DNA of 64,000 nucleotides from Agathobaculum massiliense (GTDB taxonomy: Bacteria > Bacillota > Clostridia > Oscillospirales > Butyricicoccaceae): contig NZ_OMPN01000001.1 of the NCBI RefSeq assembly GCF_900291975.1, positions 2,866,501-2,930,500 of the forward strand, in the 5' to 3' direction. Numbering within the stretch: position 1 is the stretch's first letter; each line of letters starts with the position of its first letter. The notes beneath the pieces were generated by a model that ran no database searches, was not told where the DNA came from, and worked only from the letters and a program-made list of their open reading frames with translations. Positions 1-64,000 of this stretch are shown piece by piece. Both the position numbers and the translations under genes were made by a program.

Positions 1-480
1 CGAATGCGCTGGACCAAGGGCTTTTACCAGATCGACGCGCGCTATACCGGCGCGCTTCTGGGCGGCTGCCTGCGCGGCGGGCGCCACAGCATGTCCTGTT
101 ATGATATGCTGATGACGGTCGCGCCCGGCAACCTGGTCACGCTCGGCGTGCTGGCGCTGGCGCTGTTCGCCTGTCTGAGCAGCCTTGCGCAGCCGGCGTT
201 TATCACATACCGCGTGCTGCGTATGCTGGGGTGGATTATTTGGATGACAATTAAGGGGATTTCGTTCAGCCTGTTCCTGTTCGGGGCGGTCACGATGCTA
301 TCCGAATGGAAGAAAATTGATGGTCCGGCATGGAAAAAGATTGTGTTTATGTTCACGTTCCCGCTGTTTATGCTGACGTACATACCGATCTCGCTTGCCG
401 CCTTGGTGAACAAGGTGGAATGGAAGCCGATCCGGCATGGCTTGGCGGCCAAGGCGGAAAAAGGAAAAGAACGGGCATAA
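1..480 (+). CDS. Membrane glycosyltransferase family 2, C-terminal fragment (5' end outside window)
   Basis: The open frame continues from the left edge, so only the last ~159 residues are visible. They begin with R-M-R-W-T-K-G, which fits the end of the QxxRW motif that binds the acceptor in processive GT-A glycosyltransferases. Three or four hydrophobic segments follow (roughly residues 40-62, 70-98 and 108-128), ending in a basic cytoplasmic tail. This matches the family layout of a catalytic domain followed by membrane helices, as in polysaccharide or glycolipid synthases. The donor and acceptor cannot be told from this fragment. A strong bidirectional hairpin follows directly. Family is fairly sure; specificity is unknown. 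Confidence 0.7.
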   Translation, partial: RMRWTKGFYQIDARYTGALLGGCLRGGRHSMSCYDMLMTVAPGNLVTLGVLALALFACLSSLAQPAFITYRVLRMLGWIIWMTIKGISFSLFLFGAVTMLSEWKKIDGPAWKKIVFMFTFPLFMLTYIPISLAALVNKVEWKPIRHGLAAKAEKGKERA

Positions 481-486
481 AGGCCC

Positions 487-520
487 AAAAAGCCTGCTGC
501 GGGGAACGCAGCAGGCTTTT
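487..520. terminator. Bidirectional rho-independent terminator
   Basis: A perfect GC-rich stem (GCCTGCTGCG/CGCAGCAGGC, 5-nt loop) has A and T runs on either side. It lies between the convergent glycosyltransferase and HEPN genes and can serve both. Confidence 0.85.
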
Positions 521-521
521 A

Positions 522-962
522 TTATTCTTCGATGCGGTGCGGCCGGCCGCCGGCGTAAAGCTCCCTGCGGATCGCGGCGAACATGCGCTCGGCCATATCC
601 AGATACCGCCGGATCTCGCGCTCGTCGATCTCGAAAGGGAGGTCGGTGGGATAGCGCGTTTCAATATAAAGGTCGTTGAGCGCCGCGCTTTCATCGAGGT
701 ATTCGGTAAACGTATCCGGATCGATGCGGATGGCCTGCCGGCACAGATAGGTGAGGTTGTGCCCGTCAAAGTGTCTGCCGGTGCGATAGAGCAGATAGCC
801 CTTGAGCGCTTTTTCAATCGCCTGCTGGCAGTGGAACGCGGTGTTGTAAGGGTCGCCGCCATAGGTCAGAAGCAGGCGGGCGCACTGCAGGTCGCACAGC
901 GCTTTGTCCAGCCATTTGTAATAGAAATGACTGTCGGAGGCCCCTTTACGTCGTCGACTCAT
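522..962 (-). CDS. HEPN-domain protein (MNT partner)
   Basis: This 146-residue all-helical protein carries HEPN family signatures: F-H-C-Q-Q-A-I-E-K-A-L-K-G near residues 43-55 and an Rx4H motif (R63...H68) followed by N-L-T-Y-L, the usual position of the HEPN ribonuclease site. HEPN proteins paired with minimal nucleotidyltransferases (MNT) form type VII toxin-antitoxin modules, in which the MNT modifies and silences the HEPN RNase. The start overlaps the end of the upstream MNT-like gene by 17 bp, so the two are probably translationally coupled. It is the last gene of a minus-strand operon with a GHL10 hydrolase and an acyl-ACP thioesterase. A non-toxic nucleotide-binding role is also possible because its partner is degenerate. 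Confidence 0.8.
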   Translation of the reverse strand: MSRRRKGASDSHFYYKWLDKALCDLQCARLLLTYGGDPYNTAFHCQQAIEKALKGYLLYRTGRHFDGHNLTYLCRQAIRIDPDTFTEYLDESAALNDLYIETRYPTDLPFEIDEREIRRYLDMAERMFAAIRRELYAGGRPHRIEE

Positions 963-1257
963 AGATTACCTGGCCTTTCCGGGCGATCCAGGCGGCGTAC
1001 GATGTTCCGTCGGCGCACAGATCTTCCCATTCCTCGGCGGTATACACGCTCAGATTGACCGGCACATCGGCCGAGATTGCAAGGTGCAGGCGTGGCCGCA
1101 GCTTACGGCAGTCCACGTCGTCCGGCACAATGACGCACAGGCTGAGCGCTTTGAGCTTGCCGGTCGCCATCGTGCGTTTTTCGGCAAAAAGGATGATTTT
1201 TTCCGGCCTACAGATCCGCAGGATATCGTCGGCCGTTTGCTTTATCAGATCGGTCAT
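946..1257 (-). CDS. Degenerate minimal nucleotidyltransferase (MNT-like), partner of HEPN gene
   Basis: The 103-residue product has the MNT fold pattern: an amphipathic helix, then P-E-K-I-I-L-F at residues 18-24 where MNTs read KIILFGSRARG. The catalytic signature is lost. The G-S pair is replaced by A-E, and the later D-x-D strand reads L-S-L-C-V-I-V with no acidic pair. I therefore infer that it cannot transfer nucleotides and acts, if at all, as a structural antitoxin or scaffold for HEPN. It begins 3 bp after the thioesterase stop and overlaps the HEPN start, so all are on one transcript. The assignment rests on the pairing with HEPN plus the residual motif. Confidence 0.6.
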   Translation of the reverse strand: MTDLIKQTADDILRICRPEKIILFAEKRTMATGKLKALSLCVIVPDDVDCRKLRPRLHLAISADVPVNLSVYTAEEWEDLCADGTSYAAWIARKGQVIYESTT

Positions 1258-1260
1258 GCT

Positions 1261-1992
1261 TCAGGGTACCTGCCTTTCCAGAGGGGACATTGTGGCGAGC
1301 GCTTCAAAATGCGGTTTTCCATCTGCCTCGCCGCGGACGTAGCGGGCCGAGCCCACCGTGCCGCAGAGAAGTGCGAGCTGCTCGCCGAACGTGGTTTCCG
1401 CCGTGTAGTTGACCTGTAGCTCGGAGATAAAGCCCGGCTGCCGCTGCAGGTCGAGCGCGTCCGAGATCAGCTCGACGACGCGGACATTGTTGACATGGTT
1501 GTTGACATCCAGGTCGGAATATAGGACGGGGTGGACATGATGTGGTTTGACAGACGCGCAAGAGAGCTTGGGAAGCGGGTCGAATAACGCACCGCGCGCC
1601 GTATGTAGGTAATCCGCGGCCGCGGGGAAGCCGCTGGGCCGCAGGATGCGGTGGGTCTGCGGGTCAAGCGTCACCCACATGGACTGGGCCTCGCCGACCA
1701 GCTTTTCGTTGGCAAAAAACGCAAAGCAACGGTACCAGCTCGCGCCGCGGATGCCGGGACACCAGGTTTCGCAGCGGATGCGCTCGTAGGGCAGCAACGG
1801 TCGCAGGAGAGTGGCGCGCATCCGAGACAGTACCCACAGGATATGAAGGTCTGCGGGGCCGAGATGCAGGGCCTCCGCGTGTACGGTAGCCGCGTCCTGC
1901 ATGATGTTCCACAGGAAAGACGGCTTTGCGATGCCGCGGTTATCAACATGGCTGTAATTGATCTCGTATTCACGGGAAAGCAGGTCGGCCAA
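1261..1992 (-). CDS. Acyl-ACP thioesterase (FatA/FatB-like)
   Basis: This protein hydrolyses fatty acyl-ACP to free fatty acid in the cytoplasm. The 243 residues form two hot-dog folds. The second carries the family signature D-L-D-V-N-N-H-V-N-N (residues 160-169) with the conserved Asp162, Asn164 and His166. The N-terminal hot-dog shows Y-S-H-V-D and the W-N-I-M-Q-D-A-A helix. Translation probably starts at TTG 1992: a GGAGG lies 9 nt upstream and no in-frame ATG is well placed. It starts 20 bp after the GHL10 gene and is followed at 3 bp by the MNT-like gene, which suggests an envelope or lipid context for the operon. Family assignment is firm; chain-length preference is not visible. Confidence 0.88.
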   Translation of the reverse strand: MADLLSREYEINYSHVDNRGIAKPSFLWNIMQDAATVHAEALHLGPADLHILWVLSRMRATLLRPLLPYERIRCETWCPGIRGASWYRCFAFFANEKLVGEAQSMWVTLDPQTHRILRPSGFPAAADYLHTARGALFDPLPKLSCASVKPHHVHPVLYSDLDVNNHVNNVRVVELISDALDLQRQPGFISELQVNYTAETTFGEQLALLCGTVGSARYVRGEADGKPHFEALATMSPLERQVP

Positions 1993-2012
1993 GGGGATAC
2001 GCCTCCAATCAG

Positions 2013-3293
2013 TTAATAAAACAGGCTGGTGATAAAGCGGGAAAGGATTTCCAGCAGGCTGCTGTGCTGCGCAGACTCGCCGGTGGCGTCTCCGGGCGGG
2101 ACGCCGTCAATCTCGGTATAGTGTTTGGCCAGCATGGACGAGCAGTTGGCGGTATCGATCAGGGAGGAATAGCTGAAAAACACCTCGCCCTGCACATCGA
2201 TGCTGCTTTCGATCATGTCCAACTGCCGTTGCAGTTCGGCCGTGCCATACCAGACATCGCCGGGCTGCGCCTCGGCCGCGCGGTACGCGCCGATGCCGAT
2301 ATAGAGGGCGACATCGCTGGTTGCCACAACGTTCTGCCACCAGTCGAGCAGGATCTCGAAGTCCGCGATCTCGTAGCCGATGGACCAGTAGAGCTGGGGG
2401 CAGATATAATCAACCGTGCCGGCCTCGATCCATTCGACCGAATCGCAGTATATCTCACGGTAGGAGGAGCGGCCGTTGGTTTCGCTGCCTTCGGGGTTGG
2501 AGGACTGGTTATCCCAGATACCGGCGGGGCTGACGCCGAAAGAGAGGTCGGGGTTAAGCTCATGCAGCGCCGTATCAAGTTCGGCGATCAGCGTGTTGAC
2601 ATTGTCGCGCCGCCAGTCCCCGATATCCTCAAAATCGCCGCCGTAGCGCGCGAACGAGGTGGCGTCGTTAAAATCAGGCCCTGGATAAAAATAATCGTCA
2701 AGATGGATGCCATCCACCTCGTAATTGCGGACGATTTCCTCCGCGCCGTCAATGACGAGCTGTTGCACGGCGGACAGGCCGGGGTCAAAATAGTAATTCC
2801 CATCGTACTGCACGACCCATTCCGGATGCTGCTTGGCCGGACTGCTTTCCGGCAGCGCGGCCCATTCCGCCTCGCCGTCCTTGGTGATGCGGTAGGGATT
2901 GATCCAGGCGTGGAGCTGTAGGCCGCGGCTGTGCGCGCCGTTTACCCAATAGGCGAGCAGGTCGAGGCCGCCGTCGGGCGCCTGGCCCGCCGTGCCGCTC
3001 ACATAACGGCTCCAGGGGAAAAGTTCGGACTGGTACAGCGCGTCCGCGGAGGGGCGGACCTGAAAGAACACGGTGTTCAGGCCCATGGACGCAATGTTGT
3101 CCAAAATCGCGTCCGCTTCGCTTTTGAGTTCGTCCGCGGTCATGCCCTGTCGGGTGGGATAGTCGATATTATAAACGCTGGAAACCCAGACGCCGCGGAT
3201 ACCGTCCCTGGCCGCGCTGCCGTTTGCGGCCGAAGCGGTGGGCAGCAGCAGGGTAAGCAGGAAAAAAAGAGATAAAATACGTCGTTTCAGCAT
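2013..3293 (-). CDS. Secreted glycosyl hydrolase-like family 10 (GHL10/DUF187) protein
   Basis: The protein has 426 residues. The ATG at 3293 follows an AAAGGAG box at 7 nt and opens a clear signal peptide (basic M-L-K-R-R, hydrophobic L/F core, T-A-S-A-A cleavage region). The mature part starts with G-I-R-G-V-W-V-S, contains the W-I-N-P-Y-R strand and the family motif V-D-G-I-H-L-D-D-Y-F (about residues 195-205), and ends with a short low-complexity tail. This is the TIM-barrel GHL10 family (YngK-like), thought to act on cell-wall or other polysaccharides outside the cell. The exact substrate is unknown. It heads the thioesterase-MNT-HEPN operon and is divergent from the kinase gene. Confidence 0.88.
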   Translation of the reverse strand: MLKRRILSLFFLLTLLLPTASAANGSAARDGIRGVWVSSVYNIDYPTRQGMTADELKSEADAILDNIASMGLNTVFFQVRPSADALYQSELFPWSRYVSGTAGQAPDGGLDLLAYWVNGAHSRGLQLHAWINPYRITKDGEAEWAALPESSPAKQHPEWVVQYDGNYYFDPGLSAVQQLVIDGAEEIVRNYEVDGIHLDDYFYPGPDFNDATSFARYGGDFEDIGDWRRDNVNTLIAELDTALHELNPDLSFGVSPAGIWDNQSSNPEGSETNGRSSYREIYCDSVEWIEAGTVDYICPQLYWSIGYEIADFEILLDWWQNVVATSDVALYIGIGAYRAAEAQPGDVWYGTAELQRQLDMIESSIDVQGEVFFSYSSLIDTANCSSMLAKHYTEIDGVPPGDATGESAQHSSLLEILSRFITSLFY

Positions 3294-3392
3294 GAAAATA
3301 CTCCTTTGGTAAATGCGCATAGCTTTATTCTTATTTTACCATTTTGGCCGGCGGAAAGCAAGGAACACGTCGCCCAGTTGCGTAAAGGAGCA

Positions 3393-3421
3393 TTGACTTT
3401 GCCGGCGATCCATCGTATGAT
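3393..3421 (+). promoter_or_regulatory. Sigma-A promoter of the pyridoxal/pyridoxamine kinase operon
   Basis: TTGACT, 17-bp spacer, TATGAT, about 30 bp upstream of the kinase start. Confidence 0.75.
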
Positions 3422-3450
3422 GGACAGGGAAAAGGATGTGAAAGGCTTTC

Positions 3451-4311
3451 ATGCAAAAAAAAGTTTTGGCGCTGCACGACCTGTCCGGATTCGGGCGCTC
3501 GTCGCTCGTGCCAATCATTGCGGTGCTTTCCGCGGCGGGACATCAGTGCGTGCCGCTGCCAACAGCGGTGTTTTCCACCCACACAGCGATCCCAAACTGG
3601 GTGACGACCGACTTAACCGGCGCGATACAGGGAACAATAGAGCAGTACGACGCGCTGGGGCTGCGGTTTGAAGCGGTCTATGCGGGCTTTCTTGGCTCAG
3701 CGGATCAGATCGATCGGGTGCGGGAGGCGGCGCGGCGGCTGAAGGCCGTGGATGGGATCACCCTGATTGACCCTGTGATGGGCGACAATGGCAGGATATA
3801 CGACACCTACACGCCTGAGATGTGTACCCGCATGCGGGAGCTTTGCGCAATCGCGGATATCATCACCCCCAATACGACCGAAGCCGCAATTCTGCTCGAC
3901 CGCGATCCGTCCGGCAAGCCGCGCGGTGCGGAGGAGGCTTGGGAATGGATGCGCGCGCTGCGCGCGCGGTATGGCGCGCAGGTTGTGCTGACCGGACTGG
4001 ATTTTGCGGAAAGGCGCATAGGCTCGGGCTGTCTGACGGCGGAGGGTGGCGCGCTGAGCCTGCACCGCCGCGTCGACCGGTATTACCCGGGAACAGGGGA
4101 TCTGTTCGCCTCTGTGATGCTGGGCAGCCTGCTGAACGGGGAAAAGCTGGCTGCGGCGTGCGACCGCGCGGGCGAATATGTCAAGGACTGCATCGCCTAT
4201 ACGGCGGCGCAGCAGACCAATCCGATGCACGGCGTACAATTTGAAAAGCTGCTGTATCATTTGGTGGGAGGATGCGATGAAGCACAAGGAAGAACTGAAG
4301 GAGATCATTAA
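3451..4311 (+). CDS. Pyridoxal/pyridoxamine kinase (PdxK/PdxY family)
   Basis: This enzyme phosphorylates B6 vitamers with ATP in the PLP salvage pathway. The 286 residues show the ribokinase-superfamily layout of PdxK/PdxY: an N-terminal substrate strand (L-A-L-H-D-L-S-G-F-G-R-S), then P-T-A-V-F-S-T-H-T, D-P-V-M-G-D near residue 110, I-T-P-N-T-T-E near 140, and the anion hole with catalytic Asp in P-G-T-G-D-L-F (Asp217). Length is typical. A good promoter lies just upstream. The 3' end overlaps the next gene by 35 bp in another frame, so the pair is co-translated. PdxK versus PdxY, or a hydroxymethylpyrimidine kinase side activity, cannot be separated by eye. Confidence 0.85.
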   Translation: MQKKVLALHDLSGFGRSSLVPIIAVLSAAGHQCVPLPTAVFSTHTAIPNWVTTDLTGAIQGTIEQYDALGLRFEAVYAGFLGSADQIDRVREAARRLKAVDGITLIDPVMGDNGRIYDTYTPEMCTRMRELCAIADIITPNTTEAAILLDRDPSGKPRGAEEAWEWMRALRARYGAQVVLTGLDFAERRIGSGCLTAEGGALSLHRRVDRYYPGTGDLFASVMLGSLLNGEKLAAACDRAGEYVKDCIAYTAAQQTNPMHGVQFEKLLYHLVGGCDEAQGRTEGDH

Positions 4312-4738
4312 GGCTTACCGCGATCGGGGCATTACCTGTGACCAGAACGAGCTGATCCAGCTTTTGCGGGAGGTCCAGGCGCTGTTCGGCGGCGTCATAC
4401 CGCAGAAAGCGCTGGAAAAGACCGCGGAAAAGCTGGAGCTGAAAATGACATTCATCGACGCGCTGCTCAAGCGGTATCCGTCGATACGAACGGAGGACGC
4501 ACCGCATACACTGTCTGTCTGCGGCGGGAAAAACTGCGCCAAGCGGGCGGCGCTGTCGGATTTTGTGGAACGGACCTATGGCGTACAGGTGGGCGGCACG
4601 GCGGAAGCCGGCTTCCGCTACAAGGTGACGGGCTGCATGAAAAAATGCGGCAAAGGCCCCTGCGTCAAATGGGACGGCGATATCCATACAGGGATGACAG
4701 AAGAAAAGCTGCGCAAACTGATCGAGGGAGAACGTTAA
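4277..4738 (+). CDS. NuoE-like [2Fe-2S] thioredoxin-fold ferredoxin
   Basis: The 153-residue product has an N-terminal helical half like NuoE/HydA-associated subunits (I-T-C-D-Q-N-E-L-I-Q-L-L-R-E-V-Q-A-L-F-G-G). Its C-terminal thioredoxin-like half has Cys82-x4-Cys87 and Cys120-x3-Cys124, the four-cysteine [2Fe-2S] pattern of this family. NuoE-like proteins pass electrons in NADH-dependent dehydrogenases or bifurcating hydrogenases, but no NuoF partner is adjacent, so this is a free-standing version. The ATG at 4277 was chosen because GGTGGGAGG precedes it and similarity starts there. It overlaps the kinase by 35 bp and ends at a strong terminator. The functional partner is unknown. Confidence 0.8.
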   Translation: MKHKEELKEIIKAYRDRGITCDQNELIQLLREVQALFGGVIPQKALEKTAEKLELKMTFIDALLKRYPSIRTEDAPHTLSVCGGKNCAKRAALSDFVERTYGVQVGGTAEAGFRYKVTGCMKKCGKGPCVKWDGDIHTGMTEEKLRKLIEGER

Positions 4739-4740
4739 AA

Positions 4741-4773
4741 GCGGGCGGCCTTTTCACAGGCCGCCCGCTTTTT
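4741..4773 (+). terminator. Rho-independent terminator of the kinase-ferredoxin operon
   Basis: A 10-bp perfect stem GCGGGCGGCC/GGCCGCCCGC is followed by five T. Confidence 0.9.
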
Positions 4774-4804
4774 GCGTGGAGCGAAACCGCGCGATGCCGA
4801 AAAC

Positions 4805-4835
4805 AAAAACGCCTGTCCTTTGGACAGGCGTTTTT
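4805..4835 (-). terminator. Terminator of tRNA-Gly (first copy)
   Basis: Stem CGCCTGTCC/GGACAGGCG with T run on the minus strand, a few bases downstream of the tRNA CCA end. Confidence 0.85.
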
Positions 4836-4841
4836 GTTTAT

Positions 4842-4917
4842 TGGAGCGGCTGACGAGGCTCGAACTCGCTACCTCCACCTTGGCAAGGTGGCGCTCTACC
4901 AGATGAGCTACAGCCGC
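4842..4917 (-). tRNA. tRNA-Gly (GCC)
   Basis: Read on the minus strand, a 76-nt cloverleaf has acceptor arms GCGGCTG/CAGCCGC, anticodon stem CCACC/GGTGG around loop TTGCCAA (anticodon GCC), and a T-arm containing GTTCGAG. The CCA end is encoded. An identical copy lies at 27489-27564. Confidence 0.95.
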
Positions 4918-5007
4918 AGGCTATCGCGCTGGACTTACCAGCGCGATACTTATTATAGCAAAGACTGTACAAGCTGTCAAGAACAAATAATGAAAAAAGA
5001 TGTTTTT

Positions 5008-5709
5008 TCATCCTGTTTTTCTGGGGCGGCACAGCACCAGCGTGACGCACAGGCATACCGCCACATACAGGGCGATTGGCACGCCTGCGAACAGTAGCAC
5101 CCGTCCGAGTTGCCAGAGCGGCTGCGGCAGGCCGGTCCACAGGCGCGACAACGTCTCTTCAGGGATGAGCCGCAACAGCTGCATAAACGCGGAACAGGCC
5201 ATGCGCACCGGCAGCAGCGCGACCATCCAGATATTCACGCGCCAGAAAGACCGGATAAAGCCCGCCCCCTGTATGGTGTCCGCACTGTTTTTCAAATACA
5301 GCCCGAAGCCTGTCGCTATGGTGATGGCGCAGATCTGTAAAATCATGCCGATAACCGAGGGGATCGAGCTTGCGGAAGCAAAACAGCCGTAAAACAGAAG
5401 CAGCACCCCGCACGCGCTCGCGCCCAGCGTCAGGCAGAGCAGCAGGGGAGCGCCCGCCCGCGCTTGGACGGGCGACATGTGCGCGTCCGTAACGGCATGT
5501 GTCTCGGGCGGCTCGATATCCCGCAGCAGCCAGTCGGTCGTGACGTTAAAATAGTCTGCGAGCGCGATTACCTTATCCGTGTCCGGCGTGGCGTCCTCGG
5601 TCTCCCATTTGGAAACCGCCTGCCGCGATATGCCGAGTGTAATGGCCAGCTCCTCCTGCGATAAGCCGCGCTGTTTGCGCAGGCTGATGATTTTTTCTCC
5701 AAGCGTCAT
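5008..5709 (-). CDS. XRE-family HTH regulator with C-terminal membrane domain
   Basis: The 233-residue protein has a Cro/CI-type helix-turn-helix at residues 5-60 (L-S-Q-E-E-L-A ... S-R-Q-A-V-S-K-W-E), followed by a linker and about four hydrophobic segments (roughly 85-105, 112-135, 155-175, 200-225). This makes it a membrane-bound one-component regulator of unknown signal. The ATG at 5709 has GGAGGTAAGC upstream. Just upstream lies a perfect 7-bp inverted repeat (5789-5805) that may be its own operator. The gene stands alone between tRNA-Gly and the HAD-LUD gene. DNA-binding assignment is firm; target genes are not visible. Confidence 0.85.
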   Translation of the reverse strand: MTLGEKIISLRKQRGLSQEELAITLGISRQAVSKWETEDATPDTDKVIALADYFNVTTDWLLRDIEPPETHAVTDAHMSPVQARAGAPLLLCLTLGASACGVLLLFYGCFASASSIPSVIGMILQICAITIATGFGLYLKNSADTIQGAGFIRSFWRVNIWMVALLPVRMACSAFMQLLRLIPEETLSRLWTGLPQPLWQLGRVLLFAGVPIALYVAVCLCVTLVLCRPRKTG

Positions 5710-5788
5710 GTTTGCTTACCTCCTTGCTTGATGGTCCTGATTTTACCGGAAAAAGCGGTTGCATGCCACCAAGCGGGGCTGGAAATTA

Positions 5789-5805
5789 CGCAACCGGCGG
5801 TTGCG
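5789..5805. promoter_or_regulatory. Inverted repeat CGCAACC-N3-GGTTGCG, possible operator
   Basis: A perfect 7-bp palindromic arm pair lies about 80 bp upstream of the XRE regulator start. Its size and position suit a dimeric HTH protein; autoregulation is inferred. Confidence 0.4.
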
Positions 5806-5811
5806 GACAGG

Positions 5812-5841
5812 AAAAAAGGCGCGTTTTTCGCAAAACGCGCC
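5812..5841 (-). terminator. Terminator of the malQ/HAD-LUD operon
   Basis: Perfect stem GGCGCGTTTT/AAAACGCGCC followed on the minus strand by a T run. Confidence 0.88.
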
Positions 5842-5848
5842 GGAAAGA

Positions 5849-7060
5849 TCAATAGCCGAGCGGCTCGCCGATCAGCACGACCTCGCACTTTTCCATTTTG
5901 GTGGGCGGTCCCATGTGGATCACCATGGCGCGGCAGAGCTTTTCCACAATCTCCGGATCATCCTTTCCGGAAAGCCGTTTGGCGTTGAGGGGGGCGGCGA
6001 CGTTTTTCGCGCGGTCGATCGCGCTTTCCAGATCGGGGCACAGCTTGTTGATGCCGCAGACAAAGATGCAGCGCTTCGGGCCGAACAGCGTACCCGCGAC
6101 GCGGTTGCAGGTGCCGTCGATATTAACGATCTCGCCGTTTTCCGACAGGCCGTTGGCGGAGCAGAGATAAATGTCCGGCGTCTGGAAGAATTCACCCGGC
6201 TTGAGCCAGTGCCAGTGGACAGCGGTGTTTCCGGCAAAGGCTTCCGGAAAACCCAGCTCTTTGAGCGTCATTGAGCCGCCGAGAGAAACCGATTTGCCCG
6301 CGCAGGCGTCGGTCAGGTAGCGCTGTGCCTCCTGCGCGGTGGGGAAGTAAGTAAAGCCGAAGCCGCGCGCGGTGAAAGCCCTGCAGATCGCGTCTACCCC
6401 CGGCAAGCCGCGTTCGAACATCGGCAGCAATTCGGACGGGTCGCTTACCAATGCCTGCGCACCGGCCGCCTTTAGTTCCTCGGCCGGACGGAAGCCCCAG
6501 GTCACGCCGACAGCGGCCAGGCCGGCATTTTGCGCGGTCTGCATATCGACCGCGCTGTCTCCGATATAGAGGGCGGTCGCCGCGTCGCCGCCCAGCTCGC
6601 GCAGCAGTTGGAGCGCGCTGGTCGGATCGGGCTTGCGGGGGGTGTCCGGCCGCTCGCCGCAGGTGACCTGCACAAGATCACCGAAATAATGCCGGATCAG
6701 CCCCTTGGCGGCCAGATCGTATTTGTTGGAAAGCACGCCGACCGAAACACCGGCCTTTTTCAGCTCCTTGAGAAGTGGGAGGATGCCGTCATACGGTTGG
6801 GTGCGGTTCATCATGCGCTCGTTATAGGCGGTGCGGAAGTCGTCGAGACAGGCGTCAACCATGGCCTCCGTGCGTTTGTTTTCCGGAATGCAGCGCTCGA
6901 CCAGCTTACGCACGCCGTTGCCCGCGCGCTGGCGCGTCTGCTCCTCGGTCACAGCGGGGAAGCCGCGCCGCATGACCGCGCAGTTGACGCTGTCGCACAG
7001 GTCGCCGAGGGTGTTGAGCAGGGTACCGTCCAAATCAAAGATTGCCGTGTTGATTTTCAT
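5849..7060 (-). CDS. HAD phosphatase (Gph-like) fused to a LUD-domain protein
   Basis: The 403-residue product joins two families. Residues 1 to about 215 are a HAD phosphatase of the phosphoglycolate phosphatase type: motif I D9-L-D11-G-T, motif II V-L-S-N-K, and motif IV G-D-S-A-V-D. From about 218 to the end is a LUD (lactate utilisation, LutC/DUF162-type) domain, with G-G-S-M-T-L-K-E-L-G, S-A-N-G-L-S-E-N-G-E-I-V-N-I-D-G and G-T-L-F-G-P-K-R. No internal stop or frameshift is seen, so this is one polypeptide. It follows malQ by 40 bp with a good ribosome binding site and ends at a terminator. The combined function is unknown. HAD may dephosphorylate a sugar or 2-phosphoglycolate, and LUD proteins otherwise act with Fe-S partners in lactate oxidation. 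Confidence 0.82.
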   Translation of the reverse strand: MKINTAIFDLDGTLLNTLGDLCDSVNCAVMRRGFPAVTEEQTRQRAGNGVRKLVERCIPENKRTEAMVDACLDDFRTAYNERMMNRTQPYDGILPLLKELKKAGVSVGVLSNKYDLAAKGLIRHYFGDLVQVTCGERPDTPRKPDPTSALQLLRELGGDAATALYIGDSAVDMQTAQNAGLAAVGVTWGFRPAEELKAAGAQALVSDPSELLPMFERGLPGVDAICRAFTARGFGFTYFPTAQEAQRYLTDACAGKSVSLGGSMTLKELGFPEAFAGNTAVHWHWLKPGEFFQTPDIYLCSANGLSENGEIVNIDGTCNRVAGTLFGPKRCIFVCGINKLCPDLESAIDRAKNVAAPLNAKRLSGKDDPEIVEKLCRAMVIHMGPPTKMEKCEVVLIGEPLGY

Positions 7061-7100
7061 GCTATCGCTATCCTTTTTATCTGTTTGAGTGGGCGCGGCT

Positions 7101-8594
7101 TCAGCCGCGCATATAGGTTTGCGTGATCTCGGCCAGCAGGGAAGAAACCGTCGGGTTGAGCGCCTCCCGCCGCACGCGCCAGCGCCAGTTCTTGCCGCCG
7201 ATCGTCCCGGGCGTGTTCATATGCGCGTCCGCGCCGAGTGAGAGCAGGTCCTGCAGGGGGGTCATGGCGATGCGCGCGGGCGAGGCCCAGACGCTTTTGA
7301 TCGCGCTCCAGCCCATGGCCTCGCTGTGCGAGGTGCGCAGGTACCGGTAGGCAAACTGCTTTTCCGGCTCGGTGCAGATATCCATGATCTGCTCGCATAC
7401 GGTCTGGGAGTCGTGCGTGGAGGTGTAAACGATGCTGTTCGGCACGAAGTTATGCGGCAGGTGCTCATTGTCTTCGTCCGGCGTGAAGCCGAAGATCAGC
7501 ACCTTCATGCCCGGCAGGCCGCTTTCCGTGAGCAGTTCGCGCACCTCGTCGGTCTGCACGCCCAGATCCTCCGCGATGAGCCGGACCGGACCGAGCGCCT
7601 GTTCGATGGCGCGGAGCAGCTCCATGCCCGGGCCTTTGCGCCAATGGCCATTGATCGCGTTTTCCGATCCGGCCTTGACCTCCCAGTAGGCCGCGAAGCC
7701 GCGGAAGTGGTCGAGCCGCACCACATCGAACAGCGCCATGTTGCTCTTCATGCGCCAGACCCACCAGGCGTAGTTCTCCGCGCGGTGTACGTCCCAGTCA
7801 TACACCGGATTGCCCCAGAGCTGACCGGTGGCCGAATAGTAGTCGGGCGGCACGCCCGCGACCAGCTTGGGGCTGCGGTCGGCCTTGAGCTTGAACAGCG
7901 TCGGGTGCGTCCACACATCCGACGAGTCTGCGGAAACGTAGATCGGGATATCCCCGATGATCTGGATGCCTTTTTCATTGGCGTAGGCATGCAGCGCGTC
8001 CCACTGCTGGAAAAAGACATATTGCAGGAAGATGCGGAAGTCGATCTCGTCCCGCAGCTCGGCGGCCGCCTTTTTAAGCGCGGCAGGCTTGCGGTCGCGC
8101 ACCGCCTTGTCCGGCCAAAGATAGACCGGCATATTGTGGTATTTTTCCTCTTTAAGCGCCATAAACAGCGCATAATCCGGCAGCCAGGCGGCATTTTTCT
8201 CACGGAACGCGGCGATCCTGGTGCGCAGCGTGTCGTCAACGCGGCGGTACGCCTTGCGGAACAGCGGCCAGCGGGTATCCGCGAGCTGTTCGAAATCCGT
8301 CTCGTCCGGCGATGCCTCGAAGTCGCCGGCCCTGACCTCGGCCACGGTCAACAGGCCGTCCTCCACCAGCAGGTCAAGGTCGATCAGGTACGGATTGCCC
8401 GCCGCTGCGGAAAAGCACTGATACGGCGAATCACCGAAACCGGTGTGGCCGAGCGGCAGGACCTGCCAATAGGTCTGACGGGCGGCGGAGAGAAAATCCA
8501 CAAAATCATACGCGGCCTTGCCCATGGTACCCACGCCGTGCGGCGAGGGCAGAGAAGTGACGTGCGCGAGCACGCCGCTGGAGCGTTTGAACAT
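7101..8594 (-). CDS. malQ: 4-alpha-glucanotransferase (amylomaltase, GH77)
   Basis: This enzyme moves alpha-1,4-glucan segments between maltodextrins, releasing glucose, in cytoplasmic glycogen/starch metabolism. The 497 residues show GH77 signatures: S-S-G-V-L-A-H-V-T-S-L-P-S-P-H-G at the N-terminus, F-D-V-V-R-L-D-H-F-R-G with the nucleophile Asp, R-L-I-A-E-D-L-G-V with the acid/base Glu, and Y-T-S-T-H-D-S-Q-T. The ATG at 8594 is preferred because GGGGGAA lies 9 nt upstream and family similarity begins there. A further in-frame start at 8651 would lie upstream of the -10 box. It is transcribed from a TTGGGA/TATAAT promoter and followed by the HAD-LUD gene. Confidence 0.95.
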   Translation of the reverse strand: MFKRSSGVLAHVTSLPSPHGVGTMGKAAYDFVDFLSAARQTYWQVLPLGHTGFGDSPYQCFSAAAGNPYLIDLDLLVEDGLLTVAEVRAGDFEASPDETDFEQLADTRWPLFRKAYRRVDDTLRTRIAAFREKNAAWLPDYALFMALKEEKYHNMPVYLWPDKAVRDRKPAALKKAAAELRDEIDFRIFLQYVFFQQWDALHAYANEKGIQIIGDIPIYVSADSSDVWTHPTLFKLKADRSPKLVAGVPPDYYSATGQLWGNPVYDWDVHRAENYAWWVWRMKSNMALFDVVRLDHFRGFAAYWEVKAGSENAINGHWRKGPGMELLRAIEQALGPVRLIAEDLGVQTDEVRELLTESGLPGMKVLIFGFTPDEDNEHLPHNFVPNSIVYTSTHDSQTVCEQIMDICTEPEKQFAYRYLRTSHSEAMGWSAIKSVWASPARIAMTPLQDLLSLGADAHMNTPGTIGGKNWRWRVRREALNPTVSSLLAEITQTYMRG

Positions 8595-8622
8595 ACTGCG
8601 TTCCCCCAATTCAATATGACTC

Positions 8623-8651
8623 ATTATAACACAGTTCGGCCGATTTCCCAA
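8623..8651 (-). promoter_or_regulatory. Sigma-A promoter of malQ
   Basis: On the minus strand TTGGGA, 17-bp spacer, TATAAT, about 30 bp before the malQ start. Confidence 0.75.
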
Positions 8652-8715
8652 GAGTTATTCTTGCCGGCAAAGACTGGAAGCGGGCGAGGACAATAGGGGA
8701 CCGCGCGGAATCCGC

Positions 8716-8744
8716 TTGCAAACGGCTGGCCGGCAGGCTATAAT
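8716..8744 (+). promoter_or_regulatory. Sigma-A promoter of trmB
   Basis: TTGCAA, 17-bp spacer, TATAAT, 38 bp before the trmB start. Confidence 0.78.
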
Positions 8745-8782
8745 AAGAGGGCTGAAAACACAAAAAAGGGGAATATCAACGC

Positions 8783-9442
8783 ATGAGAATGCGCAAAAAG
8801 AAAAACCTGGACGTTCGTTTTGCCGCGTGCGCGGATGTGATGGCGTTCGAGCCGAGGGAAAAGCGCGGCCGCTGGCGCGCGCTGTTCGGCAACGACCACC
8901 CGCTGCATGTGGAGATCGGCTGCGGCAAGGGGCGCTTTGCGATCGGCATGGCGGAGCAGTATCCGGAGATCAACTTTATCGCGGTCGAACGGGAGGAGGG
9001 CGCGCTCATCATGGCGGCGGAGCGCTGCCAGCAGCACCCGCTGCCCAACCTGCGGTTCGTATCCTTTGACGCGGCCGAGCTGCGCGAGGTGTTCGCCCCG
9101 GGCGAAGTGGACCGCATCTACCTGAACTTTTCCGACCCGTGGCCGCCTAACCGCCAGCGCAAGCGCCGCCTGACGTGGCGCGCGTATCTGGAGGTCTATG
9201 ACGAGCTGCTGAAGCAGCAGGGCGATCTGTGCTTCAAGACCGATAACCAGCGCTTTTTTGAGTGGACGCTTGCGGAGGTCTGTCAGTACGGCTGGCTGCT
9301 CCAGAATATTTCGCTCGACCTGCACCGCTCGGATTTCGAGGGCAACGTGATGACCGAATATGAGGAGAAGTTCTCATCCGAGGGCGCGCGCATCTACCGG
9401 CTGGAGGCGCGTCGGCGGCTGCCGGAATTTTTAAGAAAATAG
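8783..9442 (+). CDS. trmB: tRNA (guanine-N7-)-methyltransferase
   Basis: This enzyme uses S-adenosylmethionine to make m7G46 in the tRNA variable loop. The 219 residues contain the SAM-binding motif E-I-G-C-G-K-G-R-F-A (residues about 49-58), the acidic N-F-I-A-V-E-R-E strand, and the TrmB hallmark L-N-F-S-D-P-W-P (about 114-121) followed by the basic K-R-R-L-T segment. The C-terminal T-x-Y-E-E-K-F is also conserved. Length is typical. It is a single-gene unit with its own promoter and terminator. The high GC and strong codon preference match its neighbours. Confidence 0.95.
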   Translation: MRMRKKKNLDVRFAACADVMAFEPREKRGRWRALFGNDHPLHVEIGCGKGRFAIGMAEQYPEINFIAVEREEGALIMAAERCQQHPLPNLRFVSFDAAELREVFAPGEVDRIYLNFSDPWPPNRQRKRRLTWRAYLEVYDELLKQQGDLCFKTDNQRFFEWTLAEVCQYGWLLQNISLDLHRSDFEGNVMTEYEEKFSSEGARIYRLEARRRLPEFLRK

Positions 9443-9453
9443 AGGGAGGATGA

Positions 9454-9477
9454 AAAGCGGCCGCAGGGCCGCTTTTT
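9454..9477 (+). terminator. Terminator of trmB
   Basis: Stem AAGCGGCC/GGCCGCTT with short GCA loop and T run. Confidence 0.85.
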
Positions 9478-9497
9478 CCTATGGAAAATAAATGTTA

Positions 9498-9525
9498 TTG
9501 ACATATGCCGGAAAAGTGTTATGCT
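9498..9525 (+). promoter_or_regulatory. Promoter of the NifX-like/DUF134 operon
   Basis: TTGACA, 16-bp spacer, TATGCT. The -35 box is embedded in a CATATGCCGG half-site shared with the palindrome just downstream. Confidence 0.7.
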
Positions 9526-9536
9526 ATACTTATAAC

Positions 9537-9548
9537 CGGCATATGCCG
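9537..9548. promoter_or_regulatory. Palindromic operator CGGCATATGCCG
   Basis: A perfect 12-bp palindrome lies just downstream of the -10 box. The half-site CATATGCCG also occurs at 9502-9510 over the -35 box. This is probably the binding site of the DUF134 HTH protein encoded in the same operon (inference). Confidence 0.55.
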
Positions 9549-9574
9549 AAAATAAAAAACGGAGGCGCAGCAAT

Positions 9575-9979
9575 ATGAAAATCGCAGTCACTTATGAGGA
9601 TGGACAGATATTCCAGCACTTTGGGCATACCGCCCAGTTCAAAGTATATGAAACGGCGGACGGAAAAATCCTTTCCTCGCGGATTGTTGATACCAATGGC
9701 AGCGGGCATGGGGCGCTTGCGGGCTTCCTGGCGGCGCAGGGCGTGGATACGCTGATTTGCGGCGGCATCGGCGGCGGCGCGCAGGCCGCGCTGGCCGAGG
9801 CCGGCATCCGCCTGCTGGGCGGCGTGCAGGGCGGGGCGGACGAAGCGGTCGGGGCGTTCCTGGCCGGCTCGCTCCAGTATGATCCGGATGTCCGGTGCAG
9901 CCACCACGAGCATCACGGCGAGGGGCATGACTGCGCCTCGCACGGCGGCCACACCTGTGGCGGCCACTGCCACGGGTAA
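9575..9979 (+). CDS. NifX/MTH1175-like (dinitrogenase FeMo-cofactor-type) protein with His-rich tail
   Basis: The 134-residue product has the NifX/NafY fold pattern (K-I-A-V-T-Y-E-D-G-Q-I-F-Q-H-F-G-H-T ... F-K-V-Y-E) with the G-G-I-G-G-G-A loop. The last ~30 residues are rich in His and Cys (H-H-E-H-H, H-C-H-G), which suggests metal binding. Stand-alone members occur in many anaerobes without nitrogenase and are poorly understood. Metal-cluster handling is the family expectation, not shown here. It is followed at 6 bp by a DUF134 HTH gene, a recurrent pairing, and the promoter carries a palindromic operator. Confidence 0.85.
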   Translation: MKIAVTYEDGQIFQHFGHTAQFKVYETADGKILSSRIVDTNGSGHGALAGFLAAQGVDTLICGGIGGGAQAALAEAGIRLLGGVQGGADEAVGAFLAGSLQYDPDVRCSHHEHHGEGHDCASHGGHTCGGHCHG

Positions 9980-9985
9980 ACGTGG

Positions 9986-10348
9986 ATGCCAAGGCCGAAA
10001 AAGTGCCGCAGGGTATGCGGTCTGCCGGCCTGCCGGGAATTCGGCCCGCGCGGCATGGGCTGCGCGGGGGAGCCGGTTGTCATGGGGCTGGATGAGTACG
10101 AGGCGCTCCGCCTGATCGACCTGGAGGGCCTGCAGCAGGAGCAGGCCGCCGTGCAGATGGGGGTCGCGCGCACCACGGTGCAGGCGATCTACAACACTGC
10201 CCGCCGCAAGCTGACGGACTGCTTGGTCAACGGCAGGCTGCTGCGGCTCCAGGGCGGGGATGTGGAGGTCTGCGAGCGGCGCGCGCATTGCCCGAGAGCC
10301 GGTTGCTGCCTACGGCGAAGCTGCGATAAGGAAAGGCCGGAGGATTGA
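9986..10348 (+). CDS. DUF134-family HTH protein
   Basis: The 120-residue product has the DUF134 signature: M-P-R-P-K-K-C-R-R-V at the start, a cysteine- and glycine-rich segment, then L-D-E-Y-E-A-L-R-L-I-D and a helix-turn-helix (Q-E-Q-A-A-V-Q-M-G-V-A-R-T-T-V-Q, about residues 50-66). The C-terminus has six more cysteines (C-x5-H-C-x5-C-C-x4-C), a possible metal or redox sensor. Because it shares an operon with the NifX-like gene and a palindrome overlaps that promoter, I infer that it is the local autoregulator. It ends inside a terminator. Confidence 0.8.
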   Translation: MPRPKKCRRVCGLPACREFGPRGMGCAGEPVVMGLDEYEALRLIDLEGLQQEQAAVQMGVARTTVQAIYNTARRKLTDCLVNGRLLRLQGGDVEVCERRAHCPRAGCCLRRSCDKERPED

Positions 10349-10365
10349 TTCCCTCCGGCCTTTTT
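10334..10365 (+). terminator. Terminator of the NifX-like/DUF134 operon
   Basis: Stem GGCCGGAGG/CCTCCGGCC with T run. The DUF134 stop codon sits in the hairpin. Confidence 0.88.
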
Positions 10366-10410
10366 CTCTGGATGCGCCTGCGTTTGACAGACGGATGCCT
10401 CCACACGGGC

Positions 10411-11049
10411 TTACAGCTTGGTGTATCCGCGCGGGGTGACGATAGCGTCCAGCGGGACGCCGGCCGCGCACGCGGGGCAGTCCTTGCCGCGGACAAAATT
10501 ATGGTAATGCGGGAAATCCTCGCCCGAAAACAGGCGGACGACCGGCTTGTCGTCCAACTCGGAAAGGTTGGAGAACAGCGCGGAATAGCCGGCGACCCGA
10601 CCTCCGTAATATTCGATGCACTCGCGCGTCTGGGACAGGGTTTGACCGGTCGAGGCCGTGTTGACCAGCACCAGTACATTGCGGTTTTCGATCATGGGGC
10701 GGAGGTTGTCCGCGAACATGAACTGCCCGTTGACGTTGTTGTCCGGCTCGACAAGATAGACGGATTTGCCGGAATTCAGGCTGCCGATACCCGAGGAGGA
10801 AAGCTCGCGGGCCAGATAGGCGCCGATGTATTCCGTACCCTCCAGGCACAGGAGTGTGTCCACACTGACCGCGCTAAAGTGGAAAGCGATGCTGCGTGCC
10901 GCTTCAAGCGCCATGGACATATTGTGCTTGATTTCGGACATATCGACATAATAATTGATGTGCGAATGGTTTGTGGCGAAATGCCCGGGGATCGCATCCG
11001 CGTAAAGGCGCTTGTTGGCATGGGAGATGATTCGGATCGGCTGCTGCAT
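10411..11049 (-). CDS. Phosphoribosyltransferase-fold protein (orotate PRTase-like)
   Basis: This 212-residue type I PRTase-like protein has a PRPP-loop equivalent, N-V-L-V-L-V-N-T-A-S-T-G-Q-T (residues 124-137). The two acidic residues that usually precede the T-x-T-G turn are replaced by Asn-Thr, so activity may differ from orotate PRTase. The C-terminal segment D-C-P-A-C-A-A-G-V-P resembles a small metal or disulphide motif. It is seen in Clostridia as an uncharacterised orotate-PRTase-like protein. It has its own TTGCCC/TATAAT promoter and an AGAAAGGTGG ribosome binding site. No pyrimidine genes are adjacent. Function is uncertain. Confidence 0.7.
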   Translation of the reverse strand: MQQPIRIISHANKRLYADAIPGHFATNHSHINYYVDMSEIKHNMSMALEAARSIAFHFSAVSVDTLLCLEGTEYIGAYLARELSSSGIGSLNSGKSVYLVEPDNNVNGQFMFADNLRPMIENRNVLVLVNTASTGQTLSQTRECIEYYGGRVAGYSALFSNLSELDDKPVVRLFSGEDFPHYHNFVRGKDCPACAAGVPLDAIVTPRGYTKL

Positions 11050-11093
11050 AAGGAAACCACCTTTCTTGCGACAATATAAGAAATCACACCTTT

Positions 11094-11122
11094 ATTATAC
11101 CGCATTTTACTGTGCAGGGCAA
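11094..11122 (-). promoter_or_regulatory. Promoter of the PRTase-like gene
   Basis: On the minus strand TTGCCC, 17-bp spacer, TATAAT, about 45 bp before the start. Confidence 0.75.
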
Positions 11123-11163
11123 GAAAAAGCCGAGCGCTTCGGACGGCGTTTCCAGGCGGGGGA

Positions 11164-11191
11164 AATAAAAAAGCAGCCGCACAGCGGCTGC
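11164..11191 (-). terminator. Terminator downstream of the 6S RNA
   Basis: Perfect 8-bp stem GCAGCCGC/GCGGCTGC with 3-nt loop, followed by T6 on the minus strand only. It ends the 6S transcript before the independent PRTase promoter. Confidence 0.85.
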
Positions 11192-11239
11192 CGTTCCATT
11201 GAAATGCGCGGGGCGCATGCGCCCGAAAGGTAATAAGCC

Positions 11240-11425
11240 CCGCCCTGCCGATGCGGCCCAATTAGTAACCTGCACGACTTGGCAGGTGGGTTTTCTGTTT
11301 GGCATGTCTGCGCTTCCAACATCCGTGTATACCCGGGAGGCCTGCTGCTCGATGCCAAAACTTTCCGAAATCCCGTACTAAAAATGTGGGTTAAAAAAAG
11401 GCCGCTGTCGCACAGGGCAGGGTGA
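11240..11425 (-). ncRNA. ssrS: 6S RNA candidate
   Basis: On the minus strand about 186 nt can fold into the 6S layout. A long-range closing stem forms from 11422-11416 with 11249-11243 (CCCTGCC/GGCAGGG) and 11405-11400 with 11258-11253 (GCGGCC/GGCCGC). A large internal bubble and an inner arm TTTGGCAT/ATGCCAAA follow. On the 3' side of the bubble a small hairpin ACCTGC/GCAGGT is followed by GTTAC and a GCCGCATC segment, the arrangement I recall from the E. coli 6S 3' region. No protein reading frame fits. A terminator follows about 50 nt later. 6S RNA sequesters the housekeeping RNA polymerase. The exact ends are estimates. Confidence 0.65.
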
Positions 11426-11466
11426 CATCCGGCAAAGCCTTGCCGGATGCCGGAAAGAAAAGGGGA

Positions 11467-11748
11467 TCAGCCCTCTTCGTCCTCCTCCGCTTCCGCGCGT
11501 TCCATCACGATATTGAACACTGCATCCGCGATCTCGTCGTCCTCGACCGCTTCCAGCATTTCCTCGCCGTTTTCCTCTACGATCTGCATGATGACGACCT
11601 CCGCGTCTTCCTCAACGGCAAGCTCAGCCGGAATAAACGCCAGATAGGTCGTACCCTCATATTCCACGGTGTCGATGTGCTCAAACTCCACTTCGTTGCC
11701 ATCCTCATCGATCAGCGTGACAAAATCGTTGCCGTACTCCTCGCTCAT
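11467..11748 (-). CDS. DUF1292 family acidic protein
   Basis: The 93-residue, very acidic protein has the DUF1292 pattern: D-F-V-T-L-I-D-E-D-G-N-E-V-E-F-E-H-I-D-T-V-E-Y-x-G then F-I-P, followed by V-V-I-M-Q-I-V-E-E. The C-terminal tail is almost all Glu, Ala and Asp. The family is widespread in Firmicutes, often near the Holliday-junction resolvase RuvX and Fur, and has no defined function. It has a TTTACA/TATGCT promoter and a GGAGG box 9 nt before the ATG. A 10-bp stem (CATCCGGCAA/TTGCCGGATG) lies after the stop, before the 6S RNA. Confidence 0.9.
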   Translation of the reverse strand: MSEEYGNDFVTLIDEDGNEVEFEHIDTVEYEGTTYLAFIPAELAVEEDAEVVIMQIVEENGEEMLEAVEDDEIADAVFNIVMERAEAEEDEEG

Positions 11749-11808
11749 GGTTCCGGCACCTCCTTGTGTTTGGTTTCAGATTGGGGGAGGATTGCTCTCC
11801 CCGCTTTA

Positions 11809-11837
11809 AGCATAACAAATCGCGCCGGATTTGTAAA
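11809..11837 (-). promoter_or_regulatory. Promoter of the DUF1292 gene
   Basis: On the minus strand TTTACA, 17-bp spacer, TATGCT. Confidence 0.7.
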
Positions 11838-11920
11838 GCCAAATTATCGGGGCGGCGCCACTGTCATAGTATGCCGCCCATGCGAATTATCATACCAGCA
11901 GGAACGCAAGAAATAAAGCC

Positions 11921-11949
11921 TTGACTTTGCCTTTTATTTCTGCTATAGT
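11921..11949 (+). promoter_or_regulatory. Promoter of the infC-rpmI-rplT operon
   Basis: TTGACT, 17-bp spacer, TATAGT, followed by a leader of about 170 nt. Confidence 0.8.
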
Positions 11950-11955
11950 AATACA

Positions 11956-12112
11956 GGTAACAAAGAAGAAGGCCGCGTCCTCACCCGCAGCGCTTGAGCA
12001 AACGGGTCAATCATTCTGCAAAGCCGCAGGGCAGCTTTGCGCTTTTGTGATGGAGGACGACCGTAAAGGGCCGGTCCTTTTTTCTTTTTGTATTTTAATC
12101 CGTTTTTGTTTG
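11956..12112 (+). promoter_or_regulatory. infC operon leader with attenuator-like hairpin (L20-leader type)
   Basis: The untranslated leader between the promoter and the infC ribosome binding site contains several G/C-rich segments and ends in a GACCG/CGGTC hairpin followed by CTTTTTTC, that is, a terminator placed before the first gene. In Firmicutes this operon is typically controlled by ribosomal protein L20 binding such a leader. That link is family knowledge; I did not prove the L20 site. Confidence 0.55.
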
Positions 12113-12125
12113 GAGGTGCTTACCA

Positions 12126-12644
12126 ATCAGCAGCATGGAACATCAGATCAATGAAGAGATCCGCGACAAGGAAGTCCGCCTGATCAGCGACGACGGCGAA
12201 CAGCTCGGCATCGTGCCTATCCAGCAGGCGCAGGACATCGCAGTGGAAAAAGGCATGGACCTGGTCAAGATCGCCCCGCAGGCAAAGCCGCCGGTGTGCA
12301 AGATCATGGACTACGGCAAATTCCGCTTTGAACAGGCCAAGCGGGAAAAGGAAGCGAGAAAAAATCAGCGTGTCGTGGAGATCAAAGAGATTCGCCTGAC
12401 CCCCAATATCGATGTCGGCGACCTGAATACCAAGGTGAAAAATGCCTGCCGCTTCCTGAAGGACGGCGACAAGGTCAAGGTTTCGGTCCGCTTCCGCGGC
12501 CGTGAGGTCACCCATGCGTCGCTCGGTCAGGACCTGCTCCATCGCTTCGCGGAGCTGTGCGCGGAATGCAGCACGGTGGAAAAGCAGCCCAAGCTCGAAG
12601 GCCGTCAGATGCTTATGTTCCTGGCGCCCGCAAAAGACAAGTAA
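12126..12644 (+). CDS. infC: Translation initiation factor IF-3 (probable AUC start)
   Basis: IF-3 binds the 30S subunit and checks initiator tRNA and start codon. The product shows the IF3 N domain (I-N-E-E-I-R-D-K-E-V-R-L-I-S-D-D-G-E-Q-L-G-I), the linker, and the C domain (K-E-I-R-L-T-P-N-I, V-S-V-R-F-R-G-R). The first ATG (12135) sits 19 nt from the only Shine-Dalgarno (GGAGG at 12112-12116). An in-frame ATC at 12126 sits 9 nt from it and gives the I-S-S-M-x-x-x-I-N start typical of Firmicute IF-3. infC commonly uses rare AUU/AUC/AUA starts for autoregulation, so I take AUC (172 residues). It heads the operon with rpmI and rplT. Confidence 0.93.
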   Translation: MSSMEHQINEEIRDKEVRLISDDGEQLGIVPIQQAQDIAVEKGMDLVKIAPQAKPPVCKIMDYGKFRFEQAKREKEARKNQRVVEIKEIRLTPNIDVGDLNTKVKNACRFLKDGDKVKVSVRFRGREVTHASLGQDLLHRFAELCAECSTVEKQPKLEGRQMLMFLAPAKDK

Positions 12645-12691
12645 ACCAAAAAGCGCGTTTTCAGCGCAAATTCAGAGAGGAGCAAACCCTT

Positions 12692-12895
12692 ATGCCTAAG
12701 ATCAAAACGCACAGCGGTGCAAAGAAAAGATTTTCCGTCACCAAGAACGGTAAATTCAAGCGCGGCCATGTTGGTAAGCGCCATCTGCTCAACGGCCACG
12801 GAAAGACCACCAAGCTCAAGCGCCACCTCCGCAAGGAAGGCTTTGCGGATTCCACCAATGTGGCGCAGCTCAAGCGTCTGCTGCCGTATAAGTAA
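12692..12895 (+). CDS. rpmI: Ribosomal protein L35
   Basis: The 67-residue basic protein begins M-P-K-I-K-T-H-S-G-A-K-K-R-F and contains H-L-L-N-G-H-G-K-T-T-K-x-K-R-H-L-R, diagnostic for bL35 of the large subunit. The start at 12692 has GAGAGGAGC upstream and gives the usual length. It lies between infC and rplT in the standard order. No stronger promoter is seen inside the operon. Confidence 0.97.
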   Translation: MPKIKTHSGAKKRFSVTKNGKFKRGHVGKRHLLNGHGKTTKLKRHLRKEGFADSTNVAQLKRLLPYK

Positions 12896-12930
12896 GTAAA
12901 ATCATATCTTTCATATAGGAGGCAATCACA

Positions 12931-13284
12931 ATGGCAAGAGTTAAGGGCGCGATGATGACGCGCAAAAGAAGAAAGAAGATCCTCAAGCGTGCCAAGGGCT
13001 ACTGGGGTGCGAAATCCACCCATTACCGCGTAGCCAACCAGGCGGTTATGAAGAGCCTGAAGTACGCGTATATCGGCCGCAAGCACAAGAAGCGCGACTT
13101 CCGCCGCCTGTGGATCACCCGTATTTCGGCTGCCGCCAAGTCCTGCGGCATGAATTACAGCCGCTTTATGAACGGCCTCAAGAAAGCCGGCATCGACCTC
13201 AACCGTAAGATGCTCGCGGACCTTGCGGTCAACGACAAGGCTGCGTTCGCCGCGCTGGCGGAAAAGGCGAAGGCGGCGCTTTGA
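12931..13284 (+). CDS. rplT: Ribosomal protein L20
   Basis: The 117-residue basic protein starts [19 protein letters not shown]-x-A-K-G-Y-W-G-A, the bL20 N-terminal extension, and has the conserved [12 protein letters not shown]20 is an early 50S assembly protein and in Firmicutes is also the repressor of this operon through the leader RNA. A GGAGG box precedes the ATG at normal distance and a terminator follows. Confidence 0.97.
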
Positions 13285-13330
13285 TCCCCAAAGGGTCGGA
13301 AGGCTCTGCGGAAACCGCTTGCTGTTTGTG

Positions 13331-13355
13331 AAAAAGGCCGTTTTACGGCCTTTTT
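13331..13355 (+). terminator. Terminator of infC-rpmI-rplT
   Basis: AAAAAGGCCGT/ACGGCCTTTTT stem with T run. Confidence 0.9.
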
Positions 13356-13443
13356 CTTTTTTGGCGGCCGCGCGGCTGCGGCGGGGAACGGTGCGGCGTG
13401 TCGAAAAAATTGTTACATTTGTGTAACTTTACAGGAATTTTAT

Positions 13444-13471
13444 TTGATTTTTTTGCATAATATGTTATACT
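13444..13471 (+). promoter_or_regulatory. Promoter of the 30-codon unit
   Basis: TTGATT, 16-bp spacer, TATACT, 40 bp before the small ORF. An imperfect GTTAC/GTAAC repeat lies just upstream (about 13412-13427). Confidence 0.65.
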
Positions 13472-13510
13472 GGATAACAGATAAATCAATAAGAGGAGGT
13501 GCAAAGGCTG

Positions 13511-13603
13511 ATGAGACATATCCGAATCCCGCAAAAGCCCGACCGGCCGGACATCGATGATTTGATTTTCGGTGATGAGCATGAGACGCAAAGCGAAAAG
13601 TAA
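13511..13603 (+). CDS. Small protein of 30 residues, unknown function
   Basis: A 30-codon frame starts M-R-H-I-R-I-P-Q-K-P-D-R-P-D-I and ends H-E-T-Q-S-E-K. It has a strong AGGAGGTG box 10 nt upstream, its own promoter, and a terminator shortly after the stop, so it looks like a deliberate one-gene unit. The first half is basic with Pro; the second half is acidic (D-I-D-D-L-I-F-G-D-E). There is no membrane segment and no amino-acid run typical of an attenuator leader peptide. I do not recognise it. It could be a small regulatory protein or the translated part of a regulatory RNA. Confidence 0.6.
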   Translation: MRHIRIPQKPDRPDIDDLIFGDEHETQSEK

Positions 13604-13621
13604 AACGCTTTATGGATTGGT

Positions 13622-13669
13622 CCACGCAGGGCGCGCATCGGGATTGAAATGCGGCCGCGTGGTTTTTTT
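13622..13669 (+). terminator. Terminator of the small-protein unit
   Basis: Outer stem CCACGC/GCGTGG with an internal GCAT/ATGC pairing, followed by T7. Confidence 0.8.
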
Positions 13670-13741
13670 ATATTTATTTCCCGGCAATAAAAACAGGGGA
13701 GTTCCATTCTGAATATGAAAAACGCGTCTCAAAAGAAGTGA

Positions 13742-13774
13742 TGCCCGAAGCGGTTTTCCGTTTCGGGCATTTTG
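13742..13774. terminator. Hairpin between the small unit and the XRE-TPR gene
   Basis: Stem GCCCGAA-CGG/CCG-TTCGGGC with TTTT loop, then ATTTTG on the plus strand. It probably closes the minus-strand XRE-TPR gene or rightward read-through. Confidence 0.65.
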
Positions 13775-13779
13775 TTTGT

Positions 13780-14874
13780 TCAATTTTCCGCCGGAATGGC
13801 CGCGCGCAGGCGGTCGAGCGCAGCCTGGAAGCGCGGCTCGTCCCGCAGGGGCGCGTACCGCTCGTCCTCCTCGATAGCACGGAGCGTCAGGCGGTGTGTT
13901 TCAATAATATCGTTCCTTGTAGGGACATGCGTCTGCACCGCGGCAAAAAACGGGTTATCACGGTAATCGAGCGTATAGGCAAGGCGCGTGTCGATATACT
14001 GCTCGAACAGGTCAAGCGCCTGCGCCTGGTCGCCCTCATCCTGCGCGAGCATGATGCCGAGCAGCAGGCCGTTCGACCGGTCAAGTCCGAACAGAGCATC
14101 GACCGCGCGGTAGGCGTCAACCAGACGGTGGGCGGCGGCAAACGCCTTTTGCCGGCGGGCGATGGTGGTCAGGCTCATCAGCGCGGTTGATACCTCGCCC
14201 ACATGGGTCAGCAGCGCGCGGCGCGCAAGCTGCTCTGCCTCGGTCAGCTTTTCCTGTGCCAGGTAAAGGGACAGGCGCAGCTCATCCGAATCGATGCCCT
14301 GCTTTGGCGGCAGGCTGTCGATCAGCGCCTCGGCCTCTTCATAACGGCCCAGCATGGTGAGCATGCTGATGCGCAGGGAGCGGGAAACCTGCTTTTCGCC
14401 GGTTTCCTCGGATTGCTGTTCCCCCTGCTCAAACAGGGCGAGGCATCGCTCCGTAATATCGGACGCCGTCTGTTCCGTATCCTCCGCACGGTTGAGGGCT
14501 GCGGCGATGTAACGATAATACAGCGCGCCTGCGAGCAGCTTGATCGAGCCGCTGTGCGGGTATTCGCGCAGTACCGCCTCGACCGCCCGCACGCCCGCGT
14601 CAAAGCCCTGGTCGTCAAATACCTGATGCAGCCGGCTGGAAATGGCAAGCTGCTCCTCGCGCGCAGGGTCGCGGCGGAAATCGAGAAGTGCGTCCACGGA
14701 CAGGCCGAGCGCGCGGGCCAGCGGCGGCAGCAGCGTGATATCCGGATAGCTTGCGCAGGTTTCCCACTTGCTGACTGCGGCGGCGGACACGCCTACCATG
14801 TCAGCGAGCGTTTCCTGCGTCATCCCTTTTTCGCGGCGTGTTTGCATAATGATTTTTCCAATTTGCAGTTCCAT
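13780..14874 (-). CDS. XRE-family HTH regulator with TPR-like C-terminal region
   Basis: The protein has 364 residues. The N-terminal Cro/CI helix-turn-helix (M-T-Q-E-T-L-A-D-M-V-G-V-S-A-A-A-V-S-K-W-E, about residues 18-38) is followed by D-I-T-L-L-P-P-L-A-R-A-L-G-L-S-V-D-A-L-L. About 280 residues of helical repeats rich in Leu, Ala and Glu come next. This resembles TPR-type sensors in peptide- or metabolite-responsive one-component regulators. ATG 14874 is used; a TTG one codon upstream is possible. It stands alone, and an inverted repeat lies about 95 bp upstream of the start. The target is unknown. Confidence 0.82.
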   Translation of the reverse strand: MELQIGKIIMQTRREKGMTQETLADMVGVSAAAVSKWETCASYPDITLLPPLARALGLSVDALLDFRRDPAREEQLAISSRLHQVFDDQGFDAGVRAVEAVLREYPHSGSIKLLAGALYYRYIAAALNRAEDTEQTASDITERCLALFEQGEQQSEETGEKQVSRSLRISMLTMLGRYEEAEALIDSLPPKQGIDSDELRLSLYLAQEKLTEAEQLARRALLTHVGEVSTALMSLTTIARRQKAFAAAHRLVDAYRAVDALFGLDRSNGLLLGIMLAQDEGDQAQALDLFEQYIDTRLAYTLDYRDNPFFAAVQTHVPTRNDIIETHRLTLRAIEEDERYAPLRDEPRFQAALDRLRAAIPAEN

Positions 14875-14965
14875 CAAGAAAACCAGCTCTCTAAAATAGG
14901 ATCAAAGGGCTCTTTGTCATGCCTATCGTATCATATGACGCGCCGCCGCACAATGGAGGCGAAGT

Positions 14966-15000
14966 TTAACCAACGGTTGGATTATTCAACCGCTGGTTAA
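14966..15000. repeat. Inverted repeat TTAACCA...TGGTTAA
   Basis: Arms TTAACCA-CGGTTG and CAACCG-TGGTTAA (14 nt, one mismatched centre pair) surround a 7-nt spacer between the XRE-TPR and Lrp genes. No T run follows, so it looks more like an operator than a terminator. Confidence 0.5.
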
Positions 15001-15047
15001 GCTGTGGCGCAGGCATGGGCGCCGAAGCGGGAAGGGGGACAGCTGTG

Positions 15048-15506
15048 TTACAGGCGAAGCCCCTTGACATCCTTGATGCGGGACAAGATAACGTGTGTTT
15101 TCACGCTGACCGTACCGTCCAGACGGTCGATTTCGTTCCGGATGAACGTATCAAGCTCGTCCTGCGAGGCGGCGACAGCATGCACATGAAGGCAGCAATT
15201 GCCGCTCATGCGGTAGATCTGGGTGACGGTGCCGCACTGATAAAGCCGGTCGATCACGGCGTTCAGTGCGTCGGGAGCCGTTTCGATCTCAAAGTAGCAG
15301 GATACAGCGCCGCTGATTTTCTGCGGGTTGATGATGGTCGTGTATTCCTCGATGATCCCCTTTTTCTCCAGCGCGTCGATCCGGCCTTTCACCGCGACGC
15401 GCGAAAGGCCGACCAGCTCGCCGATCTCGGAATAGGAATAGCGAGCGTTCTGTGTGAGCAGGGTGAGGATCTTTTGGTCGAGGGCGTCCAGACAGTCCAG
15501 ATACAT
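15048..15506 (-). CDS. Lrp/AsnC family transcriptional regulator
   Basis: The 152-residue product has an N-terminal winged HTH (L-D-A-L-D-Q-K-I-L-T-L-L-T-Q-N-A-R-Y-S-Y-S-E-I-G-E-L-V-G-L-S) and a C-terminal RAM/AsnC ligand-binding domain (G-A-V-S-C-Y-F-E-I-E-T ... V-T-Q-I-Y-R-M-S-G-N-C-C-L-H-V). The last conserved strand is K-T-H-V-I-L-S. Such proteins sense amino acids and often control adjacent transport genes. Here the divergent neighbour is a MATE transporter 154 bp away, the likely target. An AAGGAGGC box precedes the ATG. Confidence 0.9.
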   Translation of the reverse strand: MYLDCLDALDQKILTLLTQNARYSYSEIGELVGLSRVAVKGRIDALEKKGIIEEYTTIINPQKISGAVSCYFEIETAPDALNAVIDRLYQCGTVTQIYRMSGNCCLHVHAVAASQDELDTFIRNEIDRLDGTVSVKTHVILSRIKDVKGLRL

Positions 15507-15580
15507 GGGGAAGCCTCCTTTTCAGGGTTGGATGATATAAGATAGTATAACACAGGGAAGGAACAAATAGAAATATATGA

Positions 15581-15609
15581 TTGACGAATTGATAAAATAT
15601 TGCTACTAT
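15581..15609 (+). promoter_or_regulatory. Promoter of the MATE transporter gene
   Basis: TTGACG, 17-bp spacer, TACTAT, in the Lrp-MATE divergent region. Confidence 0.65.
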
Positions 15610-15659
15610 AGTATTGCATAAAGAAAGATAATAATTACGTTTAGAAAAAAGGTGGACGT

Positions 15660-17000
15660 ATGCGAGGCGATTTGACAGAGGGCGATATCACCAAAAAGCT
15701 GTTGCTGTTCGCCCTGCCGCTGATGGCGGGCAACCTGCTACAGCAGATGTATAACGTGGCGGATACGCTGATCGTGGGCCGCTTTCTGGGGGCGGACGCG
15801 CTGGCGGCGGTCGGTTCGTCGTATACGCTGATGGTGTTCCTGACCTCTATCCTGCTCGGGCTGTGTATGGGGAGCAGCGCGTTTTTCTCCATCCAGTTTG
15901 GGCGGAAGGATATGGAGCGGCTCCGGACCAGCTTCGCTCTGTCGTTCCTGCTGATCGGTGCGGCGGCACTGCTGCTCAACCTCCTCTCGTTTGCCGGGCT
16001 GGACTGGATCATCCGCGCCCTGCAGGTGCCGCGGGAGGTTGTCGGACTGATGCGGGAATACCTGTTCTGCATCTTTTTCGGCATTCCGGCGACCTTTCTT
16101 TATAATTACTTTGCCAATCTGCTGCGCGCGGTCGGGGATTCGGTCACGCCGCTGCTGTTTTTGGGTATTGCGGCGGTGATGAACATTGCGCTCGATCTGG
16201 TGTTCGTGATTGTTTTTCGCTGGGGCGTGGCGGGCGCGGCGGCTGCGACCGTCCTGTCGCAGTATGCGTCCGGCCTGGGGATATTGCTGTATTACCTGCT
16301 CCGCTTTCCGGAGCTGCGGGTCGCGCGGCGGCATATCCGCTGGGACGGCGGTATCGTCCGTGAGATCGCGGGCCTGTCGGTGCTGACCTGCGTGCAGCAA
16401 TCGATTATGAACCTCGGCATCCTGATGGTGCAGGGCTTGGTCAACAGCTTCGGCAAGGTGGTGATGGCGGCGTTTGCCGCCGCGGTCAAGATCGATTCGT
16501 TCGCCTATATGCCGGTACAGGATTTCGGCAATGCGTTTTCCACCTTTATCGCCCAGAATTACGGCGCGGGAAAGGCGGAGCGGATCCGGCGCGGGATAAA
16601 AAGCGCGGCGCTGTCCGCGTTCGCGTTCTGCGCGGCCATCAGCCTTGCGGTATGCGCGCTGGCCCGTCCGCTCATGGGGCTGTTTGTCGACGCTGGGGAC
16701 ACAGCGATCATCGAGGCCGGCGTGGGCTACCTGCGGATTGAGGGGGCGTTCTATTTTGGTATCGGCCTGTTGTTCCTGCTGTATGGCTTTTATAGGGCGG
16801 TCAAGATGCCCGGGATGTCAGTGGTGCTGACGGTATTCTCGCTGGGTACGCGTGTGGCATTGGCTTACGCGTTGTCGGCTGTCCCTGCGCTGGGCGTGAC
16901 CGGCATCTGGATGTCGGTGCCAATCGGCTGGGCGCTGGCCGATGCGGTGGGCGTGCTGTATTACTACAGAAACCGGACGAGCATCCTTGCCGGGGGATAG
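15660..17000 (+). CDS. MATE family efflux transporter
   Basis: The 446-residue membrane protein has about 12 helices. It opens with the MATE/DinF pattern (T-E-G-D-I-T-K-K-L-L-L-F-A-L-P-L-M-A-G-N-L-L-Q-Q-M-Y-N-V-A-D-T), and the second half repeats it (V-Q-Q-S-I-M-N-L-G ... N-Y-G-A-G-K). These antiporters use Na+ or H+ gradients to export cationic or aromatic compounds. The substrate is unknown. It is divergent from an Lrp-type regulator and followed by a strong terminator. GGTGG lies upstream of the ATG. Confidence 0.92.
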   Translation: MRGDLTEGDITKKLLLFALPLMAGNLLQQMYNVADTLIVGRFLGADALAAVGSSYTLMVFLTSILLGLCMGSSAFFSIQFGRKDMERLRTSFALSFLLIGAAALLLNLLSFAGLDWIIRALQVPREVVGLMREYLFCIFFGIPATFLYNYFANLLRAVGDSVTPLLFLGIAAVMNIALDLVFVIVFRWGVAGAAAATVLSQYASGLGILLYYLLRFPELRVARRHIRWDGGIVREIAGLSVLTCVQQSIMNLGILMVQGLVNSFGKVVMAAFAAAVKIDSFAYMPVQDFGNAFSTFIAQNYGAGKAERIRRGIKSAALSAFAFCAAISLAVCALARPLMGLFVDAGDTAIIEAGVGYLRIEGAFYFGIGLLFLLYGFYRAVKMPGMSVVLTVFSLGTRVALAYALSAVPALGVTGIWMSVPIGWALADAVGVLYYYRNRTSILAGG

Positions 17001-17010
17001 GGCGGGATGA

Positions 17011-17047
17011 AACACGGGAGGGCGGCATTATGCCGCCCTCCCGTGTT
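17011..17047. terminator. Bidirectional terminator between MATE and SLH-peptidase genes
   Basis: 17-bp near-perfect stem AACACGGGAGGGCGGCA with its complement and TTA loop. Confidence 0.9.
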
Positions 17048-17049
17048 AT

Positions 17050-18267
17050 TTATCGTCCGAAATAGCTGAAATGCATGTAGTCGCGCTTGCTCGACCAGGC
17101 GTTCCCACCCCATGAAAAGCCGTATTTCGTAAAAGCGTTGTATACATCCCCGCCCTCTGGGATGGAGTAGGGGTCCTCGTAGGGCGACCAGTGCGTGCCG
17201 GTGGTCGGGGTGAGCGAGCCGTCCGCGTTGATAGTAGCCTCCATGTTTTCCTCCCAGTTGATATCGATCGCGGTACCCTGCGAATGCTCGCCCGTGCGCC
17301 AGGAATAGCAGCCGACATTTTTGATCGGGAACTGCTCGTCGCCGTTATAAATTTCCTCAAAGATTGCCTCGTAAATCGGGGCGAGCGACTGATTGACCTC
17401 GATATACGCGGTGCTGGAGGTCTTGCTCCCGTCGGCCTGGAGCCGCCAGACCGGAACCGAGATCTCCACCATGTGCGCCTCGGCCTCCTCGGCGGTCTGA
17501 TACTTTTCACCGCCCACACCGTAGACGAGCATCATTTTGTCCGTTTCCGTGGAGGGGAACATAAGGTCAGGATCGAGCCAGTAGTCAGGGACCGAAACAG
17601 CGCCCTCCTCGTCGGAAGGCTCCGCTTCAGGCTCCTGGTCCTCAAAGGCCTGGCAAAAGCGCTCCGCCATGATAAGGGCCTGCTCGCGTGTCGCCGTGCC
17701 GTTAGGCGCTAACAGCGTAGCCTCGTCCGCGGCGGAAATGCCGTTTACGATCGTATAATCGACCATGGTAATCATGGCGTTGACCGCATAATCGCTGATT
17801 TGCGGAACGTCGGGATAATCCTCCACGCAGGCATCGCCCGCGATGGCGGGGGCGTCGATGCCGGCGGCGTCCAGGATATTATACAGCATCACACAGAGGT
17901 CCTGCCGCTTGATGCTGGCGTCCGGATCGAAAATGCCGTCGCCGCGGCCGCTTACCAGGCCGAGCTCATATGCCGCGACCACATTGGGGTCGTCACAGTC
18001 GCGGAACGGCTTTTTGGCTGAAGCGAACACCGCCTTGCCGCTCACCGCCTTATAAGCGTTTACGGCAATGCCGCAGAATTCCGCGCGGGTGATCTCGGCC
18101 TTTGCGTTGAGCGCTTCGAGCGCGCTGGGCATCAGGCCGGCAGCCTGCGCGGCTGCGACGCCCTCCTCCGCCCAGGAGGAAATATTGGAAAGCGCGCCGG
18201 CCTGCTGGACGAACAACGCCGCTGTCAACGCCAACGCACCCGCCCGGCGGGCAAAGGGATGGGACAT
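17050..18267 (-). CDS. SLH-domain exoprotein with M15-type D,D-carboxypeptidase domain
   Basis: The 405-residue protein has an N-terminal signal peptide (R-R-A-G-A-L-A-L-T-A-A-L-F-V-Q-Q-A-G-A-L). SLH repeats cover about residues 25-210 (A-E-E-G-V-A-A-A-Q-A-A-G-L, I-T-R-A-E-F-C, I-K-R-Q-D-L-C-V-M-L-Y). The C-terminal VanY-like domain has zinc-site motifs H-S-Q-G-T-A-I-D-I (His about 327, Asp about 334) and D-Y-M-H-F (about 398-402). The SLH part should anchor it to secondary wall polymers, and the peptidase would trim D-Ala from peptidoglycan stems. ATG 18267 has AAGGAGGTC upstream. A second SLH protein lies at 24247. Confidence 0.88.
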   Translation of the reverse strand: MSHPFARRAGALALTAALFVQQAGALSNISSWAEEGVAAAQAAGLMPSALEALNAKAEITRAEFCGIAVNAYKAVSGKAVFASAKKPFRDCDDPNVVAAYELGLVSGRGDGIFDPDASIKRQDLCVMLYNILDAAGIDAPAIAGDACVEDYPDVPQISDYAVNAMITMVDYTIVNGISAADEATLLAPNGTATREQALIMAERFCQAFEDQEPEAEPSDEEGAVSVPDYWLDPDLMFPSTETDKMMLVYGVGGEKYQTAEEAEAHMVEISVPVWRLQADGSKTSSTAYIEVNQSLAPIYEAIFEEIYNGDEQFPIKNVGCYSWRTGEHSQGTAIDINWEENMEATINADGSLTPTTGTHWSPYEDPYSIPEGGDVYNAFTKYGFSWGGNAWSSKRDYMHFSYFGR

Positions 18268-18412
18268 AGGGAAAGACCTCCTTGTGTCTCAATAAAGAGA
18301 ATTAGGATATTTTATGGAATAGTTAAGCGCAAAAACCTGGGAAAAACCGTTGAAAAAGGAATTTATTCACAATACACACAGGCTTTTCCACAACCCGCCG
18401 CGCGGAAGTGGG

Positions 18413-19936
18413 TCAATCGGCGGCCGCACGGTCGAGCGTGCGGTACTGTAGGGCCTCGGCAAGATGCTCGGACTGGATGGACGCGCTGCCGGCCAGATCA
18501 GCGACCGTTCTCGCCACGCGCAGCACACGGTCGTGCGCGCGGGCGGTGAGGCCGAGCCGCTCAAACGCCGCCGCGAATATGCGGGAAGCGTCGTCGGACA
18601 GGGCACAGTACAGCGCCAATTGCGCGGGCGGTATTCTGGCGTTGCAGATACCGTCGCCCTGCCGCTGGTACTGGACCACGCGGGCGGCGCACACGCGGTC
18701 GCGGATCGCCGCCGAAGGCTCCTCGGCAGCCCGTCCGCGGGCAGCCAGCGCCGCATATTCGACAGGCTGTACCGCGATCTGCAGGTCGATGCGGTCGAGC
18801 AGAGGGCCGGACAGCCGCCGCAGGTACTGCTGCACGGAAGCGGGCGAGCAAGTGCAGCGGCCGCTTCCATACCAGCCGCATTTGCAGGGGTTCATAGCTG
18901 CGATTAATTGAAAATGCGCCGGATAAGTGACCTGCCCGGCAACGCGGGAGATCGTGATTTTTCCGTCTTCGAGCGGCTGGCGCAGGGTTTCGAGCACATC
19001 GCGGTGAAACTCGGGCAGCTCGTCCAGAAATAATACCCCATGGTGGGCCAGCGTGACTTCGCCGGGGACAGGGAGCCGCCCGCCGGCACCCGCGCCGCCC
19101 GCGACTGCGTTTGCGGAGGAGTTATGGTGCGGCGCGCGGAACGGCCGCTCCGCGCGGCCAACCGCTTCCTGGCCGCGGCCGACCGCCGACCAGACGCGGA
19201 TGACCTCCAGCCGCTCCGCATCGGACAGAGGCGGCAGGATGGTGGGGAAGCATTTTGCCATCATGCTCTTGCCCGACCCGGGCGGGCCGGAGAGAATAAT
19301 ATTGTGTCCGCCCGCAGCGGCGATCTCGAGCGCGCGCTTGACCGCGTGCTGCCCCATGACGTGCGAGAAATCGAGGGGCGCGCTGCACGGCGGCGGCGCG
19401 GCAGGCGGGAGACAGGGAGAAAGCGGGCGGCGCCCGTTCAGGTGGGCGAGCAGGTCGTCCAGGCCGGCCGCCGGCAGCACGGTGACGCCGGCGGCATAGG
19501 CGGCCTCGGCCGCGTTCTGCTGTGGGACAAATACCGTTCGGAAGCCGGCGTCCCGCACGGCGAGCGCCATAGAAAGTGCGCCGCACACCGGACGCAGCTC
19601 GCCGGTCAGGGACAACTCGCCGAGAAAGACGGCGTCCTGCGGCAGGGGATCGATCTCGCCCGCGGCCGCAAGGATGGAAAGCAGAATCGGAAGGTCATAG
19701 GCGGCGCCGGCCTTTTTGGTATCCGCGGGAGCGAGGTTGACCGTCAGGCGGGAAACCGGCCAGTCGAAGCCGCGGGATTTGACTGCGGCGCGCACACGCT
19801 CCCCAGCTTCGCTGACCGCGCCGGTCGGCAGGCCAACGATATCCAAACGGGGCAGGCCGCTGGACAGAAAGCATTCGGCCGTGACGATATATCCATCGAT
19901 GCCACGCAGGCCGGCTGAGAAGACACGCGATACCAT
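18413..19936 (-). CDS. YifB/ComM-family Mg-chelatase-like AAA+ ATPase
   Basis: The 507-residue protein has an N-terminal Lon-protease-like fold (R-V-F-S-A-G-L-R-G-I-D-G-Y-I-V-T-A-E, L-P-R-L-D-I-V-G-L-P). The central AAA+ core has Walker A G-P-P-G-S-G-K-S near residue 220 and Walker B V-L-F-L-D-E-L-P. The C-terminal Mg-chelatase region contains a cysteine cluster (N-P-C-K-C-G-W-Y-G-S-G-R-C-T-C-S). The ComM branch acts as a branch-migration helicase in natural transformation. Start 19936 is chosen for its GGAGGGG box, about 22 codons inside the longest frame. A single gene; role in this organism not testable here. Confidence 0.92.
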   Translation of the reverse strand: MVSRVFSAGLRGIDGYIVTAECFLSSGLPRLDIVGLPTGAVSEAGERVRAAVKSRGFDWPVSRLTVNLAPADTKKAGAAYDLPILLSILAAAGEIDPLPQDAVFLGELSLTGELRPVCGALSMALAVRDAGFRTVFVPQQNAAEAAYAAGVTVLPAAGLDDLLAHLNGRRPLSPCLPPAAPPPCSAPLDFSHVMGQHAVKRALEIAAAGGHNIILSGPPGSGKSMMAKCFPTILPPLSDAERLEVIRVWSAVGRGQEAVGRAERPFRAPHHNSSANAVAGGAGAGGRLPVPGEVTLAHHGVLFLDELPEFHRDVLETLRQPLEDGKITISRVAGQVTYPAHFQLIAAMNPCKCGWYGSGRCTCSPASVQQYLRRLSGPLLDRIDLQIAVQPVEYAALAARGRAAEEPSAAIRDRVCAARVVQYQRQGDGICNARIPPAQLALYCALSDDASRIFAAAFERLGLTARAHDRVLRVARTVADLAGSASIQSEHLAEALQYRTLDRAAAD

Positions 19937-20121
19937 GTTAAGCCCCTCCGAAACGCCAATTCTTACCGCTAATACTATACTACAAAATGTCAAATTCCGC
20001 AATGCAAAACGTCAAATGCAAACTAAATGTAATATTTATGGTACAAAAAGAGCAATTTGTTTCACGATATGAAATCGGTTCCGAAAAAGCGGAAATCGTT
20101 ATGAATTTGTCATATTGGGTG

Positions 20122-20150
20122 TTTACAATTGGAGGGAGGAGTGCTAAAAT
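20122..20150 (+). promoter_or_regulatory. Promoter of nifJ
   Basis: TTTACA, 17-bp spacer, TAAAAT. The AT-rich 200 bp upstream holds a TTTCA-N5-TGAAA inverted repeat (20059-20073) and two similar AATGTCAAAT/AACGTCAAAT segments. The 19937-20250 stretch contains no gene. Confidence 0.7.
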
Positions 20151-20250
20151 AAATACGGTTGGTGAAGATCGCTTTTTCGGCGCAAAACTGGTGCGGAAAG
20201 GTCCTTTTTCACCCCTTCAGCATGTTATAACTGAATAGGAGGATATAAAC

Positions 20251-23200
20251 ATGGCAAGAAAGATGAAGTCCATGGACGGTAACACTGCGGCCGCGCACGT
20301 GTCGTATGCGTTTACCGAGGTCGCGGGTATCTATCCGATTACCCCGTCCAGCCCCATGGCAGACAGCGTTGACCAGTGGGCAGCCGCAGGTCAGAAGAAC
20401 ATTTTCGGTACAACCGTCAAGGTGATCGAAATGCAGTCCGAGGCGGGTGCTGCGGGTACGGTACACGGCTCCCTTGCGGCCGGTGCGCTGACCACCACCT
20501 ACACCGCGTCTCAGGGCCTGTTGCTGATGATCCCGAATATGTACAAGATCGCGGGCGAACTGCTTCCCTGTGTCTTCCATGTTTCGGCGCGTACGGTTGC
20601 GTCCCATGCGCTGAACATCTTTGGCGACCATTCCGACGTTATGGCCTGCCGCCAGACCGGTTTCGCCATGCTGGCTGAAACCAACCCGCAGGAAGTGATG
20701 GATCTGGGCGCGGTCGCGCACCTGGCGACCATCAAGTCCCGCGTTCCGTTCATCAACTTCTTTGACGGCTTCCGCACCTCCCACGAGATCCAGAAGATCG
20801 AGGTTTGGGACTACGAGGACCTGAAGGAAATGTGCGACATGGACGCTGTCGAGGCGTTCCGCAAGCGCGCCCTCAATCCGGAGCATGCGATGATGCGCGG
20901 CTCGCACGAGAACGGCGACGTATTCTTCCAGCACCGCGAGGCCTGCAACAAGTTCTACGACGCTGTTCCGGAGATCGTAGAGGAGTACATGGGCAAGGTC
21001 AACGCCAAACTCGGTACTGACTATCAGCTGTTCAACTACTACGGCGCTGCCGACGCTGACCGCGTGATTATCGCGATGGGTTCGATCTGCGACGTGGCGG
21101 AGGAAGTGATCGATTACCTGAACGCGCACGGCGAAAAGGTCGGTCTTGTCAAGGTCCGTCTGTACCGCCCGTGGCGCGCGGACAAGCTGCTGGCCGCGAT
21201 TCCGTCTACCGCTAAGAAGCTCGCGGTCCTCGACCGCACCAAGGAGCCCGGCGCGCAGGGCGAGCCGCTCTACCTCGATGTCGTCACCGCGCTGGCGAAC
21301 GCCGGCATCACCGATAAGGTCGTTATCGGCGGCCGATACGGTCTCGGCTCCAAGGACACGCCTCCGGCGTCCGTCTTTGCCGTATACGAGGAACTGACCA
21401 AGGCCGAGCCCAAGCCCCAGTTCACCATTGGCATCACCGACGACGTTACCTACCTGTCCCTCGAGGAGAAGCCGGCGCCGAACACCGCGGCGGAAGGCAC
21501 CATCGAGTGCAAGTTCTGGGGTCTCGGCGGCGACGGTACGGTCGGCGCAAACAAGAACTCTATCAAGATCATCGGCGACCATACCGACAAGTATGTTCAG
21601 GCGTACTTCCAGTACGACTCCAAGAAGACCGGCGGCGTGACCATTTCGCACCTGCGCTTTGGCGACAAGCCGATCAAGTCTCCTTACTATATCAACAAGG
21701 CGGACTTCGTTGCCTGCCATAATCCTTCCTATATCGTTAAGGGCTTCCCGATGGTCCGCGACGTCAAGCCGGGCGGTATCTTCATGATCAACTGCCAGTG
21801 GACCGACGAAGAGCTTGACCACCACATGCCGGCTGCTGCCAAGCGCTATATTGCTTCCAACAACATCCAGCTTTACACGATCAACGCGATCGACAAGGCG
21901 ATCGAGATCGGCATGGGCAAGCGCACCAACACCATCCTGCAGTCCGCGTTCTTCACGCTGGCCAAGGTTATGCCGCAGGAAGAAGCGATTGGCTACATGA
22001 AGGATGCCGCTACCAAGTCCTACCTGAAGAAAGGCCAGGATATCGTCGATATGAACCACAAGGCGATCGACGTTGGCGCGACCGCGTTCCACAAGGTCGA
22101 GATTCCGGCGTCTTGGGCGAATGCCGCGGACGAAGCGGACAACCGCGACCTGCAGGGCCGTCCGGAAGTCGTCAAGATGGTCAAGGACGTTATGGAGCCC
22201 ATCGGCCGCATGGACGGCGACTCTCTGCCGGTATCCGCTTTCGCCGGCGAGCATGTTGACGGTTCGTTCGAGCACGGCGCTGCCGCTTACGAGAAGCGCG
22301 GCGTAGCCGTTACCGTTCCGACCTGGAACGCCGAGACCTGCGTACAGTGCAACCAGTGCGCTTATGTCTGCCCGCACGCCACCATCCGTCCGTTCGCGCT
22401 GACCGAGGAAGAGGCTGCCGCCGCTCCGGCTTCTGCCAAGATCGTGGACATCAAGGCTGGCAAGGGCAAGGGCGTGTACAAGTACACGATGGCTGTTTCC
22501 CCGCTCGACTGCATGGGCTGCGGCGTGTGCGTAGGCGTATGCCCGACCAAGTCGCTCACCATGGTTCCGCAGGAGCAGGAAGCTGCCCAGCAGGATGCGT
22601 TCGATTACTGCGTAGCCAAGGTTGCCGAGAAGGCCGACATGATCTCGACTGCTTCCGTCAAGGACAGTCAGTTCAAGAAGCCGCTGCTTGAGTTCTCCGG
22701 CTCGTGCGCAGGCTGCGCCGAAACCTCTTACGCCCGCCTGATCACCCAGGTCTGCGGCGACCGTATGTATATCTCCAACGCTACTGGATGCTCGTCCATC
22801 TGGGGTGGTCCTGCTGCTACCAGCCCGTACACCGTTGACGCGAATGGCCACGGTCCGGCTTGGGCGAACAGCCTGTTCGAGGACAACGCGGAGCACGGCC
22901 TCGGCATGTACTATGGCCAGCTCGCCATCCGTGAACGCCTGATCTCCAAGCTCGAAGAGATGGCTGCGGCGGATGCGACTCCGGCCGAAACCAAGGACGC
23001 GATCGCCAAGTTCCTGGAAACCAAGGACAACGGCGCTGCTAACGCGGAGCCGGCCAAGGCTCTGGCCGCTGTGCTTGAGCAGGGCGCGGCTGCCGGCTGC
23101 GACGCCTGCAAGGAAATCGTTGCGCATAAGGAATACTTGGCCAAGAAGTCCGTCTGGATCTTCGGCGGCGACGGCTGGGCTTATGATATCGGCTTCGGCG

Positions 23201-23811
23201 GCTTGGATCATGTCCTCGCTTCCGGCCAGGATGTAAACGTCATGGTATTCGATACCGAGGTTTACTCCAACACCGGCGGTCAGGCCTCCAAGGCGACCAA
23301 CATCGGCGCGGTTGCGCAGTTCGCGGCGTCCGGCAAGACCACCAAGAAGAAGAGCCTCGCCGAGATCGCGATGAGCTACGGCTATGTATACGTTGCCCAG
23401 ATCGCTATGGGCGCGAACATGAACCAGACTCTCAAGGCGATTGCGGAAGCGGAAGCCTATCCGGGACCGTCCCTCATCATCGGCTATGCCCCGTGCGAGA
23501 TGCACTCCATCAAGGGCGGTATGACCAACTGCCAGGCCGAGATGAAGAAGGCTGTCGACTGCGGCTACTGGAACCTGTTCCGCTTCAACCCGCAGCTCGC
23601 GGAAGAAGGCAAGAACCCGTTCATCCTGGAGTCCAAGGAGCCCAAGACCGAGGACTACCGCAAGTTCATGATGAACGAAGCTCGCTACTCTGCGCTGACC
23701 CGTTCGTTCCCGGATCGCGCCGAGAAGCTGTTCTCCGAATCCGAGGTCGAGTCCACCAAGCGCTATGCACACCTCAAGCGCCTGCAGGACCTGTACGCTC
23801 CAGAAGCGTAA
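20251..23811 (+). CDS. nifJ: Pyruvate:ferredoxin (flavodoxin) oxidoreductase
   Basis: This enzyme oxidatively decarboxylates pyruvate to acetyl-CoA and reduces ferredoxin, the central step of clostridial fermentation. The 1186-residue single-chain form has the N-terminal transketolase-type domains (Y-P-I-T-P-S-S-P-M-A-D, then E-M-Q-S-E-A-G-A-A-G). A 2x[4Fe-4S] domain holds two clusters of C-x2-C-x2-C-x3-C (C-V-Q-C-N-Q-C-A-Y-V-C-P about residue 697; C-M-G-C-G-V-C-V-G-V-C-P about 754). The TPP-binding domain follows (G-D-G-W-A-Y-D-I-G near 973, S-N-T-G-G-Q). Length equals the family norm. Codon use is extremely biased to a few codons, which indicates high expression. Monocistronic with terminator. 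Confidence 0.98.
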   Translation: MARKMKSMDGNTAAAHVSYAFTEVAGIYPITPSSPMADSVDQWAAAGQKNIFGTTVKVIEMQSEAGAAGTVHGSLAAGALTTTYTASQGLLLMIPNMYKIAGELLPCVFHVSARTVASHALNIFGDHSDVMACRQTGFAMLAETNPQEVMDLGAVAHLATIKSRVPFINFFDGFRTSHEIQKIEVWDYEDLKEMCDMDAVEAFRKRALNPEHAMMRGSHENGDVFFQHREACNKFYDAVPEIVEEYMGKVNAKLGTDYQLFNYYGAADADRVIIAMGSICDVAEEVIDYLNAHGEKVGLVKVRLYRPWRADKLLAAIPSTAKKLAVLDRTKEPGAQGEPLYLDVVTALANAGITDKVVIGGRYGLGSKDTPPASVFAVYEELTKAEPKPQFTIGITDDVTYLSLEEKPAPNTAAEGTIECKFWGLGGDGTVGANKNSIKIIGDHTDKYVQAYFQYDSKKTGGVTISHLRFGDKPIKSPYYINKADFVACHNPSYIVKGFPMVRDVKPGGIFMINCQWTDEELDHHMPAAAKRYIASNNIQLYTINAIDKAIEIGMGKRTNTILQSAFFTLAKVMPQEEAIGYMKDAATKSYLKKGQDIVDMNHKAIDVGATAFHKVEIPASWANAADEADNRDLQGRPEVVKMVKDVMEPIGRMDGDSLPVSAFAGEHVDGSFEHGAAAYEKRGVAVTVPTWNAETCVQCNQCAYVCPHATIRPFALTEEEAAAAPASAKIVDIKAGKGKGVYKYTMAVSPLDCMGCGVCVGVCPTKSLTMVPQEQEAAQQDAFDYCVAKVAEKADMISTASVKDSQFKKPLLEFSGSCAGCAETSYARLITQVCGDRMYISNATGCSSIWGGPAATSPYTVDANGHGPAWANSLFEDNAEHGLGMYYGQLAIRERLISKLEEMAAADATPAETKDAIAKFLETKDNGAANAEPAKALAAVLEQGAAAGCDACKEIVAHKEYLAKKSVWIFGGDGWAYDIGFGGLDHVLASGQDVNVMVFDTEVYSNTGGQASKATNIGAVAQFAASGKTTKKKSLAEIAMSYGYVYVAQIAMGANMNQTLKAIAEAEAYPGPSLIIGYAPCEMHSIKGGMTNCQAEMKKAVDCGYWNLFRFNPQLAEEGKNPFILESKEPKTEDYRKFMMNEARYSALTRSFPDRAEKLFSESEVESTKRYAHLKRLQDLYAPEA

Positions 23812-23827
23812 GCTACAAAAGAATGAC

Positions 23828-23862
23828 AAAGCCCCTGCGGATATTTATCCGCAGGGGCTTTT
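23828..23862 (+). terminator. Terminator of nifJ
   Basis: AAAGCCCCTGCGGATA/TATCCGCAGGGGCTTT stem followed by T run. Confidence 0.92.
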
Positions 23863-23891
23863 GTGTTACAATGGGAAAAAGGGAGGCCGGT

Positions 23892-24230
23892 ATGAAGCAG
23901 GGGATCTTCAGGCGCTTGTGCGGCCTACTGCTGGCGGCTGTGGCGGTGTATGGACTGACATTTGGCGCGCTGGCGTTACGAGGCCTGCGCTATGTGGCGC
24001 CGGACACGGAAAGCTGGCGGATGCTGCCGTATATCGTACCCGCCGCGCGGTATGAGGAGGAAACGAGCGTTCGGTACCGGCAGGGCGTGTAAACGGAGGC
24101 GTCCCTTGCTATCCGGTGCTATGACGCGCAGGGGCGCACGATCACCGAAAGCGTTTATGCGGAGGATGGGGCGGAAACCTATCGTGCCGAGATCGTTTAT
24201 CACGAGATTACCAGACAGCGTACCGAATAA
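23892..24230 (+). pseudogene. Small membrane-anchored/secreted protein gene interrupted by an in-frame TAA
   Basis: From ATG 23892 (GGGAGG upstream) a 66-codon frame encodes a basic start and one hydrophobic helix (C-G-L-L-L-A-A-V-A-V-Y-G-L-T-F-G-A-L-A-L), then a soluble part that ends at TAA 24090-24092. The same frame continues without another stop for 45 codons (T-E-A-S-L-A-I-R-C-Y-D-A-Q-G-R ... Y-H-E-I-T-R-Q-R-T-E) to TAA 24228, sixteen bases before the next gene. The continuation has clear protein-like composition, so I infer a ~111-residue ancestral protein broken by one nonsense change, or a read-through arrangement. Family not recognised. Confidence 0.6.
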
Positions 24231-24246
24231 AAAGGAGGATGGAACG

Positions 24247-25884
24247 ATGAAAAGATGGATAGCGGCCGTGCTGACGGCCTGCATGCTGGCGGTTCCGGCG
24301 GGGGCCGCGGACCAGCCGAGCGACTGGGCGCTGGAAGCGGTGCAGACCGCGCGCGAGGCGGGGCTGGTGCCGGAAAAGCTGGACAGCGCCTATGACAGGG
24401 CGGCGACAAGGGCAGAGTTTTGCGCGCTGGCGGCGGCGGTTTACCGTTCGTGGGAAACTGAAGGGTTGCTGGGTAAAGTGGAAAAGGATACCGTATTGTT
24501 CACGGACTGTAAGGAGGGGGATGTGCTGCTATGCGCGTCGGTCGGCATCGTCAATGGAGTGGGAGGCGGAAGGTTCGAGCCGGGCCGATCACTCCAGAGA
24601 CAGGAGGCGGCCAGTATGCTACACCGGCTGGGCGCGCTGCGGGCGGATTACGACGGCAGCGTGCAGGGCCGTCTGCCGCATGTGTTCGCGGATGGCGCGG
24701 ATATCGCCTCGTGGGCGCGCAATGATATCAACTGGGTCTACCGCCACGGCATCATGACGGGGACGGGAGGCAATGCGTTTGAGCCGGCGGGAGAGTATAC
24801 CCGCGAGCAGTCGATCGCAACCATGCTGCGCCTATATGCCGCGCAGTATGCGGCCGAGATCCCAAAAGAGCAAGGGGAAGCATACCGTGTCGTAGTGGAC
24901 TATTCCGGCGCGGGGGTGGGCCGCGTACATATCGAGGATGCAGCCGGTAACCGTCTGCTGACCGATTTTGCGGGTACGGACGGCTATTTTTATGATGCCA
25001 GACTGTTGGGTGAATGGGCAAGCCTGCACTGGCAGCCGGATGTGGAAAGCGGATTTGCGTGCGCGTTATGCAACCTGAGAACCGGCGACACATTGGCGGA
25101 TTATTATGCTGACGGCGTGGACGAGCAGTCGGGTTCGGCATGGGCGTACTCGATGGAAAAAGGCGCGGCGGACAGCCGTATCCTGTATGCGGACGGCACA
25201 TACAGCACGCAAACCTACCAGTCGGTCACGGGCTGGGCAAACGGCAGGGCGATCGTCCGCGAGGGGGATGCCGTCCGCGCGATCGACCGCGGCGGGAATA
25301 CCCTCTGGCGCATGAATATTTCGCTCGATCAGGTGCAGGTGTACGGCGGGATCGGCGACCGCCTTGTGATAGAACGCGACGGGGCATACTGCCTGATTAC
25401 CGATGGCAAGATGGGAACGGTGAGCGAAACGCCGATGCTCCTGAACCGATGGAGCGATACTTATATCGCACAGGACAGCGGGTACTATACGCTGTATGAC
25501 TTTTCCGGCCGCCGTTTAAGCGAAACCTATGCCAACGCGATGATCGAGACGGGGCAGGACATTTATGCCTGCTGGCTGTCGGACACTGAGTATGCCTATA
25601 TCCGCTGCACGGAGTACGGAAATCCCCAAACTCTGTTTACGGTTTCCGTCAGCCAGCGGCCGGGGCCTCTGGCGACCGATGGCGCGGGGGTGTATGCCCT
25701 GCGGACCGGCGCGCAGACCGTTGCCTGCTTCGACCGTTTTGGGGATACGCTCGGCGCGATCGAAGTGCCGTTCGCAGTCGGGGAAGTGGATTTTGCAGAC
25801 GGATGCGTCCGTATCAGGGGGGAGGCGCTTGGAACCGCTCAGCAGACCATACTCTTCTTTCCGACCGGAGAGCCGGCCGAATAA
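24247..25884 (+). CDS. Secreted SLH-domain protein with propeller-like C-terminal region
   Basis: The 545-residue product has a signal peptide (M-K-R-W-I-A-A-V-L-T-A-C-M-L-A-V-P-A-G-A-A). Three SLH-type repeats follow to about residue 200 (A-V-Q-T-A-R-E-A-G-L, A-T-R-A-E-F-C, V-G-I-V-N-G-V-G-G-G-R-F-E-P, Y-T-R-E-Q-S-I-A-T-M). The remaining ~340 residues show repeated short beta motifs (A-I-D-R-G-G-N-T-L-W, L-Y-D-F-S-G-R-R-L, C-F-D-R-F-G-D-T-L-G), like a PQQ/WD-type propeller. It is probably displayed on the cell wall, with ligand unknown. The start is fixed by AAAAGGAGG at 24230-24238. It follows the interrupted small gene in the same transcript. Confidence 0.82.
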   Translation: MKRWIAAVLTACMLAVPAGAADQPSDWALEAVQTAREAGLVPEKLDSAYDRAATRAEFCALAAAVYRSWETEGLLGKVEKDTVLFTDCKEGDVLLCASVGIVNGVGGGRFEPGRSLQRQEAASMLHRLGALRADYDGSVQGRLPHVFADGADIASWARNDINWVYRHGIMTGTGGNAFEPAGEYTREQSIATMLRLYAAQYAAEIPKEQGEAYRVVVDYSGAGVGRVHIEDAAGNRLLTDFAGTDGYFYDARLLGEWASLHWQPDVESGFACALCNLRTGDTLADYYADGVDEQSGSAWAYSMEKGAADSRILYADGTYSTQTYQSVTGWANGRAIVREGDAVRAIDRGGNTLWRMNISLDQVQVYGGIGDRLVIERDGAYCLITDGKMGTVSETPMLLNRWSDTYIAQDSGYYTLYDFSGRRLSETYANAMIETGQDIYACWLSDTEYAYIRCTEYGNPQTLFTVSVSQRPGPLATDGAGVYALRTGAQTVACFDRFGDTLGAIEVPFAVGEVDFADGCVRIRGEALGTAQQTILFFPTGEPAE

Positions 25885-25887
25885 ACC

Positions 25888-25933
25888 AAAACGCAAAACA
25901 GGGGCAGCAAGAGCTGCTCCTGTTTTGCGTTTT
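25888..25933. terminator. Bidirectional terminator between SLH gene and tcdA
   Basis: Stem of about 20 bp, AAAACGCAAAACAGG...CCTGTTTTGCGTTTT, with A/T flanks for both directions. Confidence 0.9.
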
Positions 25934-26642
25934 ACCGTACGCCCGTCAGGTCCTTGATACATTCGCCCGCGAGGATCATGCCCGCTACCGGCGGCACAAA
26001 GGAAACGCTGCCGGGTACGGCGCGCCCCGCAGTGCCTTTCTGCTCGTCCGAGGGCAAGGGCGTGCGTGGTTCCTCCCTGGAGTAGACGACCTTCAGGCGC
26101 TTGATGCGGCGTTTTTTGCATTCCAGCCGGATGACCCGCGCGAGCGGGCAGACCGAGGTTTTGTAAATATCCGTAACTTCAAACCGCGTGGGATCGAGCT
26201 TGTTGCCTGTTCCCATGGAGCAAATCAGCGGCACGTCCAGCCGGTCGCATTCGGCGATCAGATGCAGCTTGGCGGTCACGGTGTCGATCGCGTCGATCAC
26301 ATAGTCGAAGCGGCTGAGGTCGAGCGCGCTGTCCGGCGTATAGAACATGCAGAGCGCATGGACGGTGCAGCGCGGGTTGATATCCGCGATGCGCGCGCGC
26401 ATCGCGTCCACCTTCGGCTGACCGGACGTGGACGCAAGCGCGATAAGCTGGCGGTTGCGGTTGGTGAGCGCAACCGTATCGTTATCGATCAACGTCAGCT
26501 CGCCTACGCCGGCGCGCGCGAGCGCTTCGCACGCGAACGAGCCGACACCGCCCACGCCGAACACGGCGACATGGGACGCAGCGAGCGTCTGGATGGCCTG
26601 TGAGCCGAGCAGCAGCTCGGCGCGGGAAAATTCATGTAGCAT
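25932..26642 (-). CDS. tcdA: tRNA threonylcarbamoyladenosine dehydratase (E1-like)
   Basis: This enzyme uses ATP to cyclise t6A37 to ct6A in tRNA. The 236 residues show the ThiF/MoeB/E1 fold: R-A-E-L-L-L-G at the start, nucleotide-binding G-V-G-G-V-G-S-F-A-C-E-A-L-A-R-A-G-V (about residues 29-46), L-I-D-N-D-T-V-A-L-T-N-R-N-R-Q, and D-A-I-D-T-V-T-A-K. The C-terminal K-G-T-A-G-R-A-V-P-G-S-V-S-F-V-P-P-V-A-G is specific for TcdA rather than ThiF. ATG 26642 was chosen over an upstream frame extension because GAGG precedes it and similarity starts there. Confidence 0.92.
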   Translation of the reverse strand: MLHEFSRAELLLGSQAIQTLAASHVAVFGVGGVGSFACEALARAGVGELTLIDNDTVALTNRNRQLIALASTSGQPKVDAMRARIADINPRCTVHALCMFYTPDSALDLSRFDYVIDAIDTVTAKLHLIAECDRLDVPLICSMGTGNKLDPTRFEVTDIYKTSVCPLARVIRLECKKRRIKRLKVVYSREEPRTPLPSDEQKGTAGRAVPGSVSFVPPVAGMILAGECIKDLTGVR

Positions 26643-26699
26643 AAAGAAACCTCGTAAACAGTCACGCAGCGGCACAGAACGCGCCGGTGAAAATGAAAC

Positions 26700-26729
26700 G
26701 CACCGAGGCCCTCTGGGCGGCCTCGGTGC
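26700..26729 (-). terminator. Terminator of the sortase-fold gene
   Basis: Perfect stem GCACCGAGGCC/GGCCTCGGTGC. A weak T-rich stretch follows on the minus strand. Confidence 0.7.
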
Positions 26730-26741
26730 GGGACGGACAGA

Positions 26742-27392
26742 TCAGCTGCGAGGTTCCGAGGCGGTCAGCTCCGCCTGGACGACCAGCCGCTGTTTGAGAG
26801 AGCCGGACGGCGTACCGGTAAACAGGGTGAGCACGGCCTCGCGTCCCTCGACAGGCTCGGTCACCCAGACCTCAGTAGGCTCGACCGTTACCGCCTGGAA
26901 TACCGTATAGGTATATTGCGTGTCTTGGTCGGCGAGCAGGATGGTATCCCCTTCGCCGAGTAATTCCAAATGACGCATCAAATCGTCGGAGCGGTCGCCC
27001 GCGATCACGCAGTTGCCGGACGCACCGGGCAGCGCGCTTCCCGCGAGATGCCCTGCGCCAAGCGCGAGGTCTTTCAGATCGGTGCCTTCGACCACGTTGT
27101 CGGCGGTGCCGAGCTTGGGCAGCTTGATCACGCCAACCTGTAGCGCCTCTTCCGGAGCGGTCGCCGTGCCGTAGGCGTCGCAGTCGGTCAGGTAAACCAG
27201 ATCCTCCTCGGCGGGGAGGCTTTGCTCAATCCATTGCTCGGAGACCGGCGCAGGATCCGCCGCGATCGTCTCCTTGCCGACCAGCGTACCCCAGGGATAG
27301 TTGATGCGCTCGGTCAGCAGGCCGAAAGCCGCGATCGCGATACCCGAGATTAACAGGCCGCGTTCGATGGTTGTCTTTGTTTTACGTTCCAT
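26742..27392 (-). CDS. Sortase-fold protein lacking catalytic His and Cys (pseudo-sortase)
   Basis: The 216-residue membrane-anchored protein (one N-terminal helix, G-L-L-I-S-G-I-A-I-A-A-F-G-L-L) has clear class D-like sortase spacing: G-V-I-K-L-P-K-L, G-A-G-H-L-A-G-S-A-L-P-G-A-S-G-N, then I-A-G-D-R where active sortases have G-H-R (Asp133), and L-T-L-F-T-G-T-P where they have T-L-x-T-C (Gly193). The Arg of the triad survives (Arg202). Each change is a single base (GAC for CAC, GGT for TGT). The rest of the fold is intact with no frameshift, so it may be a non-catalytic paralogue rather than a dying gene. A GTG nine bases upstream is an alternative start. Solitary gene upstream of tcdA. Confidence 0.82.
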   Translation of the reverse strand: MERKTKTTIERGLLISGIAIAAFGLLTERINYPWGTLVGKETIAADPAPVSEQWIEQSLPAEEDLVYLTDCDAYGTATAPEEALQVGVIKLPKLGTADNVVEGTDLKDLALGAGHLAGSALPGASGNCVIAGDRSDDLMRHLELLGEGDTILLADQDTQYTYTVFQAVTVEPTEVWVTEPVEGREAVLTLFTGTPSGSLKQRLVVQAELTASEPRS

Positions 27393-27456
27393 GCAAATCA
27401 CCTAATATGAGAGTATACTGAACGGCGGCGTGTTGTCAACCGCCATGCAGAAAACT

Positions 27457-27485
27457 GAAAAAACCTGTCCGCGGGACAGGTTTTT
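27457..27485 (-). terminator. Terminator of tRNA-Gly/tRNA-Phe unit
   Basis: Stem AACCTGTCC/GGACAGGTT with T run on the minus strand, just after the tRNA-Gly CCA. Confidence 0.85.
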
Positions 27486-27488
27486 GGG

Positions 27489-27564
27489 TGGAGCGGCTGA
27501 CGAGGCTCGAACTCGCTACCTCCACCTTGGCAAGGTGGCGCTCTACCAGATGAGCTACAGCCGC
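27489..27564 (-). tRNA. tRNA-Gly (GCC), second copy
   Basis: 76 nt, identical to 4842-4917, including loop TTGCCAA and encoded CCA. It lies 8 bp downstream of tRNA-Phe on the same strand. Confidence 0.95.
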
Positions 27565-27572
27565 ATATAAAA

Positions 27573-27648
27573 TGGTGCCTCCGGGCGGAATCGAACCACC
27601 GACACGGGGATTTTCAGTCCCCTGCTCTACCGACTGAGCTACAGAGGC
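27573..27648 (-). tRNA. tRNA-Phe (GAA)
   Basis: 76-nt cloverleaf on the minus strand: acceptor GCCTCTG/CGGAGGC, anticodon stem GGGGA/TCCCC with loop CTGAAAA (anticodon GAA), T-arm GTTCGAT, encoded CCA. Confidence 0.95.
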
Positions 27649-27725
27649 GTTTCGCAACGTGCTTGTTAAGTATAGTCGATTTTTGCGGAAAAGTCAACCA
27701 TAAATTTTCCTTTTCTGCGGGAAGC

Positions 27726-27755
27726 TTGCGCACATGTTCGGGTTCATGGTATGAT
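27726..27755 (+). promoter_or_regulatory. Possible promoter of addBA
   Basis: TTGCGC, 18-bp spacer, TATGAT, 26 bp before addB. Confidence 0.5.
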
Positions 27756-27781
27756 AAAAAGCAATGGAAGGGGAGAGTGCC

Positions 27782-30700
27782 ATGCGCATTTGGACCGGCC
27801 GCGCGGGCAGCGGCAAAACAACGGCAATCCTGCGGGAGATCGCCGCCCGCTGTGAAAGCGGCGAGGGGCGGCAGATCTTACTTGTGCCGGAGCTGAATTC
27901 ACACCGTATGGAGCGGTCGCTCGCCGCGGCGACGGACAATCGGGGCGCGCGCACCGCCGAGGTGCTGACGTTCTCCCGCCTGGCTGATCGGGTGTTTTCC
28001 GAGGTCGGCGGGCTGGCGCAGCAGATGCTGACACCGGCCGGACAGCTCCTCACCCTACAGGAGGCCGCGCGCCGTGTTCAGGGCGGGCTGTCCGTATGGG
28101 GCGGTCTGGCGGACAAGCCCGAGCTGCTCGGCGAGGCGCTGGGGGTGGTGGACGAGTGCAAGACCTGTGCGGTCGCGCCGGAGGCGCTGTTCGCCGCTGC
28201 GGAGACGTGCAGGGACACGGCGCTCGCAGCGAAGCTGTCCGATCTGGCGCAGTTATTGACCGCGTATGAGCGTCTGTGCGACGAATCCCTGCCCGACCCA
28301 CGCGACCGGCTGACCCATCTGCGCGACCGGCTCGCAGAAAGTCATGTGCTGGACGGCGCGGCGGTGTATCTGGACGGCTTTCTGGGCTTTACGCCGCAGG
28401 AGCTGGCCGTGGTCGACGCCGTGCTGGCGGCGGGCGTGCCGCTGGCGGCGGCGGTCGCCTGCGATATGGCGTATCCGGAAATATTCGTCACGGGCTGCAA
28501 AACGGTCAAGACTCTGGAGCGCATGGCAAAGCGGCATAACCGGAAAGCGGAGCGCATCGAGCTTGGCGCAAGCAGGGTTGCGCGGCCGGCGGGCCTGGCG
28601 GCGGTGGAGGCACAAGGTCTGTTGCCCGTGCGTGTTCCGCAGGAGTCGTGCGAAGGGGTGCGCCTGTACGCTGCCGCGTCGCCGTTTGACGAGTGCGAGC
28701 ACGCGGCGGCCTATATCCGGCGCAAGGTGCGCGATGAGGGCGCGCGCTACCGCGATTTCGTGGTGGCCGCGCGTGACATCGAGCCGTACAGTGCGTTTCT
28801 CGCCATGGCGATGGCGCGATATGACGTGCCGGTGTTCCTTGCGGAAAAGCCCGACCTGCTCTCACGCCCGCCGATGGCGCTGGTCACGGGCGCGCTGAAC
28901 GCGGCGCAGTCCTATTTCAAATACGAGGACCTGTTCGGCTGTCTCAAAACCGGCTTGATGCATCTAACGCGTGAGGAGTCGGACAAGCTGGAGAATTACG
29001 CGCTGACCTGGAATATCCGCGGCGGCGCATGGGAACGGGAGTGGGCCGAACATCCGGACGGGTACGGTCAGCCGTTCGACGATCGCGCGCGGGCGCAGCT
29101 TGCGGAGTTGAACGCGCTGCGCGCGCGTTTGATCGGCCCGTTTTCCACGCTGCGCGAAAGGCTGAAAGGGGAGCAGCCGGCATCCGGCTGTGTGCGCGCG
29201 CTGTACGACTTCCTGCTCGCGGTGGACGCGCCGCGGTGCATGGCCGACCGCGCGGCCGCGCACGAGGTGGCCGGACGCCTACAGCTGGCGGATGAGTACC
29301 GCCAGCTGTGGGAGATTCTGGTGTCCGCCATGGAGCAGTTCGCATGGGTATGCGGGGATACGCCGCTGACGGCGGAGCGGTTTGCGAAGCTGTTCCGTCT
29401 GGTGCTGGGCGAATACGACGTGGGTACGATACCCGTTTCACTCGACCGTGTGACCTGCGGCAATATCGAACGCGCATGCGGGGAAAACGCGAAATACGTG
29501 ATCCTGCTCGGGGTAAACGACGGGCTGATCCCCAAGGCGCCCTCCTCCGCCTCGCTGCTCAGCGATATGGAGCGGGACAAGCTGGACGCGCTGGGGGTGG
29601 AACTGAAAGCCTACGGCGTGGAGCGTCTGCTCATGGAGCAGGAGACCCTGTACCGCGCGCTTGCCTGCCCCACTGAGGAACTGCTGCTCACCTGGCATAT
29701 GAGCGACGCCGTGGGTGGGGAGACGCGCCCGTCGTATTTTGTGGGCGTGGTGCGGGGGCTGCTGCCCGACGTGCTGTTTTCCACGCACCAGACGGAAACA
29801 GCGCAGGACCGCCTGCAGGCGGAGCGTCCGGCGGTCGAAATGGCCTGCGCATACCTGTCCGGCGACCGCACGGCGGCGGTGCGCGCGGCCTACGGTTTTT
29901 ACCGCGACGACGAGCGGGTACACCATGCCGCGCAGCAGCGGCGCGGACGGGGGCCGCTGACCAGCCCGCATACGATAGAGGGGCTATATGGAAAAAGCCT
30001 CAACCTGACCGCCTCGCGCGTGGACACATTTTACTCCTGCCGGTTCGCGTTTTTCATGCAGTACGGCCTGAAAGCCAGGCCGCGCCGTGTGGCGCGGTTT
30101 GACGCGCTCGAAACCGGCACGTTTATCCACTATGTGCTGGAGCATGCGCTGACTGCATTGGGGAAAGGCGCGGGCGGCGCGGCGGCTGCGGAGGAAGCGG
30201 CGGTCCGGCGTGCCTGCCGCACGGCGGTCCGGCAGTATGTGCAGGAGGAACTGGGCGGCATGGAGAACAAGACCGCGCGCTTTCGCTATCTGTTCGGGCG
30301 GCTGACGCGCACGGTTGAGCAGATCTTGGACAATGTGATTGACGAGCTGCGCGTTTCCGACTTCGCGCCGATCGATTATGAGGTGGATTTTTCGCGCGGC
30401 GGCGACCTGCCGCCCGTCCTGTGCGCGGAGGGGGAGGTTTCAGTGTCCCTCTCGGGCAAGGTGGATCGCGTGGACGGGTATATCAAAAACGGGCGGCTGT
30501 ACTTGCGCGTGATGGACTACAAAAGCGGTAAAAAGTCGTTTTCCCTGTCGGATATCTGGTATGGGCTGAACATGCAGCTCGTTATCTACCTGTATGCACT
30601 TCAGCAGGAGGGCTTGGAGCGCTACCGTAAGCGTCTGACCCAAACGTTCAACGAAATCGTACCCGCGGGCGTTTTGTACGTCCCCGTGCGGGACGAGCTG

Positions 30701-31147
30701 CCCGACGCGGCGCGCGATATCGACGAGGACGCGCTCCGTGCTCTGCGCGACAAGGCGCTGCGCCGCAGCGGCCTGTTGAGCGACGACATGGAGCTGCTCG
30801 AGGCGATGGAGCACGGGCTGGAAGGAGACGGACGGTTTATTCCGGTCACGATCAAGGTGAAAAAGGGGGAGGACGCGCCCTCGCTCGCGGCGAAATCCGC
30901 GGTGGCCGACCTGGTGCGGTTTGGAAAGCTGGCCAGGTATGCGCATGATAAGCTGCTCGAAATGGGGCGCGAGCTGCGCGCGGGCAGTGTGGCCGCAAAC
31001 CCGTGCAAAAAGGATAAAGCATCGAGCTTTTGCGACTGGTGTGACTTCCGCGCCGCCTGCCGCTTCGATGAAACGGCGGGCGACAAGGCGCGGTGGCTCC
31101 GGCACCTGTCGGACGAGGAGTTCTGGCAGCAGGTAGGGGGTGAATGA
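27782..31147 (+). CDS. addB: ATP-dependent helicase/nuclease subunit B
   Basis: With AddA this forms the RecBCD-like enzyme that resects double-strand breaks and attenuates at Chi. The 1121 residues carry N-terminal Walker A (W-T-G-R-A-G-S-G-K-T-T-A-I-L), a helicase-like body, and a C-terminal RecB-type nuclease: G-T-F-I-H-Y-V-L-E-H and V-M-D-Y-K-S-G-K. The iron-sulphur staple cysteines are present (F-Y-S-C-R-F-A-F before the nuclease, C-D-W-C-D-F-R-A-A-C near the end). ATG 27782 has GGGGAGAG 6 nt upstream. The stop sits at the addA start, giving tight coupling. Confidence 0.96.
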   Translation: MRIWTGRAGSGKTTAILREIAARCESGEGRQILLVPELNSHRMERSLAAATDNRGARTAEVLTFSRLADRVFSEVGGLAQQMLTPAGQLLTLQEAARRVQGGLSVWGGLADKPELLGEALGVVDECKTCAVAPEALFAAAETCRDTALAAKLSDLAQLLTAYERLCDESLPDPRDRLTHLRDRLAESHVLDGAAVYLDGFLGFTPQELAVVDAVLAAGVPLAAAVACDMAYPEIFVTGCKTVKTLERMAKRHNRKAERIELGASRVARPAGLAAVEAQGLLPVRVPQESCEGVRLYAAASPFDECEHAAAYIRRKVRDEGARYRDFVVAARDIEPYSAFLAMAMARYDVPVFLAEKPDLLSRPPMALVTGALNAAQSYFKYEDLFGCLKTGLMHLTREESDKLENYALTWNIRGGAWEREWAEHPDGYGQPFDDRARAQLAELNALRARLIGPFSTLRERLKGEQPASGCVRALYDFLLAVDAPRCMADRAAAHEVAGRLQLADEYRQLWEILVSAMEQFAWVCGDTPLTAERFAKLFRLVLGEYDVGTIPVSLDRVTCGNIERACGENAKYVILLGVNDGLIPKAPSSASLLSDMERDKLDALGVELKAYGVERLLMEQETLYRALACPTEELLLTWHMSDAVGGETRPSYFVGVVRGLLPDVLFSTHQTETAQDRLQAERPAVEMACAYLSGDRTAAVRAAYGFYRDDERVHHAAQQRRGRGPLTSPHTIEGLYGKSLNLTASRVDTFYSCRFAFFMQYGLKARPRRVARFDALETGTFIHYVLEHALTALGKGAGGAAAAEEAAVRRACRTAVRQYVQEELGGMENKTARFRYLFGRLTRTVEQILDNVIDELRVSDFAPIDYEVDFSRGGDLPPVLCAEGEVSVSLSGKVDRVDGYIKNGRLYLRVMDYKSGKKSFSLSDIWYGLNMQLVIYLYALQQEGLERYRKRLTQTFNEIVPAGVLYVPVRDELPDAARDIDEDALRALRDKALRRSGLLSDDMELLEAMEHGLEGDGRFIPVTIKVKKGEDAPSLAAKSAVADLVRFGKLARYAHDKLLEMGRELRAGSVAANPCKKDKASSFCDWCDFRAACRFDETAGDKARWLRHLSDEEFWQQVGGE

Positions 31148-31148
31148 C

Positions 31149-34100
31149 ATGCCGCAATGGACCAAAGAGCAGGAAACCGCCATCCATGACAGGGGCGGCG
31201 CGCTGCTGGTGTCGGCGGCGGCAGGCTCGGGCAAGACCGCGGTGCTGGTCGAGCGCGTGCTCGCACGTCTGACCGACCCGACCGATCCGGTGGATATCGA
31301 CCGTCTGCTGCTCGTGACCTTTACCAACGCGGCGGCAGCGGAGATGCGCGAGCGCATCTCCGCTGCGCTGGGCGAGGCGGCAGCGAAAGCGCCGCACGAT
31401 ACGCGCCTGCGCCGTCAGATGTTTCTGGTACACCGCGCGAAGATCACGACCGTACACGCGCTGTGCCTGTCGCTCGCGCGCGAGCAGGCGGCGGCGCTCG
31501 GCATCGCGCCGGATTTCCGGCTGATGGATGAGAACGAGGGCAAGATCTTGCGCGCCGAGGTGCTTGAGGAGGTGCTCGACGCAGCATATGAGCGCGGGGA
31601 TGAGGGCTTTTTCGCGCTCTGCGACCTGCTCGCCGCAGGGCGGGACGACAAGAAGCTGGGCGAGGTCATCCTTGGCACTTACGAAAAAATACAGGCGCAT
31701 CCCGACCCGCGCGCTTTCATGGAGGAGGTGCGGCAGGGGCTGTACGCGCGCGGGATGGATACGCCGCACGGGCGCGTCCTGCTTGCGCAGGCGCGCGCGG
31801 CGGCGGAGCACGGCGCGGCGTTTCTGCGCATGACGGCGGCTGCGGTGACCGGCGTCGACGGCCTGGCCGATGCTTACCTGCCCGCGCTGACGAGCGATCT
31901 GAATCGCGCCGAGCGCCTGCTGGAAGCCCTGCGCGGCGGGGAGTGGGATGCCTGTGTGGAGGCCGCGCGGTCGATCACGTTCGACCGGCTGGGAGCCGCG
32001 CGTAAATTTGAGGACAAGGCGTTCCTTGAGGAAGTCAAGGCGATGCGCGAGGAGTGGAAGGACGCCGCTAAAGCCATCCGCGGCAAATGGCTGACCGTTA
32101 CGGCGGCCGAGGCCGAATACGACCGCGCCCTGACCGCGCGCGCGCTGTTTTCGCTGATCGACATGGTAAATGCGTTTGACGACGCCTTTTCCGCGGCCAA
32201 GCGCACGCGGAACGCGGCGGATTTCAACGATTTGGAGCATTTTGCGGTGCGCCTGCTGTACGAGGGGAGACGGCCCTCCGCACTGGCCGCAGCGCTGTCC
32301 GAAGGTTACGCGGAGATCGCGGTGGATGAATACCAGGACACCAATGCCGTGCAGGACGCGATCTTCCGCGCGCTGTCCCGCGATGGGACCAACCTGTTTA
32401 TGGTGGGCGACGTCAAGCAGAGCATCTACGGATTCCGGCTGGCCGACCCCTCCATCTTCCTGTCCAAATACCGGACCTTTGCCGAGGCGGGGGAAGCGGA
32501 TGCGGGACAGCCGCGCCGCGTAGTGCTGGGGCGGAACTTCCGCTCGCGCGCGGCGGTGCTGGATGCGTGCAACTATCTGTTTGCCGCCGTGATGGGCGAA
32601 ACGGTGGGCGGCTTGGCGTATACCGATCGGGAAGCGTTGCATCTGGGCGCGGACTATTATCCGGACGCGGACGACCCGCGCTATCGGACCGAGGTGTTGC
32701 TGGTGGACGCGGCGGGGCTTGGCGAGGACGACGACGCGCCCGACAAGACTGCGCTCGAGGCCCAGCTCGCCGCGCAGCGCATCCGCGCGCTGCTGGACGA
32801 GGGCTTTCCCGTGCTGGATAAGGAAACGGGCGCCCTACGTCCGGTTACGCCGGGGGATATCGTGATCCTGCTGCGCGCCACCAAAACCAAGGCGCGCACG
32901 TTCATCGCCGCGCTTGAGCAGACGGGCGTTTCCGCGAGCGCGGAGGAGCGCGGCGGCCTGTTGGAAACCGCCGAGGTGGGCGCGGTGGTTTCGCTCCTGA
33001 ACGTGATCGACAACCCGAGGCAGGACGTGGACCTGATCGGCGTGCTGCGTTCGCCGCTGTTCGGCTTCACCGAGCAGGAGCTGGCGGATATCCGGCTGAC
33101 AGACCGCAAGGCAAGCTATTACGACGCGCTTATACAGTCGCGCGGCGCTTTCCCGAAGGTCGAGGTGTTCCTGCAGCGGCTGGACTTCCTGCGCGGCTTC
33201 GCGTGCGACCAGCCGGTGTACCGTCTGCTGTGGGAGATCTATGACCAGACGGGAGCGCTCGGCCTGTACGGCGCGCTGCCCAACGGCGCGCAGCGGCAGG
33301 CCAACCTGCTCGCTTTCTTCGAGCGGGCGCGGGCGTTCGAGGGGCAGGGCTTCCGCGGTTTGTTCGCGTTCGTGCGCCTGCTGCGCGGCATGCAGGAAAC
33401 GGGCGAGGACTTCCAGACGGTTGGCGCAGAGGCGTCGGGCGGCGCGGTGCGCATCATGAGCATCCACAAATCCAAGGGGCTGGAATTTCCGGTCGTGCTG
33501 CTGGCGGACTGCGCGAAGCAATTTAACGAAGCGGACCTGCGCGAGCCGGTGCTGGTGCATCAGTCACTGGGGATTGGCGGCAAGTGCCGCGACCGGAGCC
33601 GCGGCGTACAGTACGACACAGCCGAGCGCACAGCGGTCGCGGTGCTGCAGCGTCGCGAGATGGTAAGCGAGGAGCTGCGCGTATTGTATGTTGCGCTTAC
33701 GCGCGCGAAAGAGAAGCTCATCCTCACCTGCGCAAGCGGGACGCTGCAGCGGTCGCTGGAAAAATGGGCGCGGCTGGCCGCGTTGGACGAGCTGCCGCAG
33801 TATGCGATGGGCGCGGTGCGCGCGCCGCTGGCCTGGATACTCGCGCCGCTGCTGCGGCACCCCTGCGCGCGCGCGCTGAAAGAACAGTATGGCTTGTCGG
33901 TGCCGGAGCGCGGTACGGATAACGATGCGTTCCTCCTGCGCGTGTACCAGCCGGACGAGCTGGCGCTGCCGGAGCGGGAGGTGCTGCGCTATGTGGAGAC
34001 GGACACGGCGGGATACGAGGTCAAGCCTTACCTGAGCTATCCGCGCGCTTATCTTTCCGAGCTGCCCAGCAAGCTGACCGCGACCGGCGTGGGCCGCGGC

Positions 34101-34715
34101 TACCGTGCGGACGAGGCTGCGGAGGAGACGGCGCCCCCGCGCCGCGAGCCGAAGCTGCGTGCGCCACTGTTCGAGCAGGAGGCGCGGCGCCTCACGCCCG
34201 CTGAGATCGGCACGGCGCACCATCTGTTTATGCAGTTCTGCAATTTCGCGGCGGCCGCCGCGCCAGGCGGCGTGGAGCGCGAGCGCGACCGGCTGGAGGA
34301 AAAGCGCATCCTGTCGCCGCAGCAGGCGGCGGCGATTGAGCCGGAAAAGATTCGGGCGTTTTTCACCTCGGCACTGTACCGCGGGTTGATGGCGGAGCAT
34401 TCAGTGCGGCGGGAGTTTAAGTTCTCAGTGCTGGTGCCAGCCGCACGGTATTTTCCAGTCGCGGCCGACGCACCGGAGGAAAAGGTGCTGCTACAGGGCG
34501 TGATCGACTGCCTGATCGACACACCGGAGGGCTTTGTGATCGTGGATTTCAAAACCGACCGCGTATCAAAGGACGGGCTTGCCGCCCGCGCGGCGCGGTA
34601 CCGCCCGCAGCTTGACGCGTATGCGGATGCGGTGGAGGCGGTTTTCGGTAGGCCGGTGAAACAGCGCGTTTTGTACTTTTTTGATACGGGAAATACCTGG
34701 GAAATGGGGGAATAG
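31149..34715 (+). CDS. addA: ATP-dependent helicase/nuclease subunit A
   Basis: The 1188-residue UvrD-type helicase plus RecB-family nuclease has Walker A A-A-A-G-S-G-K-T-A-V-L-V (about residues 21-32), T-F-T-N-A-A-A-A-E-M, Walker B-like A-V-D-E-Y-Q-D-T-N, V-G-D-V-K-Q-S-I-Y-G-F, the S-I-H-K-S-K-G-L-E-F-P-V-V motif and the Y-V-A-L-T-R-A-K motif. The C-terminal nuclease has G-T-A-H-H and V-I-V-D-F-K-T-D. It provides the 3'-5' helicase and nuclease of AddAB. The start is the ATG one base after the addB stop; a GTG at 31140 is also in frame. GGTAGGGGG precedes it. Confidence 0.96.
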   Translation: MPQWTKEQETAIHDRGGALLVSAAAGSGKTAVLVERVLARLTDPTDPVDIDRLLLVTFTNAAAAEMRERISAALGEAAAKAPHDTRLRRQMFLVHRAKITTVHALCLSLAREQAAALGIAPDFRLMDENEGKILRAEVLEEVLDAAYERGDEGFFALCDLLAAGRDDKKLGEVILGTYEKIQAHPDPRAFMEEVRQGLYARGMDTPHGRVLLAQARAAAEHGAAFLRMTAAAVTGVDGLADAYLPALTSDLNRAERLLEALRGGEWDACVEAARSITFDRLGAARKFEDKAFLEEVKAMREEWKDAAKAIRGKWLTVTAAEAEYDRALTARALFSLIDMVNAFDDAFSAAKRTRNAADFNDLEHFAVRLLYEGRRPSALAAALSEGYAEIAVDEYQDTNAVQDAIFRALSRDGTNLFMVGDVKQSIYGFRLADPSIFLSKYRTFAEAGEADAGQPRRVVLGRNFRSRAAVLDACNYLFAAVMGETVGGLAYTDREALHLGADYYPDADDPRYRTEVLLVDAAGLGEDDDAPDKTALEAQLAAQRIRALLDEGFPVLDKETGALRPVTPGDIVILLRATKTKARTFIAALEQTGVSASAEERGGLLETAEVGAVVSLLNVIDNPRQDVDLIGVLRSPLFGFTEQELADIRLTDRKASYYDALIQSRGAFPKVEVFLQRLDFLRGFACDQPVYRLLWEIYDQTGALGLYGALPNGAQRQANLLAFFERARAFEGQGFRGLFAFVRLLRGMQETGEDFQTVGAEASGGAVRIMSIHKSKGLEFPVVLLADCAKQFNEADLREPVLVHQSLGIGGKCRDRSRGVQYDTAERTAVAVLQRREMVSEELRVLYVALTRAKEKLILTCASGTLQRSLEKWARLAALDELPQYAMGAVRAPLAWILAPLLRHPCARALKEQYGLSVPERGTDNDAFLLRVYQPDELALPEREVLRYVETDTAGYEVKPYLSYPRAYLSELPSKLTATGVGRGYRADEAAEETAPPRREPKLRAPLFEQEARRLTPAEIGTAHHLFMQFCNFAAAAAPGGVERERDRLEEKRILSPQQAAAIEPEKIRAFFTSALYRGLMAEHSVRREFKFSVLVPAARYFPVAADAPEEKVLLQGVIDCLIDTPEGFVIVDFKTDRVSKDGLAARAARYRPQLDAYADAVEAVFGRPVKQRVLYFFDTGNTWEMGE

Positions 34716-34738
34716 CGGTTAAGGATGCGTTAAGAAAA

Positions 34739-34810
34739 CGCCGATCGGGTTGACAAGGCCGCGGATAGATGGTAGCCTGTTATCAGCAAAAGAGAGCAAC
34801 CCCATCGGCG
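34739..34810 (+). repeat. Long-range inverted repeat with terminator-like hairpin (structured element)
   Basis: Arms CGCCGATCGGGTTG (34739-34752) and CAACCCCATCGGCG (34797-34810) pair 13 of 14 around 44 nt that hold a smaller GCGGATA/TTATCAGC pairing. The 3' arm ends in CGGCG, which can instead pair with the CGCCG that follows it (loop GAAAA), ahead of CAAG and five T. Two exclusive folds result, as in an attenuator or small RNA. No reading frame in 34716-35056 is convincing. Confidence 0.5.
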
Positions 34811-34860
34811 GAAAACGCCGCAAGTTTTTAAGTAGACCACAACATTCATTCCTCATTTCT

Positions 34861-34902
34861 AATAGAAAGAACCGCAGCAGATCTGCTGCGGTTCTTTCTA
34901 TT
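34861..34902. terminator. Perfect 42-bp palindrome (21-bp arms, no loop)
   Basis: The 21-bp arm from AATAGAAAGAACC to CAGCAGA is followed directly by its exact complement. T/A-rich ends on both strands suit a bidirectional terminator between addA and guaB, though the absence of a loop and the length are unusual. Confidence 0.65.
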
Positions 34903-34974
34903 GTCCGCATCGCTATTGCGCGCTTTGTATAAGCGGGCCGCGCCAAAAACCTGCAAAATCTGCTATATGCCTGC

Positions 34975-35003
34975 TTTACTTTACCTGGTAAAAAGGATAT
35001 AAT
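34975..35003 (+). promoter_or_regulatory. Promoter of guaB
   Basis: TTTACT, 17-bp spacer, TATAAT, 53 bp before guaB. Confidence 0.78.
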
Positions 35004-35056
35004 AAAAAGCAATATACAATCTGGAAAAACAGGAATGAAAAAGGAGAGGAAAACGT

Positions 35057-36562
35057 ATGGCGTATTATTTTAGCGAGCCTTCGCACACGTTCAACGAATA
35101 CCTGCTCGTACCCGGTTATTCGTCCGCGGAATGTATTCCAGCGAACGTCAGCCTCCGCACCCCGATCGTCAAGTTCAGAAAAGGACAGGAGTCCTCCCTG
35201 TATGCGAACATCCCGATGGTTTCGGCCATCATGCAGGCGGTTTCGGACGACCGCATGGCGATCGCGCTTGCGCAGGAGGGCGGCATTTCCTTTATTTACG
35301 GCTCGCAGACCATCGAGAGCGAGGCCGCGATGGTGTCCCGCGTCAAAAGCTACAAGGCCGGCTTTATCGTATCCGATTCCAACGTCAAGCCGGATCAGAC
35401 GCTGGCGGATATCCTCGACCTGAAAGCGCGGACCGGCCACTCCACCGTTGCGGTCACGGACGACGGCACGGCTACCGGCAGACTGCTCGGCATCGTCACC
35501 AGCCGCGATTACCGCGTTTCCCGTATGGAAACCAACGTGAAGGTGTCCGAGTTCATGACCCCGTTTGAAAAGCTGATTACCGCGCCGGCGGACACCACGC
35601 TCAAGATCGCCAACGATATCATATGGGATCATAAGCTTAATTCGCTCCCGCTGGTGGATGAGGAGCAGCATCTTGTTTATCTGGTGTTCCGCAAGGACTA
35701 TGACAGCCACAAGGCAAATTCGCTCGAACTGCTTGACGAGCATAAGCGCTATGTTGTGGGCGCGGGCATTAATACCCGCGATTATGCCGAGCGCGTACCC
35801 GCTCTGGTCGAGGCCGGCGCGGATGTGCTGTGCATCGATTCCTCCGAGGGCTTTTCCGAGTGGCAGAGCCGTACGCTCGCGTGGGTGCGCGAGAATTACG
35901 GCGACACGGTCAAGGTCGGCGCGGGCAACGTCGTCGACCGGGAAGGCTTCCGCTTCCTCGCGGACGCGGGCGCGGACTTTGTCAAGGTCGGCATCGGCGG
36001 CGGCTCGATCTGCATTACCCGCGAGCAGAAGGGCATCGGCCGCGGTCAGGCGACCGCGCTGATCGAGGTTGCCGCGGCGCGCGATGAATATTACCTGGAA
36101 ACCGGCGTATATGTGCCGATCTGCTCGGACGGCGGCATCGTACACGATTACCATTGCACGCTGGCGCTGGCCATGGGTGCGGACTTCCTGATGCTGGGGC
36201 GCTACTTCTCCCGCTTTGACGAATCCCCGACCAACAAGGTCAACATCAACGGCAGCTACATGAAGGAATACTGGGGCGAAGGCTCGGCCCGCGCGCGCAA
36301 CTGGCAGCGCTACGACATGGGCGGCGACAAGAAGCTGTCCTTTGAGGAGGGCGTGGATTCCTATGTGCCGTACGCCGGCTCGCTCAAGGATAACTTGGGG
36401 CTGACGCTGAGCAAGGTGCGTTCGACTATGTGCAACTGCGGCGCGCTCTCCATTCCGGAATTCCAGAAGAAGGCGAAGATTACGCTCGTATCCGCCACCT
36501 CGATTGTCGAGGGCGGCGCGCATGACGTTGTGCTGAAGGAAACCTCGACAACGTCCAAGTAA
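35057..36562 (+). CDS. guaB: IMP dehydrogenase
   Basis: This enzyme oxidises IMP to XMP with NAD+, the first committed step to guanine nucleotides. The 501 residues form a TIM barrel with an inserted pair of CBS domains (about residues 95-220: [25 protein letters not shown]). The catalytic loop is [20 protein letters not shown] with the thioimidate Cys near residue 319. D-S-S-E-G and the substrate loop C-S-D-G-G-I are present. The loop differs from the common G-P-G-S-I-C-T-T-R and matches a clostridial subgroup. Own promoter and terminator; AAGGAGAGG upstream of ATG. Confidence 0.95.
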
Positions 36563-36581
36563 TACGGTTTTTGACCCTAAG

Positions 36582-36612
36582 ATTGCCCCGTAGAAGACTG
36601 CGGGGCAATTCT
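36582..36612 (+). terminator. Terminator of guaB
   Basis: TTGCCCCG/CGGGGCAA stem with T-rich tail. Confidence 0.82.
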
Positions 36613-36631
36613 TATCGGAAAGGAGGCAGAC

Positions 36632-37285
36632 ATGGATACGGAAAAGTGGATGGACGCGTTCACACAGGCGGTGCTGGAAGCGTTCGGTGAAAGGGTGTGC
36701 TGCGTTGGCCTGCAGGGCAGCCGAGCCCGCGGGGAAGCGGGGCCGGACGGCGACATTGATGTGGTCGTGATCCTGGATGCATGGCACATGGAGGACTGGC
36801 CGCGCTATGAGGCGGTGCTGGAAAGCCTGCCCGCACGGGACAAGGTGTGCGGCTTTGTATCCGGCTGGGAAGAACTGCTGCACTGGGAGCCGTCCGAGCT
36901 GTTCGGGTTCTACTATGATACTAGGGTGTGGTACGGCAGCCTTGCGGCGCTGCGGGAGCGCTTCGGTCCGTCCGACGCCCGCCGCGCCGTGAGGATCGGC
37001 GCCTGCGGGATCTACCATATGTGCGTACATAACCGCCTGCACGAAAAAAGCGGGCAGCTCCTGCGGGAGCTGTATAAATCCGCCTTTTTCGTTCTGCGCG
37101 CGGTGCATTTCTGTCGGACGGGCGCGTTTGTTGTCCGCCGGTCGGAGCTTCTGCCGCTATTGCAGGGGGAGGAACGGCTGATCCTGACGGCGGGCATGCC
37201 GCATCAGGAGGGGACGGAACCGTTTGCAATCCAATCCGAGCGGCTTTTGCAGTGGGCGGGTAGCCTGATCCGGTCTTACACTTGA
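36632..37285 (+). CDS. Nucleotidyltransferase-domain protein
   Basis: The 217-residue product has an intact pol-beta-type motif: G-L-Q-G-S-R-A-R-G-E-A-G-P-D-G-D-I-D-V-V-V (Gly29-Ser30, Asp41 and Asp43). The C-terminal half is helical and HEPN/KNTase-C-like (I-Y-H-M-C-V-H-N-R-L-H-E-K-S-G-Q-L-L-R-E-L-Y-K-S-A-F-F-V-L-R-A). The layout resembles aminoglycoside-type or house-cleaning nucleotidyltransferases, but the substrate is unknown and I make no resistance claim. It contrasts with the degenerate MNT at 946. AAGGAGGC lies upstream. The next gene (CLC) begins 12 bp after its stop, so they are probably cotranscribed. Confidence 0.78.
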   Translation: MDTEKWMDAFTQAVLEAFGERVCCVGLQGSRARGEAGPDGDIDVVVILDAWHMEDWPRYEAVLESLPARDKVCGFVSGWEELLHWEPSELFGFYYDTRVWYGSLAALRERFGPSDARRAVRIGACGIYHMCVHNRLHEKSGQLLRELYKSAFFVLRAVHFCRTGAFVVRRSELLPLLQGEERLILTAGMPHQEGTEPFAIQSERLLQWAGSLIRSYT

Positions 37286-37297
37286 GGGTTTTGAGGA

Positions 37298-38569
37298 ATG
37301 AGGGAGAGTGTGGGAATGGAATGGGAGTACTGGAAGAAGCAGGCGAAAAACGCGCTTATCTTTGCGAGATGGTGCGTGTTCGCGGTTGTGATCGGCGTTG
37401 TGGTCGGGGTGACCGGCACGGCGTTCCACCACGCGCTCGACTGGGCGGGGAGGATGCGGGAGCAGCATGACTGGCTGCTGTACCTCCTGCCGCTCGCGGG
37501 TGTGTTCATCGCGTTCTGGTATAAGAAGAGCGAAATGCCGCTGGAACGCGGTACGAATTTCATTTTAACATCGGTGCGGGAGAACCATCCGGTCCGCCTG
37601 CGGCTGGCGCCGAGCATTTTCGTCACCTCGATGCTGACCCACCTTTGCGGCGGCTCCGCGGGACGTGAGGGCGCGGCGCTTCAGCTCGGCGGTTCGATCT
37701 CGGGCAACATCGGACACTGGATGCGGCTGGACGACCGTGATTCACGCACGATTACCATGTGCGGCATGGCGGCGGGCTTTGCGGCGCTGTTCGGCACGCC
37801 GCTGGCGGCGACCGTATTCGCGATGGAGGTCATCAGCGTGGGTGTGATGTATTATGCGGCTCTGTTCCCGTGTGTACTGGCGTCGCTGATTGCGCATGGC
37901 GTCGCCGTCGCGCTGGGGGGAGAAACCACGCGCTTCGCCCTCCATGCCGTGCCGGATCGGCTCGACGCGCCTCTGATCGCGCGCCTGGTGCTGTTTGGCG
38001 TGGTATGCGCGGTGCTGAGCGCGGTGGTCTGCATCCTGTTCCACCAGATCGGGCGCTTTTTGAAAAGGAAGATCCCCAACCAGTATATCTGCATTGCCGC
38101 CGGCGGCGCGGCTGTCGCAGCGGTGTCGCTGCTGCTCGGCACACGGGACTACAACGGCGCGGGCATGGCGGTGATCGAACGGGCCATTGCGGGGGAGGCG
38201 CACTACACGGCGTTTTTTATTAAGCTTGTGCTGACCGCCATCACGATCGGCGTGGGGTATAAGGGCGGCGAGATCGTGCCGGTGCTGTTCATCGGGGCGA
38301 CGTTCGGCGCCGCTTACGGCGGGTTTTTTGGTCTCGCCCCTTCCTTCGCCGCCGGACTTGGCATGACGGCGGTGTTCTGCGGCGTGACTAACTCCCCGTT
38401 GACCTCGATCCTGCTGGCCTATGAGCTGTTCGGCGGGCAGTCGCTCGGCCTGTTTGCGCTTGTGATTTCCATTGCCTATATGCTCAGCGGCTATTACGGC
38501 CTGTACAGCGAACAGAAGATCCTGTACTCCAAGATGCGGCCGCAATTTATCGACAGAAAAACCAAGTAA
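37298..38569 (+). CDS. CLC-family channel/antiporter, probably CLC-F (fluoride) type
   Basis: The 423-residue membrane protein has about ten helices. It contains G-G-S-A-G-R-E-G-A-A-L-Q-L-G-G with the gating Glu, and E-R-G-T-N-F-I where chloride-type CLCs have G-S-G-I-P. The late motif is S-G-Y-Y-G-L-Y-S-E-Q. These features match the CLC-F subclass as I recall it (G-N-N-L-I-type filter, G-S-A-G-R-E-G-T, S-G-H-x-G-I-Y), which exports F- in exchange for H+. No fluoride riboswitch precedes it. ATG 37316 (M-E-W-E-Y) with GGGAGAG upstream is an equally good start. It lies 12 bp after the nucleotidyltransferase gene. Confidence 0.82.
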   Translation: MRESVGMEWEYWKKQAKNALIFARWCVFAVVIGVVVGVTGTAFHHALDWAGRMREQHDWLLYLLPLAGVFIAFWYKKSEMPLERGTNFILTSVRENHPVRLRLAPSIFVTSMLTHLCGGSAGREGAALQLGGSISGNIGHWMRLDDRDSRTITMCGMAAGFAALFGTPLAATVFAMEVISVGVMYYAALFPCVLASLIAHGVAVALGGETTRFALHAVPDRLDAPLIARLVLFGVVCAVLSAVVCILFHQIGRFLKRKIPNQYICIAAGGAAVAAVSLLLGTRDYNGAGMAVIERAIAGEAHYTAFFIKLVLTAITIGVGYKGGEIVPVLFIGATFGAAYGGFFGLAPSFAAGLGMTAVFCGVTNSPLTSILLAYELFGGQSLGLFALVISIAYMLSGYYGLYSEQKILYSKMRPQFIDRKTK

Positions 38570-38610
38570 GGCGGCGCGTCCGCCGGTATTCCCCGGGAGG
38601 AAGAGAACCA

Positions 38611-39267
38611 ATGCACGATTTCAAAGGCGCAATTTTCGATATGGATGGCACGCTGCTCGACTCCATGCCGGTATGGAAACGGCTGACACAGGGGTACCTG
38701 AGCCAGTTCGGCCTGCACATCACGGATCAGGACTATGCGGTGACCGAGGGCTTTTCCCAGCCGCAGGTGGCGCAGTATTTCATCGAGCGCTATCCAGAGC
38801 TGCCGATTGACGTGCAGAGCATGATGGACGGGATGGACCGCCTGATCACCGCGCGCTATGAAACGATAGCCAGGCCGAAGGACGGGGTGTTCCGGTTTCT
38901 GGAGGGACTGCGCCGCCGCGGCGTAAAAATGGCGATCGCCACGCTGACCGCGCGGCGGCATGCGGAAAAGGCGCTGCGCGACCGCGGGATGATGAATTAT
39001 TTCGCATTCATGCTGACGATCGAGGATGTCGGCATCTCCAAGCACGAGCCGGATATCTACCTGCGCGCGGCGGAGCGGCTGGGGCTGCGCCCTGCGGACT
39101 GCATCGTGTTCGAGGACGCGCCCTACGCAGGCGTAACCGCAAAGCGGGCGGGCTTTCGGGTATGCGGCATGGCCGAGCCGGCCTATGCGGCGGGGGAGGC
39201 CGAGCTGCGGGCAGCCAGCGACTTCTTTGTGGAGGCATCCTTTGACGAACTGGCAGGAAAGTTGTAA
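38611..39267 (+). CDS. HAD-superfamily hydrolase (beta-phosphoglucomutase/phosphatase type)
   Basis: The 218-residue protein has motif I F-D10-M-D12-G-T-L-L-D-S-M, a helical cap, motif II I-A-T-L-T-A, motif III Lys in I-S-K-H-E-P-D-I-Y, and motif IV I-V-F-E-D-A-P-Y-A-G-V. It belongs to the cap-C1 subgroup that includes beta-phosphoglucomutase and sugar-phosphate phosphatases. The substrate cannot be told. It starts 41 bp after the CLC gene with GGGAGGAAG upstream, so they may share a transcript. Confidence 0.88.
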   Translation: MHDFKGAIFDMDGTLLDSMPVWKRLTQGYLSQFGLHITDQDYAVTEGFSQPQVAQYFIERYPELPIDVQSMMDGMDRLITARYETIARPKDGVFRFLEGLRRRGVKMAIATLTARRHAEKALRDRGMMNYFAFMLTIEDVGISKHEPDIYLRAAERLGLRPADCIVFEDAPYAGVTAKRAGFRVCGMAEPAYAAGEAELRAASDFFVEASFDELAGKL

Positions 39268-39274
39268 AAAAAAC

Positions 39275-39303
39275 TTGCAATATCAACGATTATCCCGTAA
39301 ACT
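39275..39303 (+). promoter_or_regulatory. Promoter of the MATE-luxS operon
   Basis: TTGCAA, 17-bp spacer, TAAACT. The ~60-nt leader contains a GCTGCG-CCGGA/TCCGG-GGCGGC hairpin directly before the ribosome binding region. Confidence 0.6.
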
Positions 39304-39369
39304 ATAAGTGAGGATAAATTTGAGCTGCGCCGGACAAGCTCCGGGGCGGCTTCGTTGTCGTTAGGGGGA

Positions 39370-40764
39370 ATGAAATTGGAACAGGAAAACAAAATGGGTT
39401 CGGCGCGCATGGGGCCGCTGATTTTCTCCATGGCGCTGCCCGCGATGATCTCCATGCTGATTAACGCGCTGTACAATATTGTTGACAGCATCTTTGTCGC
39501 GCAGTATTCGCAGAGCGCGCTGGCCGCGGTCTCGCTGGTTTTTCCCTTGCAGCAATTGGTTATTGCGATCGGCGTGGGAACGGGCGTGGGCGTCAACTCA
39601 CTGATCTCGCGCCGTTTGGGTGAAAAGCGGCAGCTACACGCGGATTCCGCCGCGGAGCATGGCATTGCGCTGGCGGTTATCGGCGGCCTGGCGTTCGTTG
39701 TCGTCGGCTTTGTGCTGGCGCCGCCGTTCCTTGGCGCGTTCGGTTCCGCGCCCGATGTATATGAGCAGGCGGTGCAGTATTCGCAGGTCGCGGTCGGGAT
39801 GAGCTTTTTCGTCATGATTTCCATGATGTGCGAGAAAATACAGCAATCCACCGGCAACATGATTATCCCGATGTGCCAGGGATTGACCGGCGCGATCATC
39901 AACATCATTCTTGACCCGCTGATGATCTTCGGCATCGGCCCGTTTCCGGAAATGGGCGTATACGGTGCGGCCGCCGCAACTGTGATTGGACAGGTGTTTG
40001 GCATGCTGATCGGGCTGTGGGGCGTCTTTATCCACCAAAAGGTGCTCAGGATAAAGATGCGGGAGTTCAAGTGGCGCCTGCAGACTGTGAAAGACATTTA
40101 CCGTGTCGGCCTGCCGGGCATCGTTATGCAGAGCGTGGTTTCGGTGATGACAGCCGGCATGAACGCCATCCTGATCAGCTTTTCGCAGACCGCGGTCAAC
40201 GTTCTGGCGGTTTACTTCAAGCTGCAGACATTCGTGTTTATGCCGGTTTTCGGCCTGAACCAAGGCGCGCTGCCTGTTATGGGCTACAACTACGGCGCGC
40301 GGAATAAGGGACGCCTGTTCGGCGCCTACAAGATTGCGCTGACCGCGGCGGTGGTCATTATGGGACTGGGGCTGGTGGTGTTCCAGGCGATTCCGGAAAC
40401 CATGTTGATGATGTTCGTCGACCGCACGGACGCGGCCGCGGCGCGGGAGATGCTCGAGGTTGGCGTTCCGGCGCTCAGGATCATTAGCCTGTCGTTTATT
40501 GGCGCGGCGTTCGGCATCATCAACTCGACGCTGTTTCAGGCGACCGCACGCGGCCTCAACAGTCTGATCGTGTCGGTGTGCCGCCAACTCGTTATTATCC
40601 TTCCCGCAGCCTGGCTGCTGGGCAGATGGTTCGGACTGGGCGCGATCTGGTATTCGTTCCCGATTGCGGAGATCGCGGCGTTCTTTATCTCCTACGCGCT
40701 GCTGTGGAAGGAATACCGCACCGAGCTGCGTTTTTTGGGGATTGAAAAGGAGGGCAAGGCTTGA
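39370..40764 (+). CDS. MATE family efflux transporter (luxS-linked)
   Basis: The 464-residue, 12-helix MATE protein has R-M-G-P-L-I-F-S-M-A-L-P-A-M-I-S-M-L-I-N-A-L-Y-N-I-V-D-S-I-F-V, the repeat half V-G-L-P-G-I-V-M-Q-S, and N-Y-G-A-R-N-K. The start is uncertain: ATG 39370 is only 1 nt from AGGGGG, and ATG 39394 has a better AGGA spacing. The stop overlaps the luxS start in TTGA, so translation of luxS depends on this gene. Substrate unknown; the fixed link with LuxS makes a thiol, homocysteine or AI-2-related cargo worth considering (inference). Confidence 0.9.
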   Translation: MKLEQENKMGSARMGPLIFSMALPAMISMLINALYNIVDSIFVAQYSQSALAAVSLVFPLQQLVIAIGVGTGVGVNSLISRRLGEKRQLHADSAAEHGIALAVIGGLAFVVVGFVLAPPFLGAFGSAPDVYEQAVQYSQVAVGMSFFVMISMMCEKIQQSTGNMIIPMCQGLTGAIINIILDPLMIFGIGPFPEMGVYGAAAATVIGQVFGMLIGLWGVFIHQKVLRIKMREFKWRLQTVKDIYRVGLPGIVMQSVVSVMTAGMNAILISFSQTAVNVLAVYFKLQTFVFMPVFGLNQGALPVMGYNYGARNKGRLFGAYKIALTAAVVIMGLGLVVFQAIPETMLMMFVDRTDAAAAREMLEVGVPALRIISLSFIGAAFGIINSTLFQATARGLNSLIVSVCRQLVIILPAAWLLGRWFGLGAIWYSFPIAEIAAFFISYALLWKEYRTELRFLGIEKEGKA

Positions 40765-41219
40765 AACGGATCGCAAGCTTCGAGGTAAACCATGATAAGC
40801 TCAAGCCGGGGATGTATACCTCGCGCATCGATGGCGACGTGACGACCTACGACATCCGCATGGTGCATCCCAATGCGGGAACCTATATCGAGCCCGCGGC
40901 CGGTCACACGTTCGAGCATCTCTTTGCAACGTTCGCCCGCAATTCAGATTTTTCAGAAAAAATTATTTACTGCGGTCCCATGGGCTGCCAAACCGGATTT
41001 TATTTTTTGGTGCGGGATATGGAAGCGGCCGACGCGATCGCGCTGGCGCAGCGGACGATGGCGTTCATCGCCGGCTATGAAGGCGGGATCCCGGGCGCGA
41101 GCCGCGTCGAGTGCGGCAATTACCGGCTGCACGATCTGGCGGGCGCAAAAAGGCTCGCTGCGTCCATGATTCCCGTGCTTGCGGGCTGGACCGAAGAAAA
41201 ACTGGTATATGAAAAATAA
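40761..41219 (+). CDS. luxS: S-ribosylhomocysteine lyase (TTG start)
   Basis: This enzyme splits S-ribosylhomocysteine to homocysteine and DPD, the AI-2 precursor, in the activated methyl cycle. The 152 residues include the metal site H-T-F-E-H (His49, His53) with Cys118 in V-E-C-G-N-Y, and catalytic Cys76 in G-P-M-G-C-Q-T-G-F. All ligands are intact. Start TTG 40761 is set by AAGGAGGG at 8 nt and by full-length similarity (M-K-R-I-A-S-F-E-V-N-H-D). It overlaps the MATE stop by 4 bp. No pfs/mtnN gene is nearby. Confidence 0.97.
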   Translation: MKRIASFEVNHDKLKPGMYTSRIDGDVTTYDIRMVHPNAGTYIEPAAGHTFEHLFATFARNSDFSEKIIYCGPMGCQTGFYFLVRDMEAADAIALAQRTMAFIAGYEGGIPGASRVECGNYRLHDLAGAKRLAASMIPVLAGWTEEKLVYEK

Positions 41220-41222
41220 TGC

Positions 41223-41251
41223 TTGCATTTTGGCGGTTGCTGTGGTATCAT
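41223..41251 (+). promoter_or_regulatory. Promoter of rpmE
   Basis: TTGCAT, 17-bp spacer, TATCAT. Confidence 0.7.
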
Positions 41252-41307
41252 AATTTTACGACTGTAAGAGGTTTAATGCGACTTACCGTGGAAAGAGGTG
41301 AAACAAC

Positions 41308-41511
41308 ATGAAACAGGGCATCCATCCCGAGTACAAGCAGACCACGATCCGCTGTGCCTGCGGCAATGTCATTGAGACCGGCTCCACCAAGGAGAACATC
41401 GTCGTTGACGTTTGCTCCAAGTGCCACCCCTTCTTCACGGGCAAGCAGAAGCTGGTAGACACCGGCGGACGTGTTGATCGCTTCAAGAAGCGTTTCAATC
41501 TGGATAAGTAA
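41308..41511 (+). CDS. rpmE: Ribosomal protein L31 (zinc-binding form)
   Basis: The 67-residue bL31 has the four zinc cysteines Cys16, Cys18, Cys36 and Cys39 (C-A-C-G and C-S-K-C-H-P-F), so this is the C+ form, normally replaced by a C- paralogue under zinc starvation. H-P-F-F-T-G-K-Q-K and the C-terminal R-V-D-R-F-K-K-R are typical. AGAGGTG precedes the ATG. It has its own promoter and terminator. Highly biased codons fit high expression. Confidence 0.97.
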
Positions 41512-41517
41512 AACGGG

Positions 41518-41551
41518 AAACCATCGAAACCTTTGTGTTCGATGGTTTTTT
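41518..41551 (+). terminator. Terminator of rpmE
   Basis: AAACCATCGAA/TTCGATGGTTT stem with T run. Confidence 0.88.
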
Positions 41552-41580
41552 GTTTCGTTATGCGGAGAGGAGGAAACCGT

Positions 41581-42867
41581 ATGACCGAAAACCAAATCGA
41601 AAGCAGGGTGGAGCGCGCGGTGCTGGTCGGCCTGTCCTGTCCGGGCTTTACCGCCGAGCAGGACGCGGACGAACGCACGATGGCAGAGCTGAAAGCGCTG
41701 GCCGAAACCGCCGGAGCCGAGGCGGCAGCCATGACGCTGCAGCGCAGGCCGGCGCCGGACGCGCGTACGTTCATCGGGGAGGGCAAGACCGAGGAGGTGC
41801 GACAGCTTGCAGAAGCGAACGAGGCCGCGCTTATTTTGTTCGATAACGAGCTGTCGCCTTCCCAGATGCGGAACCTGGAGGAGCTGACCAAATGCACGGT
41901 GCTCGACCGTTCGGCGCTGATCTTGGACATCTTCGCGCAACGCGCCCGCACGGGCGAGGGTAAGCTGCAGGTCGAGCTGGCGCAGTACCAGTATATACTG
42001 CCGCGGCTGGCCGGTATGTGGACGCATCTGGTGCGGCAGACAGCCGGCGGCGGCAAAAGCCCGATCGGCACGCGCGGCCCCGGCGAAACCCAACTGGAAA
42101 CCGACCGCCGCCATATCCGCCGCCGCATCGACAAGTTGAAAGAGGATTTGGAGCAGGTGCGCCAGGTGCGTGCTGTGCAGCGGCGCCAGCGCAAAAAGAC
42201 CGAGATGCCGCTGGTCGCGATTGTGGGTTATACCAACGCGGGGAAATCCACGTTGCTCAACGCCCTGACCGGAGCGGGCATTCCGGCAAACGACAGGCTG
42301 TTTGACACACTTGACCCGACAACGCGCAAAAAAAGGATATCGGACACACAGGAGATCCTGCTGTCTGATACGGTCGGCTTTATCCGCAAGCTGCCGCACC
42401 ATCTGGTTTCCGCATTCAAGGCGACGCTTGAGGAGCTGGCCTATGCCGACCTGCTGCTGCATGTGGTCGATGTTTCGGACGAGGACTGGGAGCAGCAGGC
42501 AGAAACCGTGGAAAAGGTGGTCGCCCAGCTCGGCGCGCAGGATATTCCGCGCGTAATGGTATATAACAAGGCCGACAAATGCGCGCCGGATACGCTTCCG
42601 TTTTACCGGCCGGACGAGGGCGTCGCGATCTCCGCGAAAACCGGAGAGGGGCTGGATGCGCTGCTCGCGGCGATCGAGCGCGCGCTCGGCCGCGGCAAGC
42701 ACAGGGTGTGCCTACGCATCCCGTACAGCGATGGGGCGGTGCTGGATATGTTGCACCGCGAGGCACAGGTCGAAGCGGTCGAATACGCAGCAGACGGCAC
42801 GGTGGTCCGCGCGGTCGTGGATGACAAGACCTACGGCAGGGTAGCGGAATACCTGGCAGAGGAATGA
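41581..42867 (+). CDS. hflX: GTPase HflX
   Basis: This ribosome-associated GTPase splits stalled or heat-damaged 70S particles. The 428 residues have the HflX N domain (A-P-D-A-R-T-F-I-G-E-G-K-T-E-E-V, F-D-N-E-L-S-P-S-Q-M-R-N-L-E) and the glycine-rich G-G-G-K-S-P-I-G-T-R-G-P-G-E-T-Q-L-E-T-D-R-R. The G domain follows: G1 G-Y-T-N-A-G-K-S-T, G3 D-T-V-G-F-I, G4 N-K-A-D. Start 41581 has GAGAGGAGG upstream, and an earlier in-frame ATG lacks one. It ends 42 bp before the YigZ gene. Confidence 0.96.
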   Translation: MTENQIESRVERAVLVGLSCPGFTAEQDADERTMAELKALAETAGAEAAAMTLQRRPAPDARTFIGEGKTEEVRQLAEANEAALILFDNELSPSQMRNLEELTKCTVLDRSALILDIFAQRARTGEGKLQVELAQYQYILPRLAGMWTHLVRQTAGGGKSPIGTRGPGETQLETDRRHIRRRIDKLKEDLEQVRQVRAVQRRQRKKTEMPLVAIVGYTNAGKSTLLNALTGAGIPANDRLFDTLDPTTRKKRISDTQEILLSDTVGFIRKLPHHLVSAFKATLEELAYADLLLHVVDVSDEDWEQQAETVEKVVAQLGAQDIPRVMVYNKADKCAPDTLPFYRPDEGVAISAKTGEGLDALLAAIERALGRGKHRVCLRIPYSDGAVLDMLHREAQVEAVEYAADGTVVRAVVDDKTYGRVAEYLAEE

Positions 42868-42909
42868 TGCAGGTGATGGGGATACCCAACCGCGCACGGG
42901 GATAGAAGT

Positions 42910-43545
42910 ATGGGAAAAGACTACTTTGTGCCGTTTTCCGAATACGGCGAGGACAAGTTTGAAGAAAAGCATTCCAAATTCACCGGCCGCCTGTGGCGCG
43001 TGGAAAGCGCGGAGCAGGCGGTGGCACGGGTCAAACAGATGCGTGATGCGCACTGGGATGCTACGCACAACTGCTGGGCCTATATCATACGGGAAGGCAA
43101 CCTGATGCGCTACTCGGACGACGGGGAGCCGCAGGGTACAGCGGGGATGCCTATTTTGGACGTGTTGCGGCACGAAAAGCTGGAAAACGTCTGCTGCGTG
43201 GTCACGCGGTATTTCGGCGGGATACTGCTCGGCACCGGCGGGCTGGTGCGCGCCTACACCAAAGGGGCGCAGCTTGCAGTCGCGGCGGCGGGCGTCCAGC
43301 GGATGAGCCTGTACAGCGTGCTGCTGATTGCCTGCCCGTACCACTTGTATGAGATGGTGACGCACCTGCTGCCGGACTATGACTGCTCGATTGAGGAGAC
43401 GGATTATGGCGTGGACGTCACGCTGACCTGCACGGTGCCGGCGGGCGGGGAGCAGGCGCTGAACGAGGCGCTGGCCGAGGCTACTGCAGGTTCGGTCTAC
43501 GCCGAGGTGGTGGAAACCAAATTCATGGGCCGGCGAGTCCGATAG
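42910..43545 (+). CDS. YigZ/IMPACT-family protein
   Basis: The 211-residue product carries the UPF0029 N domain (H-S-K-F-T-G ... H-W-D-A-T-H-N-C-W-A-Y, D-D-G-E-P-Q-G-T-A-G-M-P, C-C-V-V-T-R-Y-F-G-G-I-L-L-G-T-G-G-L-V-R-A-Y) followed by a DUF1949-like ferredoxin-fold C domain. Members are thought to bind RNA or modulate translation, but the molecular role is not settled. It directly follows hflX and may share its transcript. Length is typical. Confidence 0.92.
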   Translation: MGKDYFVPFSEYGEDKFEEKHSKFTGRLWRVESAEQAVARVKQMRDAHWDATHNCWAYIIREGNLMRYSDDGEPQGTAGMPILDVLRHEKLENVCCVVTRYFGGILLGTGGLVRAYTKGAQLAVAAAGVQRMSLYSVLLIACPYHLYEMVTHLLPDYDCSIEETDYGVDVTLTCTVPAGGEQALNEALAEATAGSVYAEVVETKFMGRRVR

Positions 43546-43656
43546 GGCGCCGGCGGCTTGGATTTTTCTAAAAAAAATTTTGAAAAGAAAGAGGAAAACG
43601 CAGTTCCATCTGGTATTTTTATTATATAGGCAATTCAGGCAGGGAGAGTGGAGCGT

Positions 43657-44658
43657 ATGACTGTTCGTGAACAGCAGCAGGAAAGGGAACGGCTGACCTT
43701 GGCCAATTGGGCAACAAAGTCCTACGCTTCCAGGGGCCGGCAGCGGCCGATGGAGGAATGCCCGTACCGCACCTGCTTCCAGCGCGACAGGGACCGCATC
43801 ATTCACTCCAAGGCGTTCCGGCGGCTGTCCAACAAGACACAGGTATTCATTTCGCCGGAGGGCGACCACTATCGGGCGCGGCTGACGCATACGCTGGAGG
43901 TGGCGCAGATCGCGCGGACGGTCGCGCGGGCGCTGCGGCTGAACGAGGATTTGACGGAAGCGATCGCGCTGGGGCATGACCTGGGGCATACGCCGTTCGG
44001 GCATGCCGGCGAGCGCGCGCTGGACGAGGTCTGCCCGTTCGGGTTCCGGCATAATGAGCAGAGCCTGCGTATGATCGACCGGATTGAGGACCTGAACCTC
44101 ACCTGGGAGGTGCGCGACGGTATCGTGTGCCATACGGGCGGCAGGAAGGCGGATACGCCGGAGGGCCGTATCATCCATTTCGCGGACCGGATCGCCTACA
44201 TTAACCACGACATCGACGACGCGATCCGCGGGGGACTGATCCGCGCGGCGGATATTCCGCGCCGCCTGCTCGACAGCTTGGGCGATACCCATGGGCGGCG
44301 CATTGACACGATGGTGACCGCCATGATCTCCTATGGGCAGCAGCATCGGGAGATTGGCATGGACGAAAAGACGCACCACGAAATGCTCGAGCTGCGCCAG
44401 TTTATGTTTGACTATGTATACCAGGGGACAGAGGCGCAGAGCGAGGAGCAGCGCGCGAAAAATATGTTGCGCAGCCTGTATGAATATTTTGTCGAACATC
44501 CGGACGAGCTGCCGAGCGATTATTTTGTCCTGATGACGCAGGGCGATCCGCTCGAGCGCGTTGTATGCGATTATATCGCCTGCATGACCGACCGGTACTC
44601 GATTTCCACCTATAAAAAATTATTTATTCCGAAAAGCTGGAATAAGATTGAAGATTGA
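43657..44658 (+). CDS. dgt: Deoxyguanosinetriphosphate triphosphohydrolase-like HD protein
   Basis: The 333-residue HD-domain protein has R-L-T-H-T-L-E-V-A-Q-I-A (first metal His), A-L-G-H-D-L-G-H-T-P-F-G-H-A-G-E (HD pair), and the late N-H-D-I-D-D-A. The N-terminal segment Y-R-T-C-F-Q-R-D-R-D-R-I-I-H-S-K-A-F-R-R-L matches Dgt-like dNTPases that hydrolyse dNTP to deoxynucleoside and triphosphate. ATG 43657 is preferred to a GTG three codons earlier. It is 36 bp upstream of dnaG, the arrangement common in Clostridia, linking dNTP pools with replication genes. Confidence 0.92.
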   Translation: MTVREQQQERERLTLANWATKSYASRGRQRPMEECPYRTCFQRDRDRIIHSKAFRRLSNKTQVFISPEGDHYRARLTHTLEVAQIARTVARALRLNEDLTEAIALGHDLGHTPFGHAGERALDEVCPFGFRHNEQSLRMIDRIEDLNLTWEVRDGIVCHTGGRKADTPEGRIIHFADRIAYINHDIDDAIRGGLIRAADIPRRLLDSLGDTHGRRIDTMVTAMISYGQQHREIGMDEKTHHEMLELRQFMFDYVYQGTEAQSEEQRAKNMLRSLYEYFVEHPDELPSDYFVLMTQGDPLERVVCDYIACMTDRYSISTYKKLFIPKSWNKIED

Positions 44659-44694
44659 CGAAAACGGTTAAGATAAAGGGAAGGAGGGGGCGCA

Positions 44695-46457
44695 ATGCCG
44701 TTTGACCGCGTGTTTTTGGACGAGCTTTCCGCGCGGAATGACATCGTGGATATTGTTTCGCAGTACGTGCAGCTGAAAAAAAGTGGCGCAAATTATTTCG
44801 GTCTTTGCCCTTTCCACAATGAAAAGACCGCTTCGTTTTCTGTTTCTCCGGACAAGCAGATTTTCCACTGCTTCGGCTGTGGCGCGGGCGGGGGCGTGAT
44901 CACGTTCGTGATGAAAGCCGAGGGGCTGGAATTCCCTGATGCGGTGCGCTTCCTGGCCGACCGCGCGGGCATGCAGGTACCCGAGCAGGGGGAGGCGGAA
45001 CGGAAAGCGGCGCGCCACCGCGAGCGGCTGTATGCGCTCTGCAAGGATGCGGCGCGGTTCTATTACCAGACGTTATGGCAGCCGGAGCATCGGGCGGCGC
45101 AGCAGTATTTCATTGGCCGCGGCCTGCACCGGCGCGTTATGAATCAGTTCGGGCTGGGCTATGCGCCCGACTCCTTCCACGCGCTGATCGACGCAATGAC
45201 CGCCAAGGGCTATACGCGGGAAGAACTGATGGATGCCGGACTGGTCAGCCGTAGCGAAAAGGGGAGGATTTACGACCGCTTCCGGAACCGCGTCATGTTC
45301 CCGATCATTGATGTGCGCGGCAATGTGATCGCGTTCGGCGGGCGGGTGATGGATGATTCCAAGCCCAAATACCTCAATTCCCCTGAAACGCTGATTTTTC
45401 ATAAAAGCCGCAACCTGTTTGCGCTGAATCTGGCCAAGACGACGAAGAACGGGTACTTTATTCTCGCGGAAGGGTATATGGATGTGATCGCGCTGCATCA
45501 GGCGGGCTTCGACTCCGCCGTGGCCTCGCTCGGCACATCGCTGACCGAGGAGCAGGCGCGTATCATCGCGCGCCACACGGATCAGATCGTGATTTCCTAT
45601 GACGCGGACGGCGCGGGACAGGCCGCCGCACAGCGCGCGATCGATATTCTGAAAAAATGCGACCTGCAGGTTAAGGTGCTGAAAATACCGGGCGCCAAGG
45701 ATCCGGATGAATTTATCAAGGCCAAGGGGGCGGACGCGTTCCGCGCGATCATTGATCGGAGCGAAAACCACAACGCCTACCGGCTGGAGCAGATCGCGGC
45801 CAAATACGATCTGGAGGACGACGAGGCGCGCGTACTGTTCCTGCGGGATGCGGCGCGTATGCTCGCGGGCATCGAAAGCTCGATCGAGCGCGAGGTATAC
45901 GCGGGACGCGCCGCCAAAATGGCGGGCGTAACGGCGGAGGCTATGAATATCGAGGTGCGGCGGGAGCTTGGTATCCGGCGTAAGCGGCGGCAGGCCGCGG
46001 AGCGCCGCGAGATCCGCTCGCCGGTCGGCATGGCGCAGCCAAAGGACCGGACGCTGGCCTATACGGATGTAAAATCCGCGAAAGCGGAGGAAAATGTGCT
46101 GCGGCTCCTGTTCTCCGATCAAAAGCTGATCGCGGGGATGGAAAAGGAAGTGCCGCCGGCATGGTTTTCCGCGCCGGTACTGCGTAAGATATATGAGCGG
46201 GTGCTGGCGCTCGATCGGGAGGGGCAGATTGTCGACGTACTGCCGTTCGAGGGTTGGCTTGAGCCGAATGAAATGAGCCTTTTATCTTCGATTCTGGAGC
46301 AGAGCCTGCCTGCCGGCGAGCAGAGGCAGGCGCTGCACGAGTACATAGATACCATAAGAATGCAGCGTGTCAGGGATGGTACGATTCAGGAAGCGGGCGA
46401 GGACCCGCTGCTTACCTTTGGACGCATTAAAAAACAAAACGCGGGAGGACAAACGAT

Positions 46458-46461
<4 letters not shown>
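44695..46461 (+). CDS. dnaG: DNA primase
   Basis: DNA primase synthesises RNA primers at the replication fork. The 588 residues have an N-terminal CHC2 zinc finger (Cys38, His41, Cys59, Cys62), the TOPRIM core ([19 protein letters not shown]), [16 protein letters not shown], and a helicase-binding C-terminal domain. GAAGGAGGGGG precedes the ATG. The stop overlaps the rpoD start in ATGA. Together with dgt and rpoD this forms the macromolecular-synthesis cluster. Confidence 0.97.
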
Positions 46462-47690
<1,229 letters not shown>

Positions 47691-47739
47691 CGCGGGCTGC
47701 TGCCCGGCGTTCAGGGATAACGCGCACTGCGGTTACATC

Positions 47740-47776
47740 AAAAAAGCACCGGAAAAGCTTGTTTCCGGTGCTTTTT
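47740..47776. terminator. Bidirectional terminator after rpoD
   Basis: AAAAAGCACCGGAAA/TTTCCGGTGCTTTTT stem. Confidence 0.92.
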
Positions 47777-47836
47777 GCCTGTCGGTGCAGAGGGAGAAAG
47801 GGATAGGCGCGCGGAACGACGAGAGGCCTTAAGCTG

Positions 47837-48499
47837 TCAGCAGCGCTCAATCAGCCAATGGAACAGGGGAAGGTGGTTCGCGCCCGCCACATCTTCGCAG
47901 AAGGGCGGCACCATGCGTTCGGGATGCCACTGCACGCCAAGGATAGGGGCGGTGGCGTGCATAAGCGCCTCGATGATGCCGTCGCTGGCACGCGCGGCGG
48001 TTTGGAGGCAGGGCGCGGGCTGATCGACCGCCTGGTGATGGTAACTGTTGACCGTGGGGGCCGGCCCCACGAGTGCAGAAAGCGCGCCGGTACAGCGGAT
48101 GCCGTGGCAGCCGCCGCTGTGCGCGGGGATATCCTGATGCAGCGTGCCGCCGAGAAAGACGTTGATCACCTGGACGCCGCGGCAGATGCCGAGGATGGGC
48201 TTGCGGCGGCGGTAAAAGTCCTCGAAGAGTGCCCGCTCCTCCTTGTCACGCACCGGATCAACCGAAAGCGCGGCGTTTTGGACGCTTTGCCCGAAACAGG
48301 AGGGATGGATGTCACCGCCGCCGGCGAGCAACAGCCCGTCGCAGCGGGCGGCAAGGCAGGCGGATGGGCCACCTGTATACAATACGCCCGCCGCGCCAGC
48401 GCCGCCCAGACAGGCGCCGTACAGCGCGGATTGCTGTCGTGACATGGATAAATTGCCCATTACGCGGCTGCTGGAAATTAAAATCAGTGGATGTTGCAC
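47837..48499 (-). CDS. Class I glutamine amidotransferase-like (peptidase C26, PuuD-type) hydrolase
   Basis: The 220-residue product has an intact nucleophile elbow G-I-C-R-G-V-Q (Cys106) with His192 and Glu194 in Q-W-H-P-E-R, the C26 triad. L-L-L-A-G-G-G-D-I-H-P is the family strand after the Rossmann start. The family includes gamma-glutamyl-GABA hydrolase PuuD and folate gamma-glutamyl hydrolase-like enzymes. No putrescine-pathway genes are nearby, so the substrate is open. Translation starts at GTG 48499, 7 nt after AGGAGGAG. Confidence 0.88.
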   Translation of the reverse strand: MQHPLILISSSRVMGNLSMSRQQSALYGACLGGAGAAGVLYTGGPSACLAARCDGLLLAGGGDIHPSCFGQSVQNAALSVDPVRDKEERALFEDFYRRRKPILGICRGVQVINVFLGGTLHQDIPAHSGGCHGIRCTGALSALVGPAPTVNSYHHQAVDQPAPCLQTAARASDGIIEALMHATAPILGVQWHPERMVPPFCEDVAGANHLPLFHWLIERC

Positions 48500-48526
48500 A
48501 GCTTTCTCCTCCTATGCCTTTTTTCG

Positions 48527-48555
48527 TTGACAGGGCAATATAGAATCATTATACT
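48527..48555 (+). promoter_or_regulatory. Promoter of the Na/Pi-PhoU gene
   Basis: TTGACA, 17-bp spacer, TATACT. Confidence 0.82.
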
Positions 48556-48612
48556 TAAATTGTATGGGAAAAATAAAAATGAAGTTAAGGGTATGTGAAA
48601 CGGAGGAAGCGC

Positions 48613-50400
48613 ATGGAGTTCAATGTGCTGTCGGTCGTACAGTTGGTAGGCGGCTTGGCGCTGTTTATTTACGGTATGACCACCATGGGAAAGGGTTTGG
48701 AGCGCGCGGCCGGCTCTAAGCTTGAAAAAACGCTGGAAAAAATGACCGGCAATGTGTTTAAGGCGCTGCTGATGGGGATGGTAGTCACCATGGTCATCCA
48801 GTCCTCTTCAGCGACGACGGTCATGGTGGTCGGCTTTGTAAACGCTGGCATAATGTCTTTGCGGCAGTCTGTCGGTGTTATTTTGGGCGCGAATATCGGT
48901 ACCACGATCACCGCGCAGATTCTGCGGCTGGACAGCGGCGGCGAGATAGGCGGCAATCTGTTCATGCAGATGCTCAAGCCGAAAAACCTCGCCTTTCTGA
49001 TTGTCCTGGCCGGTGTTATCATTATGATGCTCGCCAAAAAGCGCAGGACCCGTGATATCGCGGATATCTTTTCCGGATTCGGCATTCTGTTTATCGGTAT
49101 GTCCACGATGGAAAGCGCGGTCGCGCCTCTGGCTGATCTGCCCCAGTTCGCACAGTTGTTCGCGACGATTGCAAACCCCGTGCTCGGCGTCTTGGTTGGC
49201 GCGGGCGTAACGGCGATCATCCAGTCCTCGTCCGCATCGGTCGGTATTTTGCAGGCGCTGTCCACAACGGGCGCGATCACCTATGCCGCCGCGATACCGA
49301 TTATCCTAGGTCAGAACATCGGCACCTGCATCACGGCGTTCCTGTCGTCGATCGGCGGTTCCAAAAACGCCCGCCGAACCGCGATGGTGCATTTTTACTT
49401 CAACCTGATCGGCTCGATCGTGTTTTTGGTCGTCATTTATTCTATCCAGTACACGGTCGGCTTCTCGTTCTGGAATTCGGCGATCGATAAGGGCGGCATC
49501 GCCAATTTCCACACGCTGTTCAATGTCACCTGCACGATTCTGTTCCTGCCGTTTACCAAACTGCTGGTGCATCTGGCGGAATGGAGCGTTCCGTCGGGCG
49601 AGCAGCAGGAGGACCCACTGGCGCGTTTGGAGCCCCGCTTCCTGACGACGCCGTCGCTGGCCCTGGAGCAGGCGCAGCGCTGCATTGCGGATATGGGCGA
49701 TGCGGCCAAGCAGAACCTGCAGCTGGCCACCGAGCCGCTGTTTGACAAAAGCGCGCCGAACGAAAGCCTGTTCAGGGAGCATGAGAGCTTTTTGGACCGT
49801 GCCGAGGTAGAGGTCGCGCGGTATCTGACCAATATCCACAATATCCGTTCGGTCGACCAGCGGCGCCAGTTAGCGGAGATGATGCACTCGCTGTCCGATT
49901 TCGAAAAGATTGGGGACTACGCGCAGAATATCTTTGACCGCGCGGAGGAATTCCGGCAAAGCGATCTGTCGTTCTCGGAAACCGCGGCGCAGGAGCTGCA
50001 TACCATGTGCCAAGCGGTCGGTGAGGCGCTTGACCTGACCGTTGAGGGGTATGTGACGCGGTCGGTTTCTATCGCGCGCACGGTCGAGCCGGTGGAAGAG
50101 GTCGTGGATACGCTCAAGGAGCGGCTGAAAAGCAACCACATTCAGCGCTTGGGGAATAATGAATGCACGATGCAGATCGGCATCCATTTCCTTGATATCG
50201 TGCATGATCTGGAAAAAATCAGCGACCATTGTTCGAATATTGCGATTTATACGATCCAGCTTGGCGAGGGCGCCGAGGAGTTCGATACGCATGAATACGC
50301 CAAGGAGGGCTACCGGTCCACGCCGCAATTCGCGGAAAAGCTGCGCTATTATCAGCAGAAATACCTGACGCAGATCCAGGCGGCACAGGAAAAGGCCTAA
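48613..50400 (+). CDS. Na+/phosphate symporter family protein with PhoU-like C-terminal domain
   Basis: The 595-residue protein has two inverted PF02690-type repeats, each with the Q-S-S-S-A-T/S motif (V-I-Q-S-S-S-A-T-T-V near residues 62-71 and I-I-Q-S-S-S-A-S-V-G near 205). Membrane helices extend to about 320. A cytoplasmic helical PhoU-like region then runs to the end (F-E-K-I-G-D-Y-A-Q-N-I, L-E-K-I-S-D-H-C-S-N-I-A). This is the NptA/YjbB type, which moves phosphate across the membrane, in some bacteria outward. ATG 48613 follows GGAGGAAG, and an upstream GTG in frame is less likely. Single gene with terminator. Confidence 0.92.
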   Translation: MEFNVLSVVQLVGGLALFIYGMTTMGKGLERAAGSKLEKTLEKMTGNVFKALLMGMVVTMVIQSSSATTVMVVGFVNAGIMSLRQSVGVILGANIGTTITAQILRLDSGGEIGGNLFMQMLKPKNLAFLIVLAGVIIMMLAKKRRTRDIADIFSGFGILFIGMSTMESAVAPLADLPQFAQLFATIANPVLGVLVGAGVTAIIQSSSASVGILQALSTTGAITYAAAIPIILGQNIGTCITAFLSSIGGSKNARRTAMVHFYFNLIGSIVFLVVIYSIQYTVGFSFWNSAIDKGGIANFHTLFNVTCTILFLPFTKLLVHLAEWSVPSGEQQEDPLARLEPRFLTTPSLALEQAQRCIADMGDAAKQNLQLATEPLFDKSAPNESLFREHESFLDRAEVEVARYLTNIHNIRSVDQRRQLAEMMHSLSDFEKIGDYAQNIFDRAEEFRQSDLSFSETAAQELHTMCQAVGEALDLTVEGYVTRSVSIARTVEPVEEVVDTLKERLKSNHIQRLGNNECTMQIGIHFLDIVHDLEKISDHCSNIAIYTIQLGEGAEEFDTHEYAKEGYRSTPQFAEKLRYYQQKYLTQIQAAQEKA

Positions 50401-50411
50401 AGCAGTATATG

Positions 50412-50445
50412 AAAGCGCCGCGTTCGTTAGAACGCGGCGCTTTTG
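50412..50445. terminator. Bidirectional terminator between Na/Pi gene and MMPL operon
   Basis: AAAGCGCCGCGTTC/GAACGCGGCGCTTT stem with GTTA loop. Confidence 0.9.
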
Positions 50446-52584
50446 TCATTCCTCAGAGACGAATACCCCATATATGGCGGAAAAGAGCTTTCTGAAAATG
50501 TTCCCGATGCGGGCGAGTACACCCTCGTCGGCCTGCTCTTGGTTCGCGGCGGCGGTTCCTTCATCATCGTCGAGCGATATCTCATGGGTGCGCAGGATAA
50601 ACTGAAGGCTGGCCGGCGTCGGGTTCTGGCTGCTGGTCACGGACTGAAGCTCGGCTTGCGCATCGATGTTGAGGACATTGGTATCCTCTTCCAGATCCTT
50701 TTCCGCGTCGTCCACCGCGCTGTGGATCGAATCGGTTGCTTTCTGTAGGCTGCTGGAGCTGTTGGAGCGCGCGGCCTTATCCAGAACGTCCAGCAGTCCG
50801 TCGATCGATGTTTGCAGGCTGGCGTCCGCCTGGCCGCGGACCGAGCGCAGGATGCCGTTGGCGGAGTCGAGCATGTCGTAGGAGGCGGACAGCGCTTTGG
50901 TAAGCGCAACCATCAGCTCCTCGCCCTTGTCCGCAGCGGAAACCGCCTCGGTCGTGATCTGCTGCAGGCAGGTGGACAGGGCGGGGATATCGGCCACAAG
51001 CTGATTGACACGCTCGAGCGAGGTGTTCATCAGATCGGCGAGCTTTTTCCCCTCCGCGGTGAAATCCTGCGGCAACCCCTCGTAATCATCCAGCACATCC
51101 GCGATATCCGCAAGGTTTTCCAGGATGCCGTCCGAGGAGGACAGCATGCTCTCCAAGCTGTCCGCGGCGTCCGACAGCGTGCTCAGCGTTTTTTTGGACG
51201 CTGCGATCGTTCCGGACAGGCCAGAGGGGAGGGCGGACAGCATATCGCCTAACGCGGCCGCTTCTTCGGGGGTGATGATGCCAGCGGAAACCAGATGCGC
51301 CAAATCGAGCTGGATCAGTGTGATGAGCGCGTCCTGGATATCCTCCAATGCGGAAAGGGAATTCCTGAGGGAACTCAGGTTGGAGGACAGGCGGCCCATA
51401 TCGTTTTTTAGGTCGTCCACAGCGCTCCGCAGCTGGTCGATATAAAATCCGTCAATATCGGCGGCGTCGTCCAGGTCGTTGAACATATCCTCCAGGTTAT
51501 CCAGGGATATCTTGACTTTGCGGAGCAATTCCTGATATTCGAGGATATCGGCGCCGGATTCCTCAAGCGTGCCGAGCATGCTGTTGACGGTAGCGTTGAG
51601 CGTGACCAGTATGGTTTTCATGGCGTTCAGCTCGGGAATCAGGGAGTCGGATTTGCCGGCAAGCGCTTCCAGCGCGTCAAGGGCCGCGTCGGTTTTGGGG
51701 TCAAGGGTGCCGCGGTCCGCGACAAGCTGCTTGCGCACCTCGTTGATGCCGGATACGCCGTGTGACAGCGTATTAAAGCCGCTCTGCATGCTCTGCAGCG
51801 TTTCCAGCATGCTGCTGAGCCCCTCATACAGGTTGTCGCCCGAGTCCCCGAGGCGGTCCTTGATATCCTTCATATCCGCGAGGATATCGAGCGAGGAAAG
51901 CGTGGCGGGCGCCAGGAAAAGCAGAAGCCCCATGCTTTCAAAGCTGTTTGAGCCGATCCGCACGGTAAAGGTGCTTTCCTCGCCTGGCAGGCCCATGAAA
52001 AAGACGATCTTGTAGGTTCCCATCGACTGCACCTGCGCGCCGGGCGCTTCGATCGAGAGTGCTTTGCTCATGTCGATGCCGGTGCCGCAAATGAGTGTCA
52101 TATTGTTTTTGTAATACTCGCTTGCGGCTTCGTTCGGTACGGCGTGAATGGTCATTTCGATCAAACCGGACGCGCCCGCGCACGTTTCCGCTTCGACGGG
52201 TACGCCGTTAAGCTGATAGGATACATCGAAATTCCACGGAAGCTGTATAGGCTCCTCCCCGTTGGGGATGCATTCATAATAGAAGCGCTGCTGTCCGTCG
52301 TCCGCGATCTCCCAGGTGACCGAACCGTCGCTGAGCGCAGGCTCGTCATAGGTGGACATGTTATATACAGCGCTGTAATCGCCATAGTCGGTAAACGAGG
52401 TATGGCCGTTCAGGTTCACGCCCTTGACGATGCGGGTATCCTCGGGCATGCCATAGTAATCCAGGTTGATATAAACCGCCTCGTCGGTTTCCACGACAGG
52501 CGCGGCGGCAACCGCCGCCTGGGGCAGCAGGAGCGCTGGCAGAAGCGCGCAGGCGGTCAGGCGGCATAGCTTATTTGCGAACAT
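50446..52584 (-). CDS. Secreted coiled-coil exoprotein, partner of MMPL transporter (YhgE/Pip-like layout)
   Basis: The 712-residue product has a signal peptide (L-T-A-C-A-L-L-P-A-L-L-L-P-Q-A-A-V-A-A-A). A beta-rich N-terminal domain covers about residues 30-230, then a hydrophobic stretch (M-G-L-L-L-F-L-A-P-A). About 400 residues of long heptad helices follow (L-E-T-L-Q-S-M-Q-S-G-F, L-R-S-A-V-D-D-L-K-N-D-M), ending in an amphipathic tail (I-F-R-K-L-F-S-A-I-Y-G-V-F). Pip/YhgE-like proteins partner with MMPL/RND exporters. Here the start overlaps the MMPL gene by 14 bp in the same operon. I infer a periplasm-side or cell-wall adaptor. Start 52584 is fixed by GAGGAGGAAAA; a longer frame lacks a ribosome binding site. 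No precise family is recognised. Confidence 0.78.
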   Translation of the reverse strand: MFANKLCRLTACALLPALLLPQAAVAAAPVVETDEAVYINLDYYGMPEDTRIVKGVNLNGHTSFTDYGDYSAVYNMSTYDEPALSDGSVTWEIADDGQQRFYYECIPNGEEPIQLPWNFDVSYQLNGVPVEAETCAGASGLIEMTIHAVPNEAASEYYKNNMTLICGTGIDMSKALSIEAPGAQVQSMGTYKIVFFMGLPGEESTFTVRIGSNSFESMGLLLFLAPATLSSLDILADMKDIKDRLGDSGDNLYEGLSSMLETLQSMQSGFNTLSHGVSGINEVRKQLVADRGTLDPKTDAALDALEALAGKSDSLIPELNAMKTILVTLNATVNSMLGTLEESGADILEYQELLRKVKISLDNLEDMFNDLDDAADIDGFYIDQLRSAVDDLKNDMGRLSSNLSSLRNSLSALEDIQDALITLIQLDLAHLVSAGIITPEEAAALGDMLSALPSGLSGTIAASKKTLSTLSDAADSLESMLSSSDGILENLADIADVLDDYEGLPQDFTAEGKKLADLMNTSLERVNQLVADIPALSTCLQQITTEAVSAADKGEELMVALTKALSASYDMLDSANGILRSVRGQADASLQTSIDGLLDVLDKAARSNSSSSLQKATDSIHSAVDDAEKDLEEDTNVLNIDAQAELQSVTSSQNPTPASLQFILRTHEISLDDDEGTAAANQEQADEGVLARIGNIFRKLFSAIYGVFVSEE

Positions 52585-54883
52585 GGTTGTTTTCCTCCTC
52601 TCGGTCGGCCTTATCCGGTGTATCCGCCGGCTTTTGCGGATGGAGCAGGCGCATGAGCCGGTTCCGGATGGCCTTATGTCGGGCGCGGCGGTTTTCGCGG
52701 ATTTGTTCCTGCAGGCGCAGACGCTGCTCATGCAGCGCGCTGAGCGTGGGCAGCGTTAGCTTTTTGTCGCGAATGCGGTTCATCCTGGCGTGCTTTTTCT
52801 GCGCGTAATCCGGCTTTATGATCCAGCGGTCGAACAGCATCAGGCACATCGGCAGCAGGAACAGCACAAGGATCATGGAGATCAGCGCGCCGCGGCCGAT
52901 CAGTTGCCCCAGGCCTGACACCGCCTCGACCGAGGTGAGGAAGAACAGGCCGTAGGCGACCGTCATGATAATCAGGCCGGAGGTCAGGATGGATTCCGCG
53001 CTAACCGTGACCGCGCGGATGGCAGCCTCCCGTTTATCGCCCTGCGAACGGGCGTCCAGATAGTTGCCGGTCAGCAGGATGGAATAATCGATTGTCGCGC
53101 CGAGCTGGATACAGCCGACGATAATAAAGCCGAGGTACATGGTGCGCTGTCCGTAGATGTAGGGCAGCGCGGTGTTGATGTAAATGGCGCATTCGATCGG
53201 GATCAGCACGACCAGCGGCAGCAGCAGCGCCTTATAGGTGATTGCCACCACCAGCGCGACGCCCAGCAGCGAGACGATGTTGACTCGGTTGTTATCCGGC
53301 ACGATGATTTCCTTGATATCCTGTGTAGAGGGAGTTACGCCGACCAGATAGGTCTGCTCATCCGGATAATACCGGTCGATGACGGCGCGGATCTCATCCG
53401 CATATCGGAACGCCGCGTCGCTTTCGCCGGCGGAACGGACGTTGATGATTACGCGCGCCCAGTGCTCGGAGTGCAGGATGCCGGTGATGCTCTCCGGCAA
53501 AAAATCCTCCGGTATGCCGGAGGGCAGGACCGAAGCCAGGCCGAGAGAATATTTGACATAGGGCAGGCTGTCCAGTTCCTCGCTCATGGCCTTTTCCGTG
53601 ACGTTGCTGTCCAGCGGGACCAGGGCGAGCATCATATTGCTCTGTCCGAATTCCGCGTTCATCCGTTGCTCAGCCTCATAGACCGGCGTGCCGGGGGAGT
53701 TGGCGACCGCCTCATTGCCATAGGTGAAATCGGCCATGCCCTGCGCGACATAGCAGGGGACGATCAGTACCATCACCACGATCAGGATCGGCTTGCGGAC
53801 TTTGTACACAAACTCCCCGAAGCCGCGCCACTGCTTGGGGACGAACGGCCGGTGTTGGGTCTTCGCTACGATATTCTGGCTGCGCAGGATCAGCGCGGGC
53901 ATCAGCAGCAGCACGGTGACAAGGCTCAGCGCGATGCCTTTTGCCAGCACCAGCCCCATATCCGGACCGATGCCGAAGTTCATCAGCACCATGGCGGCAA
54001 AGCCGACGATGGTTGTCGCGCCGGAGGCGCCGATCGAGGAAACGGCCGAGCGCAGCGCGTTGGCCATGGCCTGCTCGGGTTCGGCGCCGTTGGCCCGTTC
54101 CTCGGTGAACGCATGCAGTAGGAAAATGGAGTAGTCCATCGAACAGGCGAGCTGTAGGACCGCGCCCACCGCGTTGGATAGGAATGAGATCTCGCCGAAT
54201 ATGATGTTGGAGCCCATGTTGATGATAATGGCGATGCCAAGCACCGAAAGGAACAGCACAGGCTCAAACCAGGAGGTTGTGGTGAGCGTCAGGATCAGAT
54301 AGATGATGATGACCGCAAGCACCATCACGCGCGCGACCTCCGCGTTGATCGTGGGGCCGAGGTTGGTGTCTGACACCGCTGAACCGGCCACCAGGCCGCG
54401 GTCCCCGACGATCTGCTCGATCTCCCGAACCGCCTTGTGCGTCCGGCTGGACGAATCCTTCTCCAAAAAGATGACGTCCATATAGGCCTTTCCGTCCTTG
54501 TAGTAATCCTCGATGTCCGTGTAGTCGATAAATGCGCTGGAACCGTAGATGTTGGTCTCCAGATCGCACCACATGACCATATCGACGCCCTCTACATCGG
54601 CGATGCGGTCCTTGACGTTTTTCGCCTCGTACAGCGTGACATCCTCCAGCATGACGCGCCCCATGCCGGGATAGGTGAATTCGTCCTCCATGATATCGAG
54701 CGCCTGCGCGGATGGACTGGAATCCGGCAGGTATTTTGTCAGGTCGTAGTTAACGCCGACCATTGGGATACAGATCAAACTGAAAATGATAAGTACGGTA
54801 AACACTTTTTCGATCAGCCTGCGGCTGTGAATGATCAGGTCAACAGGACTATGTCCCTTTCGTTTCACAAAGAAAAACACCAT
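52571..54883 (-). CDS. MMPL/RND-family (HAE3-type) exporter
   Basis: The 770-residue protein has two SSD/MMPL halves. Each has one helix, a large extracytoplasmic loop and a cluster of helices (first I-E-K-V-F-T-V-L-I-I-F-S-L-I-C-I-P; cluster with L-A-C-S-M-D-Y-S-I-F-L-L-H-A-F about residue 235; second cluster with Q-L-G-A-T-I-D-Y-S-I-L-L-T-G about 610). The paired Asp-Tyr residues are the expected proton-relay positions. The family exports lipids, siderophores or toxic hydrophobic compounds. ATG 54883 lies downstream of the -10 box; earlier in-frame ATGs would be at or before the transcription start. The operon continues with the exoprotein and is divergent from TetR, its likely repressor. 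Confidence 0.9.
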   Translation of the reverse strand: MVFFFVKRKGHSPVDLIIHSRRLIEKVFTVLIIFSLICIPMVGVNYDLTKYLPDSSPSAQALDIMEDEFTYPGMGRVMLEDVTLYEAKNVKDRIADVEGVDMVMWCDLETNIYGSSAFIDYTDIEDYYKDGKAYMDVIFLEKDSSSRTHKAVREIEQIVGDRGLVAGSAVSDTNLGPTINAEVARVMVLAVIIIYLILTLTTTSWFEPVLFLSVLGIAIIINMGSNIIFGEISFLSNAVGAVLQLACSMDYSIFLLHAFTEERANGAEPEQAMANALRSAVSSIGASGATTIVGFAAMVLMNFGIGPDMGLVLAKGIALSLVTVLLLMPALILRSQNIVAKTQHRPFVPKQWRGFGEFVYKVRKPILIVVMVLIVPCYVAQGMADFTYGNEAVANSPGTPVYEAEQRMNAEFGQSNMMLALVPLDSNVTEKAMSEELDSLPYVKYSLGLASVLPSGIPEDFLPESITGILHSEHWARVIINVRSAGESDAAFRYADEIRAVIDRYYPDEQTYLVGVTPSTQDIKEIIVPDNNRVNIVSLLGVALVVAITYKALLLPLVVLIPIECAIYINTALPYIYGQRTMYLGFIIVGCIQLGATIDYSILLTGNYLDARSQGDKREAAIRAVTVSAESILTSGLIIMTVAYGLFFLTSVEAVSGLGQLIGRGALISMILVLFLLPMCLMLFDRWIIKPDYAQKKHARMNRIRDKKLTLPTLSALHEQRLRLQEQIRENRRARHKAIRNRLMRLLHPQKPADTPDKADREEENNHVRK

Positions 54884-54920
54884 CTTTCTTGAAAATAGAC
54901 ATTGCGTACGATTTCTTTTC

Positions 54921-55015
54921 ATGTTATAGTATAGTACATAAGGATAACATACACAATAATCAAATCTATTCATAATGAATGATAATAAACAAAATATATT
55001 TTAATGTATGTTATC
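54921..55015. promoter_or_regulatory. MMPL/TetR divergent control region with repeated ATGTTAT operator motif
   Basis: Three ATGTTAT copies occur: 54921-54927 (+), 54944-54950 (-) and 55008-55014 (+). The first two form an inverted pair around the MMPL -10 box. A longer arm, GATAACATACA (54943-54953), is matched exactly by TGTATGTTATC (55005-55015). TetR binding here is inferred. Confidence 0.6.
54928..54956 (-). promoter_or_regulatory. Promoter of the MMPL operon
   Basis: On the minus strand TTGTGT, 17-bp spacer, TATACT, overlapped by the ATGTTAT motifs. Confidence 0.65.
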
Positions 55016-55044
55016 TTTGGAGTAATGGACAGGAGGGAGTCCTG

Positions 55045-55602
55045 ATGGAGGAGCGGGAGGACAAACGCATCAGGCGCACGAAAAAGCTGCTGCGGCAGGC
55101 ATTGACAAGGCTGATGCAGCAAAAGGATTTTCAGAGCATCACCGTGACCGATGTGGTGCGGGAAGCGGATATCAACCGCGGAACGTTTTATGCGCATTAT
55201 CGGGATGTTTACGATCTGCGTGAAAAAATAGAAAGCGAAATGATCGCGGACTTTCGCGGAATGATCGACGATATCCATTTGAACGGCGGCGGCTCCCTGC
55301 ATCCGGTGCTCATGCGCGCGGTGGATTATCTGGAGGAGAATCGGGAGATTGTGACCACGCTGGTCCGTGTGAGCGGAGCGGAGGGGTTCAGCAAAAAGCT
55401 GATCCATGTGATTGAGGAATGCCGCATGGAGTCCGTGCCGTGCAGGGGCGTGGAGGATGTTTACGTCGCGCGCTTTATTGCGACCGGCGTGGTAGGGATG
55501 CTCGAACGGTGGGTCGCGGAATCGCAGCCGCTGCCGAAAAATGAGTTGATCGCGCTGATGGAACATATCCTTTCCCCCATGCTGCAGTCGGCCAGGGGAT
55601 AA
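55045..55602 (+). CDS. TetR/AcrR family transcriptional regulator
   Basis: The 185-residue product has an N-terminal TetR HTH (R-T-K-K-L-L-R-Q-A-L-T-R-L-M-Q-Q-K-D-F-Q-S-I-T-V-T-D-V-V-R-E-A-D-I-N-R-G-T-F-Y-A-H-Y, residues 11-52) and a helical C-terminal ligand domain without a recognisable pocket signature. ATG 55045 follows AGGAGGG at 8 nt. It is divergent from the MMPL operon across 160 bp that contain repeated ATGTTAT motifs, so it is probably the repressor of that exporter and itself. Confidence 0.92.
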   Translation: MEEREDKRIRRTKKLLRQALTRLMQQKDFQSITVTDVVREADINRGTFYAHYRDVYDLREKIESEMIADFRGMIDDIHLNGGGSLHPVLMRAVDYLEENREIVTTLVRVSGAEGFSKKLIHVIEECRMESVPCRGVEDVYVARFIATGVVGMLERWVAESQPLPKNELIALMEHILSPMLQSARG

Positions 55603-55603
55603 A

Positions 55604-55629
55604 AAACGCATGCTTTTCAGCATGCGTTT
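55604..55629. terminator. Bidirectional terminator between tetR and glycosyltransferase genes
   Basis: AAACGCATGC/GCATGCGTTT stem. The glycosyltransferase stop codon lies in the loop. Confidence 0.85.
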
Positions 55630-56765
55630 GATGGTTCATTCCATTGCAATACAAAATCCGCGAGCCGTTCGGTTGCATCCGGATGGGCGACCGCCTGCAT
55701 GGTCTGGCGCACGGTCGCCAGACGGGCGGGGTTGCGGAACAGCTCGTACACGGCCTCGTCGATCGGGAAATGCTTGGTGATCTGCGCCGCCATCCCGTTG
55801 TTGACCAGGAACTCCACGTTGCGCTCCTCATGGCCGGGGATCGGGTCGACAAGCAGCATGGGCAGGTTTTTGGCAAGCGCCTCGGATACCGTCAGGCCGC
55901 CGGGCTTGGAAACGATGCAGTCCGCAGCGCTCATCATTACCTCTACGTTGTGGACAAAGCCGTATGGCTTGATCACACAGTCGCCCTGATAGCGGGAGGC
56001 GAACTGTTCAACCTGTAGAAACTGCTTTTTGTTGTTGCCGCAGACCACAAGAAGCTGCAGCGGGAAGCCGAGCGCGGTCAGCTTTTCCAGCGTTTTTACA
56101 TGGTCGGCATAGCCCATGCTACCGCCCATGAGCAGGAGCGTGCGCTGCTGCGGGTCAATGCCGAGCTGCGCCGCAGCGTCCGCCCGCGACAGCTTTTGGT
56201 TGAATTTCGGATGCACCGGTATGCCGAACGGCAGGATGCGGCGCTCGGGTATGCCGCGCTTGACGCAGCGGAAGGTGAGCAGTTCGCTTGCCGTTACAAT
56301 ATACTGTACATGCGGCACGTCTTCCCAGTAGGGATGCAGGGTGTAGTCGGTCACGATGCCGATGGTTTTGATATCGTCAAGCTTTTTTCGCTTTTTCAGC
56401 TCATCCACCATCTGCGCGGCGAAAACGTGCGTGCAGAGGATTACATCGGGCGCGTAGCCCGCAATCACCCTGGCGAACTTGGACGCCCCGAGGGCATTGA
56501 TGATGTTGATAATGCTGGGGCCAGCGGTGAAATAGCCCGCGCCGCCGTTTTCCGCAAGCTGATAGACCAGACGGTACAGCGTCTGCATGTGCTTGGAGGA
56601 AAACAGGTAGCCCTTGTCAATGGTTGCCCTGATCAGGTTGCTGATGTAGGCGTAAACGTCCAGCGTATGCACATCGGCGCCCTTGCTGGTCAGCATGTCG
56701 CCCACGGCCTTTGCGGTCGCATGGTGTCCAAAGCCTGCTGTGACAGATAAAATCAATACTCTCAT
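55617..56765 (-). CDS. Diacylglycerol glycosyltransferase (MGDG synthase/UgtP-like, GT28)
   Basis: The 382-residue product starts M-R-V-L-I-L-S-V-T-A-G-F-G-H-H-A-T-A-K-A, the acceptor-side signature of MGDG-synthase-type enzymes (a S-x-G-x-G-H variant). The GT-B C-terminal UDP-sugar domain shows L-L-M-G-G-S-M-G-Y-A, K-P-Y-G-F-V, and S-K-P-G-G-L-T-V-S-E-A-L-A. Such enzymes make glycolipids (anchors for lipoteichoic acid) at the membrane inner face. Donor sugar not predictable. ATG 56765 has AGGAGAGG upstream. spoVG lies just upstream on the same strand, separated by 57 bp. Confidence 0.92.
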   Translation of the reverse strand: MRVLILSVTAGFGHHATAKAVGDMLTSKGADVHTLDVYAYISNLIRATIDKGYLFSSKHMQTLYRLVYQLAENGGAGYFTAGPSIINIINALGASKFARVIAGYAPDVILCTHVFAAQMVDELKKRKKLDDIKTIGIVTDYTLHPYWEDVPHVQYIVTASELLTFRCVKRGIPERRILPFGIPVHPKFNQKLSRADAAAQLGIDPQQRTLLLMGGSMGYADHVKTLEKLTALGFPLQLLVVCGNNKKQFLQVEQFASRYQGDCVIKPYGFVHNVEVMMSAADCIVSKPGGLTVSEALAKNLPMLLVDPIPGHEERNVEFLVNNGMAAQITKHFPIDEAVYELFRNPARLATVRQTMQAVAHPDATERLADFVLQWNEPSNAC

Positions 56766-56822
56766 ACCGGTACCTCTCCTTGTATAAGAGTTATTGTACA
56801 TCAAAACAGGAAAAAAAGCAAA

Positions 56823-57083
56823 TTACTGTATAAACGCCGCCTTATAGGCGTCCAGCACCCTGTGCTCCAGCTCGTCGCGCAGCGCGTTGCCGACCGGATG
56901 CGCGATATCGCGGAAGCGCCCGTCCGGCATCCGGCGGGACGGCATGGCGAGGAACAGCCGGTCATGTCCGTCGATGATCTTGATGTCATGCACGGCGAAC
57001 ATATCGTCGAAAGTGACGGATACCAGCGCCTTCAGGCGGCCGTATTCTTCCACATGGCGGAATTTGATGTCTGTGATTTCCAT
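56823..57083 (-). CDS. spoVG: Septation/regulatory protein SpoVG
   Basis: The 86-residue product starts M-E-I-T-D-I-K-F-R and contains S-V-T-F-D-D-M-F-A-V-H-D-I-K-I-I-D-G and F-L-A-M-P-S-R-R, with the family-typical I-A-H-P-V near residue 61. SpoVG binds DNA/RNA and affects asymmetric septation, capsule and virulence regulation in Firmicutes. It supports a spore-former-related genome but also occurs in non-sporulating relatives. An AAAGGAGT box precedes the ATG. The 180-bp region to murC is AT-rich and shared by divergent genes. Confidence 0.96.
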   Translation of the reverse strand: MEITDIKFRHVEEYGRLKALVSVTFDDMFAVHDIKIIDGHDRLFLAMPSRRMPDGRFRDIAHPVGNALRDELEHRVLDAYKAAFIQ

Positions 57084-57263
57084 AGTGTACTCCTTTTTTC
57101 TGATTGGTCGTTTTAATTTTGTCTGTTTGCCTATTTATATTTTGACAGGTTTGTACTATAATATACCTTGTCTGGCAAGAATAGCAGTACAGGCAAAGCC
57201 CTCTCGGCTGGAACCGCGGTTTCGCCCGAAGACTGAAGATTATAGCAGGAGGCTTAGGGGAAT

Positions 57264-58634
57264 ATGGCCCTTTCAATCAAGCCCTATATTGAAAATAAGG
57301 AAACCATCCATCTGATTGGCATTGGCGGCGTATCCATGAATTCGCTGGCCGAGCTGCTGCTGTCAAAAGGGGTGCCGGTCACCGGCTCGGACCGGCTGGG
57401 GACTGACGTTACCGCGCGCCTGAAGGCGCGGGGCGCAAAAATCAGCTATGAGCATAAGGCGGAAAATGTGCAGGGCGCTTCGCTCGTCGTCCGCACTGCC
57501 GCGGTACATGACGATAATCCGGAGGTCGTCCGCGCGCATGAGCTGGGCATACCGGTGATGGAACGCGCGGAGGCCTGGGGCCACCTGATGCGGGATTACG
57601 ATAATGTGGTCTGCCTGGCCGGCACGCACGGCAAGACGACCTCGACCTCCATGATGGCGCTGATCACCATGGAGGCCGGCCTGGACCCGACGGTCATGGT
57701 CGGTAGCAACCTGCCCGCGATCGGCGGCACGCTGCGCATCGGCGGCAAGGGCTGCTTTGTGGCGGAAAGCTGCGAATACTGCAATTCCTTCCTCAAATTC
57801 GCGCCGACCGTCGCGGTGGTACTCAATGTGGAGGAGGACCACCTTGACTTTTTCAAGGATATCAATGATATCATCCACTCGTTCCGCGCGTTTGTCGAGC
57901 TGACGCCGATGAATGGGCTGGTGGTCGCCAACGGGGACGATCCCAACGCCATGCGGAGTGTCGCGGGACTGGACCGGCGTATCCGTACGTTCGGCATGGC
58001 GCCGGACGCGGACGTGCGCGCCGAAGACGTGCGGGATGTGAACGGATATTACCAGTTTACCGTCCTGATCGGCGGCAAGCCGTATGCACGGGTCAGGCTG
58101 TCCGTTCCCGGGCGGCACAATATGCTCAACGCCTTGGCGTGCTGCGCGGCGGCGGAGTTTTTGGGCGTATCGGGCGCGGCGGCGGAACGCGGACTGAACC
58201 AGTTCACCGGCTCGTCCCGCCGGTTCCAGTTGATTGGCAAAATGCCGTGCGGCGCGACTGTGGTGGACGACTACGCCCATCACCCCAATGAGATGAAAGC
58301 GACCCTGACGACCGCCAGAGAGATGCGGTTCGACCGTATCCTGTGCGCGTTCCAGCCGCATACCTATACCCGCACCAAGGCGCTGTTCCCTGAATTCGTG
58401 GAGGCGTTGAAGCTGTGCGACCAGGCCGTGCTTGCGCCGATCTACGCGGCGCGGGAGCAGAATACGGTCGGGGTGTACGCGAGCGACTTGGCGGAAGAAG
58501 TGCCGGGGGCGGTAGCCTTTGACAGCTTTGCGGAGATCGCGGCCTATCTGCGCCGCGAGGCAGGGCCGAACGACCTGGTGATTACCATGGGCGCGGGGAA
58601 TATCAACGAGGTAGGCCCCATGTTGATCCGATAA
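57264..58634 (+). CDS. murC: UDP-N-acetylmuramate--L-alanine ligase
   Basis: MurC adds L-Ala to UDP-MurNAc in cytoplasmic peptidoglycan synthesis. The 456 residues have the Rossmann domain (H-L-I-G-I-G-G-V-S-M-N-S-L-A), the ATP loop A-G-T-H-G-K-T-T-S-T near residues 118-127, V-A-E-S-C-E-Y and N-V-E-E-D-H-L-D in the central Mur ligase domain, and D-D-Y-A-H-H-P-N-E in the C-terminal domain, which is specific for MurC/Mpl-type ligases. Length favours MurC. AGGGGA lies upstream of the ATG. It stands alone, divergent from spoVG, outside a dcw cluster. Confidence 0.96.
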   Translation: MALSIKPYIENKETIHLIGIGGVSMNSLAELLLSKGVPVTGSDRLGTDVTARLKARGAKISYEHKAENVQGASLVVRTAAVHDDNPEVVRAHELGIPVMERAEAWGHLMRDYDNVVCLAGTHGKTTSTSMMALITMEAGLDPTVMVGSNLPAIGGTLRIGGKGCFVAESCEYCNSFLKFAPTVAVVLNVEEDHLDFFKDINDIIHSFRAFVELTPMNGLVVANGDDPNAMRSVAGLDRRIRTFGMAPDADVRAEDVRDVNGYYQFTVLIGGKPYARVRLSVPGRHNMLNALACCAAAEFLGVSGAAAERGLNQFTGSSRRFQLIGKMPCGATVVDDYAHHPNEMKATLTTAREMRFDRILCAFQPHTYTRTKALFPEFVEALKLCDQAVLAPIYAAREQNTVGVYASDLAEEVPGAVAFDSFAEIAAYLRREAGPNDLVITMGAGNINEVGPMLIR

Positions 58635-58635
58635 A

Positions 58636-58678
58636 AACAGAAAAGCCGCAGGACGCGCTCCTGCGGCTTTTTTCTGTT
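58636..58678. terminator. Bidirectional terminator after murC
   Basis: AACAGAAAAGCCGCAGGA with its complement, CGCGC loop. The isomerase stop codon touches the right arm. Confidence 0.92.
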
Positions 58679-59528
58679 ACGGCTGTCCGCTGTAGGGAGG
58701 ACGCGCGGGGATAAGCTGCCTGAGATATGCCACGCTCTGTTCCGCCCAATCCTCCTCCTGCGAAAGGGTCTGTTCCAGCGTGGGGCAGCACGCCATCCAG
58801 CTTTCCAGCACCGTGCTGAAATCGCGGGGCGCCTCCCGCTTCAGGTAGTCGAGTATTTTGGGGATGGGCTGACGCCCCTGCCCGGCGGGCATGCCCGTGA
58901 TGGCCAGCCCGACGCCGGAATTGCTGCGCTGGATCGTGTAATCCTTGACATGGAAACAGACGCAGTACGGCGCCATATACTGCAATACCTCGTCGATCGG
59001 CTCCTCAGTGGAGAGCGAATTCGTGCTGTCCACGACCAGGCCGACGAGCGGATGGCCGATCTGCGCGATCATTTCGGCGTATTCGTGCGCGAGGAAACGG
59101 TCATGGTTCTCAATGCCGAGCGTCAGGCCGTGCCGCTCGAGACGGGGCAGGACGCCGCGCACGACGCGGATGGTTTCCTCCATCGGCGGCTCGTAGCCTG
59201 CGGCGTCCGTGATGCCGCGCAGCATGCTGACGCCCAGACGGGCGGATATATCGATATACCGTTCGAGCCGCGCGGGCGTCATGCCCTTCATGCCGGCCTC
59301 GAGCAGGATGCCGCGCTCCTGCGCATAGACGCGGATCTCGTCCAGGGTGGCGTCGCTGAAATCGTCAAACGGCAGGTTGTGCGAATACTGCACGCAGCCC
59401 ACGTCGAGCGCGACCGCCTTGTCGATCAGGCCGAGCGGCGTGAGCGGCTGCGCCGGCCGCTGCGCGGGATTGACGCCGGATAAAAACGGATAGGTAAAGG
59501 AACTGATGCCAAGCCAGGTCTGCGCCAT
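58677..59528 (-). CDS. Sugar phosphate isomerase/epimerase (xylose isomerase-like TIM barrel)
   Basis: The 283-residue AP-endonuclease-2-type barrel has L-G-I-S-S-F-T-Y-P-F at the start, V-Q-Y-S-H-N-L-P, L-G-I-E-N-H-D (metal Glu), V-V-D-S-T-N-S, and C-F-H-V-K-D-Y near residue 190. The metal-binding Glu, Asp and His pattern is that of IolE/UxaE/hydroxypyruvate-isomerase relatives. The substrate is unknown and no sugar-transport or kinase genes flank it. An AGGAGGCTTG box precedes the ATG. Confidence 0.85.
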   Translation of the reverse strand: MAQTWLGISSFTYPFLSGVNPAQRPAQPLTPLGLIDKAVALDVGCVQYSHNLPFDDFSDATLDEIRVYAQERGILLEAGMKGMTPARLERYIDISARLGVSMLRGITDAAGYEPPMEETIRVVRGVLPRLERHGLTLGIENHDRFLAHEYAEMIAQIGHPLVGLVVDSTNSLSTEEPIDEVLQYMAPYCVCFHVKDYTIQRSNSGVGLAITGMPAGQGRQPIPKILDYLKREAPRDFSTVLESWMACCPTLEQTLSQEEDWAEQSVAYLRQLIPARPPYSGQP

Positions 59529-59651
59529 AACAAGCCTCCTTTTTTATGAAAAAACAATAAAAGCCGCGGCTATCTTCTTGCCTTTATTTTGCACGGGGAG
59601 AAAGTAATTGTCAACGATTTCTCGCAATTCAAAAAAACATCAGATTTTTAC

Positions 59652-59680
59652 TTGACAAAAATCACGAAATGGTGCATACT
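59652..59680 (+). promoter_or_regulatory. Promoter of the CMK-like kinase gene
   Basis: TTGACA, 17-bp spacer, CATACT. Confidence 0.72.
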
Positions 59681-59737
59681 GAACATACAAAGAATTATGC
59701 AATTTGTATAATTTCGTAACAGTGAGGAGGGTGCGTT

Positions 59738-60349
59738 ATGAATAACAACTTAATCATCACCATCGGCCGTGAATACGGCACAGGCGGCCGTGAAATCGGC
59801 CAGAAACTCGCGCTCCGCCTTGGCATTTCCTTTTATGACCGCGAGCTGATCACGCGGGCGGCCAAAAAGACCGGCTTTGATGAAAAGCTGTTTGAACAGT
59901 TGGATAAACGGGCGACAAACAGCTTCCTGTACTCGCTGACCATGTTCGGCTCGGTCGGGCTGAACGGCATGAGCCTGACCGACCAGCTTTATCTGGCACA
60001 GGCGAATGTGATCCGTGAGATTGCGGAGGACGCGCCCTGCGTGGTCGTCGGCCGCTGCGCCGACCATGTGCTGCGGGACTTCCCGAACAAGTTCGATTTC
60101 TTTATCCACGGCTCGATCGAGGATCGCATTAAGCGGATCCAGAGCTGCGGGGACTATGAGATCGAGGGCAAGACGCCGCAGGCGGCGTTGGAAAAAATGG
60201 ATAAGCAGCGCTCTACCTATTACAACTACTATACCGGAAAGGTATGGGGCAAGTGTGACCATTACGATATGTGCATCAACGCCGGCCGGCTGGGTGTGGA
60301 GCATTCTGTGGATATTATTCTGGAGTATGTCAACCGGTTGAAAAAATAA
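59738..60349 (+). CDS. Cytidylate kinase-like family protein
   Basis: The 203-residue P-loop protein has I-T-I-G-R-E-Y-G-T-G-G-R-E-I-G (residues 7-21) as phosphate loop, F-Y-D-R-E-L-I as NMP-site strand, V-V-V-G-R-C-A-D-H-V-L, and a lid-like R-I-K-R-I-Q. This is the Cmk-like subgroup found next to, but distinct from, canonical cmk; members have no proven substrate. GAGGAGGGTG precedes the ATG and a terminator follows. Monocistronic. Confidence 0.88.
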   Translation: MNNNLIITIGREYGTGGREIGQKLALRLGISFYDRELITRAAKKTGFDEKLFEQLDKRATNSFLYSLTMFGSVGLNGMSLTDQLYLAQANVIREIAEDAPCVVVGRCADHVLRDFPNKFDFFIHGSIEDRIKRIQSCGDYEIEGKTPQAALEKMDKQRSTYYNYYTGKVWGKCDHYDMCINAGRLGVEHSVDIILEYVNRLKK

Positions 60350-60389
60350 GCTCGTTTCTTCATGGGGAATAGAGGAAAAGAGAGGGAGG

Positions 60390-60419
60390 AAAGGCCGTAT
60401 CCATTCGGATACGGCCTTT
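60390..60419 (+). terminator. Terminator of the CMK-like gene
   Basis: AAAGGCCGTATCC/GGATACGGCCTTT stem with ATTC loop. Confidence 0.88.
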
Positions 60420-60480
60420 CCTATAGCGCGGAACAAAACCGCTGCGCGAACGTCAGAACAGGTAAAAGGAGGGAATGACA

Positions 60481-61095
60481 ATGAAGCGATTGCTCACAGG
60501 CGGGCTGGCTGCCATGCTGGTGATGCTGCTGCCGGGCTGTGGAGATCAGACAACTGCCAAGCCGGTGATTTACCTCTATCCGGAGGAAGTCACGGAGGTG
60601 CTGGCTCAGTTGGATTACAACGGTGAATTGGCCGTCACCTATCCGGCGTATGAGGATGGCTGGGCCGTGACCGCCCATCCGGACGGCACGCTGGTCGATG
60701 CGGAAGGAAAGGAGTACTCGTACCTGTTCTGGGAGGGTTCCTCGGATACGGAATACGACTTTTCCGAAGGGTTCTGCGTAGCCGGGAAGGACACGGCGGC
60801 ATTCCTGCAGGGGACGCTGGCGGAGATCGGTCTGACGCCGCGGGAGTACAATGAATTTATCGTGTACTGGCTGCCGAGGATGCAGGGGAATGCCTATAAC
60901 CTGATCTCGTTCCAGTCCGACCGGTATACCGAGACGGCAAGGCTGACCATCGAACCGGAGCCGGACAGCGTGCTGCGCGTATTCATGGCCTGGAAGCCGC
61001 TGGAGGCGCCGCAGGAGATTACGCCGCAGACCTTTGCGCAATTTGAGCGGGATGGCTTCACGGTGGTCGAATGGGGCGGCTGCGAGCTGCCGTGA
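60481..61095 (+). CDS. Lipoprotein of unknown function (K-P-V-I-Y-L-Y-P type)
   Basis: The 204-residue product has a lipoprotein signal peptide with lipobox L-L-P-G-C (Cys about residue 18). The mature part begins T-T-A-K-P-V-I-Y-L-Y-P-E-E and contains T-Y-P-A-Y-E-D-G-W-x-V-x-A-x-P-D-G-T-L and Y-S-Y-L-F-W-E-G. This recurring motif set is one I recall from uncharacterised bacterial lipoproteins. No catalytic residues are evident, and two further Cys sit late. The second ATG (60481) is preferred: it lies 7 nt after AGGAGGG. Function unknown; an extracellular surface location is likely. Confidence 0.8.
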   Translation: MKRLLTGGLAAMLVMLLPGCGDQTTAKPVIYLYPEEVTEVLAQLDYNGELAVTYPAYEDGWAVTAHPDGTLVDAEGKEYSYLFWEGSSDTEYDFSEGFCVAGKDTAAFLQGTLAEIGLTPREYNEFIVYWLPRMQGNAYNLISFQSDRYTETARLTIEPEPDSVLRVFMAWKPLEAPQEITPQTFAQFERDGFTVVEWGGCELP

Positions 61096-61099
61096 ATGG

Positions 61100-61134
61100 C
61101 AAAAGCGCCGGTGCAATACGCACCGGCGCTTTTG
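61100..61134. terminator. Bidirectional terminator between lipoprotein gene and niaX
   Basis: CAAAAGCGCCGGTGC/GCACCGGCGCTTTTG stem. Confidence 0.92.
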
Positions 61135-61136
61135 CG

Positions 61137-61703
61137 TCATACCGTTTTGGCTTTACGCATCGTGCCGCTGACCGGCTTCCAGATCAGCAGCGAGATCGCG
61201 TAATCGATCATGGAATGCACAAACGAGCCCACGCCGACCAGCAGGACGATCAGCCGCAGCATCTCCTGCATCGGCATCGCCATGGCCGCATAAAACGGAA
61301 TGACGATCAGCGCTTCACAGACGGCATGGACAACGCTTGTCCAGCAGCCGAGGCTGAGCAGCCGGAGACCACGGTTGGAGGTCGCCTGCCGGAAATCCAG
61401 AAGCTCTGGATGCCGCTGGAGGTAAATGGCGCCAAGGGCGACGAATATGATATGGGACAGCGCGCGCAGGACAATGGGAAGCGAAAAACCGCCGAGGAAA
61501 AAGCCGAGCGTCGTACCCAGCGCGACGGCTGCACCGACTGCGGGGGAGATGAACATGGCCAGAAAGACCGCGACATGGCTCGCCAAGGTAAAGCTCATGG
61601 GGTCGATGCGGATTTTAATGGGAGAAAACATGGGGATAATAATGCCGATCGCGCAGAGGACGCCGGCAAGCACCAGATGGTACAGACTTTTGCTTTTTGT
61701 CAT
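61137..61703 (-). CDS. niaX: ECF-type niacin transporter S component (NiaX-like)
   Basis: The 188-residue membrane protein has about six helices. It shows I-D-P-M-S-F-T-L-A-S-H-V-A-V-F-L-A-M-F-I-S-P near residues 35-56, G-T-T-L-G-F-F-L-G-G-F and L-R-A-L-S-H-I-I-F-V, matching the niacin-specific S component as I know it. The substrate assignment is strengthened by the nearby niaR gene and by a palindrome on the -35 box. It would work with a shared EcfAA'T energising module encoded elsewhere. ATG 61703 is used: an in-frame extension runs into the promoter. Confidence 0.75.
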   Translation of the reverse strand: MTKSKSLYHLVLAGVLCAIGIIIPMFSPIKIRIDPMSFTLASHVAVFLAMFISPAVGAAVALGTTLGFFLGGFSLPIVLRALSHIIFVALGAIYLQRHPELLDFRQATSNRGLRLLSLGCWTSVVHAVCEALIVIPFYAAMAMPMQEMLRLIVLLVGVGSFVHSMIDYAISLLIWKPVSGTMRKAKTV

Positions 61704-61743
61704 GGGTGTTCTATTCCTTTCCGATCTTTTGTCAACGGTCAAA

Positions 61744-61772
61744 AGTATACTGCAATGTGGAACATATGTCAA
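61744..61772 (-). promoter_or_regulatory. Promoter of niaX
   Basis: On the minus strand TTGACA, 17-bp spacer, TATACT. The -35 box sits in the centre of a palindrome. Confidence 0.85.
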
Positions 61773-61781
61773 GACATATGT
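61762..61781. promoter_or_regulatory. Probable NiaR operator
   Basis: Perfect inverted repeat ACATATGTC-AA-GACATATGT covers the niaX -35 box. A repressor bound here would block RNA polymerase. The assignment to NiaR is by proximity and function. Confidence 0.65.
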
Positions 61782-61847
61782 AAAATAAAATGCGTGCTTG
61801 CCGAAACGGCGCCGGATATGGTATAGTTAAGGCGAAAGGAAGATAGC

Positions 61848-62246
61848 ATGATTTCCATTGACCGATTTGAAGAAATACTGGAGGCGCTGGCGGAGGAGCT
61901 GCCGGAGCAGTTTTATGAGGAGCTGAACGGCGGCATCTTGGTAGATACCGGACACCCGCTACACCCCGCGGACGAGCATGGCGACCTGTATATCATGGGG
62001 GAATACCGTGTCGATCCAGCCATGGGGAAATATATCGTGATGTTTTACGGCTCATTCAGGCGGGTGTTCCGCGGCCTGGATGAAGCCGCGCTGACCGAGG
62101 AGATGCGCAAGGTGCTGCGGCATGAGTTCCGTCACCATGTGGAGGGGCGCGCGGGAGTGCGCGACTTGGAGGTCTTGGACGAAGCGCAGATCGCGGCCTA
62201 TCGCGCGCAGAGCAGGGAGGAGGACGAAAAAGGGCAGGGCGCGTGA
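61848..62246 (+). CDS. Zincin-like metallopeptidase family protein
   Basis: The 132-residue protein contains H-E-F-R-H (His92-His96), a minimal HExxH zinc site. It belongs to the small zincin family that starts with F-E-E-I-L-E-A-L-A-E-E-L-P-E-Q-F and has Y-I-M-G-E-Y. No signal peptide, so probably cytoplasmic. Substrate unknown; members are widespread in Firmicutes and Actinobacteria. It is divergent from niaX and convergent with niaR, ending at a perfect terminator. AAAGGAAGAT precedes the ATG. Confidence 0.88.
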   Translation: MISIDRFEEILEALAEELPEQFYEELNGGILVDTGHPLHPADEHGDLYIMGEYRVDPAMGKYIVMFYGSFRRVFRGLDEAALTEEMRKVLRHEFRHHVEGRAGVRDLEVLDEAQIAAYRAQSREEDEKGQGA

Positions 62247-62260
62247 GCGCCCTGCCCTTT
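62229..62260. terminator. Bidirectional terminator between metallopeptidase gene and niaR
   Basis: AAAGGGCAGGGCGC/GCGCCCTGCCCTTT stem with GTGA loop. Confidence 0.92.
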
Positions 62261-62294
62261 GTGCGTTCAAAGCGACGGCGGAAGCAGGCCGATA

Positions 62295-62819
62295 CTACCG
62301 CTCCTCGGTGAGCAGAAAGCCCCCGTCCTTCAGCCCCCGCACGACGCGGCTGAGGGTTGCCTCGTCCGCGGCGCGTAGCGTATGCAGATGGATGCCTCCC
62401 GTCAGGTCGCAGAGCGGACGGGTGCCGGGGTTTTGTATTTTTTTGCAGAACGCGTCCGCGTCAAAGCGGGAGAAAATGTGCAGCGGCGCGCAGATCTGGC
62501 CATAAACCGGATGCTCGACGGTCACGTCGATCAGCGCGCCACCCAGATCGACGACCGTATACAGCTCGTCACGCAGGCGCTCGTCCCCATGATGGCAGAC
62601 GACACGGCGTTCCGCGTAGACCGGCGCGGCGGGGTTTTCCAGGATGTAGCCGCGCGGCGTGGCGAGCACCGCCAGGCCGCCCGCGCGCAGCAGGGCCACG
62701 TCGCCCACGATGATCTGGCGGCTGACGCCGCACTGAGCGGCCAGCGCGGTTGCGGAAACGGGTCCGTCGGACTGCGCGAGCAGATGGGTGATTTTGATAC
62801 GCCGTTCGGCAGCATTCAT
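62295..62819 (-). CDS. niaR: Niacin-responsive transcriptional repressor NiaR
   Basis: The 174-residue product has an N-terminal winged HTH (A-T-A-L-A-A-Q-C-G-V-S-R-Q-I-I-V-G-D-V-A-L-L-R) and the 3H domain with conserved His residues (V-C-H-H-G-D, T-V-E-H-P-V-Y-G, G-G-I-H-L-H-T). It binds nicotinic acid and a metal and represses NAD-precursor genes in Firmicutes. Its likely target here is niaX, whose promoter carries a perfect palindrome. Start ATG 62819 sits 8 nt from AAGGAAG, and a GTG three codons upstream has no spacing. I see no copy of the palindrome at its own promoter. Confidence 0.92.
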   Translation of the reverse strand: MNAAERRIKITHLLAQSDGPVSATALAAQCGVSRQIIVGDVALLRAGGLAVLATPRGYILENPAAPVYAERRVVCHHGDERLRDELYTVVDLGGALIDVTVEHPVYGQICAPLHIFSRFDADAFCKKIQNPGTRPLCDLTGGIHLHTLRAADEATLSRVVRGLKDGGFLLTEER

Positions 62820-62895
62820 AGTCGTCACTTCCTTAACAACCCTATCATAGCAAAAGAAAAAGGACTATGCAAGCATAGCCCTTTTGAAAAAACAC

Positions 62896-63549
62896 TTAGC
62901 CGAGAAGATAAACGTTTGCATATTGTACGCCAAGATCGTAAGCACGGTCATGGGAAGAAACAAATACGTCGATCTTGTTATTTTTGATTGCGCCGCCGGT
63001 ATCCTCTGCGATAAACACGCCATAGCCCTCAATATAAACGCGGCTGCCCAGCGGAATGACCGAGGAATCCACCGCGATCGTGCGGCCCTCGGCCGCGATC
63101 GTACCGGAAGCGGTCTTGCCGCTCGAGGTGCCGTTGCAAACCGCGCACGGGCAGTAGAACGTCAGCTTGTAATTGCCCAGCGAGGTGGCGTTGCTCTTGA
63201 TCGCGTCGCTGGCGAGCAGGGAGGACGAGTAGGCTACCGTCTTGGTCGAAACCGGCGCGGTCAGCAGGCTGTTGTACTCGGATTTCTCCGCAGCAGCCTT
63301 GGCTGCCGCGGCTTCCGCCTTGGCCTTTGCCTCCGCTTCCGCTTTTGCCTTGGCCGTTGCTTCGGCAAGGGACTGCTCGGCGGTCTTGATTTCGTCTGCG
63401 GTCAGGACCGTGCCGACCGAGGAATTGAGATTGGAAGAGAGTACCGCAACTGGCTGATCCAGAGCAGCAGCGCTGGCCGTTGCCATCGCGCTGACAGCGA
63501 GTGTCGCCGCGAGGAGTTTGGCCATATGCTTTCGCAGGGAAATAGACAT
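62896..63549 (-). CDS. Secreted 3D-domain protein (cell-wall, Rpf/YuiC-like)
   Basis: The 217-residue product has a signal peptide (M-A-K-L-L-A-A-T-L-A-V-S-A-M-A-T-A-S-A-A). An Ala/Lys/Glu-rich helical linker of about 40 residues (A-K-A-K-A-E-A-E-A-K repeats) follows, then a C-terminal 3D domain named for three conserved Asp: A-V-D-S-S-V-I-P-L-G, A-E-D-T-G-G and K-I-D-V-F-V. F-Y-C-P-C-A-V-C-N-G precedes it. The double-psi barrel is shared with MltA-type lytic transglycosylases and stationary-phase/resuscitation proteins, so wall turnover is likely. AGGAGTG box. The promoter is TTGACA/TATCAT with a ~115-nt leader. Confidence 0.9.
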   Translation of the reverse strand: MSISLRKHMAKLLAATLAVSAMATASAAALDQPVAVLSSNLNSSVGTVLTADEIKTAEQSLAEATAKAKAEAEAKAKAEAAAAKAAAEKSEYNSLLTAPVSTKTVAYSSSLLASDAIKSNATSLGNYKLTFYCPCAVCNGTSSGKTASGTIAAEGRTIAVDSSVIPLGSRVYIEGYGVFIAEDTGGAIKNNKIDVFVSSHDRAYDLGVQYANVYLLG

Positions 63550-63666
63550 TTGTGTTACACTCCTAAAAAATCGTCGTGAAAACCCGCAGGACTGCGGCTC
63601 GGTGTTACCGATTTGTTTTCAGGTTGTTACTGTTTTGTTTTCGATCTGTTTCCGATCTGTAACCTC
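63550..63666 (-). promoter_or_regulatory. Leader of the 3D-domain gene with repeats and hairpins
   Basis: Reading the minus strand, the leader carries two ACAGATCG repeats followed by runs of AAAACA/GTAACA, a CGGT/ACCG hairpin, and CCGCAG/CTGCGG followed by GTTTTC, which resembles a weak terminator before the start codon. Transcript attenuation is possible. No known riboswitch consensus was recognised. Confidence 0.4.
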
Positions 63667-63695
63667 ATGATACTGCATTTTCGCGGATTTGTCAA
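63667..63695 (-). promoter_or_regulatory. Promoter of the 3D-domain gene
   Basis: On the minus strand TTGACA, 17-bp spacer, TATCAT. Confidence 0.82.
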
Positions 63696-63699
63696 AGCC

Positions 63700-64000
63700 T
63701 TTTTTTGAATTCTGTGCAAAATGACCAATACATTGCGTATAGAGCATATAAGTCTGTATAGTGTTCTAAAAAAATCAGCATATTTGACAAGAAGACCATA
63801 GGGATTGTGTATGTCCAAAGGGTTACAAACAAGATATACGGTACGGCGTCTTCCCCAAAATCCAATATGCAGGAAAGCGTTCTTTGCGGCGGGAAGCGTC
63901 TGCGCAAACCGGAACGGGCGGCAGGCCGCGGAAACGGCGGCGGGGACACGCGGGGATTGGTCAAATTTACGAAGATCTGCGGTATAAGCGGTGCGGGGCT
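63700..64000. other. Right-edge stretch without a supported gene
   Basis: AT-rich to about 63830, then GC-rich. A 59-codon frame on the plus strand (63811-63987) has no ribosome binding site and an Arg/Ala-rich composition like a shadow frame. It may be the upstream region of a gene beyond the window. Confidence 0.4.

Follow-up and report, generated by a model that had tools for sequence, protein, structure and literature searches.

The window, a stretch of 64,000 nucleotides of Agathobaculum massiliense matched most closely, among named sequences, by Agathobaculum and Butyricicoccus contigs, carries the gene of an MMPL-type transporter and, overlapping its end on the same strand, the gene of a long coiled-coil protein with a predicted secretion signal, referred to as the exoprotein. 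A TetR-family regulator gene is divergent from the pair. The features of the locus are as follows, with residue numbers being those of the exoprotein.

52571..54886, minus strand: MMPL transporter gene, 771 aa; PF03176, with a model like MmpL4/MmpL5
50446..52584, minus strand: exoprotein gene, 712 aa; open reading frame with its ATG in the MMPL 3′ end, conserved in 38 aligned relatives
52571..52584, minus strand: 14-bp overlap of the MMPL and exoprotein genes, from the reading frame coordinates
52501..52584, minus strand: predicted signal-type segment, residues 1-28; hydrophobic N terminus, read from the sequence
51907..52491, minus strand: beta domain, residues 32-226, from the AlphaFold2 model; holds most invariant residues
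50665..51900, minus strand: helical stalk, residues 229-640; helices 270-374 and 451-604 are heptad-periodic
50590..50610, minus strand: post-stalk strand, residues 659-665; pLDDT about 90, conserved flank S648-T666
50458..50520, minus strand: C-terminal helix, residues 689-709; pLDDT about 70, R692 invariant and F708 nearly so in 38 rows
54928..54956, minus strand: putative MMPL promoter, TTGTGT-N17-TATACT, conserved in 16 aligned intergenic regions
54901..54957, unstranded: dyad around the putative MMPL promoter; its arms, 54948-54957 and 54901-54910, show 76% complementarity in 16 orthologs
54982..55014, unstranded: tetR-side dyad, arms 55005-55014 and 54982-54991, 69% complementary over 16 orthologs
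55045..55602, plus strand: divergent TetR-family regulator gene; PF00440 and PF14278 over cut-off

The exoprotein gene extends from an ATG at 52584 through 712 codons plus stop to 50446, and the MMPL stop ends at 52571, which bears out the 14-bp overlap reported in the earlier note. Translational coupling of the two genes is suggested because the exoprotein start lies within the MMPL 3′ end in several relatives too (L026, L027, L030 and L031 among them). The most likely start of the MMPL gene is 54886, as judged from ortholog alignments and the putative promoter. A plasmid search returned no match, and a PHROGs search a single weak one, in the coiled coil. At 55617-56804, convergent with tetR, is a gene for an MGDG-synthase-like glycosyltransferase (PF06925), which 11 close relatives also have. 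Through this neighbour a connection with glycolipid synthesis was considered and dropped, the gene being present in 11 of the loci searched and in none of the distant ones. Apparently decayed or frame-broken copies of the MMPL or exoprotein gene were seen at L170 (genome G334), L123 (G292) and L066.

The divergent regulator and its control region

By its sequence the regulator belongs to the TetR family, with PF00440 at 28.7 bits (cut-off 24) and PF14278 at 46.2 bits (cut-off 26.1). Identity with the DhaS regulator (TIGR02366) was ruled out at 55.2 bits against a cut-off of 129. A TetR-type gene was found near the MMPL gene in 68 of 97 loci, a set which takes in a second MMPL type, described below, and a few more distant MMPLs; 46 are divergent and 22 codirectional, none was found at 24 loci, and five loci are cut off upstream.

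In a scan of symmetric placements the two dyads score highest, against a background mean of 30% (sd 9, 8048 placements), their scores being raised by shared ancestry because the 16 aligned regions come from close relatives. The dyad at 54901-54957 is centred on the -10 of the putative MMPL promoter, which is absent from the list given by a sigma-70 consensus scan. The inverted ATGTTAT motifs described in the earlier note are present in the 158-bp divergent region. ATGTTAT/ATAACAT occurs there three times, at 54921, 54944 and 55008, against an expected mean of 0.16 in first-order Markov copies, and the probability of three or more (0.0007, 20,000 copies) is optimistic because the motif had been picked from the same sequence. 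In the window it overlaps both dyads, and its exact form is lost in most relatives. The longest exact inverted repeat, of 11 bp, is not unusual, as 355 of 3000 copies reach at least 11. The conserved dyads fit putative TetR control of the region.

Architecture of the transporter and the exoprotein

The transporter is a member of the MMPL / RND superfamily. It matches PF03176 at 177.3 bits (cut-off 20.5), and its model (mean pLDDT 81.7, pTM 0.75) has 12 long helices, with MmpL4/MmpL5 chains making up its sixteen best PDB matches (TM-score about 0.70-0.75). Asp-Tyr pairs in TM4 and TM10 are a role-bearing trait of this superfamily; in the window they are D251-Y252 and D600-Y601, invariant in 25 aligned rows. 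Its TM7-TM8 loop is 133 residues long, within the range of 123-138 residues seen, where the loop is complete, in MMPLs paired with beta-domain exoproteins. This loop is without a long insert, which rules out the MmpL4/5/10 type with the coiled coil in cis. An MMPL-type sequence on two contigs of G265 (L164 and L165) has a very long insert resembling helical repeats in the second periplasmic domain.

The exoprotein reached no family cut-off in a Pfam and NCBIfam scan, its weak matches being mostly to coiled-coil families. This finding, the signal-type N terminus and the stalk period agree with the earlier description of a 712-residue secreted coiled-coil protein of no recognised family. The AlphaFold2 model gives the beta domain a pLDDT of 76-95 per ten-residue block. 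Relative placement of the parts is unreliable because the whole model has a pTM of 0.42 and a mean pLDDT of 72.1. The stalk is a coiled coil, with a hydrophobic period of 3.5 residues in both long helices, matched by none of 2000 shuffles each. From the predicted secondary structure, its two arms may form one hairpin with the tip near residues 434-450, the placement being uncertain at this pTM. Apart from the start Met, the invariant residues of the 38-row alignment fall at 35-226 in the beta domain, at 648-666 after the stalk and at R692 in the C-terminal helix.

The earlier note held that the C terminus lacks clear membrane helices. That part stands, and to it is added the conserved helix at 689-709. 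Complete homologues range from about 500 to 1052 residues, with stalk length varying widely. When 85 of them, not deduplicated and with five truncated homologues set aside, were classed by how far they extend past the post-stalk strand, 71 had a tail of 28-50 residues, 11 almost none and three a membrane helix there. L058 and L125, with tails so hydrophobic that they could be taken for membrane helices, were entered as tails. Apart from the homologues with a membrane helix or a hydrophobic tail, the C-terminal part shows no membrane-length hydrophobic stretch.

A resemblance to the YhgE/Pip/EsaA adaptors, also proposed in the earlier note, did not hold as kinship. YhgE proteins share the heptad repeat TIGR03057. 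It is found in four of five scanned distant relatives of the exoprotein, and both kinds of protein carry a long extracytoplasmic coiled coil. However, the N-terminal beta domain is unrelated, with an hhalign probability of 0.4 against four YhgE proteins, where a split-family control gave 99.6. Of the exoprotein, the coiled coil alone aligned with YhgE, at 96.9. It also lacks the five membrane helices at the C terminus of YhgE, and no NCBIfam match to the pip_yhgE models was obtained. For an RND periplasmic adaptor of the HlyD/AcrA type, no HlyD-family domain was found among the best 25 Pfam matches (up to E 1).

The beta domain is similar in fold to the mu homology domains of clathrin adaptors. 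It superposes on 9uuk_A with a Z of 11.6 over 192 residues (rmsd 4.2), and Foldseek aligns it to 4mdr_A with an E of 3.3e-6 and a TM-score of 0.46 by target. Identity is about 10%, those domains belong to eukaryotic cytosolic proteins, and no adaptor protein appears among the PDB sequence matches of the beta domain. On the model, the likeness probably reflects a two-lobed beta topology in common and not kinship.

Among better known systems, MmpL4, MmpL5 and MmpL10 with MmpS (PDB 9syj, 8zkp, 9rfu) share the MMPL fold and the Asp-Tyr pairs and, according to three papers (PMC12501195, PMC12346298, PMC12183618), also include a long coiled coil and a domain of beta strands. It has been reported that periplasmic domain 2 of MmpL5 contains a coiled-coil insert of 196 residues, the deletion of which abolishes efflux, and that the coiled coil is proposed to form a tube (PMC12501195). 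A hairpin of 125 A is described in PMC12346298, together with an MmpS5 built of a single membrane helix and eight beta strands, and oligomer formation of MmpL10 requires its coiled coil according to PMC12183618. In contrast, the coiled coil and the beta domain at this locus are found on one separate secreted protein. Set against MmpS, the exoprotein begins with a hydrophobic segment and has a beta domain of larger size, for which a sequence search of the PDB up to E 10 found no relation to MmpS or to any PDB chain. As for folds, the matches listed for the exoprotein model include no MmpL or MmpS chain, a comparison by which the stalk is barely probed.

Pairing across the phylum

Among 60 relatives, the own genome included, the exoprotein was found in 24, with the MMPL beside it in 24 of 24. 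At 44 loci found through the MMPL gene the exoprotein is present in 41, and the other three end within the MMPL gene at a contig edge. A larger sample of 398 genomes of the phylum was searched with a beta-domain profile (A5), which matched 49; organisms overlap between the three sets. The whole-protein profile A1 was abandoned as a census tool at 276 of 398 genomes because its coiled-coil part drew generic coiled coils. Removal of G205, with 21 bits over 75 profile positions, left 48 beta-domain genomes. Two pieces in G292 were taken as one gene, and two MMPL fragments in G416 as one MMPL.

In 43 of these 48 genomes an MMPL gene of this type directly precedes the beta-domain gene on the same strand. 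The exoprotein is thus not widespread apart from the transporter. Counted from the MMPL side (matches of at least 380 bits in 47 genomes, plus G416, so that weaker matches and fragments, such as those in G224 and G430 and a second one in G330, fall outside the count), the partner is present in 43 of 48. Three of the others are cut by contig ends (G299, G328 and G394), and two, G307 and G375, both of one genus, are without a partner beside the MMPL. The pair therefore behaves as a unit in both directions, in line with the two-part arrangement proposed earlier, and a single shared function of the two proteins is highly probable.

The five remaining beta-domain genes have no MMPL next to them. 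Those of G222, G297 and G446 encode a C-terminal membrane helix and are adjoined by a small multi-helix protein, with no MMPL in the surrounding DNA searched. The gene of G267 is partial, and in G307 the MMPL is on a separate contig. Divergent beta-domain exoproteins with a C-terminal membrane helix were recorded at L136:3561-5684, L151:4596-6566 and L152:3426-5390, each adjoined by a small multi-helix protein (one matches DUF1097) and with no MMPL in the surrounding DNA searched. The gene order is reversed in G026 (contig C57; L023/L025), where TetR is divergent, the exoprotein comes first and the MMPL directly follows.

Another Clostridial MMPL type, with a TM7-TM8 loop of 209-211 residues, is present in G130, G191, G200, G228 and G388. 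Each time it is followed directly by the gene of a large secreted-type protein whose GLUG repeats exceed the Pfam cut-off. Long heptad-like stretches with a period of 3.5 residues were found in all four GLUG proteins scanned (L161, L162/L168, L163 and L167; the fifth, L166, was outside the scan), matched by none of 300 shuffled segments per protein. GLUG-type motifs flank the periodic region in both complete proteins (L168 and L163), and the others run off the sequence examined. The beta-domain profile gave no match to three GLUG proteins (probability 0.2). These five sequences suggest convergence, with the same stalk design placed on an unrelated scaffold. This pairing is the strongest indirect argument suggesting that the stalk is what the MMPL needs.

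A possible split exporter and its alternatives

On balance, and by a modest margin, the MMPL and the exoprotein are read as a proton-driven exporter of lipids or amphiphiles with its stalk supplied in trans. The MMPL, driven by the proton gradient, would pick up a lipid or other hydrophobic or amphiphilic compound on the outer side of the membrane. The secreted exoprotein would dock by its beta domain onto the small periplasmic domains of the MMPL, and its C-terminal helix would anchor to the membrane or to the MMPL. The coiled-coil hairpin, each arm of which has some 160 residues and would, if straight, measure up to about 24 nm, would reach into the wall, where stalks would probably bundle and guide the cargo away. 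The exoprotein would thus give in trans what MmpL4, MmpL5 and MmpL10 have in cis, joined to a beta-domain adaptor doing the job of MmpS, while the divergent TetR would set expression of the pair. That the stalk is the trans-acting counterpart of the MmpL coiled coil is held a little above even, and passage of the cargo along it is possible, though doubtful. A lipid, fatty acid or bile-type amphiphile as the substrate is a guess from the family. Several points speak against the trans-stalk exporter, namely the low pTM of the exoprotein model, the five beta-domain genes away from an MMPL, the two MMPLs without a partner, the 11 homologues of 85 without a C-terminal tail and the failure of the PDB sequence search to relate the beta domain to MmpS or any other chain.

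The exoprotein may instead be a partner of the MMPL without being a conduit, the beta domain acting as cargo receptor or chaperone and the stalk as spacer or wall tether. The clustering of invariant residues in the beta domain, and not in the stalk, and the wide variation in stalk length favour this rather unlikely alternative, but the mycobacterial coiled coil is required for efflux and proposed as a tube in PMC12501195, and the second MMPL type retains a coiled-coil region on its unrelated scaffold. An independent surface protein, merely an operon-mate of the MMPL, would explain the predicted secretion signal of its own and the five of 48 beta-domain genes found elsewhere; the phylum-wide pairing, with essentially one copy of each, makes this very improbable.

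The gene layout, which alone was compared, recalls FarE/FarR of Staphylococcus aureus, where the available parts of two papers describe an MMPL-type pump with a divergent TetR and mention no coiled-coil partner (PMC8844917, PMC10019231). The locus could accordingly be read as such a detoxification pump, acting on fatty acids or bile-type amphiphiles, in which the exoprotein would be a minor accessory. The frequency of TetR-type genes near the MMPL is in keeping with such a pump, but loss of the exoprotein is far too rare for a minor accessory, and the reading is improbable. By analogy, the locus would most resemble MmpS-MmpL as a machine and FarE/FarR in its regulation. Among the matches listed from the open-licence literature, with subscription papers mostly outside it, there was no publication on such an MMPL/stalk pair, which is weak evidence.

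More broadly, and tentatively, the exporter reading may extend to Clostridial MMPL exporters as split machines. The conduit would be secreted as a protein of its own, a design arrived at twice, on beta scaffolds unrelated to each other (the two-lobed beta domain and GLUG), with a wall-spanning stalk of adjustable length in monoderms. In mycobacteria the MmpL coiled coil belongs to the pump protein, and work is under way on whether it acts as a tube, as a tether or as an oligomerisation device. Stalk, adaptor and pump could here be separately removed, swapped or lengthened because the functions seem split over two proteins. The pair reading would assign a role to a Clostridial protein family that has no name, and it would point to a way in which an RND-type pump could bring hydrophobic cargo into or across a thick wall in the absence of an outer membrane.
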